Shown here piece by piece: positions 1 to 64,000 of a stretch of DNA of 64,000 nt; position 1 is the stretch's first letter; every line of letters begins with the position of its first letter. This DNA is from Fibrobacter succinogenes (GTDB lineage: Bacteria; Fibrobacterota; Fibrobacteria; Fibrobacterales; Fibrobacteraceae): NCBI RefSeq assembly GCF_902779965.1, contig NZ_CACZDK010000008.1, forward strand, positions 62,001 through 126,000, in the 5' to 3' direction. Under the pieces are notes generated by a model, which had not been told where the DNA came from, searched no databases, and saw only the letters and a list, made by a program, of their open reading frames with translations. A program made the translations under genes and the position numbers.

Positions 1-2
1 AT

Positions 3-1277
3 GGCGAAAAAATGCCTTCTGTACGCAGAATGGCGGAACGCCTTGGGCTTTCGGTCAATACGGTTCACAGGGCGTACAAGCTGTTGGCAATTGATGGTCG
101 TATCCAGCTGGTCCATGGCAAAGGTTGTTTTTGGGGTGCTGCTCCGTCGTTCGATGTAAAGCCCGAAGAGAGTGTGTATTCGGTTGTCGAGCGCCTGTTC
201 CAAAACGACTTAGATAGCGGCTTCCTCAATGCTTTTGACGAACTTCCGTCGTGCAAGGAGCTTTCGAGCCGTTACGCCGTTTCGCCGTACATCGTCAAAA
301 AATTTTTATTGCAAAAAAGTGCGCAGGGAATTTTGCGCCATGTCGGGCATCGTTTCTTTTTTAGCGAAGAGCGCCCGATTGGAAAATCGAATTACGTTTT
401 ATTTGTACACCGCTCAGACGAATTTGGTCGTTTGAAAATTGAATCGGAGCGCGAATCGGATGTGTTCCGCACGTTTGCGCAGATTGCTGCGGAACAGAAA
501 ATTGCGGTGAAGTTTATCGGATACCACGAATCGTCGAACCAATTCTTTTTGTCGGATGGTCGCGTTTATACAATCAAGAACGATGTGCATTGTTTGGGCG
601 TGTTCCTTTCGACATGGCTTGTCTATGATGCATCAAAGTTGTTTGCGTATTTTGCAACTTTCAAAAATCCGATTTCGGTTTGGTGGGAATATGCACCGGA
701 CATGGTGCCAATGAGTGCGCGGAACAAGAAAAAGTGGGCGTTCTATAATGTGGCGTTTGGCAAAGAAGCGGGCGTGATTGTCGGTCGTTACCTCAAGAGC
801 AAAAATATGGGACCGGTCCATTATTTGTCACCATACCATGCTAGCTTTTGGTCGAAGGCGAGATTGCAAGGGTTGTTAGAGGCCGGGACGGATGTGGTTC
901 CGCTTGTCGATGATCGCTTTGCTTCTCCGTTTGACTTGATTGATGTCGCGAATCGCGGTGGCATAGATAGTCAAGTGCTTTTGAATAGCGTTCTTGAATC
1001 GCTTTTGAAAAAGGCTACTTTGGATAAATTTGTTTGTTCTAACGATAGAGTGGCGGCTTCGCTGATAGATTTTTTCAAAGCGAAAAAGTTGCCCACGCCG
1101 TACGTGGTGGGGTTTGACGATACGATTGAGAGCTACCGCTACGTATTTGACTCGTTTGCTTTCAACGTCGGGACGATGGTGAAAGAAGCGATTTATCACA
1201 TTGTGGCACCAACCATATATGCAGAACAGCGGCGCCAAATGCAGACGCCGCTGGGTAGAGTGGTCGAGAAACACTAG
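3..1277 (+). CDS. GntR-family regulator with LacI-like sensor domain, 5'-truncated
   Basis: The N-terminus reads GEKMPSVRRMAERLGLS, matching the interior of a GntR winged helix (family pattern PG..LPSVRELA..L..S..TV). The Met at position 12 is therefore internal and the true start lies left of the window. The helix-turn-helix is followed by a second HTH-like stretch (about residues 75-110) and a roughly 280-residue region resembling the periplasmic-binding-protein sensor of LacI/GalR regulators, ending in VVGFDDTIESYRY. No aminotransferase (MocR) domain is present. The ligand cannot be named; a sugar or oligosaccharide is plausible from the sensor type and the nearby GH8 gene, but the two genes converge, so this is weak. 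It ends 134 bp before the convergent GH8 gene. Confidence 0.85.
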   Translation, partial: GEKMPSVRRMAERLGLSVNTVHRAYKLLAIDGRIQLVHGKGCFWGAAPSFDVKPEESVYSVVERLFQNDLDSGFLNAFDELPSCKELSSRYAVSPYIVKKFLLQKSAQGILRHVGHRFFFSEERPIGKSNYVLFVHRSDEFGRLKIESERESDVFRTFAQIAAEQKIAVKFIGYHESSNQFFLSDGRVYTIKNDVHCLGVFLSTWLVYDASKLFAYFATFKNPISVWWEYAPDMVPMSARNKKKWAFYNVAFGKEAGVIVGRYLKSKNMGPVHYLSPYHASFWSKARLQGLLEAGTDVVPLVDDRFASPFDLIDVANRGGIDSQVLLNSVLESLLKKATLDKFVCSNDRVAASLIDFFKAKKLPTPYVVGFDDTIESYRYVFDSFAFNVGTMVKEAIYHIVAPTIYAEQRRQMQTPLGRVVEKH

Positions 1278-1311
1278 GTTTTACAGAAGAACGTACGCAT
1301 CTTCGTCACCC

Positions 1312-1397
1312 AGAACGTAGCGAAGGGTCCAGTTAAGTCTCGTTACGCAATACAAGACTTTACTGGATCCTTCGGGCTATTAGCCCGAAGGATGACG
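1312..1397. repeat. Interspersed 'GGATCC-TTCG / GGATGAC' palindromic repeat
   Basis: This convergent intergenic segment has an 11-bp near-perfect inverted repeat (CCTTCGGGCTA at 1369-1379 and TAGCCCGAAGG at 1381-1391) flanked by GTCACCC at one end and GGATGAC at the other. Related units occur near 6415, 12105, 22632, 23348, 26945, 41220 and 51697. With no T-tract it is not a typical terminator, but it lies between two convergent genes and may act as one. Confidence 0.7.
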
Positions 1398-1411
1398 TAA
1401 TGCAATAAAAA

Positions 1412-2530
1412 TCAAACGTTAAATTTCCCGGAGCAGGCGAGGAGTCCGAGCATATACAGGAGTCCGTCGTAGTAACGCCAGAGTCCGGTCGGAATTTCCA
1501 TGTTCCAGAGGTCTTCGGCGAACGGCTTGATAAGCGGATCGCCTGCAGGGAGTGCGACAGTTGATGCCGCGTTCATGGCAATCAGGCCGCCCGTGGCAAG
1601 TCTTGCCTCGCGCGGGAACGCGCTCCCGTCGACACGCATGTCGGCGAGGTACGGGCGACGCCCGTGGAGGTAGCCGAGAATTTTTCGGACTGCAGAAATT
1701 TCCCATTCGCTCACATCGGCACGTTCGCCTTTGTCTTGCAATGTGGCGGCGTCAAGTCCGATATTCCATACAACGCGCCAAGCGTCTCCGCAGAAACAGT
1801 CGCTTTCCGGGTGCCAAGGCGTTTTCTTGGGCGTTCCGTCAAATTCGCTGTAGTCGGCGGCAAGTCCCGTGACCGGATGGCAAGCTTTTTTCAAGTAGGC
1901 TACGCTGTTGTCCGCAATCTTGTTCCAAATTTCATCGCCGCTTGCTTCACCATACATTCTGTAGAATGCGACCGTGTTGTAGCTCGGGTCGGTGTAATCG
2001 TTGCCTTTCATGGGTGAGAATCGCACGAGGCCTGCGTTCACGTCCATCATCGTGTACACGTCGCCTGCTTGCGGCTTGTGAGCCATGTCATTGATGAGCT
2101 CGACGGCGTCGCACTTGTATTGTTCGTTTTTGAAAATCTTGGCAGCGTAAAGGAGCGCTGCAGCAAAGTATTCTTCGCCATCTGGGGCGGCACCCGGGTC
2201 CATCATCGTGAAATCGGCGGTCGAAACTTGCCAAGAGTAATAACCGGCGAGGTCACCTTCGGTGTTCTTCATGTGCGTCTTGGAGAATTTCCAAAGCTTG
2301 TCGAAAAGGTCCTGCTTGCCGAGGAGAGCGGCAACTGTCATACCGTAGCTCATGCCTTCGGAGCGGATGTCGTTGTGGCCGATATCCACGATGTACGCCA
2401 TGTCATTGCCTTTGTCAAAGCAAATGCGTTCGTTTTCGCGGTCGCCTTCAAACAGTTGCGTGAATGCCTTGTTGAGTTTTGCCTCGATTTCGGCGGGAGT
2501 CTTACCAATTTCTTCAAAAATGTTTCTCAT
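1412..2530 (-). CDS. GH8 reducing-end xylose-releasing exo-oligoxylanase-like enzyme
   Basis: The whole 372-residue protein fits glycoside hydrolase family 8, an (alpha/alpha)6 barrel. It carries the block around NDIRSEGMSYGM, in which Glu58 would be the general acid, followed by YYSW near 97-100, PDGEEYFAAAL near 116-126 and a late GDAWRV block whose Asp249 is a candidate general base. Length and block order match the Rex subgroup, which removes the reducing-end xylose from xylo-oligosaccharides. No signal peptide or carbohydrate-binding module is visible, so it probably works in the cytoplasm on imported xylo-oligomers. No clear Shine-Dalgarno precedes the ATG. Subfamily assignment rests on remembered motifs, not a search. 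Confidence 0.85.
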   Translation of the reverse strand: MRNIFEEIGKTPAEIEAKLNKAFTQLFEGDRENERICFDKGNDMAYIVDIGHNDIRSEGMSYGMTVAALLGKQDLFDKLWKFSKTHMKNTEGDLAGYYSWQVSTADFTMMDPGAAPDGEEYFAAALLYAAKIFKNEQYKCDAVELINDMAHKPQAGDVYTMMDVNAGLVRFSPMKGNDYTDPSYNTVAFYRMYGEASGDEIWNKIADNSVAYLKKACHPVTGLAADYSEFDGTPKKTPWHPESDCFCGDAWRVVWNIGLDAATLQDKGERADVSEWEISAVRKILGYLHGRRPYLADMRVDGSAFPREARLATGGLIAMNAASTVALPAGDPLIKPFAEDLWNMEIPTGLWRYYDGLLYMLGLLACSGKFNV

Positions 2531-2774
2531 GACAAGTAAAATAGAAATGTATTGGGCCGCCGTCCTGTTTGCAAGGTGAAATATTTAAAAAGTGTTGTGG
2601 GTGTTTCTCTCAATGCTTGAATTATTGCCATGATTGAATTTTCGCGACATTTGTGAAAAAAATTAAATGTTCAAATAAAATTGAAAATGTCATGATTTGA
2701 CATTCGATAATTCTATATTCATTAAAAATAGATAATCCCGTTTTTTTTTGCATGTAGGCGGGAAAGGAGAGAAA

Positions 2775-3311
2775 ATGAAGAATGTTGAAGAAAAAATATT
2801 AACGATTCGCAATGAACGTGTTATCTTGGATTGTGATGTAGCCAGTCTCTATGGCGTACCTACAAAAGAAATAAATCAAGCCGTTAGGAATAATCCAGAA
2901 AAATTCCCCAAGGGGTACATATTCCAAACGACGGATGATGAAAAAAGTGAGGTGGTAAAAAATTTTGACCACCTCGAGAAGCTGAAATATAGTCCTGTTA
3001 ATCCAACTGCATTTACAGAACGTGGCTTATATATGCTAGCTACGATATTAAAGGGAAAAATTGCTGTTCAGACAACGATAAGTATCATAGATACTTTTGT
3101 TGAAATTAGGGAATTGTCTCGTGCTGTAGCTAGTATTCCCCATGTCGTAGATGAATCGGAACGAAAGTCTTTGTTAAAACGTAGCGGAGAAATTATTTCA
3201 AATGTTCTTACTAGTGATTTGGAAGAATCCGAAACAGAAACTGAAATAGAATTGAATTTGGCTATGCTTAAGATAAAACATAAAGTTAAAAAGGAACGTC
3301 AACGAAACTAA
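2775..3311 (+). CDS. ORF6N-domain protein (phage-type regulator)
   Basis: The first 90 or so residues match the ORF6N domain found in phage antirepressor-like proteins: IRNERVILDCDVASLYGV, then T.EINQAVRNN..KFP..YIF and a later FTERGLYMLATIL. The C-terminal half is charged and helical with no recognised domain. An ATG at 2748 is in frame, but GGAGAG sits just upstream of the ATG at 2775, so the later start is chosen (178 residues). The gene and its 240-bp upstream region are AT-rich compared with neighbours, and no other phage gene is nearby, which suggests a transferred orphan. Such proteins are usually DNA-binding regulators; the target is unknown. Confidence 0.75.
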   Translation: MKNVEEKILTIRNERVILDCDVASLYGVPTKEINQAVRNNPEKFPKGYIFQTTDDEKSEVVKNFDHLEKLKYSPVNPTAFTERGLYMLATILKGKIAVQTTISIIDTFVEIRELSRAVASIPHVVDESERKSLLKRSGEIISNVLTSDLEESETETEIELNLAMLKIKHKVKKERQRN

Positions 3312-3335
3312 AAACGCCCGCATTTCTGCGAGCGT
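3310..3335. terminator. Bidirectional terminator between ORF6N gene and rpsD
   Basis: The hairpin is ACGCCCGCA-TTTC-TGCGAGCGT with one mismatch. It has an A-run on the left, giving a T-run for minus-strand transcripts from rpsD, and a short T-run on the right. Confidence 0.75.
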
Positions 3336-3373
3336 CTTTAAAAGCTTGAGTCTTCTTGGCTCTAAGCGGGTTA

Positions 3374-3979
3374 CTACCTGGAGTAGTATTCCACGACGAG
3401 CTGTTCTTCGAGCTTGACCGGGATCTGGTCGCGGAGCGGGAGCTTCACGAGAGTACCCTGCATCTTGCCGAGATCGACAGACAAGTATTCCGGAGCAGCA
3501 GCTGCAGAAGCGATTGCTTCCTTGATCTGCACGTGTTCCTTAGACTGTTCACGAACGGCAACCACGTCGCCAGCCTTGATGAGGCGGCTCGGAGAGAAGC
3601 TACGAACACCGTTCACAGTGAAGTGACCGTGTGCTACGTACTGACGAGCAGCGAATATCGTACGGGCAAAACCCATGCGGTAGACGACTGCGTCAAGACG
3701 AGTTTCGAGCAAGATCATCAGGTTATCACCTGCAGAACCTTCACGACGGTTAGCTTCCTTGTATGCCTTGGCAAGCTGAGCTTCGGAAATGTTGTAGGTG
3801 AAACGAAGACGCTGCTTTTCGACCAACTGCTGCTTGTAAACGGAAGCAGACTTCTTGCGGGTCTGACCATGCTGGCCAGGTGCGAAGTTGCGGCGGTCGA
3901 GAGCCTTTTGAGTCTTCTGAGAAACGGCAACGCCGAGAGAGCGTGCTACTTTACCTTTAGGTCCGCGGAAGGAGGACAT
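3374..3979 (-). CDS. rpsD: 30S ribosomal protein S4
   Basis: This primary rRNA-binding protein of the small subunit nucleates 16S 5'-domain assembly and in some bacteria autoregulates its operon. The 201-residue protein has the N-terminal PGQHGQTRKKSA..YKQQL..KQRLR segment and the S4 RNA-binding domain (LETRLDAVVYRMGFA...ARQYVAHGHFTVNG) at about 90-150. The N-terminus lacks the zinc-binding cysteines of the C+ form, so this is the C- version. It stands alone with its own upstream region rather than in the rpsM-rpsK-rpoA cluster. AGAGG lies just before the ATG. A terminator follows at 3310-3335. Confidence 0.97.
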   Translation of the reverse strand: MSSFRGPKGKVARSLGVAVSQKTQKALDRRNFAPGQHGQTRKKSASVYKQQLVEKQRLRFTYNISEAQLAKAYKEANRREGSAGDNLMILLETRLDAVVYRMGFARTIFAARQYVAHGHFTVNGVRSFSPSRLIKAGDVVAVREQSKEHVQIKEAIASAAAAPEYLSVDLGKMQGTLVKLPLRDQIPVKLEEQLVVEYYSR

Positions 3980-4076
3980 ATTTACCTCTTTGAGGAAGCT
4001 CTTTGGTTACGCTTACAAGTTGGCAGAGCTTGGCACGACTTGCAAGATTTGGACTTCAAATTTAGTCAAATGTTCA

Positions 4077-4820
4077 CTACTTGTCAACAGAATCTGGGCA
4101 TTTCTCGAAGACGAATGGGTTGTGATCGCCTTGGACCTTGAAAATGCGGCGGTCGCGTTCACATTCGCGCTCGGTGACGGGGTACATCTTGTCCCAGGTT
4201 TCGAAAAGCCTGCGGTCTTGCTTGGAGAGGTTGATGTTGTAGGTCTTTTCCATGTAGAAATGCACGCGGGCGATTAAGCCTCGGACTTCTTTGCGGGGTT
4301 GGACCTTCTTGTCCTTGAAATCCACGATGGTTTCACACTCGCCGTACATGGGAACTGGGTTGTTCGTCCATTGGCTGAACATAAAGTTGCTGCGGTCTCC
4401 GTTCACTTCGCCGATGGCGGGGTAGAGGTTGTGGAGGTCGCCTTCCATGATTTTGAACGTGGTGTCGTTTGCGCTGCAATTTTTGCGGCCACCGTCACGC
4501 CAGCAGGGGAGGTGCTGGCCCATGTTGTGGGCGGTGACGATGTGTTCCCATTCGATGCGTTGGGTGCGCTTGAAGCTCTTGCGTTTTTCGTTTTCGCGCG
4601 GCTTGTAATTGCAGGTGCTAAAGTCGACTTTCTTTTTGTCGAGGTAGCGGCATCCGCAGTAGAGGGTCTCCTGGAGCTCACCGTAGTAGATGCGCCGCAT
4701 TTGCTTGCCCGCATCGCGGTAGTTGTAGTGCTGTTGTGCGGCCAGAGGATCGACTTTGGCGAAGGATGTTGCTGCAAAAATGCAGAAAAGCAAAGCGACA
4801 GCGCTTGCTGAAACTTTCAT
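4077..4820 (-). CDS. Secreted endonuclease I (EndA/NucM-like) DNase
   Basis: This is a family of periplasmic or extracellular non-specific DNases. The mature part contains RIEWEHIVTAHNMG (candidate catalytic His93) and MEGDLHNLYPAIGEVNGDRSN, the two hallmark blocks of endonuclease I. The start is placed at MKVSASAVALLF because a typical signal peptide begins there (cleavage near SFA-KVD, about residue 21). The longer reading adds 28 residues from repeat-rich sequence. Several cysteines (CGCRYL, STCNY, LPCW, KNCS) could form disulfides, consistent with export. The likely role is nutrient scavenging or extracellular DNA removal. It is transcribed divergently from folC. Confidence 0.88.
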   Translation of the reverse strand: MKVSASAVALLFCIFAATSFAKVDPLAAQQHYNYRDAGKQMRRIYYGELQETLYCGCRYLDKKKVDFSTCNYKPRENEKRKSFKRTQRIEWEHIVTAHNMGQHLPCWRDGGRKNCSANDTTFKIMEGDLHNLYPAIGEVNGDRSNFMFSQWTNNPVPMYGECETIVDFKDKKVQPRKEVRGLIARVHFYMEKTYNINLSKQDRRLFETWDKMYPVTERECERDRRIFKVQGDHNPFVFEKCPDSVDK

Positions 4821-4862
4821 ATAATTAAAACCTCGTGTTGTGTGTGATAGAAATGTAATCAT

Positions 4863-4950
4863 TTTAGTGGTTAGTATGCAGTGGTTAGTAAACAGGATTG
4901 CCAAAAGAACGTTCTTATTGCAATCCTAACCACTAACCACCAACCACTGC
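4863..4950. repeat. Palindromic GTGGTTAGT repeat, copy 1
   Basis: The unit is a long imperfect inverted repeat: GTGGTTAGT, then GGATTGC, the palindromic core AAGAACGTTCTT at about 4905-4916, GCAATCC, then CCTAACCACTAACCACC. A second full copy is at 21990-22125 with matched changes in both arms. Shorter versions are at 37400-37432, 46098-46124 and 47111-47183. It lies in the endA/folC divergent region. Confidence 0.85.
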
Positions 4951-5039
4951 TTACTGTGGCGATGCCTTGCTTTCACTGCTCATTGCTATATTCTCTCGTC
5001 TCTGGTCTTTCGTCTCTTGTCTTTTCTATATTGTTGCCC

Positions 5040-6332
5040 ATGATTCAGAACGGATTGGAATATTTGAATTCCCGCCTCATTTTCGGGATGATGCCTGGGC
5101 TTGCTTCTACACGTAAACTTTGCGAAGCTCTTGGGAATCCTCAGAAAAAGTTCAAGACAATTCATGTTGTGGGTACGAACGGCAAGGGATCCACGAGCTA
5201 TTATCTTTCTGGAATTTTGCAGGCGCATGGCGTCAAGACGGGGCTTTATACGAGTCCGCATTTGGTGAGCATGCGCGAACGCATTCGTGTAAATGATTTG
5301 CCGATTGACGATGGCTCGCTTGACCGCTTGATTATGCAGGTCAAGGCGGCAGCCGAAAAAGCTCAAGTGGAACCGACGTTCTTTGAAGTTTTAACGATTG
5401 TGGCGTTCCTCTATTATGCCGAACAACATATCGATGTTGCCGTTCTTGAAGCGGGCATGGGCGGTCGCTTGGACAGTACTGCCGTTGCCGATGGCGAACT
5501 GATTGTGCTCACGAGCATTGGGCTAGAGCACACGGAAGTTCTTGGTAGCACGGAATCTGCAATTCTTAAGGAAAAAATGGGTGTTGCAGGTTCTGCACAA
5601 AGTATTCTATCGAATGGTCGTGGCAAGACTTTTGTTCTTGGTGGTCTGAGTGAAGCGCTAATTGCTGAAGCTAATGTTTATGCGGCCTCGCACGGATGCT
5701 CTTGTGTTGTTCCCGAGATTCGTAATGATGTCGAACTTCCAAATTTAGGACAACATTACATTGAAAATGCAAGCCTTTCGCTCAAGGCGGCGGAGCTGTT
5801 CTTGAATAATTTTGATGAAACTCTTGCACTCAAGACTCTCTCGACGCGTTCTTGGGCGGGCCGTATGCAAAAGCTGATCGATGCAAACGGCGTGACGAAG
5901 TTTGTTCTAGATGGCGCTCATAATTCCCATGCGGTTCGTCGCTTGGTCGAAGCGTTGGATAAGTATTACCCGGAACAAAAGTTCCATTGCGTTTTCGGCG
6001 CTCTCCGCGATAAGGATGTGGGCGAAATGTTAAAGCTCATGGCTCCGCATGTAAGCCATTGGCATATCACGCGTACACCGTACCCGCGATTCCGCGAACT
6101 GGAAGACTTGCAGGCGGAACTTGAAAAACTCGGGTTGCACGTTGCGAGTGCAGGTGAGTTCTCGCGAGAATATCTGGATGAGATCGCTGCAAGCGTGGGC
6201 GAGAGTTCGACTCCGATTCTTATTACGGGTAGCCTTTATATGATAGGGGCGACCGTGCAGGCGCTCAAGGATGACTTTGATGGGTTGAGCTTCTTCCGTG
6301 GGATGAAGCCTACCACCAACGAACATCGTTAA
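5040..6332 (+). CDS. folC: Folylpolyglutamate synthase / dihydrofolate synthase
   Basis: This Mur-ligase-like enzyme adds glutamate to dihydropteroate or to folates with ATP. The P-loop GTNGKGST is at residues 45-52. Further family blocks are TSPHLVSMRERIRVN, FFEVLTIVAFLYYA, EAGMGGRLDSTAV and SIGLEHTEVLG, then the C-terminal LDGAHNSHAVRRLVEAL. The ATG at 5040 gives 430 residues, the usual length. The open frame continues 53 codons upstream, but only through repeats and pyrimidine-rich filler. No Shine-Dalgarno is evident before the chosen ATG. A bidirectional terminator follows at 6456. Confidence 0.95.
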   Translation: MIQNGLEYLNSRLIFGMMPGLASTRKLCEALGNPQKKFKTIHVVGTNGKGSTSYYLSGILQAHGVKTGLYTSPHLVSMRERIRVNDLPIDDGSLDRLIMQVKAAAEKAQVEPTFFEVLTIVAFLYYAEQHIDVAVLEAGMGGRLDSTAVADGELIVLTSIGLEHTEVLGSTESAILKEKMGVAGSAQSILSNGRGKTFVLGGLSEALIAEANVYAASHGCSCVVPEIRNDVELPNLGQHYIENASLSLKAAELFLNNFDETLALKTLSTRSWAGRMQKLIDANGVTKFVLDGAHNSHAVRRLVEALDKYYPEQKFHCVFGALRDKDVGEMLKLMAPHVSHWHITRTPYPRFRELEDLQAELEKLGLHVASAGEFSREYLDEIAASVGESSTPILITGSLYMIGATVQALKDDFDGLSFFRGMKPTTNEHR

Positions 6333-6344
6333 GAAGAAAATGAC

Positions 6345-6446
6345 TGGATGGGGCTACGCCCCAACTCTTTGGCTTGGTTATGCCCATGCAAGCATGGGCG
6401 CAACACTCGCCTCTGAGTTGTCTTCGGGGCTCAGGATGACGTTGTG
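6345..6446. repeat. Cluster of short palindromes after folC
   Basis: GGGGCTACGCCCC near 6350 and GCCCATGCAAGCATGGGC near 6379 are simple inverted repeats. They are followed by CTTCGGGGCTCAGGATGAC, a member of the GGATGAC repeat family. No gene is visible. Confidence 0.5.
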
Positions 6447-6455
6447 AAAAAAAAG

Positions 6456-6477
6456 GACCTTGGCAAATGCCAAGGTC
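6456..6477. terminator. Bidirectional terminator between folC and LPP20-type gene
   Basis: Perfect stem GACCTTGGC / GCCAAGGTC with loop AAAT. An A-run lies on the left and TTTT on the right, so it can serve both convergent genes. Confidence 0.9.
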
Positions 6478-6505
6478 TTTTAAGTCGCTTGAAATTTAAA
6501 CGAAA

Positions 6506-7048
6506 TTAGTCGTCCATTTCGTCAAGTTCTGCGTAAGCCTTTTCAGCAGCGGCGCGAATCTTTTCCACTTCGGCCTTCTTTTCCTGCTGTTCGAGCATCT
6601 TGATGTATTCGGAGACGAGGTCAGAGTCAAGCGTCATCACGCCATAAACCTTGAACTTGCCATCAGCAGTGGTTTCGACCTTGACATCGCTGAGCGTTGC
6701 ACCGTTGAGGCGCTGGCTAACAGCAGTCTTGGACGTGCTCTGGAAGTGTTCTGCAATTTCATCGCTCACATCTTCCTTGAAGTTCTTGACCAAAGCCTTG
6801 GTCTGAGCGTCGATAGACTTGGCGAGGTCTACGCGGGCGTTCTGATCAGCCTTTTCGTAGGCAATCTGTTCGTCAGCAGATTCTCCGATGCCGATACCAG
6901 CCGGGATGTGCTGCTTGAGATAGCTCTTCTTCTGCATCTGCATTTCGATGAGAAGGCTAGCTTGCTTTTCTTGCGGTGTCTGCGGAGGATTGCTAGAACA
7001 ACCAGCGAACATTGCTGCAAGGGCGAGACATGCGATGAGTTTTTTCAT
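6506..7048 (-). CDS. LPP20-family outer-membrane lipoprotein
   Basis: The N-terminus is a lipoprotein signal peptide ending in FAGC (Cys17). The mature chain resembles the LPP20 family, with GIGES..E..AYEKADQNARVDLAKSID, then conserved A-R-DLAK and LSDVKVETTADGKFKVYGVM. A Lys/Glu-rich helix of about 35 residues closes the protein. The start is set at MKKLIACL because AAGGAG lies immediately upstream. The function of the family is unclear, though it is often surface-exposed. It is divergent from the tol operon, sharing a 194-bp AT-rich spacer. Confidence 0.8.
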   Translation of the reverse strand: MKKLIACLALAAMFAGCSSNPPQTPQEKQASLLIEMQMQKKSYLKQHIPAGIGIGESADEQIAYEKADQNARVDLAKSIDAQTKALVKNFKEDVSDEIAEHFQSTSKTAVSQRLNGATLSDVKVETTADGKFKVYGVMTLDSDLVSEYIKMLEQQEKKAEVEKIRAAAEKAYAELDEMDD

Positions 7049-7196
7049 TGTTTTCTCCTTGGAATAAAAATCCATTAACATTGTTTTGTGATTTTAATAT
7101 ACAAAAAATATCATGTAAAAATGGAAATTTACGGTATTTGTCAAAAAAAGTGTTGATAATCGATAGGGCTTTACTTTTTATAGGGCTTTTTTGTAT

Positions 7197-7202
7197 TATA
7201 AT
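7197..7202 (+). promoter_or_regulatory. Candidate -10 element of the tol-pal operon
   Basis: TATAAT lies 40 bp upstream of the tolQ start in an AT-rich spacer. No convincing -35 at standard distance was identified, so this is tentative. Confidence 0.4.
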
Positions 7203-7242
7203 ATAGCTCGTATAATTGTGTAAAATTTTTTTGGAGGTTGTC

Positions 7243-7944
7243 TTGAACAATACTGTACCTGTTTGGCAAATGATTACGCAGTCCGATATTGTAACGATGA
7301 TTATTCTCGGAATCCTTGCCTTTATGTCGCTCGGCTCTTGGGGAATCATCATCGTGAAGTTCTTTAAGCACAAATCGAATTTGCGCGCTAATGCAAAGTT
7401 CTTTAAGGAGTTCGGCAAGCTTAAACGTTTTTCGGAACTGCAAAAGCTTTGCACCGTTTCAAATGATAGCGCATTGCGTTTGTTGAGCGTCGAAGTCTTG
7501 AACGAAGTATCTAAGTTCAAGGGAAAAGTGAGTTATGAATCCATTCAGCATCGTGCGTCGTTGCTCGAAGATGCTATCCAGCGTTCGATTGAAGGCATTC
7601 GCATGGGCGAGGATCGCTATTTGACTTTCTTGGCTACAAGCTCTAACTTGGCTCCGTTCTTTGGCTTGCTGGGTACTGTTTGGGGGATCATGATTGCGTT
7701 CTTCCAGATTGGTCATCACGGCTCTGCGGATTTGACTGTTGTCGCTCCGGGTATCGCTATGGCTCTTATTACGACGGTTGCTGGCCTCGTGGTTGCAATT
7801 CCTGCCTCTGCTGGGTACAATTACTTCACTTCGAAAAACGGAAGCAACGAAACATCGTACTATAATTTTGGCTCTCAAGTTTTAAGTTTGTTCAAAAGAG
7901 GGGACTTGCTTACTGTTGAAGGAGTTGCCGAGGAGGAAGCGTGA
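7243..7944 (+). CDS. tolQ: TolQ/MotA-ExbB proton channel protein
   Basis: This inner-membrane subunit of the TolQ-TolR motor uses proton flow to energise TolA during outer-membrane constriction. Three membrane segments are visible (about residues 15-38, 125-148 and 160-185). The ExbB/TolQ core is present: LATSSNLAPFFGLLGTVWGIM, then APGIAMALITTVAGLVVAIP. TTG at 7243 is chosen as start because GGAGG sits 5 bp upstream. This gives MNNTVPVWQMI, aligned with typical TolQ N-termini, whereas an upstream TTG at 7216 has no ribosome site. It overlaps tolR by 4 bp. Confidence 0.93.
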   Translation: MNNTVPVWQMITQSDIVTMIILGILAFMSLGSWGIIIVKFFKHKSNLRANAKFFKEFGKLKRFSELQKLCTVSNDSALRLLSVEVLNEVSKFKGKVSYESIQHRASLLEDAIQRSIEGIRMGEDRYLTFLATSSNLAPFFGLLGTVWGIMIAFFQIGHHGSADLTVVAPGIAMALITTVAGLVVAIPASAGYNYFTSKNGSNETSYYNFGSQVLSLFKRGDLLTVEGVAEEEA

Positions 7945-8357
7945 AACGCAGCCGCCGTAAGGACTTAAAGCAGGAACTGAACCTCACGAACATGATCGAT
8001 ATCGTGTTCGCTATCTTGATTGTGTTTATTTTGTGTGCACCGTTGATGAGCCAGGGAGTAAAGGTTAATCTCCCGCAAGTAAAGGCTCCAACGATGGAAC
8101 AACAGAAGCTTTTAAAAGTTTCGATCACCAAGAATCTGGAGATATTCATCGCTGATATGCAGGTGGATATGGAAAGTTTCGAAAGCATTTTCAAGTCGCT
8201 GTGGAATGGCGAGATGGCGGTGGTCATCAACTCGGACGAAGCAGTCAGCTATGGCTTTGTGATGAAGGTTGTGACTCAAGTGCAAAAACTTGGTGTAACG
8301 AAACTCGGTTTTTTGACGATGACCCCTAAAGACGAATTGGTAAATGAAAAGAAATAG
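7941..8357 (+). CDS. tolR: TolR/ExbD biopolymer transport protein
   Basis: TolR couples the TolQ channel to TolA. The 138-residue protein has a short basic N-terminus, one membrane anchor (about 18-38) with the conserved NLTNMIDIVFAILIVFIL pattern including the proton-carrying Asp, and a periplasmic domain ending in a LGVTKLGFLT-type strand. The GTG start overlaps the tolQ stop, implying translational coupling. The 3' end overlaps tolA by 14 bp. Confidence 0.93.
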   Translation: MKRSRRKDLKQELNLTNMIDIVFAILIVFILCAPLMSQGVKVNLPQVKAPTMEQQKLLKVSITKNLEIFIADMQVDMESFESIFKSLWNGEMAVVINSDEAVSYGFVMKVVTQVQKLGVTKLGFLTMTPKDELVNEKK

Positions 8358-9276
8358 GGACCAAATCCAATATTTCGAGACGGAAAACGATGGATCTTTG
8401 TTCAAGATCATCGTGTGTGCTGTCGTGTTTCATTTGGCGGTTGTCGGGACTTTGATCGCTCTCAACAATATTGATTTATCGAAGCCAGCCGAAGAAATTC
8501 CCGTGTTCGAAATGGTGCAAGTGGATGAACCGGTAAAAGCTCCAGCGGCTCAAGCTCCGCTACCGGAACCAGAACCGCAGCAAGCGCCGAAGGTAGAAAC
8601 TCCGCCGGAAGTGCCGCCGGAGCCCGTTCCCGAAGTAACGCCGGAACCGGAGCCCGCTCCAGAGCCTACGCCAGAAAAGACGCTTGAGCCAGAGGCTCCG
8701 CAAGTTCCTGAGGAACCTGCGCCCGAGATGAAGCCGGATACGCCGGAGCCAGTGCCTGTGCCGGAACCCAAGGTCGAAGAAAAGAAGCCGGAAGAAAAGG
8801 TTGAACAGCCGAAGCCCGTCGAGAAGCCTGTTGAAAAGCCGGTAGAAAAAATTGCGAAGAAGACCATCGAAAAGAAAAAAGTCGAAAAGAAGCCTGCGAA
8901 AAAGCCAAAGGATGACGACTTTGATATCGATGATTTGAAGTTGCAGAAGTCCTTTGAAATGCCAAGCCTCAAGGCGGTGAATCCGATTGATATGGATCCG
9001 CTGATGCAGGTGTTCTTGGAACGCGCGAAGGCAAAAATCATGAGCAATTTCAATCCGCCGAATGGACTTACGATTGATCGAGATGCAAAGACGACGGTTC
9101 AGTTTACGGTGGAACGTTCTGGGCTTATTACGAGTGTATTCCTCAAGCGTTCTTCGACGAACAGCGCCTGGGATCACTTGTCGGTGCGTGCGGTGAAAAT
9201 TTCGAAGTTGCCGGAACTTCCGCCAACGTACAATGGCTCAAGTCTTGTGTTGCAGTTTAACTTTACGCCGAACTAG
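8344..9276 (+). CDS. tolA: TolA/TonB-like periplasm-spanning protein
   Basis: One N-terminal membrane anchor (about residues 20-42) is followed by a Pro/Glu-rich then Pro/Lys-rich stretch (about 55-190) that could span the periplasm. A C-terminal domain of about 100 residues follows with FLERAKAKIMSNFNPP, TVQFTVERSGLITSVFLKRSS and SVRAVKISKLPELP, the TonB/TolA C-terminal fold. The Pro-rich spacer looks more like TonB than the Ala-rich helix of E. coli TolA. Its place between tolR and tolB supports the TolA role, linking the motor to Pal and TolB. The extreme Pro/Glu codon bias explains the long overlapping open frames on the other strand. Confidence 0.88.
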   Translation: MKRNRDQIQYFETENDGSLFKIIVCAVVFHLAVVGTLIALNNIDLSKPAEEIPVFEMVQVDEPVKAPAAQAPLPEPEPQQAPKVETPPEVPPEPVPEVTPEPEPAPEPTPEKTLEPEAPQVPEEPAPEMKPDTPEPVPVPEPKVEEKKPEEKVEQPKPVEKPVEKPVEKIAKKTIEKKKVEKKPAKKPKDDDFDIDDLKLQKSFEMPSLKAVNPIDMDPLMQVFLERAKAKIMSNFNPPNGLTIDRDAKTTVQFTVERSGLITSVFLKRSSTNSAWDHLSVRAVKISKLPELPPTYNGSSLVLQFNFTPN

Positions 9277-9280
9277 GAGT

Positions 9281-9330
9281 GAGGTCGTGGGGGATGAGGT
9301 CGGCGCAGGCGCCTTTGAGGTATGAGAAGT
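9281..9330. repeat. GAGGTATGAG/TGAGGTCG-type repeat between tolA and tolB
   Basis: This 70-bp spacer inside the operon contains GTGAGGTCGTGG..GATGAGGTCG and GAGGTATGAGAAG. It is related to the longer repeat at 52742-52870. Confidence 0.6.
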
Positions 9331-9347
9331 TTGGAATTGAGGTTTTA

Positions 9348-10619
9348 ATGATGAAAAAGATGAAACTGTTTTTTTGTGCGATAGCGTTGATGCTTGTTGC
9401 GCCCTCGTTTGCGGCGATTGACACGATTGCTGTGGATGTGGGAATTTCTGTGTTCCAGACGATGCCGATTGGTATTGTGCCTTTTGAAGAAGACGGAAAA
9501 ATCAAGTGGACAAGCGAAGCTCCGCATTTGATTTTGGCACGAGATGCAAATCTTTCTGGGCGCTTTGAAGCGGTTGCTTCGGACAAGTTTGACTTGGTGC
9601 TTTTTAGCAAGAAGCGCGCTCGCCAGTATGTGACCGGCAATGCAACGAAGCTCTCGAACGGAAAAATCAAGCTCGATTGCTTTTTGTATGCCGCCGAAAC
9701 GAAGGATTTGTTGCTTGGCGAAAGCTATACTGTAAAGCCTTATGACGTGCGTCAGGCGGTGCATTCTTTCTTTGACAAGGTTGTTTATCGCTTGTTTGGG
9801 GAACGCGGTATTGCTACGACAAAGCTTGCTTACGTTTCGAAAATCGATGGCGTGAAGCAGGTGGTGATTTCGGATTACGATGGTTTTTCCCGTCGCCAAA
9901 TTACGCGTGATTCTTCGATCAACATCATGCCTGTTTGGCAAAAAGGCAATAAGGGACTTGTGTATGTGAACTTCCGCAAGCAGCGCCCGAACCTTTATGC
10001 GATTACTTTTGGCGGCAAGGAAACTCCGCTCTTTACGCAATACAAGCAGACGTTTAGTCCGGCTGTGAACCCGAAGACAGGAGAACTCCTTTTCTCGGTG
10101 ACGGAAGGTGCCAAAACTGAAATTTATCGTGGCGATATCAAGACGGGTTCCGCTCAGAAATTCTTGCATTTGCAATCCAATCAGGTAAGCCCCTCTTGGA
10201 GCCCTTTTGCTAGTGAAGTGCTGTTTACGAGCGATCGTGGCGGTTCTCCGCAGGTGTATGCTGTTGGTAAAGATGGTTCAGACGTAAGGCGCATTACGTA
10301 CATGGGCCATTACAATGAACGTGCGAGTTGGTCTCCGGAAGGTGACCGCATTGTCTATACATCAATGGACGATGGCAAAATGAATATTTATACGTGTGCT
10401 CTTGATGGAACGGATATTATCCAGTTGACATCGAATGCCGGGAATAACGAACATCCGTCTTGGTCGCCAGATGGTAAGCTGATTGCGTTTGCCAGTGACC
10501 GCGGTGGCAATTATCAAATTTATATTATGCGTAAAGACGGCAGCGGCGTGACTCGCATTACGAATGGTAACGAGAATACTTCGCCTACATGGTCTTGGTT
10601 CTTTGATGAGAAAAAGTAA
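9348..10619 (+). CDS. tolB: TolB periplasmic beta-propeller
   Basis: TolB binds Pal and the TolA C-terminus in the periplasm. The protein starts with a signal peptide (MMKKMKLFFCAIALM..., cleavage near SFA), then an N-terminal alpha/beta domain of about 150 residues. A C-terminal six-bladed propeller follows, built of WD40-like PD40 repeats (SPSWSPFASEVLFTSDRGG, ASWSPEGDRIVYTS, PSWSPDGKLIAFASDRGG). The start at 9348 lies 5 bp after TTGAGG. The longer frame from 9279 only adds repeat-derived sequence and would spoil the signal peptide. It is followed by pal after 17 bp. Confidence 0.95.
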   Translation: MMKKMKLFFCAIALMLVAPSFAAIDTIAVDVGISVFQTMPIGIVPFEEDGKIKWTSEAPHLILARDANLSGRFEAVASDKFDLVLFSKKRARQYVTGNATKLSNGKIKLDCFLYAAETKDLLLGESYTVKPYDVRQAVHSFFDKVVYRLFGERGIATTKLAYVSKIDGVKQVVISDYDGFSRRQITRDSSINIMPVWQKGNKGLVYVNFRKQRPNLYAITFGGKETPLFTQYKQTFSPAVNPKTGELLFSVTEGAKTEIYRGDIKTGSAQKFLHLQSNQVSPSWSPFASEVLFTSDRGGSPQVYAVGKDGSDVRRITYMGHYNERASWSPEGDRIVYTSMDDGKMNIYTCALDGTDIIQLTSNAGNNEHPSWSPDGKLIAFASDRGGNYQIYIMRKDGSGVTRITNGNENTSPTWSWFFDEKK

Positions 10620-10636
10620 AAAGAGGAGTGTTAATT

Positions 10637-11218
10637 ATGGGTAAGTTTTTTAAAGTCGCTTTGATGGTAACTGCTGTTGCCTTATTTGCATGGGGCTGCA
10701 GCAAGGAAAAACCGGAGACGGATCCTCAACCGAAAACGGCCGAAGCCCCTGTGGATTCCTCGCTGAATCTTGACGCGCTTATTGCGGATACGCTGAGTGC
10801 TGATTCGTTGGCTCGCTTGGAAGCGGAACGCCTCGAAGCTGAACGAGCTCACTTGGAAGAAATGATCAACCGCATTATGGATGAAGATGTGTATTTTGAT
10901 TATGACCGCTCCGACTTGACGGAAAATGCGAAGCGTTTGCTTGCTCAAGTGGCGGAAATATTGGTCAATGAAACTCGTTTTATTGTGACGGTTGAAGGGC
11001 ATACGGATGCTCGCGGCACCGAAGATTACAACATCTCGTTGGGCGCTCGTCGTTCGACTGTTGTGAGGGATTTCTTGATTGCGTATGGCGTGGATGGCAA
11101 TAGGCTTATGTCGGTAAGTTATGGAAAAGAACGTCCGAAAGTTCTGGGTTCCGATGAATCCGCTTATTCCAAAAACCGTAGAGCCCATTTCCGCGTATCT
11201 ATTGCAAATATTGAATAG
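10637..11218 (+). CDS. pal: Peptidoglycan-associated lipoprotein Pal
   Basis: Pal anchors the outer membrane to peptidoglycan. The protein has a lipoprotein signal peptide (Cys21 in AWGC), a linker rich in Asp, Ser and Leu, a short Glu/Arg helix, and an OmpA-like domain (about 80-190). That domain carries YFDYDRSDLTENAKRLL, VEGHTDARGTEDYN and LGARRSTVVRDFL...NRLMSVSYG, the residues that bind diaminopimelate. The ATG at 10637 follows AGAGGAG by 8 bp, so it is preferred over the GTG at 10628. The cpoB-like gene follows after 10 bp. Confidence 0.95.
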   Translation: MGKFFKVALMVTAVALFAWGCSKEKPETDPQPKTAEAPVDSSLNLDALIADTLSADSLARLEAERLEAERAHLEEMINRIMDEDVYFDYDRSDLTENAKRLLAQVAEILVNETRFIVTVEGHTDARGTEDYNISLGARRSTVVRDFLIAYGVDGNRLMSVSYGKERPKVLGSDESAYSKNRRAHFRVSIANIE

Positions 11219-11228
11219 GGGGTGAATC

Positions 11229-12089
11229 ATGAATTTGAAAGCGATTTCTTTAGGTGTTTTTTTTGCATCGTTTATGCTTTCGGGATGTAGCAGTATTACG
11301 ATACTGCGAACAAAAGAAATGAAAGCTGTTGGCGATGAAATCATGGTCAAGAATGATTCTGCTTATAAGGCTCTTTCGGCAGAGAATGATTCGCTTCGAG
11401 TGCAGCTGGATAGCGTAAAGTCTCAATTGGATGCGGCTGCGGTGGCGCAGAAACGCTTGCAGGCCGAAGTGACTCTCCTTTCGAAACGCATGAGCGAAGA
11501 AACTGTTCGCCGCGATACTCGCCAAGAAGAGATTATTTATCGCTTGGATTTGCTCCTTGGCAAGTCTGACAAGATTTTGGCGAAGAAGGTTGTGGTGAAC
11601 AATGGCGCAGCTAGCGCTGTCATGGAATCCGATGCGGATGCCGCAAAAATGGTAGAAGCGGAGACGATGTTCAATGCCGCTCATTCGGATTACCATCGCG
11701 GTGAATACAAGTTGGCGTACAACGGCTTTAAGCAGGTTTATGAACTTGTAAAGAAAGGCGAAATGGCCGAAGGTGCTCTTTACTGGATGTCGCTTTGCTT
11801 GATCGAAGCGAATCAGGCCGCAAAGGCAAAAACGCTTTTGACGAATCTCGTCGATTCGAACCCGCAAGGGTTGAAGGCTTGCGCCGGAATGTTCAAACTG
11901 GCGTCACTTTACGGCAAGGAATGCGATTTGGAACGCCAGAAGCACTACTTGCAGAAAATTATTTCGAGCAATACTTGCGCTTCGACGCCGGAACTGGAAC
12001 AGGCTGCCTTGCAATTGCAGTCGATGCTTGATTTTAGGTCTACAGACGGGCGCTCGGCAGAACAAGTTTGCCGCGAACAGATGCGGTAA
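11229..12089 (+). CDS. cpoB: CpoB/YbgF-like coiled-coil TPR lipoprotein
   Basis: This is the last gene of the tol-pal operon. In enterobacteria CpoB links PBP1B activity to Tol. The protein has a lipobox (LSGC, Cys20), a coiled-coil region (about 45-115, SLRVQLDSVKSQLDAAAV and following), then TPR-type repeats (about 140-270, including AHSDYHRGEYKLAYNGF and EGALYWMSLCLIEANQAAKA). Unlike E. coli CpoB, which is a soluble periplasmic protein, this one should be lipidated. A terminator follows at 12142. Confidence 0.82.
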   Translation: MNLKAISLGVFFASFMLSGCSSITILRTKEMKAVGDEIMVKNDSAYKALSAENDSLRVQLDSVKSQLDAAAVAQKRLQAEVTLLSKRMSEETVRRDTRQEEIIYRLDLLLGKSDKILAKKVVVNNGAASAVMESDADAAKMVEAETMFNAAHSDYHRGEYKLAYNGFKQVYELVKKGEMAEGALYWMSLCLIEANQAAKAKTLLTNLVDSNPQGLKACAGMFKLASLYGKECDLERQKHYLQKIISSNTCASTPELEQAALQLQSMLDFRSTDGRSAEQVCREQMR

Positions 12090-12102
12090 ATACAAGAAAT
12101 GA

Positions 12103-12140
12103 TGGACCCTTCGACCCTTTGGGTCTCAGGGTGACGAGGT
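12103..12140. repeat. Member of the GGATCC-TTCG/GGATGAC repeat family
   Basis: TGGACCCTTCGACCC..GGGTCTCAGGGTGACGA is a diverged copy of the family seen at 1312 and 23346, here just before the tol-pal terminator. Confidence 0.55.
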
Positions 12141-12141
12141 G

Positions 12142-12175
12142 AAAAAAAAAGCCGGCTTGATGAAGCCGGCTTTTT
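12142..12175. terminator. Strong bidirectional terminator after tol-pal
   Basis: Stem AAGCCGGCTT / AAGCCGGCTT (self-complementary arms) with loop GATG. An A-run lies on the left and TTTTT on the right, so it serves cpoB and probably murA, which converges. Confidence 0.92.
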
Positions 12176-12236
12176 GTGTAATTGCTTGGACCCTATCAGA
12201 GTTGCTTTGCGGCTCCCTCCAGGGGGACATTGAACG

Positions 12237-13514
12237 TTATTCGTCGCGGGCGTCGGGGTTGAAGCGCTTGACGGTGGCGCCGATCTTTGCCATCTTGGCT
12301 TCGAAATCTTCGTAGCCACGGTCCAGGTGGTAAATGCGGCTGATGGTCGTTTCACCTTCGGCAATGAGGCCTGCGAGAACGAGCGCTGCGCTTGCACGAA
12401 GATCAGAACCCATGATGTCGGCACCTTCGAGCGGGAGGCCGCCCTTGATTGTTGCTGTGTTGCCGTTCAGCTGGATAGAAGCGCCTAAGCGTTCAAGTTC
12501 GGCGACGTGCTTGAAGCGGTCGTTATAAACGGTATCTTGCACGAGGCTGTTTCCTGGAATGGAAAGAAGCGTTGCCATGAACGGAGCTTGCATATCTGTC
12601 GGGAAGCCAGGGAATGGGAGCGTCATGAGGCTCATGGGCTTGAGTTCTTGCTGACGGGCATCGACTTCGGCCCAGTCGGGGCCGACATTCACTTTGCAAC
12701 CGATTTCGCGGAAGGCATCGAGCGTTGATGCGATGTGTTCTGGAATGATGTGCGTGACTTTCACGCGGCCGCGCGTAATGGCGGCGGCACAGAGGAACGT
12801 GCCTGCTTCAATGCGGTCCGGAATGGTGACGCCTGTGCCCGGGCGCAGCGATTCAACGCCCTGGACGGTGAGGGTGCGCGTTCCGCGGCCCTGAATTTTG
12901 GCGCCCATGTTGGTAAGAAAGTCGATGAGGTTGTCGATTTCGGGTTCAAGGGCTGCATTTTGCAAGACGCTTACGCCTTTTGCAAGTGTTGCCGCCATCA
13001 GGACGTTGACTGTTGCACCGACGCTAGAAATCGGGAAGTTGAAGTTGCCGCCGGGGAGTCTGCCTTCGCATGTGGCTTCGACGTAACCGTGCGTGACGGT
13101 AATCTTTGCGCCGAGAGCTTCGAGACCTTTGAGGTGAAGGTCAACGGGACGCGGGCCCCAGGCACATCCGCCAGGGAGCGAAACGCGGCAACGTCCGAAA
13201 CGGGCAACGAGCGGACCGAGCACATAGAAGCTGGCGCGCATGGTTTTCACGAGTTCATACGGGGCTTCCAAATGGTCTACGCCGCGAGTGTCGATTTTTA
13301 GAGTATGGCTTCCTCCGTTGATGTGGCAACCGATAACGCGGAGCACATCGGACATGGTCTTCATGTCTTTCAAGTGCGGAACGTTCGCGATTTCAGAAAC
13401 GCCATCGGCGAGGAGCGCTGCGGCCATAACTGCGAGTACAGCGTTCTTTGCACCGGAAATTTCGACTTCACCATTGACAGGTGCTTTTACTTGCGGAACG
13501 ATAAACTGATCCAT
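12237..13514 (-). CDS. murA: UDP-N-acetylglucosamine 1-carboxyvinyltransferase
   Basis: MurA catalyses the first committed step of peptidoglycan synthesis, enolpyruvyl transfer from PEP to UDP-GlcNAc in the cytoplasm. Its 425 residues match the family. Lys22-Asn23 lies in SGAKNAVLAVMAA. The catalytic loop PGGCAWGPRPVDLH has Cys117, the residue attacked by fosfomycin. Later blocks are GATVNVLMAATLAKG, PDRIEAGTFLCAAA and PFPGFPTDMQAP. The presence of Cys rather than Asp suggests fosfomycin sensitivity of the enzyme. The start codon lies 5 bp after the RDD gene stop, and the AAAGAGG ending that gene supplies the ribosome site. Confidence 0.97.
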   Translation of the reverse strand: MDQFIVPQVKAPVNGEVEISGAKNAVLAVMAAALLADGVSEIANVPHLKDMKTMSDVLRVIGCHINGGSHTLKIDTRGVDHLEAPYELVKTMRASFYVLGPLVARFGRCRVSLPGGCAWGPRPVDLHLKGLEALGAKITVTHGYVEATCEGRLPGGNFNFPISSVGATVNVLMAATLAKGVSVLQNAALEPEIDNLIDFLTNMGAKIQGRGTRTLTVQGVESLRPGTGVTIPDRIEAGTFLCAAAITRGRVKVTHIIPEHIASTLDAFREIGCKVNVGPDWAEVDARQQELKPMSLMTLPFPGFPTDMQAPFMATLLSIPGNSLVQDTVYNDRFKHVAELERLGASIQLNGNTATIKGGLPLEGADIMGSDLRASAALVLAGLIAEGETTISRIYHLDRGYEDFEAKMAKIGATVKRFNPDARDE

Positions 13515-13519
13515 ATAAA

Positions 13520-14296
13520 CTAAACCTCTTTATTAATCTCTTTGCTGTTCTTTTGTGCGATTGGGTCGTGGACAACGCGTGTTCTTGCGATATAATCGTG
13601 CAAAGCCCTCTTTTGCGGATCGATGAGGACAATGAGGTAGCCCAGACCATAAAAATACAAAGTCGCTTGCGTTACTATGCTAGCTATAAAGCGGAAAATC
13701 GAAAATGCCCACGAGAGTTTTTCTCCGTCAGCCATTTCTACATGAATGCGGAATAACTTTTTGCCCGGTGTTGCGCCCCAAACGGCGTGGAATACGATAA
13801 AGTAAGCCGCTTGGACGAAACTCCAAATCGTAAAGAACGTTTGCATTCCGGGGAGCTTGAGAGCATTGGAAACGATGTCTGATGATGCCGGGTCTTCGGT
13901 GAATTGCTTTACAATTTCGATAACGGCGTTTATGTCAATCAGCCCTGCAAGGCTCATGACATAAAGGAAAATGGCTCCGATTATAGATAGAATTATGTTG
14001 TCTATAATAAAGGCGTTCGCACGTACAAAAAAGCCTGCGAAGCGCTTGCGAGTCACCCTGCTTTGGAGTAAAGTCTCGATGGTCTGTTTTAGAAGTTCTT
14101 CTTCAGTGGGCTCTGGAACTTCGGTTGCTTCGGGATAGTCCTTCCAAGCTTTCCAATTTGTTTCACCGCTATGCCAAACAAGAGTTTCATCTTTTATTTT
14201 GCCTTCGTTGACAAAATTCCTGATTTCGTCGATAGAGAAAGGGCCTTGACGCCTGTCCCCGTCGGTGATTGAAGTGTCGATATAAAACCATTTCAT
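13520..14296 (-). CDS. GYF_2 plus RDD-family membrane protein
   Basis: Residues 1-60 (MKWFYIDTSITDGDRRQGPF..., then W.SGETNWKAW) match the GYF_2 domain seen at the N-termini of many bacterial membrane proteins. A linker leads to an RDD domain (about 85-240) with three hydrophobic segments, starting RVTRKRFAGFFVRANAFIIDNIIL and containing WGATPGKKLFRIHV. The function is unknown; RDD proteins have been linked to transport, and GYF_2 suggests a peptide- or protein-binding module. It heads a two-gene unit with murA and its 3' end provides the murA ribosome site. Confidence 0.8.
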   Translation of the reverse strand: MKWFYIDTSITDGDRRQGPFSIDEIRNFVNEGKIKDETLVWHSGETNWKAWKDYPEATEVPEPTEEELLKQTIETLLQSRVTRKRFAGFFVRANAFIIDNIILSIIGAIFLYVMSLAGLIDINAVIEIVKQFTEDPASSDIVSNALKLPGMQTFFTIWSFVQAAYFIVFHAVWGATPGKKLFRIHVEMADGEKLSWAFSIFRFIASIVTQATLYFYGLGYLIVLIDPQKRALHDYIARTRVVHDPIAQKNSKEINKEV

Positions 14297-14362
14297 GTTG
14301 TGGAATAATTTAGTAAAAAGTTCGCAAGCCGAAATTTTGAAAAAATTGTAAATTTAGGGGTT

Positions 14363-17353
14363 ATGATGATGTTTAAAATTGGTCAGCGTTACGTTAGCCA
14401 AGCCGAGCCCACCCTGGGACTTGGCATTGTTTCCGAAGTCCAGGGACGTACTGTCAAGATTTTGTTCCCTTCTATCGGTCAAGCTCGAATTTACAGAACC
14501 GAAGAAGCTCCTATTGAACGTTTTGTGTTGCAAGTGGGTGAGACTGTCAAGAGCGAAAAGGGTGCCTCTTTTGTGGTGGACTCTGTTCGTGAAGATTCGG
14601 GAATCATGGTTTATGTCGGGCGAAACGGCAAGGAGATGAAGGAATCCGAGCTGAGTTCGAAACTTTCGACGGCTCGACCGGCTGTGCTGTTCAAGGCTTT
14701 GTCCGATGACGAAGTTTGCTCGTCGCGTGATTTTTTGCGTCATGAAGATGCGATGGAAATGTATTACAAGTGGACATCGTCGCCAGTTCGCGGCATGATT
14801 GGCCCACGTGTGAACATGATCCCGCACCAGTATTACCTTTGCTATCGTGCATGCTCTAGCTCGACGCTCCCGAGGCTCATGCTTTCTGATGAAGTGGGCT
14901 TGGGTAAGACGATTGAAGCGGGCATGATTTGGCATGCGCTCAAGTCTCGTGGCCGTATTCAGCGTACGCTTGTGATTGTTCCGGAAACGCTAAAGCACCA
15001 GTGGATGATTGAAATGAAGCGTCGTTTCAACCAGCTCTTTACACTTGTGGACGAAGGTTATATTCGCGGCTTGTTTGTCGGTGTTGCGAAAGATGAGACG
15101 AAGCCGAACCCGTTCATGCAGAGTAACGACATCATCGTTTCCATTGACTTTTTGATGGCGCAACCGGCGTTGATTGAAGACCTCTTGAAGACGAACTGGG
15201 ACATGACCATCATCGACGAAGCTCACCATCTGGTGTGCGAGGATGGTTTCACGAGTCACGAGTATATGCTTGCGAACCGAGTGATTGCACGTTCGAAGGG
15301 CGTGTTGCTTTTGACGGGAACGCCGTTGCAGTTGCATCCGGAATCGCAGTTCAACCGCCTCAAGATGCTCGACCCGGTGCGCTTTGCGGACTACAACGAT
15401 TTTATCAAGGACCAAGAAACTTATCTCAAGCTTGTGAGAGATTTGAGCAAGCTCCCGACGGATCCGAGCCATCACATGAGCTGGGACGATTTGTACGAAT
15501 GCGTTCCGAAAAACTCGATGATTCGTCCGTGGTTGGAACAGGAAAATTCAAAGGCGATGACGGCTGGCGAATGGATGCGCCGCATTGTCGATGGCATGGG
15601 CACGGGTTCTGTGGTGTTCCGCAATACGCGTAAGGGCGTGGGCGGATTCCCGAAGCGTGTGCTCGATGAAATCCCGCTGGAACCGAATCCGGCTTATCGT
15701 GAAATGGTGGAAGTGGCTGCGGATCGCGACCTCGAAGCATCGACGGACATTCAAGAGAACGGCCTCCTCTGCACGCGGTTCTCTGATGCTTGGCATATGG
15801 ATGAACGCTTTGAATGGCTCAAGGGATTCCTCAAGGAATACAAGAACGAAAAGGTCTTGTTGATTTGCGAATCGATTCAGGTGGTGCAGGCGCTTGAAAC
15901 TTTGCTCGTTGAATTCTTGGGTCCTGGTGCGTTTGTGATGTTCCATGAAGATATGAGCATCATGGCGCGCGACAAGGCTGCCGCAAACTTTAGCAAGCCC
16001 GATGGCGCCAACTTGCTCATCGCATCTGAAATTGGTTCGGAAGGCCGTAACTTCCAGTTCTCGCATCACTTGGTCTTGTTTGACTTGCCGCTTGATGCTG
16101 CACTTGTAGAACAACGTATTGGCCGCTTGGACCGCATTGGTCAGGATAAGGACATCATCATCCACGTGCCGTACGTGAAGGGCTCTGGTCAGGAAGTGAT
16201 GTTCCGCTGGTACAATGAAGGTTTGAATTCGTTCGGTGCACCTCTCATGAGCGGTGGCGAACTTTTCCTCAAGTACACGGAAGCTTTGATTGAGGCTCTT
16301 GCAACTCCGCAGGCAAGCCTTGAAAACTTTGTGAAGAACGTGATTCCGCAAGTCAAGAAAGATTGCGAACTCATGCGCAAGAATATTGAAAACGGTCGTG
16401 ACCGCTTGCTGGAATTTAACTCCCGCAATCCCGAAAAGGCAAAGGAAATTACGGACGAAATTCGCGAACTTGATGCGGAACCGGAACTCAAGAATCTTGT
16501 GTTCGATTCTTTGATGAACCGCGGGCTCGATGTCGAGAAGAGTTCTGTGCCGGGATGCTTCCTTATTACGATGGGACCGCAAGTTGAAGCGGGCTCCGTG
16601 CCGGGCATGCCGGAACTTGCTTCTGGCGTGTATAGCGCTGGAGGTGGCCGCGTGAATAGCCAAACGGATTTGTGTGGCGAAGGTGGCGGCGATTCGGAAG
16701 GCGATGGCCGTACGAATGGTGGCACTTGCATGACGGTCACGTTCGATCGTGAAGTGGCAATGACGCATGACGATATTGAATTTATCAGCTTGGATCATCC
16801 GCTTGCTCAAGGTGTGTTCGATTACGAAACCGGCATGGGACGCGGAACGGTCGCTTGTGCTATTTGGCCGAATTCCGGAAAGCGCGGGCTCATGATGCAG
16901 TATAATTTTGCTGTGGAACTCCCGGTGTCCGAAGAATGGGGCTGTGCCGATATCGCAGGACCTAAGTACTTCAAGGTGCTCTTGGATGCAAAGGGTGAAA
17001 ATCAATCCGGATGTTTTGAAGCGCTTGCGAATGCGGCTCTCAAGGATGTGGGTATGCCGCAGGGCAATGCTGCTGTCGATATGATAATCCGTTACTTTGC
17101 TAAAGATGGACTAGCGAAGGCTCGCTTGATTGTTTCTGAACAAGCTAAAAAGTATGCTGAAGAAGCGGCGAATGCCGTGGAAGCGCGTTCGGAACAGGAA
17201 TACCAGCGCATGAACCATTTGCTTTCGATGCGTGGCAAGGCGGGTACGAGTGAAGCTCTTAAGCAGCTCCGCAAGAACGTGCAAGAACGCAAGAAAATTG
17301 TGGCAAATCCGCAACTCCGTTTGGATGCCATCCGCTTGGTGGTGTGCAAGTAG
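14363..17353 (+). CDS. rapA: RapA-like RNA polymerase-associated SWI2/SNF2 ATPase
   Basis: RapA is a DNA translocase that binds RNA polymerase and promotes recycling after transcription. The N-terminus (FKIGQRYVSQAEPTLGLGIV...VKILFPSIGQARIYRTEEAP) corresponds to the paired Tudor-like domains of E. coli RapA. Motif I is DEVGLGKTIEAGM (about 175-187), motif II is IIDEAHHL near 282, and later helicase blocks include LLLTGTPLQLHPESQ, IASEIGSEGRNFQFSHHLVLFDLP and VEQRIGRLDRIGQ. At 996 residues it is close to the usual 960-970. A Gly/Ser/Asp-rich stretch near residues 755-790 looks like a flexible insertion. AGGGG lies upstream of three tandem ATGs. Confidence 0.9.
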   Translation: MMMFKIGQRYVSQAEPTLGLGIVSEVQGRTVKILFPSIGQARIYRTEEAPIERFVLQVGETVKSEKGASFVVDSVREDSGIMVYVGRNGKEMKESELSSKLSTARPAVLFKALSDDEVCSSRDFLRHEDAMEMYYKWTSSPVRGMIGPRVNMIPHQYYLCYRACSSSTLPRLMLSDEVGLGKTIEAGMIWHALKSRGRIQRTLVIVPETLKHQWMIEMKRRFNQLFTLVDEGYIRGLFVGVAKDETKPNPFMQSNDIIVSIDFLMAQPALIEDLLKTNWDMTIIDEAHHLVCEDGFTSHEYMLANRVIARSKGVLLLTGTPLQLHPESQFNRLKMLDPVRFADYNDFIKDQETYLKLVRDLSKLPTDPSHHMSWDDLYECVPKNSMIRPWLEQENSKAMTAGEWMRRIVDGMGTGSVVFRNTRKGVGGFPKRVLDEIPLEPNPAYREMVEVAADRDLEASTDIQENGLLCTRFSDAWHMDERFEWLKGFLKEYKNEKVLLICESIQVVQALETLLVEFLGPGAFVMFHEDMSIMARDKAAANFSKPDGANLLIASEIGSEGRNFQFSHHLVLFDLPLDAALVEQRIGRLDRIGQDKDIIIHVPYVKGSGQEVMFRWYNEGLNSFGAPLMSGGELFLKYTEALIEALATPQASLENFVKNVIPQVKKDCELMRKNIENGRDRLLEFNSRNPEKAKEITDEIRELDAEPELKNLVFDSLMNRGLDVEKSSVPGCFLITMGPQVEAGSVPGMPELASGVYSAGGGRVNSQTDLCGEGGGDSEGDGRTNGGTCMTVTFDREVAMTHDDIEFISLDHPLAQGVFDYETGMGRGTVACAIWPNSGKRGLMMQYNFAVELPVSEEWGCADIAGPKYFKVLLDAKGENQSGCFEALANAALKDVGMPQGNAAVDMIIRYFAKDGLAKARLIVSEQAKKYAEEAANAVEARSEQEYQRMNHLLSMRGKAGTSEALKQLRKNVQERKKIVANPQLRLDAIRLVVCK

Positions 17354-17357
17354 GGGT

Positions 17358-17455
17358 TGATCTTAGAACTTAGAACTTAGAGCTTAGAACTTAGATAATT
17401 TGGATTTTCTAAGTTCTACCAACTAAGTTCTGCCAACTGCGGCGAAGCCGCGAAA
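17358..17455. repeat. CTTAGAACTTAGA tandem plus GCGGC/GCCGC hairpin repeat, copy 1
   Basis: Short tandem units (ACTTAGA) are followed by a 29-bp segment at 17424-17452 (TAAGTTCTGCCAACTGC and following) that ends in hairpin GCGGC-GAA-GCCGC. The same 29 bp with two differences is at 23398-23426. It fills the rapA-proB spacer. Confidence 0.75.
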
Positions 17456-17460
17456 AGATT

Positions 17461-18600
17461 ATGAGTGAATTAAGAAAGAACATTTTAGATGAAGCTCGCC
17501 GCGTGGTGGTGAAAATTGGATCTCGCATTCTCGTGGATTCTGAGCGTGGTGGCGTTCGTACGCGTTACATCCAGAAGCTCGCGGATTCCGTGGCGCGCTT
17601 GATGGATGCCGGCAAGGAAGTGGTCATTGTCACGAGTGGTGCTGTGGGCACAGGCATGGCTGAACTTGGCTATGCACAAAAGCCGACTGTGCTTGCCGAA
17701 AAGCAGGCTTGTGCTGCCGTGGGCCAGATTGACCTCATGTATGCTTATCGCGAAATGTTCCGCTGGGTGCAACTCTCCGTCGGTCAGATTCTTTTGTCTG
17801 CAGAAGACTTCCGCGACCGTGCACGTTACAAGAATTTACAGAACACCATCAAGGCAATGCTTGCTCGCAAGATTGTTCCGATTATTAACGAGAACGACTC
17901 CTTGGCTGTTGCCGAAATCAAGGTGGGCGATAATGACAAGCTTTCGAGCGATGTGGCGCTGTTCTTGGATGCTGATTTGCTCTTGATTTTTACGGATGAA
18001 GATGGCTTGTTCGATGACAATCCGAAGAAGAACCCGAATGCGCGCTTGTTGAATTTTGTTCCTGAAATTACGCCTGCGATTCTCGCACTCGCTGGAAAGC
18101 CGGGCGAAGCTGGGTCCGCCGTGAGTACGGGCGGTATGCGTAGCAAGCTGGAAGCCATTCGCAATGTGACGAAGAGCGGTGCCAATGCGTTCCTCGCAAA
18201 TGGCATGAAGGTGCTCCCGCATCAGGTGTTCTTTGAAAATGCAAATGGTACTTTGTTCGCAGGCTCCAAGAAAAAGCTCAATAGCCGTCAGCGCTGGCTG
18301 AGCTTTATCACAACTCCGCGTGGAAGCGTGATTGTCGATGAAGGCGGCGTGAAGGCCTTGCGTGAAAATCATTCGAGCTTGTTGCCGGTTGGCGTGATTG
18401 CTGTACAGAAGCATTTCGACAAGGGCGACTTGATTGAAGTCCAGGACGAAAAGAAGAATCCTGTGGCTCGCGGTGTTGCTGGTTTTGATAGCGAAACGCT
18501 CAAGCTTGTGCTCCGCAAAAAGACTGCTCAGGTGCATGAAATCTTGGGCAAGAATGTTCCTGATGAACTTATCCACAAGAACGACTTGGTTGTATTCTAA
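17461..18600 (+). CDS. proB: Glutamate 5-kinase
   Basis: ProB is the first enzyme of proline synthesis, phosphorylating glutamate with ATP. The amino-acid kinase domain (about 1-260) has VVVKIGSRIL, VIVTSGAVGTGM, QACAAVGQIDLM, PIINENDSLAV, FGDNDKLS-type VGDNDKLSSDVA, and the STGGMRSKLEA block. A C-terminal PUA domain (about 285-365) includes KALREN..SLLPVGV and GDLIEV...PVARGVAGFDS. The 379-residue length fits the long, PUA-containing form. No proA is adjacent. No strong Shine-Dalgarno precedes the ATG. Confidence 0.96.
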   Translation: MSELRKNILDEARRVVVKIGSRILVDSERGGVRTRYIQKLADSVARLMDAGKEVVIVTSGAVGTGMAELGYAQKPTVLAEKQACAAVGQIDLMYAYREMFRWVQLSVGQILLSAEDFRDRARYKNLQNTIKAMLARKIVPIINENDSLAVAEIKVGDNDKLSSDVALFLDADLLLIFTDEDGLFDDNPKKNPNARLLNFVPEITPAILALAGKPGEAGSAVSTGGMRSKLEAIRNVTKSGANAFLANGMKVLPHQVFFENANGTLFAGSKKKLNSRQRWLSFITTPRGSVIVDEGGVKALRENHSSLLPVGVIAVQKHFDKGDLIEVQDEKKNPVARGVAGFDSETLKLVLRKKTAQVHEILGKNVPDELIHKNDLVVF

Positions 18601-18641
18601 TTAGGTGACTTTAGACCGCTTTAGACAAAAGGATCAAACGT

Positions 18642-19346
18642 ATGGCTGAAGATCAGAATGTCGAAGAACTGGCCGAAGAATCGGCGGAACTCCCGAAAGT
18701 TGAAAGTAGGGAAGACCTGGCTCGCATTATACAGGCGCTTGTGTTTGCGTCTCCGGATGTCGTGACGCTTAAGAAGCTTCGCGAAATTCTTGGCGATTTT
18801 TTGGATGCTCGTTCTGTGGCGGATGCGCTCATTACCGCGAACGATTCTTTGAACAAGATTCAGTCTCCGTTTGAAATTGTGGAACAGGCGGGCGGTTACC
18901 GCTTTAGAACACGTGCAAAGTATTATCCGTGGGTGCGTAAGCTCTTCCCGGAAGCAAATGCCCGCAGGCTCAGCCAGGCGGCTCTTGAAACGCTTGCCGT
19001 GATTGCGTACCAGCAGCCGATTACGAAGGCTGCCATTGAACAAGTGCGTGGCGTTTCGTCTGCGGATGGTCCGATCCGTAACTTGCTCGACAAAGGTTTT
19101 ATTACTTTGGGCGCAAGAGCAGAAACGGTCGGTAACCCCTATACTTACGTGACTACGCAGGAATTTTTGAAATACTTTGGTATCAATCGCATTCCTGAAG
19201 ACTTGCCGCGCTTGCGCGAATTCAGTGAACTTTTGGAAGCGGGCGCTTTGGTGCCGCAGTACTCCAAACCTGATAACGCTCCGGAAGAACCGACTCCGCT
19301 CGAAGAATCGACTGACCAGATTGAATTGTCTATGGGAGATGCTTAA
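18642..19346 (+). CDS. scpB: Segregation and condensation protein ScpB
   Basis: ScpB is the winged-helix subunit of the SMC-ScpAB condensin. The typical ScpB core is visible: RIIQALVFASPDVVTLKKLREIL, GGYRFRTRAKYYPWVRKLF, then LSQAALETLAVIAYQQPITKAAIEQVRGV and LLDKGFITLGARAETVGNPYTYVTTQEFL. An acidic N-terminus and a C-terminal Glu/Pro tail are additions. No scpA is in view. The stop codon shares a base with the mutS start (TAATG), indicating coupling. Confidence 0.95.
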   Translation: MAEDQNVEELAEESAELPKVESREDLARIIQALVFASPDVVTLKKLREILGDFLDARSVADALITANDSLNKIQSPFEIVEQAGGYRFRTRAKYYPWVRKLFPEANARRLSQAALETLAVIAYQQPITKAAIEQVRGVSSADGPIRNLLDKGFITLGARAETVGNPYTYVTTQEFLKYFGINRIPEDLPRLREFSELLEAGALVPQYSKPDNAPEEPTPLEESTDQIELSMGDA

Positions 19347-21985
19347 TGGCCGTTACTCCGTTGATGCAGCAATATTACGAAATCAAGAAAGAAAATCCTG
19401 GCTGCATTTTGTTTTTCCGCATGGGCGACTTCTTTGAACTTTTTGAAGATGACGCTGTAATCGCCTCGAAAATTTTAGGTTTAACGCTCACGAGCCGCAA
19501 TAACGGCGCCTCCGGTGCAACGCCTTTGTGCGGGTTCCCGCACCACGCTGCCGAACGCTATGTGCCAAAGATGGTGGCTGCCGGCTACCGCATCGCCATT
19601 TGCGAACAGGTCGAAGACCCGAAACTCGCGAAGGGCATTGTCAAGCGCGACATTGTTGAAATCATCAGCGCCGGCACGGCGATGAACGAAGAAAACCTCA
19701 ATGCAAAAGAGGCGAATTACCTTTGCGCTTATGTGCCTGCGACAAGCGATGACGGCAAGGGCGGAAACGGCGATGTTGCAGCGTTTGCGATTGCAGATGT
19801 GACGACGGGTTACTTGGCCACGTGCCGCAGCAGTGTGCAGGCTTTTGAATGCGAATTCAGCCGCCGCATGCCCAAGGAAATTGTGATTCCCGAAGGGACG
19901 ACAATCCCCTCGGCGATTATGGATTTGATCAAGGCCGAAAACGTCTTGGTCACTGAACTCCCGGCGATTTTGTTTGCAGAAGACCAGGCAAAGGATGTGC
20001 TGTTTACGCACTTCAAGGTTGAAGCGCTTGATGGCCTTGGCTTGGATGGTCGTGTTTTTGAAACGTCTGTGACGGGCGCTTTGCTCCAGTATTTGATCAA
20101 CCAGAAAAAGTCTGAACTGTCGCACTTTACGACGCTTGAGATTTTGAATCTGGACGATTACATGACGCTCGACCCGAGTACGCTACGCAATTTGGAATTG
20201 GTGCGTCCGCTGAATGCTGACGATTATTCCAGCACGCTTTGCTCGGTGCTCGATTTTACGGTGACGGCAATGGGTGGGCGAACGCTCAAGGACTGGGTGA
20301 GCCATCCGTTGATTGCTGTGGACCGCATCCGCGAACGTCAAGAAGCGGTGGGCGAGCTTGTCCAGAATCCCGTGGCGCTTGACGAACTTAAGGAATCCTT
20401 GACGTCGATTCTCGATATGGAACGCTTGATGGGCCGTGTGGGTAGCGGTCGTGCCAATGCCCGTGACCTCGCGGGAATGGGGCGTTCTCTCTCGCAGGCA
20501 TCGAAAGTCGCTGACGTTTTGGAAGGCTTGCATGCGCCGCTTTTTGAAGGCTTGCGTGAAACGTTGAATGCGGCAAAGGGCCGTGGCGAAGATTTGCTCA
20601 AGTACTTCAATGATGACTTGCCGATGACCGTGCGCGAAGGCGGAATGATTCGCCCGGGCGCCAGTGCGGAACTTGATGCCATGAACGAGGACATCAAGGA
20701 GCGCCGCGAATGGATTGCTTCTTTGGAAGGTCGTGAACGCGAACGCCTCGGCATCCCGAGTCTCAAGGTCGGTTACAACCGCGTGTTCGGTTACTACATC
20801 GAAATCACGAAGGCGCAGATGGCAAAGGCCACGCAGCCGATTCCTGACGAGTATATCCGCAAACAGACGACGGTAAACGGCGAACGCTATATCACGCCGG
20901 AGATGAAGGAATGCGAATCCGTTATCAGCAATGCCGAAGTCAACATCCATGCGCTGGAATACAAGATTTTTTGTGAACTTCGCGAACGCGTGAACAGCTG
21001 GCGCGCCGAACTCCAGGGCATTGCCGATGCGATTGCCCGTGTGGATAGTTTGTACAGTTTTGCCCGCGCGGCACGCAAGTACAATTACGTTTGCCCGGAA
21101 GTTTTTGAAGGAACGGGTATTGAAATTCGCGGCGGTTTCCATCCGGTGATTGTCGCGGTGAACCCCGATTTGAATTTTGTCCCGAATGATGTGACGCTCT
21201 CGCCGGACGGTACGCGACTGATGCTCATTACGGGCCCGAACATGGCCGGTAAATCGACGTATTTGCGCCAGACGGGACTTATTGTGCTTATGGCGCAGAT
21301 TGGCTGCTTTGTGCCTGCTGAAAGTGCGCGCATTGGCGTGGTGGACCGCATCTTTACGCGTGTGGGCGCAAGCGACCGCTTGAGTCGTGGCCTCAGTACG
21401 TTCATGGTCGAGATGATCGAAACGGCGAACATCCTCCGCAATGCGACGCCGCATAGCCTTGTGCTGCTCGATGAAATTGGTCGCGGTACGAGTACGTTTG
21501 ACGGCCTCTCGATTGCATGGGCGATTGTCGAAACGCTCCACAGCGAGCCTGCCCGCATGGCGCTTACGCTGTTTGCAACGCACTATCACGAATTGACGGG
21601 GCTTGTGGAATCGCTGGAACACGCTGGCAATTTCCAGGTCGCCGTGCAGGAAAAGGGCGATAAGCTTACGTTCTTGCACAAGATTCTCGAAGGCGCTTGC
21701 GATTCGAGCTATGGCATTCATGTGGCTGAGATGGCGGGGCTGCCACCTAACGTGGTGCGCCGAGCTCGCAAGATTTTGCTCCGTTTGGAAAAGCAGAAGA
21801 TTGACCCCAGCGACGAGGCGCAAAACAAGAAAATCAAGGCGCAGCCGCAGATGGACTTGTTTGCACCGCCAGACGAAAACACGCTCTTGCTCAAGGATGA
21901 AATCCGCAGGCTCAAGCCCGAGGAAATGACTCCGATGCAAGCGCTACAAAGATTAATGGACCTGAAGGAAAATTACGGGAAATAG
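19346..21985 (+). CDS. mutS: DNA mismatch repair protein MutS
   Basis: The 879-residue MutS1-type protein recognises mismatches and is activated by ATP. The N-terminal mismatch-binding block is FFRMGDFFELFEDDA, containing the Phe-X-Glu wedge. The ATPase has Walker A GPNMAGKST at about 629-637, then VDRIFTRVGASDRLSRGLSTF, Walker B LVLLDEIGRGTSTFDG and the signature FATHYHEL. The C-terminal helix-turn-helix includes GIHVAEMAGLPPNVVRRA. The tail ...PEEMTPMQALQRLMDLKE matches the MutS dimerisation end. It directly overlaps scpB. Confidence 0.97.
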   Translation: MAVTPLMQQYYEIKKENPGCILFFRMGDFFELFEDDAVIASKILGLTLTSRNNGASGATPLCGFPHHAAERYVPKMVAAGYRIAICEQVEDPKLAKGIVKRDIVEIISAGTAMNEENLNAKEANYLCAYVPATSDDGKGGNGDVAAFAIADVTTGYLATCRSSVQAFECEFSRRMPKEIVIPEGTTIPSAIMDLIKAENVLVTELPAILFAEDQAKDVLFTHFKVEALDGLGLDGRVFETSVTGALLQYLINQKKSELSHFTTLEILNLDDYMTLDPSTLRNLELVRPLNADDYSSTLCSVLDFTVTAMGGRTLKDWVSHPLIAVDRIRERQEAVGELVQNPVALDELKESLTSILDMERLMGRVGSGRANARDLAGMGRSLSQASKVADVLEGLHAPLFEGLRETLNAAKGRGEDLLKYFNDDLPMTVREGGMIRPGASAELDAMNEDIKERREWIASLEGRERERLGIPSLKVGYNRVFGYYIEITKAQMAKATQPIPDEYIRKQTTVNGERYITPEMKECESVISNAEVNIHALEYKIFCELRERVNSWRAELQGIADAIARVDSLYSFARAARKYNYVCPEVFEGTGIEIRGGFHPVIVAVNPDLNFVPNDVTLSPDGTRLMLITGPNMAGKSTYLRQTGLIVLMAQIGCFVPAESARIGVVDRIFTRVGASDRLSRGLSTFMVEMIETANILRNATPHSLVLLDEIGRGTSTFDGLSIAWAIVETLHSEPARMALTLFATHYHELTGLVESLEHAGNFQVAVQEKGDKLTFLHKILEGACDSSYGIHVAEMAGLPPNVVRRARKILLRLEKQKIDPSDEAQNKKIKAQPQMDLFAPPDENTLLLKDEIRRLKPEEMTPMQALQRLMDLKENYGK

Positions 21986-22125
21986 AAAGTGGCTAGTAAA
22001 CAGTGGTTAGTAAGCAGGAATGTAAAAGGAACGTTCTTATTGCATTCCTAACCACCAACCACTAATCACTAACCACTTTTGATTTAATTCCTAACCACTA
22101 ATCACCAACCACTAACCACTAAACA
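21986..22125. repeat. Palindromic GTGGTTAGT repeat, copy 2
   Basis: This copy contains the arms GGAATG and CATTCC around AGGAACGTTCTT, where copy 1 (4863) has GGATTGC and GCAATCC, so pairing is kept while sequence changes. It is followed by a long run of AACCACTAATCACC units that ends directly at the ATG of the next gene. Confidence 0.85.
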
Positions 22126-22629
22126 ATGATCGATTTCGCGGCTTTAATGAACTTTGCTTTTGAGAATCGGCTCTACGAGTCCGAGGTTCATGGCATTGAG
22201 CATTGGCATCAGGTGGAATATAACGGAATGCTGCTTGCCCAAAAGACGGGAGCCGACATTGACGTGGTGAGGTTGTTTGCAATTTTCCATGATTCGCAGC
22301 GCTTGGATGATGCGTACGACCGTGAGCATGGCGCACGTGGCGCGGAATTTGCAAAGCGTTGTCGCGAAGAAAAACTCTTTGAACTGGACGACGAGCGCTT
22401 TGGCTGGCTTTATGATGCTTGCTGCCTCCACACAATCCAACCGCGCACGGGAATTGTGACGGTAGATACCTGCTTTGATGCGGACCGTCTGGATTTGGGG
22501 CGTGTCGGATTTCCGCTGAATCCAGAGAAAATGGCGACCGACTGGGGCGCAAAAATAGCCCAAATGTCATTGACATCGGGCTTTTCTGTTTTTCACATGC
22601 GCGAGTGGATCCGCACATTGGTGTTGTAA
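22126..22629 (+). CDS. HD-superfamily-like hydrolase of unknown substrate
   Basis: The pattern HGIEHWHQVEYNGMLLA, then LFAIFHDSQRLDDAYDREHGARGAEFA and a late DADRLDLGRVG resembles the H...HD...D metal-binding arrangement of HD-domain phosphohydrolases. The protein is 167 residues, a minimal single domain. No nucleotide specificity can be inferred. The start codon is preceded not by a Shine-Dalgarno but by the AACCACTAA repeat, so translation initiation here may be unusual. The 3' end converges on the RidA gene. Confidence 0.7.
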   Translation: MIDFAALMNFAFENRLYESEVHGIEHWHQVEYNGMLLAQKTGADIDVVRLFAIFHDSQRLDDAYDREHGARGAEFAKRCREEKLFELDDERFGWLYDACCLHTIQPRTGIVTVDTCFDADRLDLGRVGFPLNPEKMATDWGAKIAQMSLTSGFSVFHMREWIRTLVL

Positions 22630-22683
22630 TCCGTCATCCTCGAACGAAGTGAGGGGATTCATACAGTTTTATTTACGGATATT

Positions 22684-23151
22684 TTACTCCGCAATCGCCT
22701 GGAACGTGCAGCTGATTTCGACAGCGACGTTCTTCGGGAGCGCCGAAACGCCAACAGCGGTGCGGGCGTGTTTGCCGTTCTCACCGAGAATTTGCACAGC
22801 AAGTTCGCTGGCGCCATTCAGCACAATCGGCTGGTCGTGGAAATCGCTTGCGGACTGCACAAATCCCTGAATTTGCACAAGTCGGAGCGTTTCTCCATTC
22901 TTTAGCTGCGTGAGGGCGGCCGCAATGTTGTTCAAGAAGCAAATTTGTGCCGCTTCCTTTGCCTTTTCGACAGAAATTTGGTTCGGAACAACGCCCGTAA
23001 AAGCAGAAAAATCGCCCTTCACAGACGGTAACTGCCCAGAAACAATAATCGTATCGCCAAAGCGCGTTGCTGGAACATAAGCGGCAACCGGTGCGGGGCA
23101 GGCGGGGAGCGTGAGGCCCAATTCTTGGAATTTAGAGACAATTTGACTCAT
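22684..23151 (-). CDS. RidA/YjgF-family reactive-enamine deaminase homologue
   Basis: RidA-type proteins hydrolyse reactive enamine/imine intermediates from PLP enzymes. The protein has the fold's hallmark strands: RFGDTIIVSGQLPSVKG, SVEKAKEAAQICFLNNIAAAL, HARTAVGVSALPKNVAVEISCTF. It is about 155 residues, slightly longer than canonical RidA, and resembles the YjgF-like subgroup whose activity is less certain; the catalytic Arg of classical RidA is not clearly identified. The start MSQIVSKF is chosen because AAGGAGA lies just upstream; the longer frame adds 11 residues. Confidence 0.85.
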   Translation of the reverse strand: MSQIVSKFQELGLTLPACPAPVAAYVPATRFGDTIIVSGQLPSVKGDFSAFTGVVPNQISVEKAKEAAQICFLNNIAAALTQLKNGETLRLVQIQGFVQSASDFHDQPIVLNGASELAVQILGENGKHARTAVGVSALPKNVAVEISCTFQAIAE

Positions 23152-23289
23152 GTAATCTCCTTGTTTTGCGCCATTAATATACAATAATTGAGGGGCTTTT
23201 GGGGCGTTCAGGACCCGCTATTTAAATCGCGCGCATGTTTTTGCGTATGGGTATATTCTAAGGCTATTAGTAGCGTTTATAAAAAAGAG

Positions 23290-23311
23290 ATGCCCCGTCG
23301 AGGCGGGGCAT
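23290..23311 (-). terminator. Terminator of the lysophospholipid acyltransferase fusion gene
   Basis: Perfect stem ATGCCCCG / CGGGGCAT with loop TCGAGG. On the minus strand it is followed by CTC and a run of six T. It lies 116 bp beyond the stop of the gene that ends at 23427. Confidence 0.75.
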
Positions 23312-23339
23312 GACACAGATGCTTGGCGGGTTTCTTGAA

Positions 23340-23426
23340 CTATAACTGGATCCTTCGTCCCTTGGGGACTCAGGATGACATTCTAAGTTCTAAGCTCTAA
23401 GTTCTGCCAACTGCGGCTTAGCCGCG
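23340..23426. repeat. Two repeat families: GGATCC-TTCG/GGATGAC and GCGGC/GCCGC copy 2
   Basis: CTGGATCCTTCGTCCC..GGGACTCAGGATGAC is followed by TTCTAAGTTCTAAGCTCTAAG and the 29-bp unit at 23398-23426 that matches 17424-17452 with two differences. It abuts the stop codon of the downstream-oriented gene. Confidence 0.75.
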
Positions 23427-26400
23427 TCACTTCTTTTCGACTAATTCCGTGGCGAGTTTCTTCATTCCGTTGAAGTCCCACTTGCCGCTGCCGAGCTTCG
23501 GGATTGCTTCGACGCAGAATACGGAACCCGGCTGCATGAGCGGCGGGATGCCCGATTTGCGCAAACTTCTCGAAATTTCTTCGGTGTCGAGCGTTTCGTC
23601 GCCCTTGACGAGGAGCACGATGCGTTCGCCCTTGACGGAATCCGGAACGGCGGTGATTGCAAATTCGTGTTCGCCCAGAATGCCCGTTTCGGCAATGCGG
23701 AGTTCCACGGCGGTAAGCGAAATCATTTCGCCGCCGAGCTTTGCGAAGCGGCTGTAGCGACCGAGAATTTGTATGAACCCGTCCTTGGTGATGGTGCACT
23801 TGTCGCCGGTCTTGTACCAACGGCGTCCATCGATTTCGAGGATGACGTTTTCGGTCTTGGCTTCGTCCTTGAGGTACCCCTTCATGACTTGCGGGCCCGT
23901 GACCACGAGCATGCCTTCTTCGCCCTGCGGTAAGAATTCGTTCGTTTCGGGGTTGATGATAGCGGCAACCGTTCCCGGAGGCGGGAGGCCTATGCTGGAA
24001 TTGTCGCAGCACTTTTCCATCGTCAAGAAGTCGTCGAGTAACACGTTCGGGGCGTTAATGGAGGCGAGCGGCGTAAGTTCTGTGCAGCCGTAACCTTCGT
24101 AAACATCTTTACCGAATTTGAGCTTGAATGTTTCGCGCATTTCGGGGCGGAGTTTTTCTGCGCCGGCGACGATGTAGCGGAGCGAATCGAGGCACATCGG
24201 GTGGACCCAGCGGTTGATGGCGATAGCGCGGAGGAACGTTGGCGTACCCATGAGGATGGTCGTCTTGTACTGGGCGCACACACGGGCAAGAGTCTTGATG
24301 TCGGTCGGGTCTGGGCAGAGCACCATCGGCACACCGTCCAAGAGCGGCATCATGAATGTCAATGTGAAGCCGAACGAGTGGAACAGCGGGAGAAGTGCTG
24401 TCATAACGTCGGTACGGCAAAGCTTGACGATGTAATCGCATTGCTGGGCGTTGGCTATAATGTTCTTGTGCGTGAGTTCCACGCCTTTGGGAGTGCCTTC
24501 CGAGCCGGAACTGAACAGGATCACGGCGTCGTCATCGAGCTTTGCCGAAGAATTGAACCACAGCCAGCGAAGCAGTTTTGCCGGACTGATGGATACAAAG
24601 TAAGCACAAATGAGTCGGCTGAATGTTGAAATCTTTGCTTCTTCTTCGTCCAAGAAAATCATCTTGCATTTATCTGCAAGCAACTTGAAGTCTGGGTTTT
24701 TGCCGCAGAGCTTTTCAAAGAAGGCGCGTGTCGTGACGATTGCCGTAAGTTCGGCCTTGTCGATGCATCCGATGAGCGTGTCTACCGGAGCCGTGTAGTT
24801 CAAGTTGACCGTCGTCTTGCCGGTGCCAAGAATGGACATAATACCAAGGGCGGCGTCGCGGCTTGTCGGGAGCATGAAGCCTACGTTCTGGTCGTTCTTG
24901 GCGATGGACTTGATCTTCTTGCCGAAGTGGTGGCAGAGGCGGATCATGTCGTAACCGGTCACGTGGTTGCCGGCGGGGTCAATCAAAATCGGGCGGGAGC
25001 GGCGCTTGAGCATGGCACGGAACCAAAGCGGAACGATGGTTGCCGAATGGTCCATGGCGATATTCCAAATGTCGGCGCCTAAATGCTGGATTTCCTTGCG
25101 GATTTCTTCGTCGGTTGTGGTGGCGGGCATGGCCTTGCCAAAGCCCACGCTGATGGTGCGGTTGAAGTACTGCGGGCGGTTCACGCTTTCAGATGCGTTA
25201 CTGTAACGGCTGCCCCAAAGACCTTGGATGTAGAACGGTACAATTTGTGCGTCGGTGCCTTCGATTGCCTTGGAGTAATCGAGCGAGAACTTGGAGATGA
25301 ACGGGGCCTTGGAAACTTCGCCTTCGGGGAAAATCACGACGGCTTCGCCATTCAGGAGCGCTTCGTGGATTTTTTCCATGGCTTCGCTGGGGTCGCGGCG
25401 GTTGATATCGATGACTGATTTGCCATGGGCGAACCAGCGCAAGTACCAATCTGCAAAAGTGTTTCTGTTGCTTGCGGTGAGGAGCGGGCGGGGGCTTGCC
25501 ATCTGGAGTACGGCCCAGTCAATAAAGCTGTAGTGCGGGCCAACCAAAAGGAGCGGACCTGATTCTGGCATGTTCTGTAAGCCATGCACTTTCACTTTGT
25601 AGCGGAACACGAACGAGAATGCAAAGCGGAGTCCTGCGCGAAGGAGCGTCATCGGGGTGCGCTTGAGCGTGAACACGAACGTGAGGGCGAGAATCACGGC
25701 GAGGAAGAACATCTGCTTGTGGAGGCTCAGTTCCGTCATGAGGAAGAGGATGACCTGGAAACCAAGCAAGATGAACAAGAAGCTCATCTGGATCATGAAC
25801 GAGACGGCGTGGATTCGGCCTGAAGTGTCGGGGCGCGTGACTTCCTGGATGACGGTGCGGAGAACGACGAATGCGGAACCGGCCCAGAAGGCGATGAACG
25901 CATAGAGGAACGCAAGAACGTACTGGTTGTTGATGAACGGCGTCACGACCATCGTAATGGAGGAGGCTATGGCGGCAAGCGGGATAAGGCCTGTTTCAAC
26001 AAAGTTCTTGGAGGACTTGGCAGCGCTGATAGCTCCTGCAACGTAACCGATACCCGTAAAGATGAACGTCCATTGGAATAGCGTTGAGCTCTGCGTGCCT
26101 GTCATGTTCTGTGAAATCATGATGAGAAACTGCGTCACGCTCCAGAATGCGGCAATGCCAAGCATCGAAAGCTTGAGCATCGGGTTCGACCACGTGGAAG
26201 AAAAATTGCGCATGGGGGAGCGGAGCTTTACAAAGCGGTTCGGTTTGCTCACGCGAATGCAGAAAGACGAAATGGCGGCGATGATGCTTACGCCCGAAAG
26301 AATAAAGGGTAAGAGCGTGTAGCTGATGCTGGAATTGTCGGTCGGACTGTAATCGAAGGTTAGGAACGATATTACGGTTATGCCAAAAGCCATGAATATC

Positions 26401-26828
26401 AGGTGTTTCGCATTGATTCTGACGAGGTCGTTTCCATCGGTGATTTCTTTCATGAGGCCAATCTTTGCAGGATTGAAAATCGCAAGGAAAACGCCGTACA
26501 GGAACAAGAGTGCAAACGCTCCAAAGTCAAGCTTGTCGCCAAAGAAGAACGCTATCATTAAAACGGAAACCGCCATGCCGATGGAGGTCCAGCCCATGAC
26601 TTTGCTTTTGGAAAAACGCCCAGCGAAGTAGCTTGCCACATGCATCATGACAATGCTTGGCGAGAACATGGCGAACTGGAGCAGCAGACTTAACCAAAAG
26701 AATCGCGTTCCTTCGGAGTTGAATGTTATCCAGCGTTGAAAATGAATGAATAACCCCAATTGCATGAATGAACTAAAAAAGACTGCAATATAATAGGGGA
26801 GTTCGCCTGGGCGCTTGGTATGTTTCAT
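23427..26828 (-). CDS. aas: LplT-PlsC-acyl-ACP synthetase triple fusion (Aas-type)
   Basis: Three modules in 1133 residues. Residues about 1-390 form a major-facilitator-type transporter with around 12 hydrophobic segments (LplT-like lysophospholipid flippase). Residues about 410-610 are a PlsC acyltransferase with HX4D in GPHYSFIDW near 431 and IFPEGEVSKA. Residues about 620-1133 are an AMP-forming acyl-ACP synthetase with ILFSSGSEGTPKGVELTHKN near 771 and YKTGDKCTITKDGFIQILGR. In E. coli these functions are LplT and Aas, two proteins that import lysophosphatidylethanolamine and re-acylate it. Here one polypeptide would import, activate and acylate at the inner membrane. A terminator is at 23290. 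Confidence 0.9.
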   Translation of the reverse strand: MKHTKRPGELPYYIAVFFSSFMQLGLFIHFQRWITFNSEGTRFFWLSLLLQFAMFSPSIVMMHVASYFAGRFSKSKVMGWTSIGMAVSVLMIAFFFGDKLDFGAFALLFLYGVFLAIFNPAKIGLMKEITDGNDLVRINAKHLIFMAFGITVISFLTFDYSPTDNSSISYTLLPFILSGVSIIAAISSFCIRVSKPNRFVKLRSPMRNFSSTWSNPMLKLSMLGIAAFWSVTQFLIMISQNMTGTQSSTLFQWTFIFTGIGYVAGAISAAKSSKNFVETGLIPLAAIASSITMVVTPFINNQYVLAFLYAFIAFWAGSAFVVLRTVIQEVTRPDTSGRIHAVSFMIQMSFLFILLGFQVILFLMTELSLHKQMFFLAVILALTFVFTLKRTPMTLLRAGLRFAFSFVFRYKVKVHGLQNMPESGPLLLVGPHYSFIDWAVLQMASPRPLLTASNRNTFADWYLRWFAHGKSVIDINRRDPSEAMEKIHEALLNGEAVVIFPEGEVSKAPFISKFSLDYSKAIEGTDAQIVPFYIQGLWGSRYSNASESVNRPQYFNRTISVGFGKAMPATTTDEEIRKEIQHLGADIWNIAMDHSATIVPLWFRAMLKRRSRPILIDPAGNHVTGYDMIRLCHHFGKKIKSIAKNDQNVGFMLPTSRDAALGIMSILGTGKTTVNLNYTAPVDTLIGCIDKAELTAIVTTRAFFEKLCGKNPDFKLLADKCKMIFLDEEEAKISTFSRLICAYFVSISPAKLLRWLWFNSSAKLDDDAVILFSSGSEGTPKGVELTHKNIIANAQQCDYIVKLCRTDVMTALLPLFHSFGFTLTFMMPLLDGVPMVLCPDPTDIKTLARVCAQYKTTILMGTPTFLRAIAINRWVHPMCLDSLRYIVAGAEKLRPEMRETFKLKFGKDVYEGYGCTELTPLASINAPNVLLDDFLTMEKCCDNSSIGLPPPGTVAAIINPETNEFLPQGEEGMLVVTGPQVMKGYLKDEAKTENVILEIDGRRWYKTGDKCTITKDGFIQILGRYSRFAKLGGEMISLTAVELRIAETGILGEHEFAITAVPDSVKGERIVLLVKGDETLDTEEISRSLRKSGIPPLMQPGSVFCVEAIPKLGSGKWDFNGMKKLATELVEKK

Positions 26829-26902
26829 ATCGCTTTAATAAAAAGTTAAGAAAAATGTTGGGGTAAATATAGCAAAAGTCCCCGCCTATATAGAACAGAA
26901 AA

Positions 26903-26922
26903 AGTCCGCTCCGAGGCGGACT
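26903..26922 (-). terminator. Terminator of the NSS transporter / MetS-like operon
   Basis: Stem AGTCCGC / GCGGACT. On the minus strand it is followed directly by TTTTT. It lies 65 bp beyond the small-subunit stop. Confidence 0.85.
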
Positions 26923-26942
26923 GAGATCATTGTGATTGGTCA

Positions 26943-26972
26943 TGTATGGATCCTCGCTTAGCGAGGATGACG
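26943..26972. repeat. GGATCCTCG-CTTAG-CGAGGATGAC repeat
   Basis: This is a compact member of the GGATGAC family with perfect inverted arms ATCCTCGCT / AGCGAGGAT. Confidence 0.7.
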
Positions 26973-26986
26973 TTTTTATCTAGTAA

Positions 26987-27094
26987 CTATTTCTTCTTAA
27001 ACACCTTGTAGAAACAGAATGCGCAAAGGCCTGTGATGGCACCCCAAGCGCAAATCATGAATACGAGTCCACCTATTGTAAATTCTGCGTTCAT
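26987..27094 (-). CDS. MetS-like small subunit of NSS transporter
   Basis: This 35-residue open frame encodes a single membrane helix (MNAEFTIGGLVFMICAWG, then AITGLCAFCFYKVFKKK) with a basic tail. Such tiny proteins, typified by MetS of the corynebacterial MetPS methionine/alanine importer, accompany NSS-family transporters and are needed for their activity. AAGGAGG lies in the last codons of the preceding transporter gene and the ATG is one base after its TAA, so translation should be coupled. The residue pattern (short N-terminus, one helix with a WG pair, Lys-rich end) fits the family; no other reading explains the ribosome site. Confidence 0.8.
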   Translation of the reverse strand: MNAEFTIGGLVFMICAWGAITGLCAFCFYKVFKKK

Positions 27095-27095
27095 T

Positions 27096-28787
27096 TTAAG
27101 CCTCCTTATCCATGTTTTCGTCGGAGTTTCCGATTTCTACTTTTTTAATCTTCTTGCTGCGGCCTTTTTCTGCAGGGCCTCCCTTGCGCCAAGCGTATGC
27201 AATGGCCAAGTTCAAGAGCAAGAACAGGACGAATAGGAATCCGCGGAATGCCCAAGTAAATCCGATTTTCGAGAACGTATGTCCGAGAAGTTGAACGGTG
27301 TCGTTCGGGTTTACGTTGCTGAGCGTGATGAACGGGAGACCGTCTGTTGCGGTGAACGAAACCAGAAGCACGATCAAGTAAATCGGGCAGACATACATGA
27401 TAATCGGACGGAGAAATCTCGGGAGTTTGAGAAGTGAGCCGTCGTTCATGGTGGCAAATGCTTCGTTTTCACCCGGTTCAACCACAACTTCGGCGGGGAG
27501 GTCTCCATTTGCTTGGGCTTCCTTGGCCTTGCGGCGCCCGAGCACAAAGCTGAATAGAATAGCCTGGATCATGCCCACGAACACGATAAGGTACGTACCG
27601 CCCCAGAAGTCGAGCTCGTCCACCGTTCCTGCGGCAAGGCCGAAAATAGCGGTGAGGCTTCCGATAAAGGTAATCGTGCTGATTGTCGTGACTGATTTTT
27701 TACGCGTAAATTTGAGGTCGTCTTCGCAGAAACTGATTAGCGGCTGGATGATGGAAATGGCGCTTGTGATGCCTGCAAAGAAGAGCATGGTGAACCAAAC
27801 GGTCTGGAGAACACCGCCGAACGGGAGCGTTCCGAAAACGTAAGGCATTGTCTGGAATCCAAGACCGAACGTGCCGAGCTTCGCACATTCTTCGATGTTG
27901 GCGCCTGCGATAAGCACTGCCATCGGTATAACGACTGTGCCGCCGATAATCACTTCGGCAAAACCGTTCGTGGCGCTAGCCGTAAGCGAAGAAAGCACGA
28001 GGTCTTCCTTGGGCTTGAGGTAACTGGCGTAGCAGAAGATAATGGCCATGCCAAGGCTCATCGTAAAGAACACCTGTCCTGCGGCTGCCATCCAAACCTT
28101 CGGGCTTGCAAGTTCCGAGAAATCCGGATTCCACATGAATGCGAGACCCTTGCCGATACCCGGAAGCGTAAGCACACGCGCCACGAGCACGAGGCCCAAA
28201 ATCAAGAGGATCGGCATGCAAATCTTGTTCGCGCGTTCAATGCCCTTGCGCACACCGAACGAAAGCACCACCATGTTTGCGGCAAATGTAATGATGAAGA
28301 AGATGATAGCGACCGGAATGCCGCCAACGCAAGTTTTCAGCATGATGTAGTTGCCGAAAAATTCTGTCATCTTTTCGGGCCCCTGTGCGACTACTTCCAT
28401 CAACGTGCCCGTTGCGGAGTAGAACGCGAACGCCAAAATCCACGACTGGATGAACCCGTAATAGAAAATGATGAAAATCGGGGGGAGGAGCCCAAGCGAA
28501 CCCAGGTATTTCGCCCACTTTTTCTTTTTCTGGAAAATGATGTGGTAGGTGCTAGGCGATGTACCGTAATTGTGGTAGCCTGCGTAACGCCCTAGCGTCC
28601 ATTCGATCCATGCCAACGGAATCCCGAGGAACACGAATGCGATGAGGTAGGGGATGATAAATGCGCCGCCGCCATTTGTTGCAGCTTGCACAGGGAATCG
28701 AAGAAAATTGCCAAGGCCGACTGCAGAACCTGCTACAGCGAGAATCACGCCAAGTTTGGAACCCCAGTTTTCACGATTGTTTGCCAT
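27096..28787 (-). CDS. Neurotransmitter:sodium symporter (NSS) family transporter
   Basis: This sodium-coupled amino-acid importer has a LeuT-type fold. The N-terminus carries the Na+/substrate motif SKLGVILAVAGSAVGLGN...FP, followed by GGGAFIIPYL and a total of about 12 hydrophobic segments across 563 residues. The long C-terminal region includes a soluble loop near residues 440-470 (GDLPAEVVVEPGENEAF) and a Lys-rich cytoplasmic tail. The substrate is not readable from sequence; the MetS-like partner gene immediately downstream suggests methionine and/or alanine. It is transcribed as a two-gene unit ending at the 26903 terminator. Confidence 0.9.
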   Translation of the reverse strand: MANNRENWGSKLGVILAVAGSAVGLGNFLRFPVQAATNGGGAFIIPYLIAFVFLGIPLAWIEWTLGRYAGYHNYGTSPSTYHIIFQKKKKWAKYLGSLGLLPPIFIIFYYGFIQSWILAFAFYSATGTLMEVVAQGPEKMTEFFGNYIMLKTCVGGIPVAIIFFIITFAANMVVLSFGVRKGIERANKICMPILLILGLVLVARVLTLPGIGKGLAFMWNPDFSELASPKVWMAAAGQVFFTMSLGMAIIFCYASYLKPKEDLVLSSLTASATNGFAEVIIGGTVVIPMAVLIAGANIEECAKLGTFGLGFQTMPYVFGTLPFGGVLQTVWFTMLFFAGITSAISIIQPLISFCEDDLKFTRKKSVTTISTITFIGSLTAIFGLAAGTVDELDFWGGTYLIVFVGMIQAILFSFVLGRRKAKEAQANGDLPAEVVVEPGENEAFATMNDGSLLKLPRFLRPIIMYVCPIYLIVLLVSFTATDGLPFITLSNVNPNDTVQLLGHTFSKIGFTWAFRGFLFVLFLLLNLAIAYAWRKGGPAEKGRSKKIKKVEIGNSDENMDKEA

Positions 28788-28811
28788 GTTTCTGTTCCTA
28801 AAAAAATAGTG

Positions 28812-28836
28812 AGCCGAAACTCAGTGAGTATCGGCT
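28812..28836 (-). terminator. Terminator of the diguanylate cyclase gene
   Basis: Stem AGCCGA / TCGGCT with an inner palindrome ACTCAGTGAGT. On the minus strand a run of seven T follows after a few bases. Confidence 0.65.
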
Positions 28837-28878
28837 ATAATTTAGCTATTCCTTAAAATATGGCAACTTCGAAATATG

Positions 28879-30288
28879 TTACGAAGGGGCTTGGGCTTTT
28901 TTCAGGCCCTTGATTTCCATTTTCTTTTGGTACATACTTTCGTCTGCACGCTTGAAAACGTCTTCCAGGCTGTCACCGGGCTTGTATTCCGACATGCCGT
29001 AAGCAACGGAGTATCGTTCCCAAGGATCGCGCGAGGTATTGTTCTTTGTCTTTTGGAATTCGGCATCCAATGTTTTTAGTAGCCTCGTTCTGTTTTTGTA
29101 ATTGCTGTTTTGTAGCAAGACCACAAATTCGTCACCACCGATTCTATAAACCAGGGATTGTTTATAGATATTGCAGAAAAGGTGACATGCACCGCAGATG
29201 TATTTGTCGCCGCAGTCGTGACCATAGTTGTCGTTCACCTCTTTAAGGTTGTTGACGTCAATCATCAAGAGGGCGAATGTAGCGGCGCCTTTGGTCTCGA
29301 TTTCTTCTTGCAAGGAGTCCTTCATCTTGTCATAGGCGACTTTGCTGTTGACATGGGTTAAAGGATCCTTGAACGCAAGCTCCGTCATATCTTGGGCCTG
29401 TTCCTGTGCCGAACGCGCCTTTTCTTCAGCTGTTAAAATTCCCTGAACATAATTACGCATGTCTTCGGACATTTGAGAAATGGCGTTTGCAAGGGATTCG
29501 ACTTCGTTATTCGTATGGATATCGGGATCGTCAAAGATGAGTTCGTCAGGAGTCTTTTTATCTCGGCTCTTTTCTGCAAAATGTCGGGCGCTCTTTTCTA
29601 GCGCAAGGATGGGGCCTGTTACGTTATGGCGTAGCCAAATAAGCAATACGAGCCCGAATAGAACACCCAAGCACAGTGTTAAGAGAACGTTATAGACAAC
29701 ATAGTGGTTGACTGTCTTGTGCAGTTCTTCAATGGAAATGTCGGCGCAAAGGACTCCGAAGTGAACTCCAACTGAATTGACGTAAGGTTTACATGCAGTG
29801 TAGGCTGCTCCGTAATCGGAGGTTTCTTCAAAGAATGAAGTTTTTTCTTCTTTAATGGCTTTGGTAAATTTTAGAATTTCAGAAGGTGGGTAAGCGTCTG
29901 TAGGTTCTAGGAGCTGCATGTCTTCTTCGCCGCGGGCGCGCTCTTCTCTATTGGTGGCGGAGCAAATATTATATACGGAATCGCTACGCGTGAAAAGTGA
30001 GTATAAGTAGAAGAGTTCGAAATCATCGACCATGCCGTTGAGCAATGTTTGGAGCTTGTCGTATTTTTCGCTTTTTTTACCAGTGAGCGTGCATTGGTAA
30101 AGATCGTCCATGTCGATTTGGTTCGAAATGTAAGTTAGAATATTTTCCAACTTGTTGTCGTATCGCTTGTAGAGTGACCTGGAGTAGGTTATGTAAGACT
30201 GGATTGAAAGCATGAAGCACAAGAATGCCACGAATACTGCGCTTCCGACAATGAGACTTTTATGGATTGGTTTCTTGCGTTTTGCCAT
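28879..30288 (-). CDS. Membrane-bound diguanylate cyclase with extracytoplasmic sensor
   Basis: This enzyme would make cyclic di-GMP from two GTP. Topology: membrane helix about 17-37, a periplasmic sensor region about 40-190 resembling Cache-type domains, a second helix about 197-217, a HAMP-like linker, a short coiled coil (EEKARSAQEQAQDM), then a GGDEF domain with DPLTHVNSKVAYDKM, LMIDVNNLKEVNDNYGHDCGD and intact GGDEF near 382-386. The inhibitory RxxD site is absent: YKQS occupies the aligned position, so product inhibition by that route is unlikely. No EAL domain is present. The ligand is unknown. Confidence 0.9.
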   Translation of the reverse strand: MAKRKKPIHKSLIVGSAVFVAFLCFMLSIQSYITYSRSLYKRYDNKLENILTYISNQIDMDDLYQCTLTGKKSEKYDKLQTLLNGMVDDFELFYLYSLFTRSDSVYNICSATNREERARGEEDMQLLEPTDAYPPSEILKFTKAIKEEKTSFFEETSDYGAAYTACKPYVNSVGVHFGVLCADISIEELHKTVNHYVVYNVLLTLCLGVLFGLVLLIWLRHNVTGPILALEKSARHFAEKSRDKKTPDELIFDDPDIHTNNEVESLANAISQMSEDMRNYVQGILTAEEKARSAQEQAQDMTELAFKDPLTHVNSKVAYDKMKDSLQEEIETKGAATFALLMIDVNNLKEVNDNYGHDCGDKYICGACHLFCNIYKQSLVYRIGGDEFVVLLQNSNYKNRTRLLKTLDAEFQKTKNNTSRDPWERYSVAYGMSEYKPGDSLEDVFKRADESMYQKKMEIKGLKKAQAPS

Positions 30289-30346
30289 ACACTGCTCCTT
30301 AACATTAGATTTAATATAGCCCTTTTGGGGGAAAAATGCAAAAGAA

Positions 30347-30368
30347 AGTCCTCACAAGTGTGAGGACT
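30347..30368. terminator. Terminator of the aconitase gene
   Basis: Perfect stem AGTCCTCAC / GTGAGGACT with loop AAGT, 34 bp beyond the aconitase stop, with T-rich sequence on both strands. Confidence 0.85.
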
Positions 30369-30401
30369 TTTACAGATTCGGGTGTTCTGTAGAAGACGCG
30401 A

Positions 30402-32675
30402 TTACTTGTTGTTCGCGCGGATCAAGTTCAGCGCAGAACCGGCCTTGAACCAAGCCCATTGCTGTTCGTTGTAGGTGTGGCTTAAGGCGATGTTATCGAC
30501 GGAGCCATCCTTGTGGTGGGCAACGAGAGTGAATTCGGAACCCGGAGCGAACTGGGTGAGGCCTGTGATATCGAACACGTCTTGTTCCTGAATCTTGTCG
30601 TAGTCAGCGGCGTTCTTGAAGGTCAGGGCGAGCATGCCCTGCTTCTTGAGGTTCGTTTCGTGGATACGGGCGAAGCTCTTTACGATCACGGCCTTCACGC
30701 CGAGGAAGCGCGGTTCCATGGCAGCGTGTTCGCGGCTGGAGCCTTCACCGTAGTTTTCGTCACCGATGACGATGGAGCCCGTGCCCTTGGCCTTGTAAAT
30801 CTTCGCAAGTTCAGGGACTTCCTTGTAGCTACCGCACTGGCAGAGGACCTTGTTCGTTTCGCCGTTGAAAGCGTTCACGGCGCCGATGAGCATGTTGTTC
30901 GAAATGTTTTCTAGGTGACCGCGGTAGTTGAGCCACGGGCCGGCCATGGAGATGTGGTCGGTGGTGCACTTGCCCTTGGCCTTGATGAGGAGCGGGGCGC
31001 CAGCGATGTCCTTGCCGTCCCAAGCCGCGAACGGAGCGAGAGCCTGCAAGCGCTTGCTTTCCGGGTTGATGGAAACGGTGATGTTGGAACCGTCAGCAGC
31101 CGGAGCCTGGTAGCCGGCGTCCTTCACGTCGAAGCCCTTCGGCGGGAGTTCGCACTGTTCCGGCGGATCTAATTTTACGGCCTCGCCGACCTTATTCACG
31201 AGGGTGTCGGTCATCGGGTTGAAGCGGATGTCGCCGCTGAGAGCTGCAATCACGGCCATGAGCGGGGAGGCAACGAATGCGTGCGTGTTCGGGTTGCCGT
31301 CGGCGCGCTTCGCGAAGTTGCGGTTAAAGCTGTGGACGATGGTGTTGAGTTCCTTCTTGTCGGCTCCGGCACGGTCCCAGCGGCCAATGCAAGGACCGCA
31401 AGCGTTTGTCATGATCGTTGCACCGAACTGCTTGAACAAATCGATGAGGCCATCGCGTTCAGCAGTGTAGCGAACTTGTTCGGAACCCGGGTTGATGAGA
31501 AGCGGGCACTTCGGGGTAAGACCCTTGGCGAGAGCCTGCTTAATCATGTTAGCGGCCATGTAGAGGTCTTCGTAGCTGGAGTTCGTGCAAGAACCGATGA
31601 GGGCGGCGCTTACGACCGGCGTAGATTCCGGCTTCGTTTCGGTAGCCTTGAGGGATTCTGCCATGTCGGTCACGGCGAATGCACGGTCCGGGCTGAACGG
31701 GCCGTTGTAATGCGGGATGAGCGTGTTGAGATCGATTTCCACAACGCGGTCAAAATACTTTTCCGGGTCGGCTTCAACTTCCGGGTCGGCCTTGAGGTCG
31801 GCGGCAATCTTGTCGGCGGCGTCAGCGACGTCAGCACGGCCTGTTGCGCGGAGGTAACGGCTCATGGAATCGTCGTAGCTGAAGGTGGAGCAGGTAGCGC
31901 CCACTTCGGCACCCATGTTGGCAATCGTTGCCTTGCCTGTTGCGGAGAGGCTACGAGCGCCTTCGCCAAAGTATTCAATAATAGCGTTCGTGCCACCCTT
32001 AACAGTGAGGATGCCTGCGAGCTTGAGGATAATGTCCTTGGCGGTAGCGAAGCCCTGGAGCTTGCCGGTGAGCTTCACGCCGATCATCTTCGGGTACTTG
32101 AGTTCCCACGGGAGGCCGACCATGGCGTCCACTGCGTCTGCACCGCCCACGCCAATCGCGAGCATGCCGAGACCGCCAGCGTTCACGGTGTGGGAGTCGG
32201 TACCAATCATCATTCCGCCCGGGAAGGCGTAGTTTTCGAGCACCACCTGGTGGATGATGCCTGCACCCGGGAGCCAGCAGTCAATGCCGTACTTGGCGGA
32301 GACGGACTGCAAGAAGTCGTACACTTCCTTGCTTTCTTCCTTGGCGCGCGGGAGGTCCTTTTCGACACCTTCGCGGGCGATAATCAAGTGGTCGCAGTGC
32401 ACGGAACTCGGCACAGCCACGCGGGACTTGCCTGCAGTCGTGAACTGGAGGAGGGCCATCTGGGCGGTTGCGTCTTGCATGGCAACGCGGTCCGGGTGGA
32501 ATTCGGCAAAATCAGCGCCGCGCTTGTAGGTTCTGTTTTCTGCGCCATCGATCAGGTGGCTGTAGAGAATCTTCTCGGCGAGAGTGAGCGGGCGGCCAAG
32601 CTGCTTGCGGGCAACAGCGACTCGTGCAGGAATGCGAGCGTATGTGGCCTGGATCATGTCGAAATTAAAAAGCAT
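30402..32675 (-). CDS. acn: Aconitate hydratase (mitochondrial-type)
   Basis: This TCA-cycle enzyme interconverts citrate and isocitrate through a [4Fe-4S] cluster. The cluster ligands are visible: Cys in [12 protein letters not shown] near 359, and the pair in NACGPCIG near 422-425. Substrate-site blocks include [31 protein letters not shown] and [17 protein letters not shown] near the C-terminus, the swivelling domain 4. Its 757 residues match the mitochondrial-type aconitase rather than the roughly 890-residue AcnA or AcnB. A 506-codon open frame on the opposite strand is a codon-usage shadow. It is monocistronic, with a terminator at 30347. Confidence 0.96.
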
Positions 32676-32783
32676 AGTTACCTCATGAATTTTTCGAGCG
32701 TAAAGATAGAAATTTTAAAGGCGTGGAAAAGGGAGAAATTAAGCGTATTTGGGGATATGTTGTGGTTCAAAATGCATAAAAAA

Positions 32784-32806
32784 AGAGGTCTGACGAAGTG
32801 ACCTCT
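32784..32806 (-). terminator. Terminator after the lipoprotein gene
   Basis: Stem AGAGGTC / GACCTCT. On the minus strand the hairpin is followed by a run of seven T. It lies 54 bp beyond the stop at 32860. Confidence 0.8.
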
Positions 32807-32859
32807 AGAAAGTGTAAAGGCGGGGCTTGCAAATGTAATATGCAAACAGGAAATGTAAT

Positions 32860-34176
32860 TTAAGGGATTGTTTTTGTTTGCAAATCTCCGCCGCACGGGT
32901 ATTGCTTGAGCCATTCAATAATTTGCTCTTTGGAGTGCTTTTCGAAACACACATTTGCATTTTTTTTCGGCTCATCTAATATAAATGTAAGGGGTATGCC
33001 AAAGGCTGTTCCAACACCCACTCCGATTGCAATGCCGCCGAAGAAACTGCCTGTGAGTGGCCCTCCGATTAAGGAGGCTACAATGCCTTCTGTAATGGCT
33101 GGAGCAATTTGACTATCTCGTTCGGATTTTTGACAATAATCCAAGGAATCTGCGGATACTTGATAAACAATGTTTCCGTAATCTTGCATTAACCATACTG
33201 CATTGGCTTTTGAGTCATAACAAATTCCTGTGGTTGTTACAGCTGTTACTGAATCTCTTGGAGTGTATGTTTCGGATAGCGTTTGTGACTTGTTGAATAG
33301 TTTAAACCATTGGCGACTTATTGAATGAAGAGAGTCTGTTCTTGTCGAAAAAAGGGAATCGTTGTCTTCTATTTTTCGGGTTCTTTTGTTTATGAATGCT
33401 GTTTTTAAATTATTTGTTTTTTTAAGGTTGTTTTTGGCAGCTTTTCTCATTCCGTCATTTCCTGCGAATGGAATCATTGGTGTTGTTGTCCAAAAGTTAA
33501 GAGTCAGTGTGTAACGATTTTTTTCTTCGGTTATGTCTCTTCCATATCGAGCTTCAAGAGCAATCTTGAGTTTGTCTTGTTTTAATTTTCGGGAAATGTA
33601 AAAACCGCCACCTATTTCTGTATAGAATTTAGGGTGCCTTTCAGAAGTATTGCAAAACATGGAGACCCCTTCACATGATTCATCATTTGTGTAATAAAAT
33701 TCACGACCATTTCTTGAAAAGTGCTCTGTAAAGCCAAGGGTCCACTTGTCGCTCAGTGGAATTTGTTCGATGGTCATGACTCCGCCAGAGAATTTTTTTC
33801 GAGTGTCTTCTGTAAAGAAGAATAAATTACTCCAACCGGTTATGCCCAAATATGGAGAAACAAAACCAGTTTGAAAAAACTGCGTTATGGTTTGCTGTCC
33901 CCATCCAATTGTAAAGTTGTCGCTATTTATATATCTTGCAAAATTGAAATCACCCCACCATTCGGCATAGCTGTAGTGACCGGAACTAGATTTTTCGTGC
34001 TTGCCGTTGTCTAAATCACCTGCGTAATATGTAAATGCTTGGTTCTGAACAACATTATTTTTGTTGTAACTATCCATGAATGGGCTAGCCGGAGGCGGAC
34101 GCATTACAGAACTGCAACTTGAAAATATAAATGCAGCACATGCTAATAGAATCCAATGTATATGTTTGTTGATCAT
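32860..34176 (-). CDS. Uncharacterised lipoprotein, likely envelope-associated
   Basis: Not recognised as a named family. It has a signal peptide with lipobox FSSC (Cys21). Residues about 45-260 alternate aromatic and polar residues (for example YAEWWGDFNFARYINSDNFTIGWGQQ and YTLTLNFWTT) in the manner of beta-rich surface or barrel proteins. A helical Lys/Asn-rich stretch (265-300) and a small Gly-rich hydrophobic region near 370-410 (SLIGGPLTGSFFGGIAIGVG) follow. The start overlaps the stop of the upstream gene by 4 bp, so the two are translationally coupled. AT content is higher than in flanking genes. Probably lineage-specific. Confidence 0.7.
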   Translation of the reverse strand: MINKHIHWILLACAAFIFSSCSSVMRPPPASPFMDSYNKNNVVQNQAFTYYAGDLDNGKHEKSSSGHYSYAEWWGDFNFARYINSDNFTIGWGQQTITQFFQTGFVSPYLGITGWSNLFFFTEDTRKKFSGGVMTIEQIPLSDKWTLGFTEHFSRNGREFYYTNDESCEGVSMFCNTSERHPKFYTEIGGGFYISRKLKQDKLKIALEARYGRDITEEKNRYTLTLNFWTTTPMIPFAGNDGMRKAAKNNLKKTNNLKTAFINKRTRKIEDNDSLFSTRTDSLHSISRQWFKLFNKSQTLSETYTPRDSVTAVTTTGICYDSKANAVWLMQDYGNIVYQVSADSLDYCQKSERDSQIAPAITEGIVASLIGGPLTGSFFGGIAIGVGVGTAFGIPLTFILDEPKKNANVCFEKHSKEQIIEWLKQYPCGGDLQTKTIP

Positions 34177-35006
34177 AAAAGAATGCTAAGAGAAAAATTG
34201 CTGAAATAAAATGGATGAGCCTTTGTTGGAATTCCAAATTCAATAGATATTAAGTACCCCCAATGATTGGCTCGGTTGGATTCTTTTAATAAAGGAAGAT
34301 TTGTGTAGTTTACAAAGTCTATTCCGTAATAAAAAATCCAATCGTTGACGTGATAGCCTTCTCTAAAATTGGGGTTGATTTTCTTTCCGGTGTAGGAATT
34401 ATAAGATGTGTAAACCTCTCGCCCTGCGCTTATGATATGGAGATTTCTTAAACCTCCGTGAATGCCAAAGCCTAATCCGTGGTTGTTCATAAATTTTATG
34501 GTGCCGCCGCCAACGTTGAATGTTCCTGTGGCCTTTGTAGTACTAATTGAAGTTTTAAAGCGATTGTTAGCATCTTCTCCAAAATTATGGCTTATCGTAA
34601 ATTCGTAAGAGGCTCCTATGTAAAATGGTCCAATCCACTGTACTACCATGGGGGATATGCCAGCATTGATCAAAAATCCGTAGTGTGTGTTTATAAAAAA
34701 GCCTCCGCCCCAAATATTACCCTTCCAATTTTCTGCTCCATCTAATTGTTGTGTTCTGGGCCAAATAAAATTGAATAAATTTACATCAAAGCGATTGCTC
34801 CATCCGTCTACTTTATCTTTGATGTCTTTGAAGCAAGAGTCACATCCGCCGTTAACAACGCTAAATGTAATTGCTCTTGTTGTTCTGGGAATAATTTGTT
34901 TTGCAAGAATTGCCTGTGGCGTTAAACTTGGTGCTGCAGAGACTAATTCGTTTGCATATACCGAAGTAGAAATGAAAATTAATAGGATGACAAAAATTTT
35001 TTGCAT
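34173..35006 (-). CDS. Uncharacterised exported beta-rich protein (barrel-like)
   Basis: No family recognised. A cleavable signal peptide (MQKIFVILLIFISTSVYA-NE) is followed by about 260 residues dominated by aromatic/glycine strands (GGGFFINTHYGFLINAGIS, WIGPFYIGASYEFTISHNF, NHGLGFGIHGGLRN). The chain ends in hydrophobic FSNFSLSILL, a pattern seen in outer-membrane barrels. A CDSC motif near residue 55 could bind metal or form a disulfide. It is co-transcribed with the downstream lipoprotein through an ATGA overlap, suggesting that the two form an envelope complex. Confidence 0.65.
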   Translation of the reverse strand: MQKIFVILLIFISTSVYANELVSAAPSLTPQAILAKQIIPRTTRAITFSVVNGGCDSCFKDIKDKVDGWSNRFDVNLFNFIWPRTQQLDGAENWKGNIWGGGFFINTHYGFLINAGISPMVVQWIGPFYIGASYEFTISHNFGEDANNRFKTSISTTKATGTFNVGGGTIKFMNNHGLGFGIHGGLRNLHIISAGREVYTSYNSYTGKKINPNFREGYHVNDWIFYYGIDFVNYTNLPLLKESNRANHWGYLISIEFGIPTKAHPFYFSNFSLSILL

Positions 35007-35131
35007 AATGTTTAAGCCAAAGTCTAGTAAAAAAATAATTAGTTCTACTGTAAAGAACTGTAATTTGTGACAAAATACAGATTTCTGTATGATAAATGTT
35101 TTATAGTGAAGATGAAAGGATCGCGCAAAAA

Positions 35132-35156
35132 AAAAGAGGCCGTAAAGACCTCTTTT
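35132..35156 (-). terminator. Terminator after trpA
   Basis: Stem AAAAGAGG / CCTCTTTT. On the minus strand it is followed by a run of nine T. It lies 65 bp beyond the trpA stop. Confidence 0.85.
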
Positions 35157-35220
35157 GTGAAATGCTGAAAAAGCGCATTCCAGGATGCTCGTGGAATGTA
35201 CACGAAAATGCGCGCGGGCT

Positions 35221-35973
35221 TTAATTCCTCGTGAGTTCCTTTGCCTTTGCTTCGATTTCGGCGATGGCCTTTGCGCGGCCTTCGGCGGAATCTTCGTTGG
35301 CGAGGACGATGTTCACGAAAACGGAACCGGCGACAACTGCGTGGACATGCTTGCAGAGCACCTTGGACTGTTCGCCGTTGCGGATACCGAAACCGCCGAG
35401 CACCTTGGCGCCGTGCTTACCGACGGTGTCGAGGAAGTCGAGCGTTGCCTGGTCAATGGTGGTTTCGCTGCCGGTTGTACCTGCGCGGAGTGCGGCGTAG
35501 ATGTACTTGAAACCTGCAGAAGCCATCGTTTCGAGACGTTCCTTGGTCATGCTCGGAGCGGCAACCGGGATGTTTTCGAGGCCGTGCTTTTTGCAAGCGA
35601 CCGTGAGACCTTCGTCATGGTCAAACGGAAGGTCGGGAATGATGCAAGCAGAAACGCCTGCGTCCTTGCACATCTTGACGAAGTTTTCGACGCCCGGAGT
35701 AAAGGCGAGGGAGCCGTAAGTCATGATGTAAATCGGCGTTTCGGGGTGGCGTTCGTGAATCTGCTTCACGATGGCGAGGCCCTGCTTGGTGGAATAGCCT
35801 TTTTCGAGTGCGATGGTGGAGGCGGTCTGGATGGCCGGGCCGTCTGCGCTCGGGTCGCTGAAGGCAAGTTGGATTTCGAGGATGTTGGCGCCACCCTTCA
35901 CAAGGGCATCGGCGATGGCAACGGACGTTTCCGCATCAGGGAAACCCGCAATTAAGTGAGACATGAGGTTCAT
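35221..35973 (-). CDS. trpA: Tryptophan synthase alpha subunit (short N-terminus)
   Basis: TrpA cleaves indole-3-glycerol phosphate and channels indole to TrpB. Core blocks are LIAGFPD, GGANILEIQLAFSDPSADGPAIQ (with the catalytic Glu of LE.Q.AFSD and the Asp of ADGP), IPDLPFDHDEG, and the phosphate-binding GGFGIRNGEQ. The first helix of typical TrpA (about 20 residues before the first strand) is missing: the protein begins MNLMSHLIAGFPD. The open frame extends 29 codons further, but this is the GGAAGTAGGAAG repeat, so the ATG at 35973 (or 35964) is preferred. The ribosome site is weak. It forms the trpBA unit with the gene upstream. Confidence 0.92.
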   Translation of the reverse strand: MNLMSHLIAGFPDAETSVAIADALVKGGANILEIQLAFSDPSADGPAIQTASTIALEKGYSTKQGLAIVKQIHERHPETPIYIMTYGSLAFTPGVENFVKMCKDAGVSACIIPDLPFDHDEGLTVACKKHGLENIPVAAPSMTKERLETMASAGFKYIYAALRAGTTGSETTIDQATLDFLDTVGKHGAKVLGGFGIRNGEQSKVLCKHVHAVVAGSVFVNIVLANEDSAEGRAKAIAEIEAKAKELTRN

Positions 35974-36004
35974 AATAAATTCTCGCGGCTTTGCCGCTGT
36001 TAAA

Positions 36005-36090
36005 AGGTTTTTAGTAGGAGGTAGGAAGTTGGAAGTAGGAAGTGGAATACGGGACATCACTGTCTACCGTCTACTTCCTACTGTCTACTT
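36005..36090. repeat. CTACTTCCTACTG-type tandem repeat
   Basis: AGGAGGTAGGAAGTTGGAAG units are followed by CTACCGTCTACTTCC units of opposite sense, forming a loose inverted repeat in the trpB-trpA spacer. A related array is at 46074-46103. Confidence 0.65.
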
Positions 36091-37398
36091 ATTCATAATC
36101 TCCGCGTCGTGGATGTCTTCGTTGTTTTCGAGGCGCTTGAGTTCCGCCTTCAGGAATTCCTTCCACTTTTCGGGGCGGAACACCGGGCTCGTGATGAAGA
36201 TATCCTTGTCGCCACGGCCACTCATGTTGATGACGAGAGCCTTGTCCTTCGGGAGTTCCTTCGCAATCTTCATGGCGGCGGCACCGGCGTGGGCGCTTTC
36301 GAGTGCAAAGAGAATGCCTTCGTTACGGGCGAAAAACTTCACTGCTTCCAAAGCTTCCTTGTCGAGAATGGCGGTAAATTCTACGCGGCCTGATTCACCG
36401 AGAGCGGCGAGCTGCGGACCAATGCCCATGTAGTCGAGGCCTGCGGAAATGGAGCGCGTCGGCATGGATTGACCGTCTTCGTCAATGAGGAAACGACTCT
36501 TGTAGCCTTGCACAATGCCTTCGCGGCTGGCGTTACCCGTCATGCGGGCCGCGTTTTCGCCGACGTTCGGGCCGACGCCACCAGCTTCTGCGCCGATCAA
36601 TCGCACATTCTTGTCTTCGATAAACGGCGTGAACACGCCGATGGAGTTGCTACCGCCACCCACGCAAGCGACAACGGCAGCGATGTCGATTTTACGTTCG
36701 GCTGCCTGACGCTTGACTTCTTCACCGATGATGGACTGGAATGTGCGAACGATATCCGGGAACGGGGCTGGGCCGAGTGCGGAACCGAGCACATAGTGCG
36801 TGTTCTGGAAGTTTGTTGCCCAATCGCGCATAGCTTCGTTCACGGCATCCTTCAAAGTGCGGCTACCGCTTGTGACCGGCACGACCTTTGCGCCGTACAT
36901 TTCCATCGTTGCTACGTTCGGCTGCTGACGACGGACGTCAACTTCGCCCATGTACACGACGCATTCGAGGCCGAGCTTAGCGCAAGCGGCTGCAGTGGCA
37001 AGGCCGTGCTGACCAGCACCCGTTTCGGCGATAATGCGAGTCTTGCCCATCTTCTTCGCTAAAAGGCACTGGCCGATAGCGTTATTGATCTTGTGGGCAC
37101 CTGTGTTGGCGAGACCTTCGAGCTTGATGTAAATCTGCGCACCGCCCAAAAGCTTGGTTGCCGTCGGGGCAAAGTACAGCGGCGTTTCACGACCGATGTA
37201 ATCGCGCTGGATAATGCGCAATTCTTCCAGGAATTCCGGATCGTGAATGTACTTGTTGAATGCCGCTTCGAGGTCATCGAGCGGGCGACGGATGATTTCG
37301 GCAACGTACTTGCCGCCGAACTTGTCAAAGAAACCGTTGGAAGAGGTTGTGAGAGGTGAGGTCGCGTCTTCGGCGCTTTGAGGAGAGAGGATGTTCAT
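36085..37398 (-). CDS. trpB: Tryptophan synthase beta subunit
   Basis: PLP enzyme joining indole and serine. The PLP-binding Lys103 lies in GAHKINNA, the phosphate loop is GGGSNSIG, and ETGAGQHGLATA plus LGSALGPAPFPDIVR are standard TrpB1 blocks. The 437 residues include an N-terminal extension of about 20 residues (MNILSPQSAEDATSPL...) not seen in most TrpB proteins. The ATG is preceded by the AACCACTT repeat rather than a Shine-Dalgarno. A structured element with its own terminator lies 63-190 bp upstream (37461-37584), so transcription of trpBA may start inside or after it. Confidence 0.95.
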   Translation of the reverse strand: MNILSPQSAEDATSPLTTSSNGFFDKFGGKYVAEIIRRPLDDLEAAFNKYIHDPEFLEELRIIQRDYIGRETPLYFAPTATKLLGGAQIYIKLEGLANTGAHKINNAIGQCLLAKKMGKTRIIAETGAGQHGLATAAACAKLGLECVVYMGEVDVRRQQPNVATMEMYGAKVVPVTSGSRTLKDAVNEAMRDWATNFQNTHYVLGSALGPAPFPDIVRTFQSIIGEEVKRQAAERKIDIAAVVACVGGGSNSIGVFTPFIEDKNVRLIGAEAGGVGPNVGENAARMTGNASREGIVQGYKSRFLIDEDGQSMPTRSISAGLDYMGIGPQLAALGESGRVEFTAILDKEALEAVKFFARNEGILFALESAHAGAAAMKIAKELPKDKALVINMSGRGDKDIFITSPVFRPEKWKEFLKAELKRLENNEDIHDAEIMNK

Positions 37399-37399
37399 A

Positions 37400-37432
37400 A
37401 GAAGTGGTTAGTAAACAGTGGTTAGTGGTTAG
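37400..37432. repeat. GTGGTTAGT repeat, short copy at the trpB start
   Basis: GTGGTTAGTAAACAGTGGTTAGTGG sits within 10 bp of the trpB start codon, in the place of a ribosome-binding site. Confidence 0.75.
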
Positions 37433-37460
37433 GGCGTTTGAATTTCGCTTTTGAAGGTTA

Positions 37461-37584
37461 AAAAAATAAAGGCCTTCGGTGAGTCCGAAAGCCTTTTGCA
37501 AACACTTGATGAAATCGGCAAAACCGGACTCTATTTCGTAGAGCCCCACCACCAACGGTTGAAACGGATTGCAGAAATCATCTT
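37461..37584 (-). ncRNA. Structured element A with terminator (candidate small RNA or leader)
   Basis: Read on the minus strand, a folded segment (37501-37584) is followed by TTTCATCAAGTGTTT, then hairpin AAAGGC..TTCGG / CCGAA..GCCTTT (37468-37496) and a T-rich tail. A second copy at 38202-38326 keeps the order, the TTTCATCAAGTGTTT string and the spacing. The inner hairpin is CTCTA-TTTCG-TAGAG here and TTCCG-TTTTA-CGGGAA there, so pairing is kept although the bases differ. It is not a riboswitch class I can name. The 373-bp trpB-lipoprotein gap holds only this, the short repeat and the lipoprotein promoter region. Confidence 0.5.
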
Positions 37585-37771
37585 CATGGCAAAAAATATA
37601 GGAACGACAAATTATTTTGGCAAGGGAATTGTGAAAAAAAATGGTAAGTTTTGGAATCGATCTTTTCTGTTTTCCCATAAAAATGAAAAATAACAAAAAT
37701 TTTTGTACAAACTTGTTTTTTTTGTGAAGTGATTTGTAATTTGTCGATACTGTAAAAATAAGGAGTAAAAT

Positions 37772-38116
37772 ATGAAAAAACTTATGTTCGGCCTTCCGCT
37801 CGTTTTGGGAATGGCTTTCTTTACGGCTTGTGGTGATGATTCCGGCACGTCTGCTGGCACTTCTACTCCGGGCGGTGGTGATGGCTTGCCCGCAGCAGGA
37901 TGTAACTTTGCTAAGACGGATAATGTATGGAAGTTCAAGTATTCTTCATGGGAATACGTTGAAGAATATACTTGGGTCGATGAAACGACTGTGGAATACA
38001 AAACCTATGCAAAAAATTACCACATGGACAAAGATGATAAGACGATGACGGGACAAAATAGAGACGAACTTTACGAAGAAGTTATGGCTCAATGCCAGAG
38101 ATTGCAAGAAATGTAA
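37772..38116 (+). CDS. Small secreted lipoprotein, unknown function
   Basis: The 114-residue protein has a lipoprotein signal peptide (lipobox FTAC, Cys about 21) followed by an acidic/Ser/Thr/Gly linker (GDDSGTSAGTSTPGGGDG) and about 70 residues containing WKFKYSSWEYVEEYTWVDE. The linker style is common among surface lipoproteins of Fibrobacter-like bacteria. AAGGAG precedes the ATG. It is the only plus-strand gene between trpCF and trpBA and is bracketed by structured elements A and B, so it looks like an insertion into an ancestral trp operon. Confidence 0.75.
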   Translation: MKKLMFGLPLVLGMAFFTACGDDSGTSAGTSTPGGGDGLPAAGCNFAKTDNVWKFKYSSWEYVEEYTWVDETTVEYKTYAKNYHMDKDDKTMTGQNRDELYEEVMAQCQRLQEM

Positions 38117-38150
38117 AACGATATTTCTTTGAAAACCACCTAAAACAACA

Positions 38151-38179
38151 GGCTTTCGGTGAAAACCGAGAGCCTTTTT
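38151..38179 (+). terminator. Terminator of the small lipoprotein gene
   Basis: Stem GGCTTTCGGT / ACCGAGAGCC (one mismatch) with loop GAAA, followed by TTTTT, 34 bp after the stop. Confidence 0.85.
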
Positions 38180-38201
38180 CTATGGAATTTCGAACGATTG
38201 C

Positions 38202-38326
38202 AAAAAAATAGGCTTCCGGGACATTCCGGAAGCCATTTTACTAAACACTTGATGAAACCAGCAAGCCGATTCCGTTTTACGGGAACCCCTCCCGCAAGCG
38301 GTTTGAGTTGGATTACCGATTTCACC
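38202..38326 (-). ncRNA. Structured element B with terminator (second copy)
   Basis: The minus-strand order is the same as element A: folded segment (38243-38326), TTTCATCAAGTGTTT, then perfect hairpin GGCTTCCGG / CCGGAAGCC (38211-38234) and a run of seven T. About two thirds of positions match element A; the inner hairpin differs but still pairs. No minus-strand gene follows it before the terminator, which favours a free-standing RNA over a leader. The 333-bp lipoprotein-trpCF gap holds this element, the lipoprotein terminator and otherwise AT-rich sequence. Confidence 0.5.
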
Positions 38327-38449
38327 TTTACATTGATTAATATACACTGTAACTCGTTGATAGTCAATAGGTTATTGAACTATTTTTGTAATAAGATTTT
38401 AACATTCGCGGCGCGATTTTGCGGAGCTTTTCGTTATTCGGAGGCTGTA

Positions 38450-40093
38450 TCAGCGCAGTTTCGCGAACAAATCCTTCATCTTGTCATGATTCTTGATGCC
38501 GGGGGCGTCTTCGATGCCGCTCGAAACGTCAATGAGTTCGGGGTTAAACTTGCTCACGAGTTCAGAAACGTTTTCGGGATTGATGCCGCCGGCGAGCCAC
38601 AGCGGAATGTCGCCGGCTTTTTCGCGGAGCAAGCTTTCGGGGATTTGCTTGCCTGTGCCGCCGGGGATACCTTCGACTTTGGCGTCCAGCAAAATGCGGG
38701 GTTCGCCGTTTTTGCGGATTGCTTCGACTTTTTCAAAATCTGATGCTTCGCCGACGCGGACTGCGCAGTAGTAGGGGAGGGCATTACTGGATGCTGCATC
38801 GATGGAATTGTGCGGGTCAACGCCGTGGAACTGCACTGCATCGAGCACGCCTTCGCGGGCAAGCTTAATGGCTATTTTGCCTTCTTCGGAATTCGGGTCG
38901 GTAATGACGCCAACGAGAAGCGGCCTGTGTGGATTCCCTCCCGCGCGGAGCTTGGTCGAGAATGACGTTACGAATTCTTCGGTGGTGAGTCTCTTGGTGG
39001 TGCTGAACACGAATCCGAGCATGTCGGCGCCGAGTTCAGTGGCGAGAAGACCGTCTTCTTCACGGGTGATGCCGCAGATTTTGACCATGGGATTGGATTT
39101 ATGGATTGCTTCGTCGCTACTCTCCTCGCAATGACGTGCTAGGTTATCTAGCGCAGGAGCTTGCTCATGCATTAGATGACCGACGCAGTCATGGCTCGAA
39201 GAGCAATGACGTGCTAGGTTATTCAGCGCAGGAGCTTGCCGAAGGGCGGCAAATTTCTTCCAGAACTGCCCGCGAGCGTTTTCGCATCCGCTTTCAAAGG
39301 CGCTGACCACGTCTTTTGCGAGTGGCGGATTTTTGGCAACGGCTTCACCGACAAGGATTCCCGTGAATCCGAGATTGCGGGCGTATGTCGCATCGGCGGC
39401 ACTCAGAATGCCCGATTCAAAAACGGCTTTGGCGGGGAGCTTGCTGCGTACGCTTGCGGGAATCAACGGATCCGTATGGAACGTGGCTAGGTCGCGGGAA
39501 TTGACTCCTGCAACAATCGTCTTGGCTGCAGCGTCTCCGAGCGCATTTGTGACAACAGCGAGTTTGCGGAAATCGTCTGCTTCGCGGACTTCGACAAACG
39601 CCTGGATTCCGAATTTCTGTGCACGTTCGGCCATTTTCACGAGCTGTGCGTCGTCGAGGATGCGTGCGATGAGCAATACAGCATCGGCACCGCAGCGATA
39701 GGCGATATCAATTTCGTCTTCGAATAAAAGAAAATCTTTGCGGAGCACGGCACAAGCGTGCAAACCTTGCTTGGCGCGTTCTTCCATGGCGTCGGCGACT
39801 TCAATCAAGTCGCGGAGCGAACCTTTGAAAAAGTTCATTTCTGTTAGCACCGAAATCGCCTGAGCGTGAGCTTCTGCATATGTTGTTGCAAGTCCGACAG
39901 GATTCAAGTCTGGAGCGATGTCGCCTTTCGATGGCGAAGCCCTCTTGACCTCTAGGATGGCACCGGGTGTTCCCAAAAATTCCACATGCCCACGACGGCG
40001 TGTGGCTGGAATCTCAATGCCGAAATTTAGTCCAAGTCTTTCGATGTCTTCGCGGCGCTTCCGCACAATTTTTTGCAAAATATCTTCGCTCAT
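38450..40093 (-). CDS. trpCF: Fused indole-3-glycerol-phosphate synthase / phosphoribosylanthranilate isomerase
   Basis: TrpC (about 1-265) has ILEVKRASPSKGDIAP, the KDFLLFEDEIDIAYRCGAD block and GILVGEAV. TrpF (about 336-547) starts MVKICGITREEDGLLA and ends with LAGGINPENV...IDVSSGIEDAPG. The two catalyse successive steps of tryptophan synthesis. Between them lie about 50 residues (283-334) encoded by two tandem copies of an intergenic repeat, read in frame (LARHCSSSHD... and LARHCEESSDEAI). The ATG at 40093 has GAGG 5 bp upstream; the longer open frame is not supported. It follows the sulfate-binding protein gene after 28 bp with no terminator. Confidence 0.94.
   Translation of the reverse strand: MSEDILQKIVRKRREDIERLGLNFGIEIPATRRRGHVEFLGTPGAILEVKRASPSKGDIAPDLNPVGLATTYAEAHAQAISVLTEMNFFKGSLRDLIEVADAMEERAKQGLHACAVLRKDFLLFEDEIDIAYRCGADAVLLIARILDDAQLVKMAERAQKFGIQAFVEVREADDFRKLAVVTNALGDAAAKTIVAGVNSRDLATFHTDPLIPASVRSKLPAKAVFESGILSAADATYARNLGFTGILVGEAVAKNPPLAKDVVSAFESGCENARGQFWKKFAALRQAPALNNLARHCSSSHDCVGHLMHEQAPALDNLARHCEESSDEAIHKSNPMVKICGITREEDGLLATELGADMLGFVFSTTKRLTTEEFVTSFSTKLRAGGNPHRPLLVGVITDPNSEEGKIAIKLAREGVLDAVQFHGVDPHNSIDAASSNALPYYCAVRVGEASDFEKVEAIRKNGEPRILLDAKVEGIPGGTGKQIPESLLREKAGDIPLWLAGGINPENVSELVSKFNPELIDVSSGIEDAPGIKNHDKMKDLFAKLR
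39100..39240. repeat. Tandem repeat inside the trpCF linker
   Basis: A 36-bp unit (CAATGACGTGCTAGGTTAT and following) occurs at 39129-39164 and 39204-39239 with two differences. The flanking GATTGCTTCGTCG is also found, in reverse, in the intergenic repeat near 45965. The insert stays in frame with trpC and trpF. Confidence 0.88.
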
Positions 40094-40121
40094 AAGTCCT
40101 CTTCGCCCAACTTTAGAAAAA

Positions 40122-41144
40122 TTATTTCTTTTCGTAAATTTGATCGAATATTCCACCGTCTGCAAAATGCACTTTTTGAGCTTTCTCCCAACCGCCAAAA
40201 TAATCAATGGTAATCAATTTTATATTTTGATCGAATTCTTTATACTGGTTGAGAATAGACTTGTTTGTCGGTCTGTAATGGTTCTTTGCCGCAACGTGTT
40301 GACCTTCGTCTGAGTAAAGGTAATTTAAGTACTCCGTGGCGAGTTTGCGGGAACCGCGTTTGTTAACGACTTTATCTACAATAGCGACGGATGGCTCGGC
40401 TAAAATGCTTACGCTTGGTATGATGATTTCGTACTTGTTGGGGTATTCCCTGATTGCTAGGAATACTTCGTTCTCCCAAGAAAGCAACACATCGCCTAAT
40501 TGGTCTTCGATAAATTTATTTGTAGAACCGCGTGCGCCTGAGGATAGGTCTAATACATTATGGTAGAGTTTTTGTACAAACTCTTTGACTTTGGATTCAT
40601 CCCCATTATAAATTTTTTCGGCGTAAGCCCACGCGGCAAGATAGTTCCAACGTGCACCGCCTGAAGTTTTAGGGTTGGGGGTGATGATGCCGATGCTGTC
40701 TTTTACGAGGTCGTTCCAATCCTTGATTTTCTTGGGGTTGCCTTTGCGCACAAGAAATACGATGGTTGATGTATAGGGGGCGCTATTTTGGGGAAATTTT
40801 TGGATCCAGTTTTTGTCAATAAAGCCTGCGTTTCGAATGGTATTGACGTCATATTCAAGTGCTAGCGTGACCACATCGGCTTCAAGGCCGTTGATAACTT
40901 CTTGTGCTTGATTGCCGGAACCGCCATGAAATTGCGTGATTTTAACATCTTTGCCGGTCAGTTCTTTCCAATGCTTCATGAAAATATGATTGTAATTGGA
41001 ATAGAACTCACGCGTCGGATCGTAAGACGCATTGACAAGCGTGTTGTTTTCGATCGCGGGCGCCTCCGAAGAGCAACCGAAAAAGCACGAGCCGGTGAGG
41101 AAAAGAGCTGTCGCGAAAGACGCCTTGAAAAAATGCAGATTCAT
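40122..41144 (-). CDS. sbp: Sulfate/thiosulfate ABC transporter substrate-binding lipoprotein, paralogue 1
   Basis: This extracytoplasmic receptor would deliver sulfate to CysTWA. It has a lipoprotein-type signal peptide (FFGC, Cys24). The mature chain carries [58 protein letters not shown] and LSSGARGSTNKFIEDQLGDVLLSWENE, all typical of the Sbp/CysP family. The start is placed at MNLHFFKAS, which gives a normal signal peptide; 21 upstream codons are dropped. It is roughly 70-75% identical by eye to the gene at 62938. No permease gene is adjacent; trpCF follows 28 bp downstream. Confidence 0.93.
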   Translation of the reverse strand: MNLHFFKASFATALFLTGSCFFGCSSEAPAIENNTLVNASYDPTREFYSNYNHIFMKHWKELTGKDVKITQFHGGSGNQAQEVINGLEADVVTLALEYDVNTIRNAGFIDKNWIQKFPQNSAPYTSTIVFLVRKGNPKKIKDWNDLVKDSIGIITPNPKTSGGARWNYLAAWAYAEKIYNGDESKVKEFVQKLYHNVLDLSSGARGSTNKFIEDQLGDVLLSWENEVFLAIREYPNKYEIIIPSVSILAEPSVAIVDKVVNKRGSRKLATEYLNYLYSDEGQHVAAKNHYRPTNKSILNQYKEFDQNIKLITIDYFGGWEKAQKVHFADGGIFDQIYEKK

Positions 41145-41304
41145 AGTGAAATTCCTTCTTGTTGAGAATGATAGTAATATTTTTTCGATTCCACACAAAC
41201 CATTCATTGTCGGAGTCTGTCATTCTCGGAGCGAAGCGAAGGAATTCTTTTTTTTCGTATTCCCATTTACAAGCTTGCAGCCGCCGGATTTATACATTAT
41301 GCAA

Positions 41305-42201
41305 TCATCTTGAATTTGCGTTTTTGCTCCAGTTCAAAACAATAACTGCTGCAAGAATCAGAAATATGCCAATTCCGGACATTAAAGTCAAAGCTTCGGA
41401 AAAACACGTGATGCCGACGATGGTGGCGACCATGGGCTCGATGGTGGCGAGAATCCCTGCTTTGCTAGCTTCTACAGTGCGGAGACCGAGTGTGTAGAAA
41501 AGGAATGGGATTACGGCTGTTACTAAAGCTGTCAAAATGCAGAAGAATATTAATCCAGTTAAATTATTTGTACTTGAAAATTTAGACAACATATCTGTTG
41601 GTTGGCAAATCAATAGAGAACCAATTGCAGCAAGTGAAAATGTGTAAGTTGTGACGGTGTATGGCGAGTGTCTACGCAATGCTACTGTGCCCAAGATGCT
41701 GTACAGCCCGTAACCAATGCCAGAGCCAAGGCCAATCAGCAATCCTTTTAGCGTTATGCCTTCGCCCGAAATTCCTGAAACCAGCACGCAGCCTGCGAAT
41801 GCAAGCGCTAGCGCGATAATTTTTTTGCAGTTCATTTTTTCGCGGAAGAACATTGCTGACATCAGTACAATCCAAATGGGCGAGGTGTATAGGAGTATCG
41901 CTGCGGTTGATAGCGGCATGATGGTAATGGCCGTAAAGTAGCAGATTGTAAAGAATAGAATGCTTCCGAATCCAAGACCTAGAAAAAGCGGAATGTCACG
42001 TGTTGAAATTTTAAAACCTGAGCGGCTTTTGAAAAGCTGAATTGCGCTAAATGTCAATGCGGCGAGTGTGATTCGAATCGAAACAATTTGAATAGGAGTG
42101 AAACCGTATTCGCTGAGCTTTCTCACGAAAATGCCCATGCTTCCCCAAAAACAGGCGGCAATAGTAATTAGAATGGGTCCAATGTTTTTGATGTTGTTCA
42201 T
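41305..42201 (-). CDS. EamA/DMT-family transporter
   Basis: Ten hydrophobic segments in two tandem EamA repeats: PILITIAACFWGSMGIFVRKL... in the first half and LKGLLIGLGSGIGYGLYSILG in the second, each ending in a GE..-type block (REKMNCKKIIALALAFAGC; TCFSEALTLMSGIGIFLILAA). The family includes exporters of amino acids and metabolites, drug exporters, and importers; direction and substrate cannot be read. It lies next to the metY-methyltransferase-cupin operon but is separated from it by a terminator at 42230, so it is probably an independent unit. Confidence 0.87.
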   Translation of the reverse strand: MNNIKNIGPILITIAACFWGSMGIFVRKLSEYGFTPIQIVSIRITLAALTFSAIQLFKSRSGFKISTRDIPLFLGLGFGSILFFTICYFTAITIMPLSTAAILLYTSPIWIVLMSAMFFREKMNCKKIIALALAFAGCVLVSGISGEGITLKGLLIGLGSGIGYGLYSILGTVALRRHSPYTVTTYTFSLAAIGSLLICQPTDMLSKFSSTNNLTGLIFFCILTALVTAVIPFLFYTLGLRTVEASKAGILATIEPMVATIVGITCFSEALTLMSGIGIFLILAAVIVLNWSKNANSR

Positions 42202-42229
42202 GATTTCTAGGGGCTTAATTTAATAAAAA

Positions 42230-42258
42230 AGCTGGTATCGCGTAAGGGATAACCAGCT
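42230..42258 (-). terminator. Terminator of the metY1-methyltransferase-cupin operon
   Basis: Stem AGCTGGT..ATC / GAT..ACCAGCT with one bulge. On the minus strand it is followed by TTTTTT. It lies 40 bp beyond the cupin stop. Confidence 0.8.
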
Positions 42259-42297
42259 AAGATGATGTGTTGTTTGTGTGATTTGATAGAATTTCTT

Positions 42298-42900
42298 TTA
42301 CACGTATTTCGAAAGAGTTTTTACATCCTTTCCGCTCCAAGTATAAAGGGCGAGCATCGGTTCTTGTTCTGTTTGCATGGAATGAATGTGGTCTGAGGGA
42401 TGCAATATAAATTCACCTGGACCATTGATTTTAGAAAGCCCGTCTAATGTCCAAATGGCATGCCCTGATAGAACTACATACAGTTCTGTGGCGGGGTGCA
42501 AGTGGGAGGGGTAAAAAGTATTTTTCCCAAGGAGCGTGAAGCCGAAGCAAAAGTGCTCATCGTGATATGGAGCTTCTGGCCCGAGAATTTCACCCCAACC
42601 TATTTGATTTCCTAAATCAGGCATGTCGGGGCGCGGCTCGTAATTGTATTTCCATGGCAAGTAGGGGAGCGCTGGTTCCAAAGCGTTTAGCAGTTCCTTT
42701 GTCTCGGGGCTACCATGCTTGACGGCTTCTTTGATCCAACGGATTAAAGGCGAATTGCTTTTCTCGAATTTACCGCTGAGTTCGGGAATGTCGCGGACTG
42801 CAAATTTGGCGGCTTCTAGACCTATTTTATCGTCTATTTTGGCGCGCTTGAAAAGAAACTTTTGAGATTCTTCAATTAAATTGTAAATGACATCTTTCAT
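42298..42900 (-). CDS. Cupin of the dimethylsulfoniopropionate-lyase-like family
   Basis: A C-terminal cupin barrel contains NTFYPSHLHPATELYVVLSG, giving candidate metal ligands His133, His135 and Glu139 plus Tyr141, with further His at 171 and 173. The HxH...ExY-VLSG pattern and the helical N-terminal 90 residues resemble the DddL/DddQ-type DMSP lyase family, which cleaves DMSP to dimethyl sulfide and acrylate. Many homologues have no proven DMSP activity. Here it is third in an operon with an O-acetylhomoserine sulfhydrylase and a SAM methyltransferase, pointing to a sulfonium or thioether substrate. The exact reaction is unknown. Confidence 0.75.
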   Translation of the reverse strand: MKDVIYNLIEESQKFLFKRAKIDDKIGLEAAKFAVRDIPELSGKFEKSNSPLIRWIKEAVKHGSPETKELLNALEPALPYLPWKYNYEPRPDMPDLGNQIGWGEILGPEAPYHDEHFCFGFTLLGKNTFYPSHLHPATELYVVLSGHAIWTLDGLSKINGPGEFILHPSDHIHSMQTEQEPMLALYTWSGKDVKTLSKYV

Positions 42901-42907
42901 GAATACC

Positions 42908-43867
42908 TTATTTTAAACTGGACTTTAGAACTGCGACTGTATGGCCAATGATTTCGCCTTGCTTAAAAGCTTCGTATGCTTCGGAGGCTGTAAGTTTTGA
43001 GGGTTCGAGACTCTTCTCGATTTCAAACGCTCGGCATCCAGATTCATGGATTGGTACAGAAGCAAATGCTTTTTGCAAATCTTTGGCGCGATAAAAGTGG
43101 AATGGCCCAAGCCCAGCTTCTTCTTGTGTGGCGTACCCTGAAATGACATCCTTGGGCTCGGCTTGTACTTTCCATGAATATGTGAAAATTTGGGAAGAGA
43201 GCCCTGCAAGTTCACCAAGCTTGATAAATGCGCTTAAAGGAACGCGGCCACCGAGCGTTGAATAGACAGCTCCGTTATTTGCAAGATATTCTCGGGCTTG
43301 CTTGAGCGCAAGGTAGTGCAAATCGAGCATCTGTTCATGCACAAATTGCGGAATAGGCTCTTCTCTTTTTTCGAGGTAATGGCCGCTATTGCGTTTGTCT
43401 TCAATCTTTGTATTGCTTGCAAGCGGGACATTGGGCAGGTTTTCATAAATAACATCGTATTTCCGCTTGCCGTGTTGAATCGGCTGCAAAAGATCTCCGT
43501 TACCGAATTCAAATTCAATGGATTTAAAGTCTTTTATGTTATTCCTAACGTTTTGTGCGGCTGTTGCGACAACGCTTTTTTGCAAATCCGTGAAGCCGAC
43601 TCGCTTTGCGCCCAAAAGCTCGATTCCTGTCAAAACGTCAATTCCGGAACCTGTGCCGATGGAGGCAAAGGCTTCGATATCTTTGCCTAAGCTTTCGCGG
43701 ATGAGCTTGAATGCGGGGGCTGCAATATAGGCGACCCAATCGCTTTTGATGTCTTCGACTTTCGGCAAATAAGCGTGATCAGCAACATCAATGGATAGAA
43801 ATTCTTTGATGCGCTTGGGCGCGCTATCTAGGGCTAGGTATTTTTTTACATCAACAATGATACTCAA
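42908..43867 (-). CDS. Class I SAM-dependent methyltransferase of unknown substrate
   Basis: The Rossmann-type motif I is SIGTGSGIDVLTGIELLGA (about 68-86), followed by an acidic loop VGFTDL and a catalytic-loop-like IYENLPNVPL near 140-150 in the place of the NPPY motif of N-methyltransferases. The C-terminal part (about 200-319) holds conserved-looking aromatic stretches (FTYSWKVQAEP, GLGPFHFYRAKDL). The substrate cannot be assigned from motifs. Its place between metY and a DMSP-lyase-like cupin, with 7-bp spacing to the cupin and 0 to metY, suggests methylation of a sulfur compound such as homocysteine or methionine. Confidence 0.75.
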   Translation of the reverse strand: MSIIVDVKKYLALDSAPKRIKEFLSIDVADHAYLPKVEDIKSDWVAYIAAPAFKLIRESLGKDIEAFASIGTGSGIDVLTGIELLGAKRVGFTDLQKSVVATAAQNVRNNIKDFKSIEFEFGNGDLLQPIQHGKRKYDVIYENLPNVPLASNTKIEDKRNSGHYLEKREEPIPQFVHEQMLDLHYLALKQAREYLANNGAVYSTLGGRVPLSAFIKLGELAGLSSQIFTYSWKVQAEPKDVISGYATQEEAGLGPFHFYRAKDLQKAFASVPIHESGCRAFEIEKSLEPSKLTASEAYEAFKQGEIIGHTVAVLKSSLK

Positions 43868-45211
43868 TTATTTACCGCCTTTTACGCTTGCGTTAATAGC
43901 TTGTTCGAAGTCTGCAATGATGTCGCGAGGATCTTCGATACCGACGGATACGCGGATCATATCATCAGGGATTCCTGCGGCGAGCCTATCTTTAGGAGAA
44001 AGCTGCGAATGCGTGCTAGTTGCTGGATGCAAAACGCTTGTACGGGCGTCACCCACATGCACCACGAGGGCTGCGACTTTCAATGCTTTGACGAAAGAGC
44101 GAATGGCTGCTCGGCCACCTTTGAGACCGAATGTGAGCACGCCGCTACCGCCTTGATAATCGAAGTATTTGCGGATGCGCTTGGAATTTGGGTTAGATTT
44201 GAGTCCTGGATAGCTGACCCAATTGACCGCAGGATTCTTGGAGAGAAATTCTGCTAAAGCCAATGCGTTATTGCTGTGCTGCGGCATGCGCAAGTGGAGC
44301 GTTTCGAGACCGAGATTTAAAAGGAATGCGTTGAACGGACTTAAAGCGGCGCCGAAATCACGCAAATATTGAGCGCGGGCCTTTGCGATAAATGCGGCGC
44401 GACCAAATTTTTTAGTATAGGAAGTGTTTGCGTATTGAGCATCGGGTTCTACGAGGTCTGGGAATTTCCCGTTTTCCCAGTTGTAATTGCCGCCGTCAAT
44501 TACGACACCGCCGAGTGCAATTGCGTGACCATCGATATACTTTGTTGCGGAATGAATGACTATGTTTGCGCCATGCTGTAAAGGCTTTACGAGGAATGGT
44601 GTGGCGAGCGTGTTGTCCACTAAAAAGGGAACGTCAAATTCTTTGGCGAGCTTCGAAAATTTTTCGAAATCCAGAATGCCCAAGGCGGGGTTGCCAATCG
44701 TTTCGCCGAAAAGAACTTTGGTGTTCGGGCGGAATGCCTTGCGGAGTTCTGCAATGGGATCTTCGGGATTGATGAATGTGGTCTCGATGCCGAGTTTTGC
44801 AAGTCGAACGCTAAGCAGTGTGTAACTACCGCCATAAATGTGCTTGCTTGCAACAATGTGGTCGCCAGCTTTTACGAGATTCGAAATGGCCAACAGCACT
44901 GCGGATTGCCCTGATGCTGTGGCTACAGCGCCTACGCCACCTTCGAGCTCCGTAATTTTACTTTCGAATGCAGCTACGGTTGGATTTCCGGTGCGAGTAT
45001 ATTTGTTGCCGGATTGCTTTAATGCAAAAAGTCTTTCGACTTCGTCAACGTCTTCGTACTTGTATGTGGTTGATTGGAAAATTGGGAGGACGCGGGGTTC
45101 GCCAATTTTGGGCTTCCAGCCGGCTTGTAGACACTTTGTTGCAAAATTCCAATTATTTGAATCAGCGATGTTTGCTGTATTGATATCTTTTTTCGAATTT
45201 AGTTTGGACAT
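43868..45211 (-). CDS. metY: O-acetylhomoserine sulfhydrylase, paralogue 1
   Basis: This PLP enzyme converts O-acetylhomoserine plus sulfide (or methanethiol) to homocysteine (or methionine). Its 447 residues fit the family, with YTRTGNPTVAAFESKITELEGG, FGETIGNPALGILDFEKFS and the PLP-binding HSATKYIDGHAIALGG, then the C-terminal SVGIEDPRDIIADFEQAI. The N-terminal 25 residues (MSKLNSKKDINTANI...) extend beyond the core. It heads a three-gene operon with the methyltransferase and cupin, driven by the sulfur-region promoter box at 45246-45301. The second paralogue (54224) belongs to the protein-thiocarboxylate operon. Confidence 0.93.
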   Translation of the reverse strand: MSKLNSKKDINTANIADSNNWNFATKCLQAGWKPKIGEPRVLPIFQSTTYKYEDVDEVERLFALKQSGNKYTRTGNPTVAAFESKITELEGGVGAVATASGQSAVLLAISNLVKAGDHIVASKHIYGGSYTLLSVRLAKLGIETTFINPEDPIAELRKAFRPNTKVLFGETIGNPALGILDFEKFSKLAKEFDVPFLVDNTLATPFLVKPLQHGANIVIHSATKYIDGHAIALGGVVIDGGNYNWENGKFPDLVEPDAQYANTSYTKKFGRAAFIAKARAQYLRDFGAALSPFNAFLLNLGLETLHLRMPQHSNNALALAEFLSKNPAVNWVSYPGLKSNPNSKRIRKYFDYQGGSGVLTFGLKGGRAAIRSFVKALKVAALVVHVGDARTSVLHPATSTHSQLSPKDRLAAGIPDDMIRVSVGIEDPRDIIADFEQAINASVKGGK

Positions 45212-45245
45212 TCAAAAGCCTCCATGTGGCTATATTTTTTTTGAA

Positions 45246-45301
45246 AATATAGAACGCAGTTATAGCTTTGTCCAATACTAAATTAATATCGTGTATTATA
45301 G
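45246..45301 (-). promoter_or_regulatory. Sulfur-region promoter box, copy 1 (metY1 operon)
   Basis: Reading toward the gene: CTATAA, a conserved AT-rich stretch ending AGTATTGGAC (-35 TTGGAC at 45270-45275), an 18-bp spacer, then TATATT (-10 at 45246-45251). All five copies in the window span exactly 56 bp. The ATG is 35 bp downstream of the -10. Confidence 0.85.
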
Positions 45302-45383
45302 ATTTAATTTATTAGTAGTTTTTTGAAACGTTGTTTTAAATATAAAATTTGAAACGTTGCGTTTGCATCGGTTTGGGTAAACG

Positions 45384-45917
45384 CTAAATTGATTGCTCGA
45401 ATGCGGCGAGGAATGCGCGGCCCTGTTCCCATTCACGCAAGTCTGTTGCAGAATTGATGTGCCCGAGCTTGCCGGCGTTGAATAACTTTACACCCCAAGC
45501 GGATGCGAAAAATTCTGCACGTTCCATGGAAACGAACGGATCGTTTTCGCTCGCGACAACGCAAGCGGGAATTGGCAATTTTTCTAATGGCATTGGCGCA
45601 AACGACTTGATGACTTCGATGTTGTCGACGTCGCTTGGCGAAACGAGAAAAGCACCCTTGAGATTCAACGGAATTTTACCTTGATTTTGAGTAAGGTAAA
45701 TGACTGTAGTTGCAACGCCTAAACTGTGTGCAATGATAATTGTATCTTTGTCAAGTTTTTGAATGGTATCGCCTAGCGCTTGAACCCATTCATCTCTTTG
45801 CGGATAATCCCAATCGCGTTGCTTTACTCGGCTGGTGTTTTGCAGACTCTTTTCCCAAAAAGTTTGCCAATGCTTTTCGTCAGAATTATTCAAACCCGGA
45901 ACAATCAAGTAATGCAT
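45384..45917 (-). CDS. RBBP9/YdeN-type alpha/beta hydrolase
   Basis: A small serine hydrolase of 177 residues. The catalytic triad is readable: Ser in IIAHSLGVATTV, Asp in ASENDPFVSM, His in KLGHINSATDL. The family pattern VPGLNNSDEKHWQTFWEKSL at the N-terminus is characteristic of RBBP9-like proteins. The substrate is unknown. It is a single gene between metY1 and cysE. An inverted repeat TTCCTAT-N7-ATAGGAA lies 15-36 bp upstream of the ATG and could be an operator. Confidence 0.85.
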   Translation of the reverse strand: MHYLIVPGLNNSDEKHWQTFWEKSLQNTSRVKQRDWDYPQRDEWVQALGDTIQKLDKDTIIIAHSLGVATTVIYLTQNQGKIPLNLKGAFLVSPSDVDNIEVIKSFAPMPLEKLPIPACVVASENDPFVSMERAEFFASAWGVKLFNAGKLGHINSATDLREWEQGRAFLAAFEQSI

Positions 45918-45932
45918 AAAATCTCCGTGTGT

Positions 45933-45953
45933 TTCCTATTTGAAAGATAGGAA
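45933..45953. promoter_or_regulatory. Inverted repeat upstream of the hydrolase gene
   Basis: TTCCTAT and ATAGGAA are separated by 7 bp, upstream of the start at 45917. It may be a dimeric repressor site or the stem of a leader hairpin. Confidence 0.35.
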
Positions 45954-45960
45954 GTTTATG

Positions 45961-46124
45961 CGAGTTCGTCATTGCGATGTCCTTTAAGGGCCGAAGCAAT
46001 CTCCATATCTCATGTCATTCCGGGCATTGCCCATACCCCAAAGGCATGTAGTGCCGACTCCATACCCTGCGTTCACTTCCTACTTCCTACTGCCTACTGC
46101 CTACTGTTTACTAATCACTAACCA
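45961..46124. repeat. Composite intergenic repeat block
   Basis: It contains CGTCATTGCGATG..CCGAAGCAATCTCC (same family as the trpCF linker insert), CATTCCGGGCATTGCC, the array CTTCCTACTTCCTACTGCC (same as 36005) and the GTTTACTAATCACTAACCACT repeat that ends at the cysE stop. No gene is visible. Confidence 0.7.
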
Positions 46125-47087
46125 CTAAATAATATAATACCACTCGTCACTTTGCGTGAATTCGGTGGTCTTGTGCTTTTTGCTGTCGGTAGTGGTGTAG
46201 TCGAGTTCTAAATTCTTGATGCTTACGCGAGTGTTGGCGTCAATGGAGCGCGTAATGAAAGCGTTGCCACCGATAACTGCATTTTCGCCGACAACAGTAT
46301 CGCCGCCGAGAATGGATGCTCCAGCGTAAATGGTGACGTTGTCCTGAATTGTCGGGTGGCGTTTTTTGCCGGAAAGTCTTTGGCCGCCTCTTGTCGAGAG
46401 CGCGCCTAGCGTTACGCCCTGATAAATCTTTACGTTTTTACCGATGATTGCAGTTTCGCCAATCACGATGCCGGTACCGTGATCGATAAAGAAATACTTG
46501 CCGATGGTTGCGCCCGGGTGGATGTCGATGCCCGTTTTGGAATGGGCGTATTCGGTCATGAGTCGTGGGAGAACTGGTACGTGCAAAAGGTAGAGCTCAT
46601 GGGCTATGCGGTAGATGGTTGTTGCCATGAGGCCGGGGTAGGCGAGGATGATTTCGTCAAGGCAGCCGGCAGCAGGGTCGCCGTCGTAGGCGGCGTGTAA
46701 ATCGGTTTCCAAAAATTCACGGACTTGCGGAATCTTGGAGAAAAATTCCTTACAAATTCTATAGCTTTCGATTTTGCGTTCGTCAGAAGCCATAGTGCCA
46801 CGAAGTTTACAGTAATCCAAGGCGATGGCCACCTGTTTGTGGAGGTGGTAGAAGGTATCTTCGATAAGAACCGCGAAACTGTTTTTCGGGTTGTAAATCT
46901 TATGCGAACGATCCCTGAAGTGCCCTGGATAAACGACTCGGATCAAATTCTGCAAAATCGTCTGGATTTCGGCCTGGTCGGGTCGATTGTAGATGTCGAT
47001 GTTATCGATATGCTTGCCGCGATTGTAATCATCGAAAATAGTTTGTACGGCTTTTGCAACTTCAGATTCTTGGATAAGTTCGTGCAT
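46125..47087 (-). CDS. cysE: Serine O-acetyltransferase (EpsC type)
   Basis: Makes O-acetylserine, the acceptor for cysteine synthesis. The 320-residue protein has a long helical N-terminus and a left-handed beta-helix with hexapeptide repeats: GIDIHPGATIGKYFFIDHGTGIVIGETAIIGKNVKIYQGVTLGA, containing the catalytic His and the HGTG motif, and later GASILGGDTVVGENAVIGGNAF. The length and N-terminus match EpsC-type rather than the shorter E. coli CysE. It lies directly downstream of the encapsulin cargo gene; serine acetyltransferase is a common neighbour of family 2A encapsulins. No cysK is in the window. Confidence 0.94.
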   Translation of the reverse strand: MHELIQESEVAKAVQTIFDDYNRGKHIDNIDIYNRPDQAEIQTILQNLIRVVYPGHFRDRSHKIYNPKNSFAVLIEDTFYHLHKQVAIALDYCKLRGTMASDERKIESYRICKEFFSKIPQVREFLETDLHAAYDGDPAAGCLDEIILAYPGLMATTIYRIAHELYLLHVPVLPRLMTEYAHSKTGIDIHPGATIGKYFFIDHGTGIVIGETAIIGKNVKIYQGVTLGALSTRGGQRLSGKKRHPTIQDNVTIYAGASILGGDTVVGENAVIGGNAFITRSIDANTRVSIKNLELDYTTTDSKKHKTTEFTQSDEWYYII

Positions 47088-47099
47088 AGATTGATGCGA

Positions 47100-47183
47100 A
47101 GTAAAAATGAAAAGTGGTTAGTGGTTGGTGGTTAGTGGTTAGGAAAACATTCCTGTTTACTAACCACTGCTTACTAACCACTA
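47100..47183. repeat. GTGGTTAGT palindromic repeat, minimal copy
   Basis: GTGGTTAGTGGTTGGTGGTTAG runs into hairpin AGGAA-AACA-TTCCT and then TTTACTAACCACTGCTTAC, so the whole unit can fold back. It separates the cargo gene stop (47188) from cysE. Confidence 0.8.
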
Positions 47184-47187
47184 TTTA

Positions 47188-48930
47188 TCACGCGAATGTC
47201 TTCAACGCTCTTACGAGTGCATCGATGTCGTCGGGCGAGTTGTACAATGCGAGAGTGGGTCGCACGGTACTTTCGTATCCGAAATGGCGTAAGACAGGTT
47301 GTGCGCAGTGATGCCCGGTGCGGACGGCGATGCCGTAAGCGTCGAGTCTCTTGCCCACTTCTTCGTCGGAGTATCCGTCGAGCTTGAAGGCTAGCGCAGA
47401 TGCCTTGTTGAGTGCGGTTCCTACAAGGTGGATTCCCTTGACGGTCTTCAGTTCCTTGAGGCCATACTGCAACAATTCATGTTCCCATCTGAATACGCAG
47501 GGCATTCCGATTTCGGAGAGGTACTTGAGGGCTTCGCCAAGGCCAACAGCGTCGGCGATGCTTCCGGTACCGGCTTCAAACTTGTTCGGAATTCCGTTGT
47601 AGATGGTGCGTTCGAAGGTCACGTCGGCAATCATGTTGCCACCGCCATGGTAGGGGCGGGCTGCTTCCAGCAATTCCTTCTTGCCGTAAACGACACCGAT
47701 ACCTGTCGGAGCGAACACCTTGTGTCCTGAGAACACGAAGAAGTCTGCATCGAGGGCGGAAACATTTACCGGAATGTGCGCAATAGACTGTGCACCGTCA
47801 ATGAGGATTCTCACGCCGTGTCTATGAGCGATGGCGATCAATTCTTCAATCGGGGTGACTGTACCGAGAACGTTCGAAACGTGTGTGACGGAAACGAACT
47901 TGGTTCTCTTTGTAAAGAGAGCTTCGTAGTCGTGGAGCTTGAGCTGACCCGTAGAATCGCACGGAATCACCTTGATCACGGCACCCGTTTCTTCGGCAAT
48001 GAGCTGCCAAGGAACGATGTTGGCGTGGTGTTCCAAAATGGAGACGATGATTTCATCGCCCGGCTGGAGTGTCGGCTTTACGTAGGCGTTTGCAACCAAG
48101 TTAATGGCTTCGGTGGTACCGCGGACGAAAACGATTTCTTGTGCAGACGGAGCGCCGATAAAGTCACGGACAATGCCGCGGGCGTTCTCGTAAGCATCCG
48201 TCGAAGCGGCGGCAAGCGTGTGCGCACCACGGTGGACGTTCGAGTTTTCATTTTCGTAGTAGTACTTGAGGCGGTCAATGACCTGCTGCGGTCTCTGCGT
48301 CGTAGCACCGTTATCGAGCCAAACCAGCGGATGACCGTTGATCTGCTTCGAAAGAATCGGGAAGTCGGCACGGATCTGGGCAAGCGTCTTGGAACCGATG
48401 CGGATCGATTCGTTTCTGGAATTTGCGCCAGAATTTGCAGAGTTGCCCTTAGCAGAATCGCCACCGAGCGAAGTCGGAGCGTCCACCTTGCGGTCTTGCT
48501 GAGCGGCCTGAGTCTTGGAAACGACTTTCGGAGAGTATCCGTTAGCCGGGGCTTGCGTTACAGAAATATCGCCCTGCTGCGGCAAAAACTGCGCTTCAGG
48601 TGCTGCAGGGGCTTCAACGGTGTTGAGCCAAGTGTCTGTAGCGTTTCCGCCGTAGGTAAACGGTGCCGAGGTCACTGGCTGATCGCCGTAAGTCGCAAAC
48701 GGATGTTCCCAGTCAAAGGCTGGAGATTGGTTGATGGCAGCGGCACCCTGAGCGGCACTTACGCCCTGTGCAGCAGAAGCATTCTGTGCTTCGGGTGCTG
48801 CTGTGGGGGCGGCATAAGCGCTATCTGTCAAATCAGGGAAATATGCGTTAGCCAATTGCTCCAGTTCAGCCGCATTGGGAACTCCGGCGAGTTCTTCCAG
48901 CGATCTGGTTTCTGGATTATTCGTAATCAT
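47188..48930 (-). CDS. Encapsulin-cargo cysteine desulfurase with long disordered N-terminus
   Basis: The C-terminal 400 residues are a SufS-type (class II) cysteine desulfurase: PLP-binding Lys about 403 in SGHKVFAPTGIG and catalytic Cys about 542 in RTGHHCAQP. It releases sulfur from cysteine as a persulfide. The first 185 residues are Ala/Pro/Gln/Asn-rich and low-complexity, with a hydrophobic motif AELEQLANAYFPDL near 21-34. This is the layout of family 2A encapsulin cargo, where the N-terminal domain directs loading into the shell. ATG at 48930 is preferred over TTG at 48942. The start overlaps the shell gene by 14 bp. Confidence 0.93.
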   Translation of the reverse strand: MITNNPETRSLEELAGVPNAAELEQLANAYFPDLTDSAYAAPTAAPEAQNASAAQGVSAAQGAAAINQSPAFDWEHPFATYGDQPVTSAPFTYGGNATDTWLNTVEAPAAPEAQFLPQQGDISVTQAPANGYSPKVVSKTQAAQQDRKVDAPTSLGGDSAKGNSANSGANSRNESIRIGSKTLAQIRADFPILSKQINGHPLVWLDNGATTQRPQQVIDRLKYYYENENSNVHRGAHTLAAASTDAYENARGIVRDFIGAPSAQEIVFVRGTTEAINLVANAYVKPTLQPGDEIIVSILEHHANIVPWQLIAEETGAVIKVIPCDSTGQLKLHDYEALFTKRTKFVSVTHVSNVLGTVTPIEELIAIAHRHGVRILIDGAQSIAHIPVNVSALDADFFVFSGHKVFAPTGIGVVYGKKELLEAARPYHGGGNMIADVTFERTIYNGIPNKFEAGTGSIADAVGLGEALKYLSEIGMPCVFRWEHELLQYGLKELKTVKGIHLVGTALNKASALAFKLDGYSDEEVGKRLDAYGIAVRTGHHCAQPVLRHFGYESTVRPTLALYNSPDDIDALVRALKTFA

Positions 48931-49879
48931 AGTATTCGCCAACCTCTACGTCTTCAAGGACTGCGATTGCGTCGTCGGAAAGGATTGCTGCAGAGCAGTA
49001 GAGAGAAAGGAGGTAAGAAGCGACACCCTTGTTGTCGATACCGCGGAAACGCACAGAAAGGCCGCGAGAGTGTTCGTTCTTGAGACCAGCCTGGAAGAGA
49101 CCGATCACGCCGCGTTTGGCTTCGCCAGTACGGATGAGCAAGATGTTGGTCTTGCCACCCTTGGACTTCGGTTCCTTCACACCGTCAACGAGGAGCTTGT
49201 TGGTCGGGATGAGAGGAATGCCGCGCCAGGTGAGGAACTTGCCACCGGCGATATCTACGACGACAGGCGGCACGCCACGGCGGGTGCATTCGCGTTCGAA
49301 TGCTGCGATAGCACGCGGGTGAGCGAGGAAGAAGGACGGTTCCTTCCAAACCTTCGTGATGAGTTCGTCGAGATCGTCCGGTGTGGGGCGGCCATCGGCG
49401 CGGATTGGCTGGATGCGCTGGGAGTCAGTAATGTTCTTCAAGAGACCGTAGTCATCGTTGTTGATGAGCTGGCTTTCCTGACGTTCGCGGAGAGATTCGA
49501 TAGCGAGACCGAGCTGTTCCTGAACCTGATCATACGGGGAACTGTAAACGTCTTCGATGGCGGTGTTGACGTTGATGATCGTGGAAATGGAGTTGAGCTT
49601 GTATTCACGCGGTTCGGTTTCGTATTCGACGTAGCCTTCCGGGATGATATCAGACTTCTTGGTGGCGCTGCAGAGAACGTCGAGCGGTGTCTGGCCTTCG
49701 ACTACCTTGTTCACGCGGAAAAGACCGGTTTCCAGGCCCTTGAATTCAAGGAACTTGGTGAGCCACTTCGGAGTGAGAGACGCAAATTGCGGCTTGGTCT
49801 TGGTGACGTTAGCAAGGTTATAGGCAGCCTTTGCGCCAAGCGCGTTGATGCCGACATTCTTTTCTGTTTCATTTGCCAT
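48917..49879 (-). CDS. Family 2A encapsulin shell protein (SrpI-like)
   Basis: This HK97-fold protein self-assembles into a nanocompartment. Sequence blocks match SrpI / major membrane protein I: NATKT-type ANVTKTKPQFASLTPKWL, VDYETSPREY-type VEYETEPREYKLNSISTI, DVYSSPYDQVQEQL, ELINNDDYGLL-type INNDDYGLLKNI, PTPDDLDELITKVWKEPSFFL, TWRGIPLIPTNKL and GVIGLFQAGLKNEHSRGLSVRF. Its 320 residues equal the family length. No cyclic-nucleotide-binding insertion is present, which separates 2A from 2B. The next gene is its desulfurase cargo. GAGAGG lies 9 bp before the ATG. Family 2A shells have been linked to sulfur storage. Confidence 0.95.
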   Translation of the reverse strand: MANETEKNVGINALGAKAAYNLANVTKTKPQFASLTPKWLTKFLEFKGLETGLFRVNKVVEGQTPLDVLCSATKKSDIIPEGYVEYETEPREYKLNSISTIINVNTAIEDVYSSPYDQVQEQLGLAIESLRERQESQLINNDDYGLLKNITDSQRIQPIRADGRPTPDDLDELITKVWKEPSFFLAHPRAIAAFERECTRRGVPPVVVDIAGGKFLTWRGIPLIPTNKLLVDGVKEPKSKGGKTNILLIRTGEAKRGVIGLFQAGLKNEHSRGLSVRFRGIDNKGVASYLLSLYCSAAILSDDAIAVLEDVEVGEYYDYE

Positions 49880-49935
49880 TGTGAGTACCTCTCTTGTTTT
49901 GTGGCAATTGGATGGATTGTAATAAGATTAACTAC

Positions 49936-49951
49936 TTTCCTAGTAGGGAAA
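49936..49951. promoter_or_regulatory. Inverted repeat upstream of the encapsulin gene
   Basis: TTTCC-TAGTAG-GGAAA lies 57 bp upstream of the shell gene start in an AT-rich 130-bp spacer. The sulfur-region 56-bp box is absent here, so the shell-cargo pair may have separate control. Confidence 0.35.
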
Positions 49952-50009
49952 TGTAATAAATTGGGGCTTTTTCATTCTTACGTTGTTATTACGTTTTACA
50001 TTCTTTGTT

Positions 50010-51476
50010 TTAGAGCCATGCACCTTCGTGAGTAAACATGATGTCTTTCATGGCGTCAATGCCACCTTTCAGGTTGTAAAGCGGACCCGTGTAACCCGCT
50101 TCGCGCAAGGTGTTGATGGCGAGCTCGCTACGCTTGCCTTGCTTGCAGACAAAGACGGTGTCCTTGTTCGGGTCGAGTTCCTTGATTCTACGGACAAGTT
50201 GTCCGATCGGGATGACTATGGCGTTCGGGAAGCGGAGAATCGCGCGTTCATGCGGTTCACGCACGTCGATGATTGTCATCGGATCGCCATTGTCAATTTT
50301 CTTGGCGAGTTCTTCTGGAGAGAATCCTTCCACCGGAACTTCATCCTTTGTCTTCAATCCGCAAAGGTCTTCGTAGTCGATTTCTTCGACGTCGGTAATC
50401 GTCGGGTTATTTCCGCAAATCGGGCAGTTGCAATTTCTTTCGACTTTGAGGATTCTTGAAGACAAATTCAAACTGTCGATGTGCAATAGCTTTCCGTTCA
50501 GGTGTTCGCCGATTCCCAAAATCAGCTTGAGCGCTTCGTTAGCCTGGATGCTGCCCACGATTCCCGGGAGCGGGCTGATGGCACCGCCTTCGGCACAAGA
50601 GGGGATGAGCCCTGACGGGGGTGGCGACGGGTATTGGCAACGGTAGCAAGGACCGCCATCCAAATTGAATACGCCGACTTGGCCTTCGAACTGGTAAATC
50701 GCGCCGAATACAACTGGAACGCCATGCAATGCGCAAGCGTCGTTGATCAAGTAACGGGCCTTATAATTGTCCGTGCAATCGACAACCAAATCGTAACCTT
50801 CGATTTGTTCCCAAATGTTAGATGCCTTGAGTTCTTCTTTTTCGGCGATAAAGTCGATGTTCTTGTTGATGTTCTTGACTTTGTCCCTAGCAGATGCGAC
50901 TTTGGGACGCTTGAGGTCGCGTGTGCCGTGAATAACTTGGCTCTGCAAGTTTTCCAGCGAGACTTCATCAAAATCGATGACCTTGATGGTTCCAACGCCT
51001 GCAGCTGCGAGGTACTGAATGACGGGCGAGCCTAACGCACCAGCACCTACGACAACAACTTTTGCAGCCTTGATGCGCTTTTGCCCTTTGACGCCAATGT
51101 CGCGGAGCATCAAGTGCTTTCCGAAACGTTCAATTTCGGAATCGTCGAACGAAACGGCCTTGCGTTTTTCGTCCGAAATCAAGCTCTCGACGGGGGCGTC
51201 GGTCGGAGCGCCGCCAGCAATGGCGGGCAAAAGCAAAATTTCTGTTTCTTCTGGAAGGGCGGTGTCCCAAATGGTTTCAACGGTCAATTTCTTGTTGTTG
51301 ACGTAAATTTGGATGAAGTCCCTGACCTTTTTATTGTCGTCGTAAAGAACTTTTTCGCCTTCCGGGTAAGTACTGATTAAGTATGCGAGAGCCTTCCTGA
51401 CGGTATCGACAGGGGCTTCTACTTGGGAGTTCTTCCCAAAGAAATTCCTGAGTGTTGCTGATATATAAACTTTCAC
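50010..51476 (-). CDS. MoaD-like sulfur carrier / E1-like adenylyltransferase / rhodanese fusion
   Basis: Three modules. Residues 1-89 are a ubiquitin-like MoaD/ThiS carrier whose tail LLLPAIAGG (Gly88-Gly89) is internal rather than C-terminal. Residues about 105-350 are a ThiF/MoeB-type E1 with VVVGAGALGSPVIQYLAAAG, DFDEVSLENLQSQVIH and zinc pairs CYRC and CPIC. Residues about 385-488 are a rhodanese with VFVCKQGKRS. MoeZ proteins have the last two modules; here the carrier is fused too. GTG at 51476 is chosen because GGAGA lies 7 bp upstream. Promoter box 2 precedes it. A JAMM protease gene lies upstream (51812). Confidence 0.9.
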   Translation of the reverse strand: MKVYISATLRNFFGKNSQVEAPVDTVRKALAYLISTYPEGEKVLYDDNKKVRDFIQIYVNNKKLTVETIWDTALPEETEILLLPAIAGGAPTDAPVESLISDEKRKAVSFDDSEIERFGKHLMLRDIGVKGQKRIKAAKVVVVGAGALGSPVIQYLAAAGVGTIKVIDFDEVSLENLQSQVIHGTRDLKRPKVASARDKVKNINKNIDFIAEKEELKASNIWEQIEGYDLVVDCTDNYKARYLINDACALHGVPVVFGAIYQFEGQVGVFNLDGGPCYRCQYPSPPPSGLIPSCAEGGAISPLPGIVGSIQANEALKLILGIGEHLNGKLLHIDSLNLSSRILKVERNCNCPICGNNPTITDVEEIDYEDLCGLKTKDEVPVEGFSPEELAKKIDNGDPMTIIDVREPHERAILRFPNAIVIPIGQLVRRIKELDPNKDTVFVCKQGKRSELAINTLREAGYTGPLYNLKGGIDAMKDIMFTHEGAWL

Positions 51477-51562
51477 TTTTTTTTCTCCGTACAATAAAAA
51501 GTGTTAAAATCGTTTATTCCGTACAAAATTTCCCACAAAACTTGTAGGATTTTTCGAAGCAA

Positions 51563-51618
51563 AATATAGAACGCAAAAATGTGTTTGTCCAATACTTATT
51601 TTTTATGTAGAGGTATTG
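51563..51618 (-). promoter_or_regulatory. Sulfur-region promoter box, copy 2 (carrier-E1-rhodanese gene)
   Basis: -10 TATATT (51563-51568), 18-bp spacer, -35 TTGGAC (51587-51592). The upstream half is the most diverged of the five copies (TACTTATTTTTTATG and TATTG on the plus strand), but spacing is preserved. Confidence 0.75.
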
Positions 51619-51811
51619 ATTTATTCTATAATTAAGGCGGTAAATTCGCTTAAAAATATGGAAAGAGGCGTACTCGGAACAGTTTTTCTCGACTTGTCAT
51701 CCTCGCGTATTTTTATTCAAGGATGCCCACCTCCGTGGGCGTGCCGAGCTTGATGTGTTGGCTTTCATTCCGGCCTCCGAGCCAGAATCACCGTACACGG
51801 TTTACTTTGAA
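51619..51811. other. Intergenic remainder with repeat fragments
   Basis: This is the non-promoter part of a 335-bp gap. It holds CTTGTCATCCTCGCG (GGATGAC family) and a hairpin GCCCAC-CTCC-GTGGGC at 51725-51740 downstream of the JAMM gene, which could weakly terminate it. No gene is visible. Confidence 0.4.
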
Positions 51812-52204
51812 CTAGACTCTATCTCGCGTATAGCTTTTCACATCCACCACGCCATGGGCGGTTACGGACATGATGGTGTAAACGAGTCCCGGCACCATAT
51901 ATTTGCGGTCTTCATCCGAAAGGATGGCTTTGCAATCCGGGTGAGAGTGGTAAAAACCAACGATTTCAAGATTGCTGCTTTCGAGTTCGCGTTCGATGTA
52001 GTAAAGATTTAGTGGGTCGATGCGGAAATGGGTAGCTTCTTGTCCGCCTTGAATCTGGTTAGAAGCTTCGCGGATTTCGGTCACTTCGATTTCGCCTTTT
52101 TCGGACTTTTTTCCAACCAAAATGCCGCAGCATTCGCACGGGTACGCTTTTTTTGCTGCGGATTCCATTTGTGTTGAAACTATTTTACTAAATTTGGGTT
52201 CCAT
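51812..52204 (-). CDS. JAMM-type metalloprotease (Mec/HcyD-like), paralogue 2
   Basis: A JAB1/MPN+ zinc peptidase of 130 residues. The JAMM signature is complete: Glu24 in CECCGILVG, then His86-x-His88 in VGFYHSHPD, seven residues, Ser96 and Asp99 (SDED). Family members cut after the C-terminal Gly of ubiquitin-like sulfur carriers. The start is set at MEPKFSKI, 8 bp after AGGAGA. It sits between the hcy-type operon and the carrier-E1-rhodanese fusion, so it may process the fusion at its internal GG or remove an adduct from it. An upstream GC-rich near-palindrome is at 52236-52262. Confidence 0.87.
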   Translation of the reverse strand: MEPKFSKIVSTQMESAAKKAYPCECCGILVGKKSEKGEIEVTEIREASNQIQGGQEATHFRIDPLNLYYIERELESSNLEIVGFYHSHPDCKAILSDEDRKYMVPGLVYTIMSVTAHGVVDVKSYTRDRV

Positions 52205-52284
52205 TGAGGTTCTCCTCATGAAGTGCCCCCGGAATCGGAATTTCACAAGGATCCCGGGGACACCATTGTACGGAGACTCTAAAG

Positions 52285-52310
52285 AGCGTCTTCGCTATGC
52301 GCGAAGCGCT
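52285..52310. terminator. Hairpin after the hcyD-like gene
   Basis: Stem AGCG..CTTCGC / GCGAAG..CGCT with one bulge. The T-run is on the plus strand, where no gene ends, so its role as a minus-strand terminator is uncertain. Confidence 0.45.
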
Positions 52311-52316
52311 TTTTTA

Positions 52317-52727
52317 TTACTTTATCACCAAACCTTCGTTCGTGGCGTTTACGCCTTCGATGTGGAAGGAATTGAGCACCGGATTTGCACGGTCCATGAG
52401 CGAAAGGATCAAGTAGCTTGCTTTGCTGTCGAAAGCGAGGCGCTTGTCTTCGTCCGAGGGGCGAGATGGCGATTCTGGATGGGAATGCCAGTTGCCGAGC
52501 GGGGAAAGACCGTTCTGTCGCATGTCCTTGATGGCGGCAAGGTGTTCCTTGGGATCCAGCGAAAAGTGTTCGTTGGAATGGTCGATATTGGTGAGCAAAT
52601 AAACCTTTTCGATATGCTTGTTTTCGCCATCGATGCGCCCTGCAATCAGCCCGCAAGCTTCTTCGGGCAGGTTCTTCTGGGCATGCTCCAGGATTTTTTC
52701 GTAGTTTTCTTTAGATAAGGTAATCAC
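52317..52727 (-). CDS. hcyD: JAMM-type metalloprotease HcyD-like, paralogue 1
   Basis: The complete JAMM motif is seen: Glu22/23 in PEEACGLIAG, His81-x-His83 in GNWHSHPESPSRPSDED, Ser91 and Asp94. In the Wolinella thiocarboxylate pathway HcyD removes the cap from HcyS and later releases homocysteine from the carrier. The operon order metY-tusA-carrier-E1-JAMM makes this the likely role here. The start is GTG at 52727 with AAGGAA 6 bp upstream. A 160-bp repeat block separates it from the E1 gene. Confidence 0.87.
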   Translation of the reverse strand: MITLSKENYEKILEHAQKNLPEEACGLIAGRIDGENKHIEKVYLLTNIDHSNEHFSLDPKEHLAAIKDMRQNGLSPLGNWHSHPESPSRPSDEDKRLAFDSKASYLILSLMDRANPVLNSFHIEGVNATNEGLVIK

Positions 52728-52741
52728 ATGAAATTCCTTTT

Positions 52742-52870
52742 TAGGTATGAGGCGTGAGGTCGTTCCCTTCGGTCACTTTGGGGTATGAGGTCGCTCATAG
52801 GTTCGCTTTGAGCCTTGAGGTGTGAGCATAAGAGTTTTTTACTCATAGCTCACAGCTCAGAGGACCGTAG
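52742..52870. repeat. GAGGTATGAGG/GTGAGGTCG repeat block
   Basis: Repeated GGTATGAGGCGTGAGGTCG-like units and CTCATAGCTCACAGCTCAG of opposite sense lie between the E1 and JAMM genes. They are related to the unit at 9281-9330. Confidence 0.7.
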
Positions 52871-52887
52871 GTCCGTGCTCATTGCTC

Positions 52888-53697
52888 CTAATGCTTCAAG
52901 TCGCACACAGCTTGTTCGTAGTCGATCAGATGGTCAATCTTCGGGTGGGTGCCGCAAACCGCGCAATCGTCCGTCTTGGTTGGGAGCTTGATTTTGCGGA
53001 ATTCCATCGTGAGCGCATTGTAGGTGAGCAAGTAGCCCGTGAGCAAATTGCCGACACCGAGAATGTATTTGACGGCTTCCATGGCCTGGAGGCTGCCGAT
53101 TACACCGCCCATAGCGCCAATAACGCCTGCTTGCTTACAGGTCGGCACGGCATCTTTCGGAGGGGGTTCCTTGAAGACGCAGCGGTAGCAGGGGCCCTGG
53201 CCCGGAACGTACGTCATGAGCTGACCTTGGAAGCGGATAATGCCCGCGTGAGAGAACGGCTTTTTGGCCATGACGCATGCATCGTTGATGAGGAACTTAG
53301 CCGGGAAATTATCGGTTCCATCGATGATGAAATCGTAATCCTTGATGAGGTCCATGATGTTTTCGCTGGTGACGAAGGTGTGGTACGTAATCACCTTCAC
53401 ATCCGGGTTCATGGCTTCCATCGTTTCCTTGGCGGACTGCACTTTGGGCTTGCCCACATCCTTTGTGGCGTGGATAATCTGGCGCTGCAAATTGGAGAGG
53501 TCAACGACATCGGCATCAGCAATACCAATCGTGCCAACACCTGCTGCGGCGAGGTACATGGCGACTGGAGCACCGAGGCCACCGGCGCCGATGACGAGCA
53601 CCTTGGCGTTCAAAAGCTTCTTCTGGCCTTTTGCGCCGACTTCCTTGAGGATGATGTGGCGGGAATAGCGTTCGAGTTGTTCGTTAGTAAAAGCCAT
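52888..53697 (-). CDS. hcyF: E1-like sulfur-carrier adenylyltransferase (HcyF/ThiF-MoeB type)
   Basis: This enzyme activates the C-terminal Gly of the small carrier by adenylation before sulfur transfer. The Rossmann motif is VIGAGGLGAPVAMYLAAAG, followed by DADVVDLSNLQRQIIH and the zinc pairs CYRC (with VFKEPPP) and CAVC near the C-terminus. Its 269 residues match the single-domain ThiF/MoeB form, without rhodanese. The ATG overlaps the carrier's TAA, and the carrier's terminal Gly codons GGAGGTGG provide the ribosome site. Confidence 0.92.
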   Translation of the reverse strand: MAFTNEQLERYSRHIILKEVGAKGQKKLLNAKVLVIGAGGLGAPVAMYLAAAGVGTIGIADADVVDLSNLQRQIIHATKDVGKPKVQSAKETMEAMNPDVKVITYHTFVTSENIMDLIKDYDFIIDGTDNFPAKFLINDACVMAKKPFSHAGIIRFQGQLMTYVPGQGPCYRCVFKEPPPKDAVPTCKQAGVIGAMGGVIGSLQAMEAVKYILGVGNLLTGYLLTYNALTMEFRKIKLPTKTDDCAVCGTHPKIDHLIDYEQAVCDLKH

Positions 53698-53903
53698 TAC
53701 TGACCACCTCCCATGAAGTAGAGGAATTCGACGTTGTCGCCGTCTTTGAGAGCGGTTGTTTCAAAATTGGTGTTTTCGACAAATTCGTCGTTGAGCGAAA
53801 CGGTCACGTATTGCGGCGTTTCCACCTTTTCTTGTTCAATGAGTTGAGCAACGGTGATACCGTCATTATATTCTTTCTTGTTTCCAGCTACGGTAATAAT
53901 CAT
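53697..53903 (-). CDS. hcyS: Ubiquitin-like sulfur carrier with capped C-terminus (HcyS/ThiS-like)
   Basis: A 68-residue beta-grasp protein. Active ThiS and MoaD carriers end in Gly-Gly; this one ends FMGGGQ, so a terminal Gln must be removed before adenylation. That matches HcyS, which requires cleavage by the JAMM protease HcyD. The neighbours hcyF, hcyD, tusA and metY complete the set. Alternative: a thiazole-pathway ThiS, but no thiG or thiH is nearby. Confidence 0.88.
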   Translation of the reverse strand: MIITVAGNKKEYNDGITVAQLIEQEKVETPQYVTVSLNDEFVENTNFETTALKDGDNVEFLYFMGGGQ

Positions 53904-53944
53904 TATTTAACTCCTTGTGTGAAATTCCTTTTTTGAGAGAGGGG

Positions 53945-54196
53945 TTAGTCCCCGACTTTTTTCACGATCAGCGTGAATGTTCCGTCCTGATTGTCGTTAA
54001 GCTTCAGGATCTCGTGGCCTTCTTCCTTGAGGCTGCGCGGCACATTCTGCACCGGTTCGCCGTCGTTGAGGCGCACTGCGAGAATCTGGCCGTCGTCGAG
54101 CTCTTCGAGGGCGACTTTAGCCTTCACGAATGTGGTCGGGCATTTGACGTCAGTGACGTCAACGGTATCATCGATTTTAAATTCTTGTTCTGCCAT
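53945..54196 (-). CDS. tusA: TusA-family sulfurtransferase
   Basis: An 83-residue SirA/TusA-like protein. The active Cys19 lies in VDVTDVKCPTTFVKAKVALEEL, where the family consensus is CP.P. The second Pro is replaced by Phe in CPTTF, but the helix that follows is conserved. It likely relays persulfide sulfur to the carrier or takes sulfide from sulfite reductase. It lies between metY2 and the carrier gene, 27 and 41 bp away. Confidence 0.88.
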   Translation of the reverse strand: MAEQEFKIDDTVDVTDVKCPTTFVKAKVALEELDDGQILAVRLNDGEPVQNVPRSLKEEGHEILKLNDNQDGTFTLIVKKVGD

Positions 54197-54223
54197 TGTT
54201 TTGTTTCTCCGTACGTTAATTGT

Positions 54224-55450
54224 TTATAAACTTTTTATCGCTTGTTCAAAGTCTTCCTTGAGGTCGGCGATATCTTCGATGCCTACGCTGATGCGGATGG
54301 AACCTTCAAATACGCCTGCATTTTCTTTTTGTTCCTTGGTGCCGTGCGTAAAGATGGTGCTTTCCGGGTGAATCACGAGCGTGCGCAAATCACCGATGTT
54401 CGTGGCAATCGTTGCATATTTCAAGCTGTTGATGAGTTTGAAAGCTCTTTCTTTGGAGCCTGCGTCAATGGAAATGATGGCTCCGCCCCTGCCGCCAAAC
54501 TGCTTTTGAACAAGGTCGTAATAGGGGTTTCCTTTCAAAGCGGGGTAGTTGACTTTGATGCCTTCAAAACCCTGCAAAAATTCTGCGAGCTGCAAGGCGT
54601 TATCGCAAAGGCGTTCCATGCGGAGGCCGAGAGTTTCGAGTCCGAGGGAGTTGAGGAATGCCGTAGCGGGGGCGATACAGCAGCCGATATTACGCCAAAT
54701 GCCATTGCGGAGCTTCGCGAGGTAAGCGAACTTGCCAAAGCGCTTGTATTCTTCGAATCCCTTGTATCGGGCCGGATCCCATTTGAATTTGCCGCTATCG
54801 ACGATAATGCCGCTGATGGCACTGCCGTTTCCGTTGATGTACTTCGAAGAGGAATGCACGACGATGTCGGCTCCGAATTCAAAAGGACGTACAAGGTAAG
54901 GGGTGGCGGTTGTGCTATCGACAATGAACGGGACGCCGTTTTCGTGGGCGACGTCAGCGACGCTCTGCAAATCGACAACGTTCAGTTTCGGGTTACCGAT
55001 AAGTTCTGTGAATACGGCTTTCGTCTTTTCGTTCAGCTGCTGCCTGACGCTTTCTGCCGTGACTTCCGTGACAAAGCGTGTCTTGATGCCGAATGCTTCC
55101 AAGTCGTGGAATAAATCGATCGTGCCGCCAAAAAGTCCGGCGCTTGCGATAACTTCGTCGCCAGCCTGCAAAATGTTCAAGAGCGAAAGCGTTACAGCGG
55201 CCATGCCCGAAGAGCATGCGACTGCGCCAATGCCTTTTTCGAGTGACGAAACGCGGCGTTCAAAGGAGTCTGTTGTGGGGTTTCCAATACGCGTGTATGC
55301 AAAGCCTGGCGCTCTGTTGTTAAATACGGCTTCGAGTTTTTCGGCCGATTCCTGCGAAAAAGCGCTCACCTGATAAATAGGTGTTAGCGTAGATCCCGAA
55401 TTTTTTTCACTTCCAAAGCCATGATGCAACAACGTGGTATTAAAATCCAT
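54224..55450 (-). CDS. metY: O-acetylhomoserine sulfhydrylase, paralogue 2 (thiocarboxylate-linked)
   Basis: PLP gamma-synthase of 408 residues: YTRIGNPTTDSFERRVSSLE, ELIGNPKLNVVDLQSVADVA, PLP site HSSSKYINGNGSAISG and SVGIEDIADLKEDFEQAI. It is shorter than paralogue 1 and differs in several loops. In Wolinella the MetY partner accepts sulfur from the HcyS thiocarboxylate rather than free sulfide. The operon position makes that likely here. GGAGA lies 8 bp before the ATG. Promoter box 3 drives the five-gene operon. Confidence 0.92.
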   Translation of the reverse strand: MDFNTTLLHHGFGSEKNSGSTLTPIYQVSAFSQESAEKLEAVFNNRAPGFAYTRIGNPTTDSFERRVSSLEKGIGAVACSSGMAAVTLSLLNILQAGDEVIASAGLFGGTIDLFHDLEAFGIKTRFVTEVTAESVRQQLNEKTKAVFTELIGNPKLNVVDLQSVADVAHENGVPFIVDSTTATPYLVRPFEFGADIVVHSSSKYINGNGSAISGIIVDSGKFKWDPARYKGFEEYKRFGKFAYLAKLRNGIWRNIGCCIAPATAFLNSLGLETLGLRMERLCDNALQLAEFLQGFEGIKVNYPALKGNPYYDLVQKQFGGRGGAIISIDAGSKERAFKLINSLKYATIATNIGDLRTLVIHPESTIFTHGTKEQKENAGVFEGSIRISVGIEDIADLKEDFEQAIKSL

Positions 55451-55490
55451 TCAAAATTCTCCGTACATAATCCTATAATTTTCGTAGGCA

Positions 55491-55546
55491 AATATAGAAC
55501 GTGAATTAGTAATTGTCCAATACTAAATTTATATGGCGATTTATAG
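55491..55546 (-). promoter_or_regulatory. Sulfur-region promoter box, copy 3 (metY2-tusA-hcy operon)
   Basis: -10 TATATT (55491-55496), 18-bp spacer, -35 TTGGAC (55515-55520), then upstream AT-rich block ending CTATAA at 55546. The ATG is 41 bp downstream of the -10. Confidence 0.87.
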
Positions 55547-55661
55547 TTAAAGCCTATAATAAATATAGGGTTGAACCTAGTCAAATTAAGGAATTATGGT
55601 TTTGTTTCTATAAAGAACAAAGTTATGGTCTTATAGAAAAATTTTATAAAAAAAGTTAAAA

Positions 55662-55686
55662 TAGCCCGTCTAGAACAAACGGGCTA
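55662..55686 (-). terminator. Terminator of the sulfite reductase gene
   Basis: Stem TAGCCCGT / ACGGGCTA. On the minus strand it is followed by TTTT and further T-rich sequence. It lies 22 bp beyond the stop and separates this gene from the metY2 operon. Confidence 0.88.
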
Positions 55687-55707
55687 CAATATGTACTTGA
55701 CTTGCGA

Positions 55708-56574
55708 TTAAGGGGTGTTGTTGTAAGCGTCCTTGATTTTTTGTGCAAAAACATCATGACCAATGCGGTCGATGGTGAATTTGAAGCGCTCGCCCGGATT
55801 TGCATTTTCGGCAAAGAACGAAATGGCTGCATCGCAAATTTCAAGAAGCTTGTGCTTGTCTTCTACGAACGGAATGATGGTTTCGCCCTTGTTGATGGAA
55901 TTGCCGAAAAGACCGCCGAACGAAATGATGTAGCCATGCGTTGCTTCCCAAGCGTCCGTGGGGCAGGACTTGTAGCAGCGACCGCAATAGTTGCACTTGG
56001 ATTCATCAAAGATGACCTTTTTGTTTTCGATACGGATGGCGCTTCTGCGGCAGGCTTTAGCGCAAACGCCACAGCCGATGCAGGCACTTTCGAGCCATTT
56101 CACCTTGATTGCGCCCTTGATGCCCACGTCGTTTTCTTCGGCTTTGAGGCAGTTGTTTTGGCAACCGGTCACGCCGAATTTAAACTTGTGCGGGAGTTCA
56201 CGAGCGAAGTAGCGGTCGTCCAGTTCTTTTGCGATAGCGTAAGTGTCGATACAGCCGCTCGGGCAAACCGCTTCGCCTTGGCAAGCCGTAATCGTTCTGA
56301 CGCGGGGGCCGCAAACGCCCGGTTCTACGCCACCTTCGGCGAGGGCGTTCTTCACATCGTCAACGTTTTCAAGCTTGATGAACGGAATTTCGACACTCTG
56401 TCTCGATGTCAAGTGAGCGTAGCCTTCGCCATATTTCTCGGCGACTTCGGCAATTTTTGCAAGTTGTTTTGCGGTAAGGTTTCCGCCAACGACGCGTACG
56501 CGCAGCGAGAAGTTGTTCTTCTGCTTTTGGCGCATCCAGCCGCCTTTTTTAAGTGTTGCGTAATCTGCTGCCAT
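55708..56574 (-). CDS. Single-subunit anaerobic sulfite reductase (siroheme and ferredoxin domains)
   Basis: This enzyme reduces sulfite to sulfide. The siroheme/[4Fe-4S] signature is present as C-x5-C (ACQGEAVCPSG) and C-x3-C (GCQNNC). It encloses two ferredoxin-type clusters, CIGCGVCAKACRRSA and CNYCGRCYKSCPTDA, inserted before the C-terminal half-domain. At 288 residues it is much smaller than NADPH-dependent CysI and resembles AsrC or clostridial low-molecular-weight reductases that use ferredoxin. Nitrite as a substrate cannot be excluded. The sulfate uptake genes upstream and its promoter box 4 support sulfite. No APS or PAPS reductase lies within the window. Confidence 0.9.
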   Translation of the reverse strand: MAADYATLKKGGWMRQKQKNNFSLRVRVVGGNLTAKQLAKIAEVAEKYGEGYAHLTSRQSVEIPFIKLENVDDVKNALAEGGVEPGVCGPRVRTITACQGEAVCPSGCIDTYAIAKELDDRYFARELPHKFKFGVTGCQNNCLKAEENDVGIKGAIKVKWLESACIGCGVCAKACRRSAIRIENKKVIFDESKCNYCGRCYKSCPTDAWEATHGYIISFGGLFGNSINKGETIIPFVEDKHKLLEICDAAISFFAENANPGERFKFTIDRIGHDVFAQKIKDAYNNTP

Positions 56575-56603
56575 GTTTTAGACTCTCCATAGTTGTGGGG
56601 ACA

Positions 56604-56659
56604 AATATAGAACGCGCTTTTGTACTCGTCCAATATTTAATTTTTATCACGATTGATAG
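56604..56659 (-). promoter_or_regulatory. Sulfur-region promoter box, copy 4 (sulfite reductase)
   Basis: -10 TATATT (56604-56609), 18-bp spacer, -35 TTGGAC (56628-56633), upstream block ending CTATC at 56659. The ATG is 30 bp from the -10. It lies only 21 bp after the cysA stop. Confidence 0.85.
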
Positions 56660-56679
56660 TAGAACTTTATCTGTAATTG

Positions 56680-57738
56680 TTAAATCACGACAACAGGATC
56701 TCGGAGCGATTTGTTCTCGAGCAAATAGGCGTTGTCACCTGCGGTTACGAAAATGCGATAGACGAATACATCGACTTTTTCACCAACAGAAACGCTCGGC
56801 TCGTCAAAGCTACGCCTTGCTGTAAGTGTTTCTCCATTTACTGCAACGGTCAATTCGATGCCGCTTCCGCGGAAGGCAACATCGGTTACGACGCCTTCTT
56901 GGGCGGATTTTCCGTATTTTTGTGATTCGTTTTTCTTGGTGACCTTGACAAATTCAGGACGTACGATTGCTTGTTCTGCACCTTCGATTTCATCAAAGCT
57001 ATTGAACTTGCTGTAGTCCTTGAAAATAGAGGGTTGCCCAAAAAATGAGGCTACAAAGGAGGTCTTTGGAGTGCTGTACACATCAAGCGGTTTCCCGATT
57101 TGATCAATGCGGCCCTTGTTCATGATGATGATTTCGTCAGCGACTTCGATGGCTTCGTCTTGGTCGTGGGTGACGAAAATGCTCGTGACGCCCAGCTTGG
57201 CTATCATTTCTTTAAGCCAATGGCGGAGTTCCTGACGCACCTTGGCGTCAATGGCGGCAAATGGTTCATCGAGCAAAAGCAATTGCGGGTTTGGCGCAAG
57301 CGCACGTGCAAAAGCGACACGCTGCCTCTGGCCGCCCGAAAGCTGGCTCGGATAGCGGCCTTCAAGACCTTCAAGGCCAATCAGCTTGACGAGTTCTGCG
57401 ACGCGTTCTTTGATTTCGTTCTCGGATTTTTTGAGGACGCGAAGCCCAAAAGCGATATTTTCGAAAACGGTCATGTAGCGGAACAAGGCGTAGCTCTGGA
57501 ATACAAATCCGATGCCGCGCTTGCTTGCCGGAACGTTGTTGATGACTTTCCCGTCAATGATGATGTCGCCGTTGTCAGGTGTTTCGAGCCCCGCAATCAT
57601 GCGGAGAATCGTTGTCTTGCCGCTACCGCTTGGGCCCAACAGGCCTATGAGCTTACCCTTTTCGATACCGAAGGATACATCGTCTGAGGCCTTGAAATTT
57701 CCAAAATGCTTGTTGATATGTTTCAGTTCTACGTACAT
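56680..57738 (-). CDS. cysA: Sulfate/thiosulfate ABC transporter ATP-binding protein
   Basis: ATPase of the CysTWA importer, on the cytoplasmic face. Walker A is GPSGSGKTT, the signature is SQLSGGQRQRVAFARAL, Walker B is LLLDEPFAAIDAKVR and the switch His is in VTHDQDEAIEVADE. The C-terminal 110 residues (from about 245) form the regulatory beta domain seen in CysA and PotA. Length 352 is normal. AGGAGA precedes the ATG. It is third in cysT-cysW-cysA, 8 bp after cysW. Confidence 0.95.
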   Translation of the reverse strand: MYVELKHINKHFGNFKASDDVSFGIEKGKLIGLLGPSGSGKTTILRMIAGLETPDNGDIIIDGKVINNVPASKRGIGFVFQSYALFRYMTVFENIAFGLRVLKKSENEIKERVAELVKLIGLEGLEGRYPSQLSGGQRQRVAFARALAPNPQLLLLDEPFAAIDAKVRQELRHWLKEMIAKLGVTSIFVTHDQDEAIEVADEIIIMNKGRIDQIGKPLDVYSTPKTSFVASFFGQPSIFKDYSKFNSFDEIEGAEQAIVRPEFVKVTKKNESQKYGKSAQEGVVTDVAFRGSGIELTVAVNGETLTARRSFDEPSVSVGEKVDVFVYRIFVTAGDNAYLLENKSLRDPVVVI

Positions 57739-57746
57739 AAAATCTC

Positions 57747-58580
57747 CTAAGGCGAAACCTTACCCTTCTTTTTCCCGTTGTATTCAATAAGACTTCTTGC
57801 AATCAAGATGAGGATGGCGAGCATAACGAGAATTGATGCCACAGCAAACGCAGGCACGTACTGAAATTCGTTGAAGAGAATTTCCACATGCAAGGGGAGG
57901 GTGTTCGTTTTTCCGCGCAGGTGCCCGGAGATGACCGAAACGGCACCGAATTCACCCATGGCGCGGGCTGCACAAAGCACTACGCCGTACAAAAAAGCCC
58001 ATTTGATATGCGGGAAAGTAATCTTGCGGAAAATCGTCCAGCCCTTCGCTCCCATCAGCGCTGCGGCCTCTTCTTCGTCGTTTCCGCGGGCTTCGAGCAC
58101 GGGAATCAGCTCGCGCGAAATGAACGGGAAGGTCACGAAAATCGTTGCCAATACAATTCCTGGAACCGCAAATACAATCTTGATGTCCCAATTTTGCAGC
58201 AGCGGGAATAGCGGGCTTTGGCGTCCGAATGTGAGCAAGAAAATGAGACCTGCGATAATTGGCGAAACGGTCACCGGCAAGTCAATCAGTGTCGTAAGCA
58301 CCTTCTTGCCTTTGAACTGGAATTTCGTGAGCGACCACGCTGCACTCAATCCGAAAACCGTGTTGATGAGCACGGCGAGCAGCGTCGCTTCTAGCGTGAG
58401 CCAAATCGCCTTGACGGTGTAATTGTCGGTTACCGCTTTTTCGTAAACGGCAAAACCTTGCTTGAATGCTTCTGTAATCACCGTAATCAGCGGGAGCAAA
58501 AGCATTAGCACCACGAAAATGATGCTGATACTGATTAAAGTCCACTTGACGACTTTTGAGGATGTTGTCTCTTTATTCAT
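57747..58580 (-). CDS. cysW: Sulfate ABC transporter permease CysW
   Basis: Inner-membrane permease with about six segments in 277 residues. The ABC-permease loop that contacts CysA is AAALMGAKGWTIFRKITFPHIKWA. FGAVSVISGHLRGKTNTLPLHVEILFNEFQ is characteristic of CysW. The ATG overlaps the cysT stop region (TTAATGA), with GGGAGG supplying the ribosome site. It pairs with CysT as the membrane channel. Confidence 0.95.
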   Translation of the reverse strand: MNKETTSSKVVKWTLISISIIFVVLMLLLPLITVITEAFKQGFAVYEKAVTDNYTVKAIWLTLEATLLAVLINTVFGLSAAWSLTKFQFKGKKVLTTLIDLPVTVSPIIAGLIFLLTFGRQSPLFPLLQNWDIKIVFAVPGIVLATIFVTFPFISRELIPVLEARGNDEEEAAALMGAKGWTIFRKITFPHIKWAFLYGVVLCAARAMGEFGAVSVISGHLRGKTNTLPLHVEILFNEFQYVPAFAVASILVMLAILILIARSLIEYNGKKKGKVSP

Positions 58581-59413
58581 TAATTTCCTCCCTTCAAAAT
58601 TCTAGTGTTTCTTGTCTGGATCAAGTTGACAAGGAACAATGTCACGAAAGAGGCGACGAGCATCACGAGCGCAATCGTTGTAGCACTGGAGTAATCGTAT
58701 TCCTGCAATTCCGACATGATGATGAGCGGGGCGATTTCTGTTTCGAATGGTTTGTTGCCTGCGATAAACACGACGCTACCGTATTCACCCAAGCAACGCC
58801 CGAATGCAAGGCCAAAGCCCGTCAATGCGGCGGGAACAATTTCCGGGAAAATGATTTTCCAAAAAATGCGGCTACGAGATGCGCCCAAGACGCCAGCGGC
58901 TTCTTCGTAAGCGGGGTCTAACTTTTCAAGCACCGGTTGAACTGCGCGAACGACAAACGGGATGCCGATAAACACAAGCGCGACCGTAATGCCGATTTGC
59001 GTAAATGCAATCTTGATGCCGAACTTGGCGAAAAATCCGCCAATAAGCCCCGTATCTGCGGTAAGTGCCGTTAATGCGATACCCGCTACGGCTGTCGGCA
59101 AGGCGAATGGAAGTTCTATCATCCCGTCGATCAAACGCTTGAGCGGGAATGTGTATTTTACCAGTACCCATGCAAGCACAACGCCCATCACGGCATTGAT
59201 AAGCGACGCCACAAAAGCCGTCACGAAACTCACCTTGAAACTCGACAAGACTCTGTCGCGTGTAATCGTTTCAATAATCTCGCTAAAACTCATTTGCGCC
59301 GAAAACACCACCAGCGACGCAAGCGGAATCAGCACCACGACGCTTAAGATAGCGAGCGTGATGCCGGTTGTTAGGCCGAAGCCAGGAATGACACTTCTAT
59401 TTGTTCTCTTCAT
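58580..59413 (-). CDS. cysT: Sulfate ABC transporter permease CysT
   Basis: Permease partner of CysW, 277 residues with about six membrane segments. The EAA-type loop is EEAAGVLGASRSRIFWKIIFPEIVPA, followed by FGRCLGEYGSVVFIAGNKPFETEI, typical of CysT/CysU. The start codon lies 12 bp from the -10 hexamer of promoter box 5 and has no Shine-Dalgarno, so the transcript should be nearly leaderless. The binding protein is not in this operon; candidates are at 40122 and 62938. Confidence 0.95.
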   Translation of the reverse strand: MKRTNRSVIPGFGLTTGITLAILSVVVLIPLASLVVFSAQMSFSEIIETITRDRVLSSFKVSFVTAFVASLINAVMGVVLAWVLVKYTFPLKRLIDGMIELPFALPTAVAGIALTALTADTGLIGGFFAKFGIKIAFTQIGITVALVFIGIPFVVRAVQPVLEKLDPAYEEAAGVLGASRSRIFWKIIFPEIVPAALTGFGLAFGRCLGEYGSVVFIAGNKPFETEIAPLIIMSELQEYDYSSATTIALVMLVASFVTLFLVNLIQTRNTRILKGGN

Positions 59414-59424
59414 AAGTAGAGCTA

Positions 59425-59480
59425 AATATAGAACGCGTCATTCGCTATGTCCAATACTAAATAAGTATCACGTTTTATAG
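59425..59480 (-). promoter_or_regulatory. Sulfur-region promoter box, copy 5 (cysTWA)
   Basis: -10 TATATT (59425-59430), 18-bp spacer, -35 TTGGAC (59449-59454), upstream block ending CTATAA at 59480. Confidence 0.87.
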
Positions 59481-59507
59481 AATTTTTGTATTAAAATAAA
59501 GTAATTG

Positions 59508-60023
59508 TTAATGGTGGTGATGATGATGCATTTCTACTGTTGCTGCCGCCTTCGGAGAGTACCCGGCAATGCCCGGATCAACCATTCCAAAAATCATCGC
59601 AATGTGTGAGAGTACGAGGAATGCGGCAAGCAAAAGAATGGCGCAGTTCGTGCGCTTGTTTTCGCCTGCTTTACGGAACAGAAGTTTCAAGTTCAACAAC
59701 GCAAGCAATATCATCGGAATGCCTGCAAGAATATAAGAGCCAATCGCCACAACATCAATCCATGTTCTGAATTCTCCTGCGGATGCAAGTGGAATTACAA
59801 CATTCGGAATGAAGTAGGCTATAATCCCAACGAATGAAAGTCCTGCAAGGATTCCGGCGATGCGGTTGATTTTTGAAAGTGTTGGATGCACGTTTGGGGA
59901 GCGCAACAGGAATAAATCCGTAATGGCAATCGTTTCGGCAAGAATGACAGGAATTGCCATAAAGATGATGAGGTTCCAAGGAGAGTTTTGCATGAGCAAA
60001 TCCATGTAATGGGTAGAGTACAT
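59508..60023 (-). CDS. Small integral membrane protein with natural hexahistidine tail
   Basis: No family firmly recognised. The 171 residues contain four or five hydrophobic segments (ETIAITDLFLLRSP in the first, then AGILAGLSFVGIIAYFI, VVAIGSYILAGIPMILLALL, ILLLAAFLVLSHIAMIFGM). The chain ends TVEMHHHHHH and a stop. The His tail might bind metal at the membrane surface. It lies upstream of the cysTWA promoter on the same strand, so it is a separate unit. AAGGAT lies 6 bp before the ATG. Confidence 0.75.
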   Translation of the reverse strand: MYSTHYMDLLMQNSPWNLIIFMAIPVILAETIAITDLFLLRSPNVHPTLSKINRIAGILAGLSFVGIIAYFIPNVVIPLASAGEFRTWIDVVAIGSYILAGIPMILLALLNLKLLFRKAGENKRTNCAILLLAAFLVLSHIAMIFGMVDPGIAGYSPKAAATVEMHHHHHH

Positions 60024-60212
60024 ATAGTATCCTTTTTGTTGTTGTGTTTGACTGGCTCCCTCTTTATTAATGAATCTACAAAAAACTATTCTGCAGAATT
60101 GTTATTGAAAATTTTGATAGCGAACGATTAGAAAAATGTATTAGACGTTCTTGAAAAGTGGTTTTATATTTGCAACAAATTATTTTTAGAACTTAAAAAG
60201 CAAGGTGAATTA

Positions 60213-61217
60213 ATGCCCGAAGTCAAGAACTTTTCTGCAAAATATTTTCATAAGATAGATATAAAGAATTCAACACTTCTTGATGTACGTGAACCTAGTG
60301 AAACTATTGTTCGTCCTGTGAACGGTGCGATCCAGATTCCATTTTTTGAACTTTCTAAAAAGATAGATTCCATCCCCAAAGAAAAACCTGTTTATGTTTT
60401 TTGCACAACAGGAGATCGCTCGGAACAAGTCGCAGAAATTCTTGCGGATAGGGAATTTGAAGTGTACAACATTGAAGGAGGCCTTGATGATGTTCCTAAG
60501 GCGCACTTTGTCGATGCTAAGGGCTTGAAATGCCCAGGTCCAATCGTAAAAGTTGATGAAATCGTTAAAAAAGCTCTGATTGGTGACGAAATTCAAGTCG
60601 AAGCGGATGAAAAAGCGTTCCTCTCGGATGTCGAAGTTTGGTGCCAACACACCGGAAACGAATTAAAATCACTCACCGAAAAAGACGGAATTATTTACGC
60701 GTCCATCGTGAAAAAAAATGCCCCCGCTCCCGAAAAAAGAGAATTCGAACATGGCAAAACTTTTGTCGTGTTTAGCGGCGATTTGGACAAGGCTATCGCT
60801 TCGTTCATCATGGCAAATGGTGCTGCGGCTATGGGACGCCCGGTCACGATGTTCTTTACTTTTTGGGGCGTGAGCCTTTTGCGTAGACCCGAAAAAGTTC
60901 ATGTCAAAAAATCGCTCATCGGAAAAATGTTTAGCTTGATGTTGCCGCGAGGTTCCAAAAAGCTAGGGCTTTCACGCATGAATTTCGGTGGCATTGGAGC
61001 CAAGATGATTCGAGCCGTCATGAAGCAAAACGGGGTTTCATCGCTCGAAGAACTGATCCAGAGCGCGCAGCAAAAAGGCGTAAAGTTTGTCGCTTGCCAA
61101 ATGTCCATGGAACTCATGGGCATCAAGGCCGAAGAATTAATCGACGGCGTTGAACTCGGCGGAGTCGCAACAATGCTCGGTTCCACCGAAAAATCTGATT
61201 TGACGTATTTTATTTAA
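60213..61217 (+). CDS. Rhodanese-TusA-DsrE fusion sulfurtransferase
   Basis: Three sulfur-transfer modules in 334 residues: rhodanese (1-95, persulfide Cys64 in VFCTTGDRS), TusA (about 98-170, Cys107 in AKGLKCPGPIVKVDEIV), and a DsrE/DsrF-like domain (about 180-334: VFSGDLDKAIASFIMANGAAAMGRPVTMFFTFWG, with a late CQMSMELMGI segment carrying a candidate Cys). Such fusions pass persulfide from one module to the next. It is the only plus-strand gene in the sulfur region, divergent from the His-tail protein. AAGG precedes the ATG. Its stop overlaps that of bioB by two bases. Confidence 0.92.
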   Translation: MPEVKNFSAKYFHKIDIKNSTLLDVREPSETIVRPVNGAIQIPFFELSKKIDSIPKEKPVYVFCTTGDRSEQVAEILADREFEVYNIEGGLDDVPKAHFVDAKGLKCPGPIVKVDEIVKKALIGDEIQVEADEKAFLSDVEVWCQHTGNELKSLTEKDGIIYASIVKKNAPAPEKREFEHGKTFVVFSGDLDKAIASFIMANGAAAMGRPVTMFFTFWGVSLLRRPEKVHVKKSLIGKMFSLMLPRGSKKLGLSRMNFGGIGAKMIRAVMKQNGVSSLEELIQSAQQKGVKFVACQMSMELMGIKAEELIDGVELGGVATMLGSTEKSDLTYFI

Positions 61218-62179
61218 GCGCTTTCCACTTGCCACGTAAATCCTGCTTCTTCAATCGTGCGGAACGTGGCTTCAAGGCTTTGCCCGCCTTCGGTTAAATA
61301 GCCGGAGGCGAAAATGGAATCGGCAATTTTAAACAACGTTTTTTCGTGACCTTTGAAATAGACTTCACGACCGGCTGCGCAACGGATATCTGATTTCGGT
61401 AACATCAATCGCGCGAGGCAAAGAACCTTGATGCAATATTCTGGAGTCAGCGTTGAAATATCGCGCTCGGCCAGTCGTGTTCCTTTGACCGGGAGTAAAA
61501 AGTTGATAGGGACGGATTCGGGATTGATTTCTTTCAATTCAAAAAGCATGTCCACGACATCTTCTTTCGTTTCGCCCATACCAATGATGCCACCGGAGCA
61601 TATCTCAAAGCCGATGTGTTTCAACATTCGCAAATTGTCGATACGTTCCTGGTAAGTGTGTGTGGTGCAAATGCTTGGGTAAAAACGGCGGCTGCTATTC
61701 AAGTTGTGATTGATTCTGTTAAGCCCCGCTTCTTTCAGCATTTTCGCTTGATGCTCGGTCAAGAATCCGATGGAACAGCAAATTTGCGTATCGTTTTTTT
61801 TCATTTTGCGGATTCGTTCGGCGAGACTTTCTATATCGCTATCCGCAAAGCGAATGCCGCTAAGGCCAATGCAATGTCTAGAAAGATGGAACTCGTCAAC
61901 TAAATCGTTGTCGCCGTAAAGTTTCTTGTCTTCGACATAACGGTATTTTTCAATCGGGGCTTCGGAATCTCGTGATTGTGCACAATAAGCGCAGTTCTGC
62001 GTACAGTTGCCGCTACGGACATTGGTAAGCAACTGGATGTTGACGCGGTTGCCTTTGTATTTTGTTCTTAATCGGTATGCTTCTTCTATAAGATTGTTGA
62101 GGGCGTCGCCTTGTAAATCAAGTATTTCAAGAGCGTCATTTTTTGTTAAAGAAGTATTTTCAGCCGTAGGAAAAAACAT
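61214..62179 (-). CDS. bioB: Biotin synthase
   Basis: Radical-SAM enzyme that inserts sulfur into dethiobiotin, using an auxiliary iron-sulfur cluster as donor. The SAM cluster motif CxxxCxxC is at Cys59, Cys63 and Cys66 (GNCTQNCAYCAQS). Family blocks are SIGFLTEHQAKMLKEAGLNRINHNLNSS, GIIGMGETKEDVVDMLFEL and CLARLMLPKSDIRCAAGRE. The 321-residue length is normal. No other bio gene is in view. The stop codon overlaps that of the convergent rhodanese fusion. Confidence 0.96.
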   Translation of the reverse strand: MFFPTAENTSLTKNDALEILDLQGDALNNLIEEAYRLRTKYKGNRVNIQLLTNVRSGNCTQNCAYCAQSRDSEAPIEKYRYVEDKKLYGDNDLVDEFHLSRHCIGLSGIRFADSDIESLAERIRKMKKNDTQICCSIGFLTEHQAKMLKEAGLNRINHNLNSSRRFYPSICTTHTYQERIDNLRMLKHIGFEICSGGIIGMGETKEDVVDMLFELKEINPESVPINFLLPVKGTRLAERDISTLTPEYCIKVLCLARLMLPKSDIRCAAGREVYFKGHEKTLFKIADSIFASGYLTEGGQSLEATFRTIEEAGFTWQVESA

Positions 62180-62248
62180 AATATACCTATATAAATAGTA
62201 GGATTTTGAAACGCAAAGATAGTATGATTATGCCAACTTGTCAAAAGA

Positions 62249-62851
62249 CTATATCATTATGATGCTCGCGGCGCAAAAAAGAAGCGAGAGTCCCATAAGA
62301 ATATTGATAGATTTGCTGTATTTGCCAAAAATTTTTCTCAAGAAAATACCTGCACAAATCCACGCCAAGTTGCATATAGGCCCAGTCAATGGCAAGATGA
62401 GACCGCACAAAAAGATCGAGAAAAAATCCTTGTTGTAGGGGAGTGAATAAATTGATATTGCCGTTATGCAATAAATCATGATTTTGACATTCGTGAGTTG
62501 GATTAGAATGCCGGTTGTAAACTTGCCTTTCCCTGCATCGTTTTCGAGGGATTCCTGTGGCGTAAATGCTTCTTTGAATTGCTTAAATGCAAGCCATACC
62601 ATGTAAAGCAATCCTATGAAGGAAAGCGTTCGAACGTACTTTTCAAAAGCTGTTCCGATAAAATAGCACACAAATACAGATCCTATGGAAACAATAGTGT
62701 AACCCGTAAATATGCCATACCATTGACGGATAGCGCTCTTTTTCCCGTAGCTTAATGCAACGGAAAGTGAACTCAGGTTGGCTGGACCTGGCGTAATTCC
62801 TGAAATGAATGCGTAAAATAAAAATGAAGGAATGAGTTCGGTGGGTATCAT
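62249..62851 (-). CDS. LysE-family amino-acid/metabolite exporter
   Basis: A small exporter of 200 residues with about six membrane segments. The LysE/RhtB N-terminal motif is GITPGPANLSSLSVALSYG; the later segment TGILIQLTNVKIMIYCITAISIY and the C-terminal GPICNLAWICAGIFL fit the family. The substrate is unknown; export of cysteine or homoserine-like metabolites would fit the surroundings but is inference. The gene lies between sbp2 and bioB. Confidence 0.85.
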   Translation of the reverse strand: MIPTELIPSFLFYAFISGITPGPANLSSLSVALSYGKKSAIRQWYGIFTGYTIVSIGSVFVCYFIGTAFEKYVRTLSFIGLLYMVWLAFKQFKEAFTPQESLENDAGKGKFTTGILIQLTNVKIMIYCITAISIYSLPYNKDFFSIFLCGLILPLTGPICNLAWICAGIFLRKIFGKYSKSINILMGLSLLFCAASIIMI

Positions 62852-62867
62852 TGATGTAACTCAAAAA

Positions 62868-62903
62868 CGCTCCCAACGATTGCGTTAGCAAGGGTTGAGA
62901 GCG
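62868..62903 (-). terminator. Terminator of the second sulfate-binding protein gene
   Basis: Stem CGCTCTCAAC / GTTGGGAGCG (minus-strand sense, one G-T pair) with a 16-base loop, followed by TTTTT. Confidence 0.82.
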
Positions 62904-62937
62904 CTCGGTTTTTACAAGAAGAATTGATTAGACCGGA

Positions 62938-63957
62938 TTACTTCTTTTCGTAGATCTGGTCGAAAATGCCACCGTTGGAGAAGTGCGTGCCCTGAGCCTT
63001 GTCCCAGCCGCCGAAGTAGCTGATGTCAATCAAGTTCACGTTCTGGTCAAATTCCTTGTACTGGTCAAGAATGGCCTTGTTGGACGGACGGTAGTGATTC
63101 TTTGCGGCAATGTGCTGGCCTTCATCAGAGTAGAGGTAGTTCAAGTATTCGGTAGCGAGTTCGCGGGTGCCACGCTTGTCAACAACCTTGTCCACAATTG
63201 CGACAGACGGTTCAGCCAAAATGCTCACGCTGGGGATGACAATTTCGTAGTCTTTGGGGTAGTCCTTGAGCGAGAGGAATGCTTCGTTTTCCCAAGCGAG
63301 CAAAACGTCACCCTGGCCGTTTTCGATGAATGTCGTCGTGGAGCCGCGAGCGCCAGAAGCGAGTACGAGAACATTTTTGTAGAGCTTCTTTACGAATTCC
63401 TTGACCTTGGCTTCGTTGCCGTTGTACTGTTTTTCTGCCCATGCCCAGGCGGCGAGGTAGTTCCAGCGAGCGCCACCAGAAGTTTTCGGGTTCGGAGTGA
63501 TGACACCGATGCCGTCCTTCACGAGATCGCCCCAGTCCTTGAGATTTTTCGGGTTGCCCTTGCGCACCAAGAACACGATGGTGGAGGTGTACGGAGAGCT
63601 GTTCAGCGGGAATTCCTTGACCCAACCAGGTTCAATGAGTCCTGCATCGCGAACAGCGTTTACGTCAAATTCGAGAGCGAGTGTGACAACGTCAGCTTCG
63701 AGGCCGTTTGCAACTTCCAAGGCCTGCTTACCGGAACCGCCATGGGACTGCGTGATTTCTACGTCCTTGCCGGTCTTTTCCTTCCAATGCTTGGCGAAAG
63801 CCACATTGTAGTTTGCGTAAAGTTCGCGGGTCGGATCGTAAGAAACGTTGGTGAGAGTCTGCTTGCCGTGTTCGTGCTTTTCTTCAGAAGAAGAGCAGGC
63901 TGTGAAAGCAAGGGAGAGAAGAGCGATGGATGCAATGGTAAGTTTTTTGAAATTCAT
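62938..63957 (-). CDS. sbp: Sulfate/thiosulfate ABC transporter substrate-binding lipoprotein, paralogue 2
   Basis: Same family and nearly collinear with the gene at 40122. Lipoprotein signal ends FTAC (Cys21). Blocks are [89 protein letters not shown] lies 9 bp before the ATG and a terminator follows at 62868, so it is complete and probably monocistronic. Codon use is more GC-rich at third positions than in paralogue 1, suggesting this is the more highly expressed copy. Only 43 bp of upstream sequence are in the window, too few to see whether the 56-bp box is present. Confidence 0.94.
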
Positions 63958-64000
63958 GTTATAAACCTCTTTTTATTTTAAATGTTGTGATTTGTTTTTT

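What the first reader, a model, noticed from the sequence alone, without database searches (positions are those of the whole stretch)
50010..52204. MoaD-E1-rhodanese fusion with an internal Gly-Gly, paired with a second JAMM protease
The carrier module's GG (residues 88-89) is buried inside a 488-residue chain, where it cannot be adenylated unless the chain is cut. A second JAMM protease gene lies upstream. This suggests a self-contained carrier system matured by proteolysis, or a carrier module that has become structural. It has its own sulfur-type promoter, separate from the hcy operon.
Basis: partly seen in the sequence, partly recalled or inferred. Interest (0 to 1): 0.78.

Follow-up and report, generated by a model that had tools for sequence, protein, structure and literature searches.

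The report
Sulfur carrier fused to its activator
A gut bacterium makes a small sulfur-carrying protein locked inside the very enzyme that must load it, next to a protease that most probably cuts it free; the same pairing occurs in several phyla, usually beside genes for a protein-shelled sulfur compartment and for making cysteine.

Summary
Window 50010-51476 (-) encodes a 488-aa MoaD/CysO-like carrier + ThiF-type E1 + rhodanese chain with Gly88-Gly89 internal; an intact JAMM protease gene (51812-52204) lies upstream, distinct from the hcy-operon JAMM. The genome is Fibrobacter-like. GG is kept in 63/63 fused relatives found. A JAMM gene lies within 400 bp upstream in 54 of 59 that can be judged. 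In split relatives the free carrier nearly always ends in a short tail after GG (GGK, GGI, GGQV...), and those tails go with an adjacent JAMM; five carriers ending exactly in GG have none adjacent. Fused and split forms interchange several times on the tree. So the E1-rhodanese behaves as an oversized C-terminal cap. The cluster (cysteine synthase or OAH sulfhydrylase, JAMM, fusion, family-2A encapsulin, cysteine desulfurase, CysE) points to thiocarboxylate-dependent cysteine synthesis. Each element has precedent: JAMM cleavage of MoaD-MoaE, capped carriers, MoaD-MoeBR fusions, CysO-CysM-Mec+. The combination is a new variant of a known kind. Cleavage itself is inferred, not shown.

The parts
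50010..51476 (-). MoaD/CysO-like carrier - ThiF/MoeB-type E1 - rhodanese fusion, 488 aa, GTG start
   Evidence: ORF and SD; Pfam ThiS+ThiF+Rhodanese; structure model matches MoeB (1jw9, Z 34) and Uba4 (6yub)
51210..51476 (-). carrier (MoaD/CysO-like beta-grasp) domain, residues 1-89, ending LLLPAIAGG
   Evidence: Pfam ThiS, NCBIfam SAMP1/moaD_arch matches ending at residue 89
51210..51215 (-). Gly88-Gly89, predicted JAMM cleavage after Gly89 (GG|AP)
   Evidence: invariant in 47 aligned fusions, 63/63; AlphaFold pLDDT <50 at residues 87-95
51153..51209 (-). flexible linker, residues 90-108, starting Ala-Pro
   Evidence: low model confidence; length varies 8-29 residues between relatives, but the first two residues are A/S/V/T-P in most of the window's clade
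50379..51152 (-). E1 (adenylyltransferase) domain with GxGxxG, PSCxEGG cysteine and CxxC pairs
50049..50321 (-). rhodanese domain with active-site loop CKQGKRS
   Evidence: Pfam PF00581; C444, G447, R449, S450 invariant
51812..52204 (-). second JAMM/MPN+ protease (JAMM2), 130 aa; predicted processing and releasing protease for the fusion
   Evidence: PF14464, PF01398; PDB JAMM relatives; a JAMM gene is adjacent to the fusion in 54/59 fused loci
51563..51592 (-). promoter of the fusion: ATTGGACA-N17-TATATT
   Evidence: kept in 17 of 18 Fibrobacter genomes; single-sequence scan alone is not significant
51531..51549 (-). palindrome TCCTACAAGTTTTGTGGGA, possible operator
   Evidence: kept in 6 of 18 Fibrobacter genomes; once in the window, 0.14 expected
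48917..49879 (-). family-2A encapsulin shell protein
   Evidence: NF041162 476.6 bits, cut-off 380; PF19307
47188..48942 (-). SufS-like cysteine desulfurase with long N-terminal extension, encapsulin cargo
   Evidence: best match NF041166 encapsulin cargo, 759 bits, just below cut-off 800; sufS above cut-off
46125..47087 (-). serine O-acetyltransferase (CysE/EpsC-like)
   Evidence: NF041874 154.4 bits, cut-off 150
52317..52727 (-). JAMM1 of the hcy operon (HcyD-like)
   Evidence: PF14464
52888..53697 (-). stand-alone E1 of the hcy operon
   Evidence: PF00899
53697..53903 (-). HcyS-like carrier ending GGGQ, i.e. capped after GG
   Evidence: ThiS family
53945..54196 (-). TusA
   Evidence: PF01206
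54224..55450 (-). O-acetylhomoserine/O-acetylserine sulfhydrylase family PLP enzyme of the hcy operon
   Evidence: PF01053; TIGR01326 below cut-off

Best explanation
The protein is a precursor. JAMM2 cuts after Gly89 and releases an 89-residue CysO/MoaD-like sulfur carrier from the E1-rhodanese. The freed carrier is then adenylated at Gly89 by that same E1 and turned into a thiocarboxylate with persulfide sulfur from the rhodanese domain, whose likely donor is the desulfurase in the neighbouring family-2A encapsulin. The thiocarboxylate gives its sulfur to an O-acetylserine-type acceptor made by CysE, through a cysteine synthase or OAH/OAS sulfhydrylase, forming carrier-cysteine; JAMM2, like mycobacterial Mec+, probably also hydrolyses that bond and regenerates the carrier. 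In this view the E1-rhodanese is an oversized form of the short C-terminal caps found on the split carriers of the same family. Shown here: architecture, conservation, linkage, tree. Inferred: the cut, the sulfur source, the product cysteine.
For: GG kept in 63/63 fused homologues from Fibrobacterota, Spirochaetota, Bacillota, Planctomycetota, Pseudomonadota, Campylobacterota and Thermoplasmatota; G88/G89 are among four invariant residues of the carrier domain. JAMM gene within 400 bp upstream in 54/59 fused and 14/15 split loci with enough upstream DNA, often overlapping by 3-4 bp or abutting; in three genomes whose fusion has no JAMM beside it or in sight, a JAMM lies elsewhere, beside the dedicated cysteine synthase. 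Split carriers linked to a JAMM have tails after GG in 15/15; five carriers that end exactly in GG (L109, G008, three plasmid YcaO clusters) have no adjacent JAMM. Fused/split state changes at least 3 times on well-supported branches, and in close relatives the tail is the start of the E1 gene read in another frame. AlphaFold confidence is lowest at residues 87-95, consistent with an exposed bond. No MoaE in the genome; in some relatives the fused domain is the only ThiS-family domain found. JAMM-linked cysteine synthases form their own clade of 24. JAMM cleavage of MoaD-MoaE after GG is shown in Deinococcus (PMC8832034) and cutting is needed for MoaX in Mycobacterium (PMC4326299); capped carriers need a JAMM (PMC6006322).
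Against: No direct proof of cleavage. Two incomplete MAGs with the fusion (G024, G168) show no JAMM at all. The window's genome lacks a member of the JAMM-linked cysteine-synthase clade; its CysK belongs to the generic clade, so the acceptor enzyme here is unknown. In Fibrobacter, JAMM1 and JAMM2 come and go with the whole cluster, so co-occurrence in that genus is not specific to JAMM2. The counts are not corrected for shared ancestry.
Confidence: 0.75

Rival explanations
1. The carrier domain stays attached and is structural or regulatory: it docks on the E1 as a pseudo-substrate, and another free carrier does the sulfur transfer.
For: The chain is continuous and no cleavage is shown. Some ThiF proteins carry an N-terminal Ub-like domain of a different family beside a separate ThiS (PMC1779556). 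HcyS and a thiamin-type ThiS exist in the genome.
Against: A structural domain has no reason to keep Gly-Gly in 63/63 relatives while nearly all other positions vary; split and fused forms interchange; in at least four relatives the fused domain is the only ThiS-family domain found (G168, G173, G174, G176; these are draft genomes).
Confidence: 0.1
2. JAMM2 acts only late, like Mec+ on CysO-cysteine, and the fusion is opened by another protease.
For: Mec+ hydrolyses CysO-cysteine (PMC3227635); the protease that cuts MoaX was unidentified (PMC4326299).
Against: The tail/JAMM association ties the JAMM to the maturation step; JAMMs are shown to cut MoaD-MoaE (PMC8832034) and an archaeal ubiquitin precursor after GG (PMC6043591).
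Confidence: 0.1
3. The system is a SAMP/Urm1-like protein modifier, with JAMM2 as deconjugase.
For: The curated models nearest to JAMM2 and to the carrier domain are desampylase and SAMP1; Uba4 has the same E1-rhodanese layout.
Against: Gene neighbours are sulfur and cysteine enzymes in nearly all loci; the curated cut-offs of desampylase and SAMP1 are not reached. Dual use is not excluded.
Confidence: 0.05
4. The GG is only a relic of a recent fusion between adjacent genes, without selection.
For: Fused and split forms differ by small frame changes in close relatives.
Against: The fused clade that holds the window's protein is deep (45 rows over several phyla, mostly 58-72% identical to the window outside Fibrobacter) and still has GG in every member.
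Confidence: 0.02

Closest known systems
MoaD-MoeBR (MoaD-E1-rhodanese) fusions in Archaea and some bacteria (PMC11237513)
   Same: Same domain order; catalogued as fusion clusters 356.1-356.3
   Different: Treated there as molybdopterin genes; the text read gives no JAMM link, no cleavage proposal for this fusion and no cysteine/encapsulin context; the window's genome has no MoaE
MoaX / DR2607 MoaD-MoaE fusion cut by a protease or JAMM (PMC4326299, PMC8832034)
   Same: Internal GG of a carrier freed by cutting after the second Gly; JAMM shown for Deinococcus
   Different: The partner there is the sulfur acceptor enzyme MoaE; here it is the activating enzyme plus sulfurtransferase
CysO-CysM-Mec+-MoeZ cysteine pathway of Mycobacterium (PMC3227635)
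   Same: Carrier, E1-rhodanese, JAMM and cysteine synthase as functional set
   Different: CysO is a separate protein with a C-terminal GG; no encapsulin; here carrier and E1 are one chain and no dedicated cysteine synthase is in the window
Capped sulfur carriers with JAMM (QbsD substrate; PtmS2/PtmS1; PMC6006322)
   Same: Residues after GG must be removed by a JAMM before activation
   Different: Caps there are one or two residues; here the cap is a 399-residue enzyme
Operon types 4b-4e of Iyer et al. 2006 (PMC1779556)
   Same: ThiS/MoaD + E1-rhodanese + JAB, with or without cysteine synthase; the paper predicted that JAB frees ThiS/MoaD fused to other proteins
   Different: This fusion and the encapsulin linkage are not described in the passages that I read
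Family-2A encapsulin / cysteine desulfurase operons (PMC8346489)
   Same: Shell, desulfurase cargo, serine acetyltransferase; rhodaneses enriched
   Different: The text of that paper has no MoaD, ThiF or thiocarboxylate; here the rhodanese is part of a carrier-E1 chain with a JAMM

Membership tests
JAMM/MPN+ metalloproteases (window 51812-52204) | Prok-JAB/JAB profile and E...HxH...S..D metal motif | tested here: met
   sequence ECCG...YHSHPDCKAILSDED; relatives
JAMM/MPN+ metalloproteases (window 51812-52204) | Zn-dependent cleavage after a carrier's GG | not testable with these tools
   needs an assay
MoeZ/MoeBR/Uba4-type E1-rhodanese | E1 core with nucleotide loop, catalytic Cys, CxxC pairs, then rhodanese with active Cys | tested here: met
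MoeZ/MoeBR/Uba4-type E1-rhodanese | score over the curated MoeZ model cut-off | tested here: not met
   370 against 647 bits; it works like MoeZ but is not filed as MoeZ
CysO/MoaD/SAMP sulfur carriers | beta-grasp domain ending in Gly-Gly | tested here: met
   GG present but internal
CysO/MoaD/SAMP sulfur carriers | free C-terminal glycine that forms a thiocarboxylate | not testable with these tools
   requires cutting and mass spectrometry
CysO-CysM-Mec+ cysteine pathway | dedicated cysteine synthase linked to the carrier and JAMM | tested here: inconclusive
   met in about 25 of the relatives' loci and in Aliarcobacter; no such clade member found in the window's genome
Family-2A encapsulin system | 2A shell protein next to a SufS-like cysteine desulfurase with long N-terminal extension | tested here: met
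   shell over cut-off; cargo model 759 of 800 bits, gene overlaps the shell gene
Molybdopterin MoaD/MoeB | partner MoaE in the genome | tested here: not met
   no MoaE found, control genomes ring

The most novel reading that the evidence does not exclude
The uncut fusion is a zymogen: the tethered carrier locks its own E1, and JAMM2 cutting is the on-switch that lets the cell draw sulfur from the encapsulin-linked desulfurase into cysteine, with carrier and E1 always made one to one and the same protease both starting the cycle and releasing the product.
Probability: 0.2. Interest if true: 0.7.

Novelty: new variant of a known kind. Interest (0 to 1): 0.55.

Why it matters
It gives a precise, testable case for the 2006 prediction that JAB/JAMM proteases free carriers fused to other proteins, and it places a complete carrier-activation-release module beside family-2A encapsulins, whose downstream use of sulfur is not settled. 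If true, ubiquitin-precursor-like processing is routine in sulfur assimilation of many rumen and termite-gut bacteria.

Tried and rejected
(1) Natural experiment on HcyS: Fibrobacter genomes with an hcy-like E1 but no JAMM were thought to hold uncapped HcyS; their E1 sits in another context without any HcyS, so the test was void. (2) A first cysteine-synthase tree used wrong frames for the own genome and was discarded; redone. (3) An RBS hairpin (CACTTTT...AAAAGTG) upstream of the fusion gave no consensus structure. (4) The 'sulfur-type' promoter: no evidence for sulfur control. (5) Moco function rejected for lack of MoaE. (6) Rows marked NOGG were a fault of the search pattern; all hold GG. 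(8) No geometry test of loading in cis: model coordinates are not exposed by the tools.

Full report
What is there. The minus strand of 46-55.5 kb carries one sulfur cluster, read 5' to 3': OAH/OAS sulfhydrylase family enzyme, TusA, HcyS-like carrier (ends GGGQ), stand-alone E1, JAMM1, JAMM2, the carrier-E1-rhodanese fusion, family-2A encapsulin shell, SufS-like desulfurase cargo and a serine O-acetyltransferase. The fusion is 488 aa from a GTG start behind GGAG; Gly88-Gly89 end the carrier domain (...LLLPAIAGG) and are followed by Ala-Pro and a linker. E1 and rhodanese active residues are present. The structure model puts the E1 on MoeB (Z 34) and Uba4 and has very low confidence at residues 87-95, as expected for an exposed, flexible cutting site. 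JAMM2 has the full metal motif. The genome is Fibrobacter-like: named Fibrobacter loci are the nearest rows of the fusion and of the hcy E1.

Conservation. A scan of 84,980 species genomes with the carrier-to-E1 junction as query gave 80 loci: 63 fused and 17 split. GG is present in all 63 fused and, by inspection, in all 17 split. In 47 full-length fusions the only invariant carrier residues are Leu9, Pro84, Gly88 and Gly89. In the window's group (47 sequences) the residue after GG is Ala, Ser, Val or Thr and the next is Pro in 41, although the linker behind them varies in length; in the other group (16) the residue after GG is Ser, Cys, Gly or Arg.

JAMM linkage. Of 59 fused loci with enough upstream sequence, 54 have a JAMM gene within 400 bp upstream, many of them overlapping or within tens of bases. 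One exception (L083) has a JAMM1-type gene about 40 bp downstream. In G027, G072 and G073 the JAMM lies elsewhere beside the cysteine synthase, in two cases also with CysE. Only two incomplete genomes (G024, G168) show none. In 30 genomes of the window's genus, all 18 with the fusion have at least two good JAMM genes; the 12 without have none except one 25-bit partial match. This last count is not specific to JAMM2, because the hcy JAMM is absent in the same genomes.

The tails. The split relatives are the key evidence. In Aliarcobacter cibarius the cluster is cysteine synthase, JAMM, [IS], carrier, E1, [IS5], rhodanese, encapsulin, desulfurase, CysE, and the free carrier ends ...SIAGGI. In 16 of 17 split loci the carrier also runs past GG: GGK, GGI, GGQV, GGCL, GGLC, GGGR, GGNNGVRTY and so on. 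Carriers that end exactly at GG are L109, G008 and three plasmid YcaO-type clusters; none has an adjacent JAMM. Fisher's exact p for 15 capped-and-linked against 5 uncapped-and-unlinked is 6e-5, not corrected for kinship. Several caps start with Cys, which would resemble the carrier-cysteine adduct that Mec+ cuts; that parallel is inference.

Fusion is reversible. On the E1-rhodanese tree the fused/split state needs four to five changes, at least three forced by well-supported branches. In termite-gut Treponema the tail NNGVRTY is the start of the E1 gene (MALEL...) read in another frame, so a small frame change would join or part the two. This fits a protein that works the same way whether joined or not, which is possible only if GG is set free. 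Some of these genomes are MAGs, so single taxonomic labels should be read with care.

Pathway. In about 25 of the 80 loci a cysteine synthase gene sits directly before the JAMM; those of this kind plus the Aliarcobacter one form a separate, well-supported clade of 24. In 23 loci an OAH-type enzyme is there instead. The window's genome has no member of that cysteine-synthase clade, so its acceptor enzyme is open: own CysK or one of two OAH/OAS enzymes in the window. CysE in the cluster argues for cysteine as product. No MoaE was found, so molybdopterin is unlikely. The desulfurase in the encapsulin is the likely sulfur source for the rhodanese; PMC8346489 notes rhodaneses and serine acetyltransferases as the most enriched accessory genes of such operons.

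Known or new. JAMM or protease cutting after GG of MoaD-MoaE fusions is established (PMC4326299; PMC8832034). Short caps on sulfur carriers removed by JAMM are established (PMC6006322), as is JAMM-family processing of an archaeal ubiquitin precursor (PMC6043591). MoaD-MoeB and MoaD-MoeB-rhodanese fusions were catalogued in 2024 (PMC11237513), without a JAMM link in the text read. Iyer et al. 2006 predicted JAB release of fused carriers and described the basic operons (PMC1779556). What I did not find described is this fusion as a JAMM substrate, the cap-to-fusion series, and the combination with family-2A encapsulins. The library holds only open-licence papers, so absence there is weak evidence. 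The names HcyS/HcyD and the Wolinella homocysteine pathway are from general knowledge (one search found no open paper).

Confidence. I hold JAMM2-dependent maturation at 0.75; the cysteine end-product at about 0.6; the encapsulin desulfurase as sulfur source at about 0.5.

Noticed in passing
window 51474-51600 and upstream of the fusion in 18 Fibrobacter genomes (L003, L009-L025): A promoter (ATTGGACA-N17-TTCTATATTT) is kept in 17 of 18 genomes; a palindrome TCCTACAANNATTGTGGGA lies between it and the gene in 6 of 18. Possible regulator site, unidentified.
   Followed up: partly
L043, L046, L047 (G036, G026, G051): Fibrobacter genomes that lack the cluster keep an hcy-type E1 beside cupin-like, methyltransferase-like and PdxS-like genes (named by sequence inspection), with no carrier or JAMM; its substrate is unknown.
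   Followed up: partly
L039 3524-7660: In the Aliarcobacter cibarius plasmid the cluster is broken by two insertion sequences, one of them cutting the E1-rhodanese gene apart.
   Followed up: no
L055-L057; window 53697-53903: HcyS-like carriers are also capped (GGGQ, GGGQR, GGGR, GGGQYGF) next to their own JAMM1.
   Followed up: partly
L080 6989-7309: The split carrier's tail repeats the junction motif (AIAGGAIAGGK), as if duplicated.
   Followed up: no
L074 229-1683: The linker after GG is a run of Gly and Asp-Ser repeats (GGGGDSDSDSDSDSK).
   Followed up: no
L083 6947-8037: A carrier-E1 fusion without rhodanese, followed about 40 bp later by a JAMM1-type gene and preceded by a cysteine synthase gene: a mixed form of the two systems.
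   Followed up: no
window 55708-58580: Upstream of the cluster lie a sulfite/nitrite reductase-like gene and ABC transporter genes of sulfate-transporter type (by sequence inspection).
   Followed up: no
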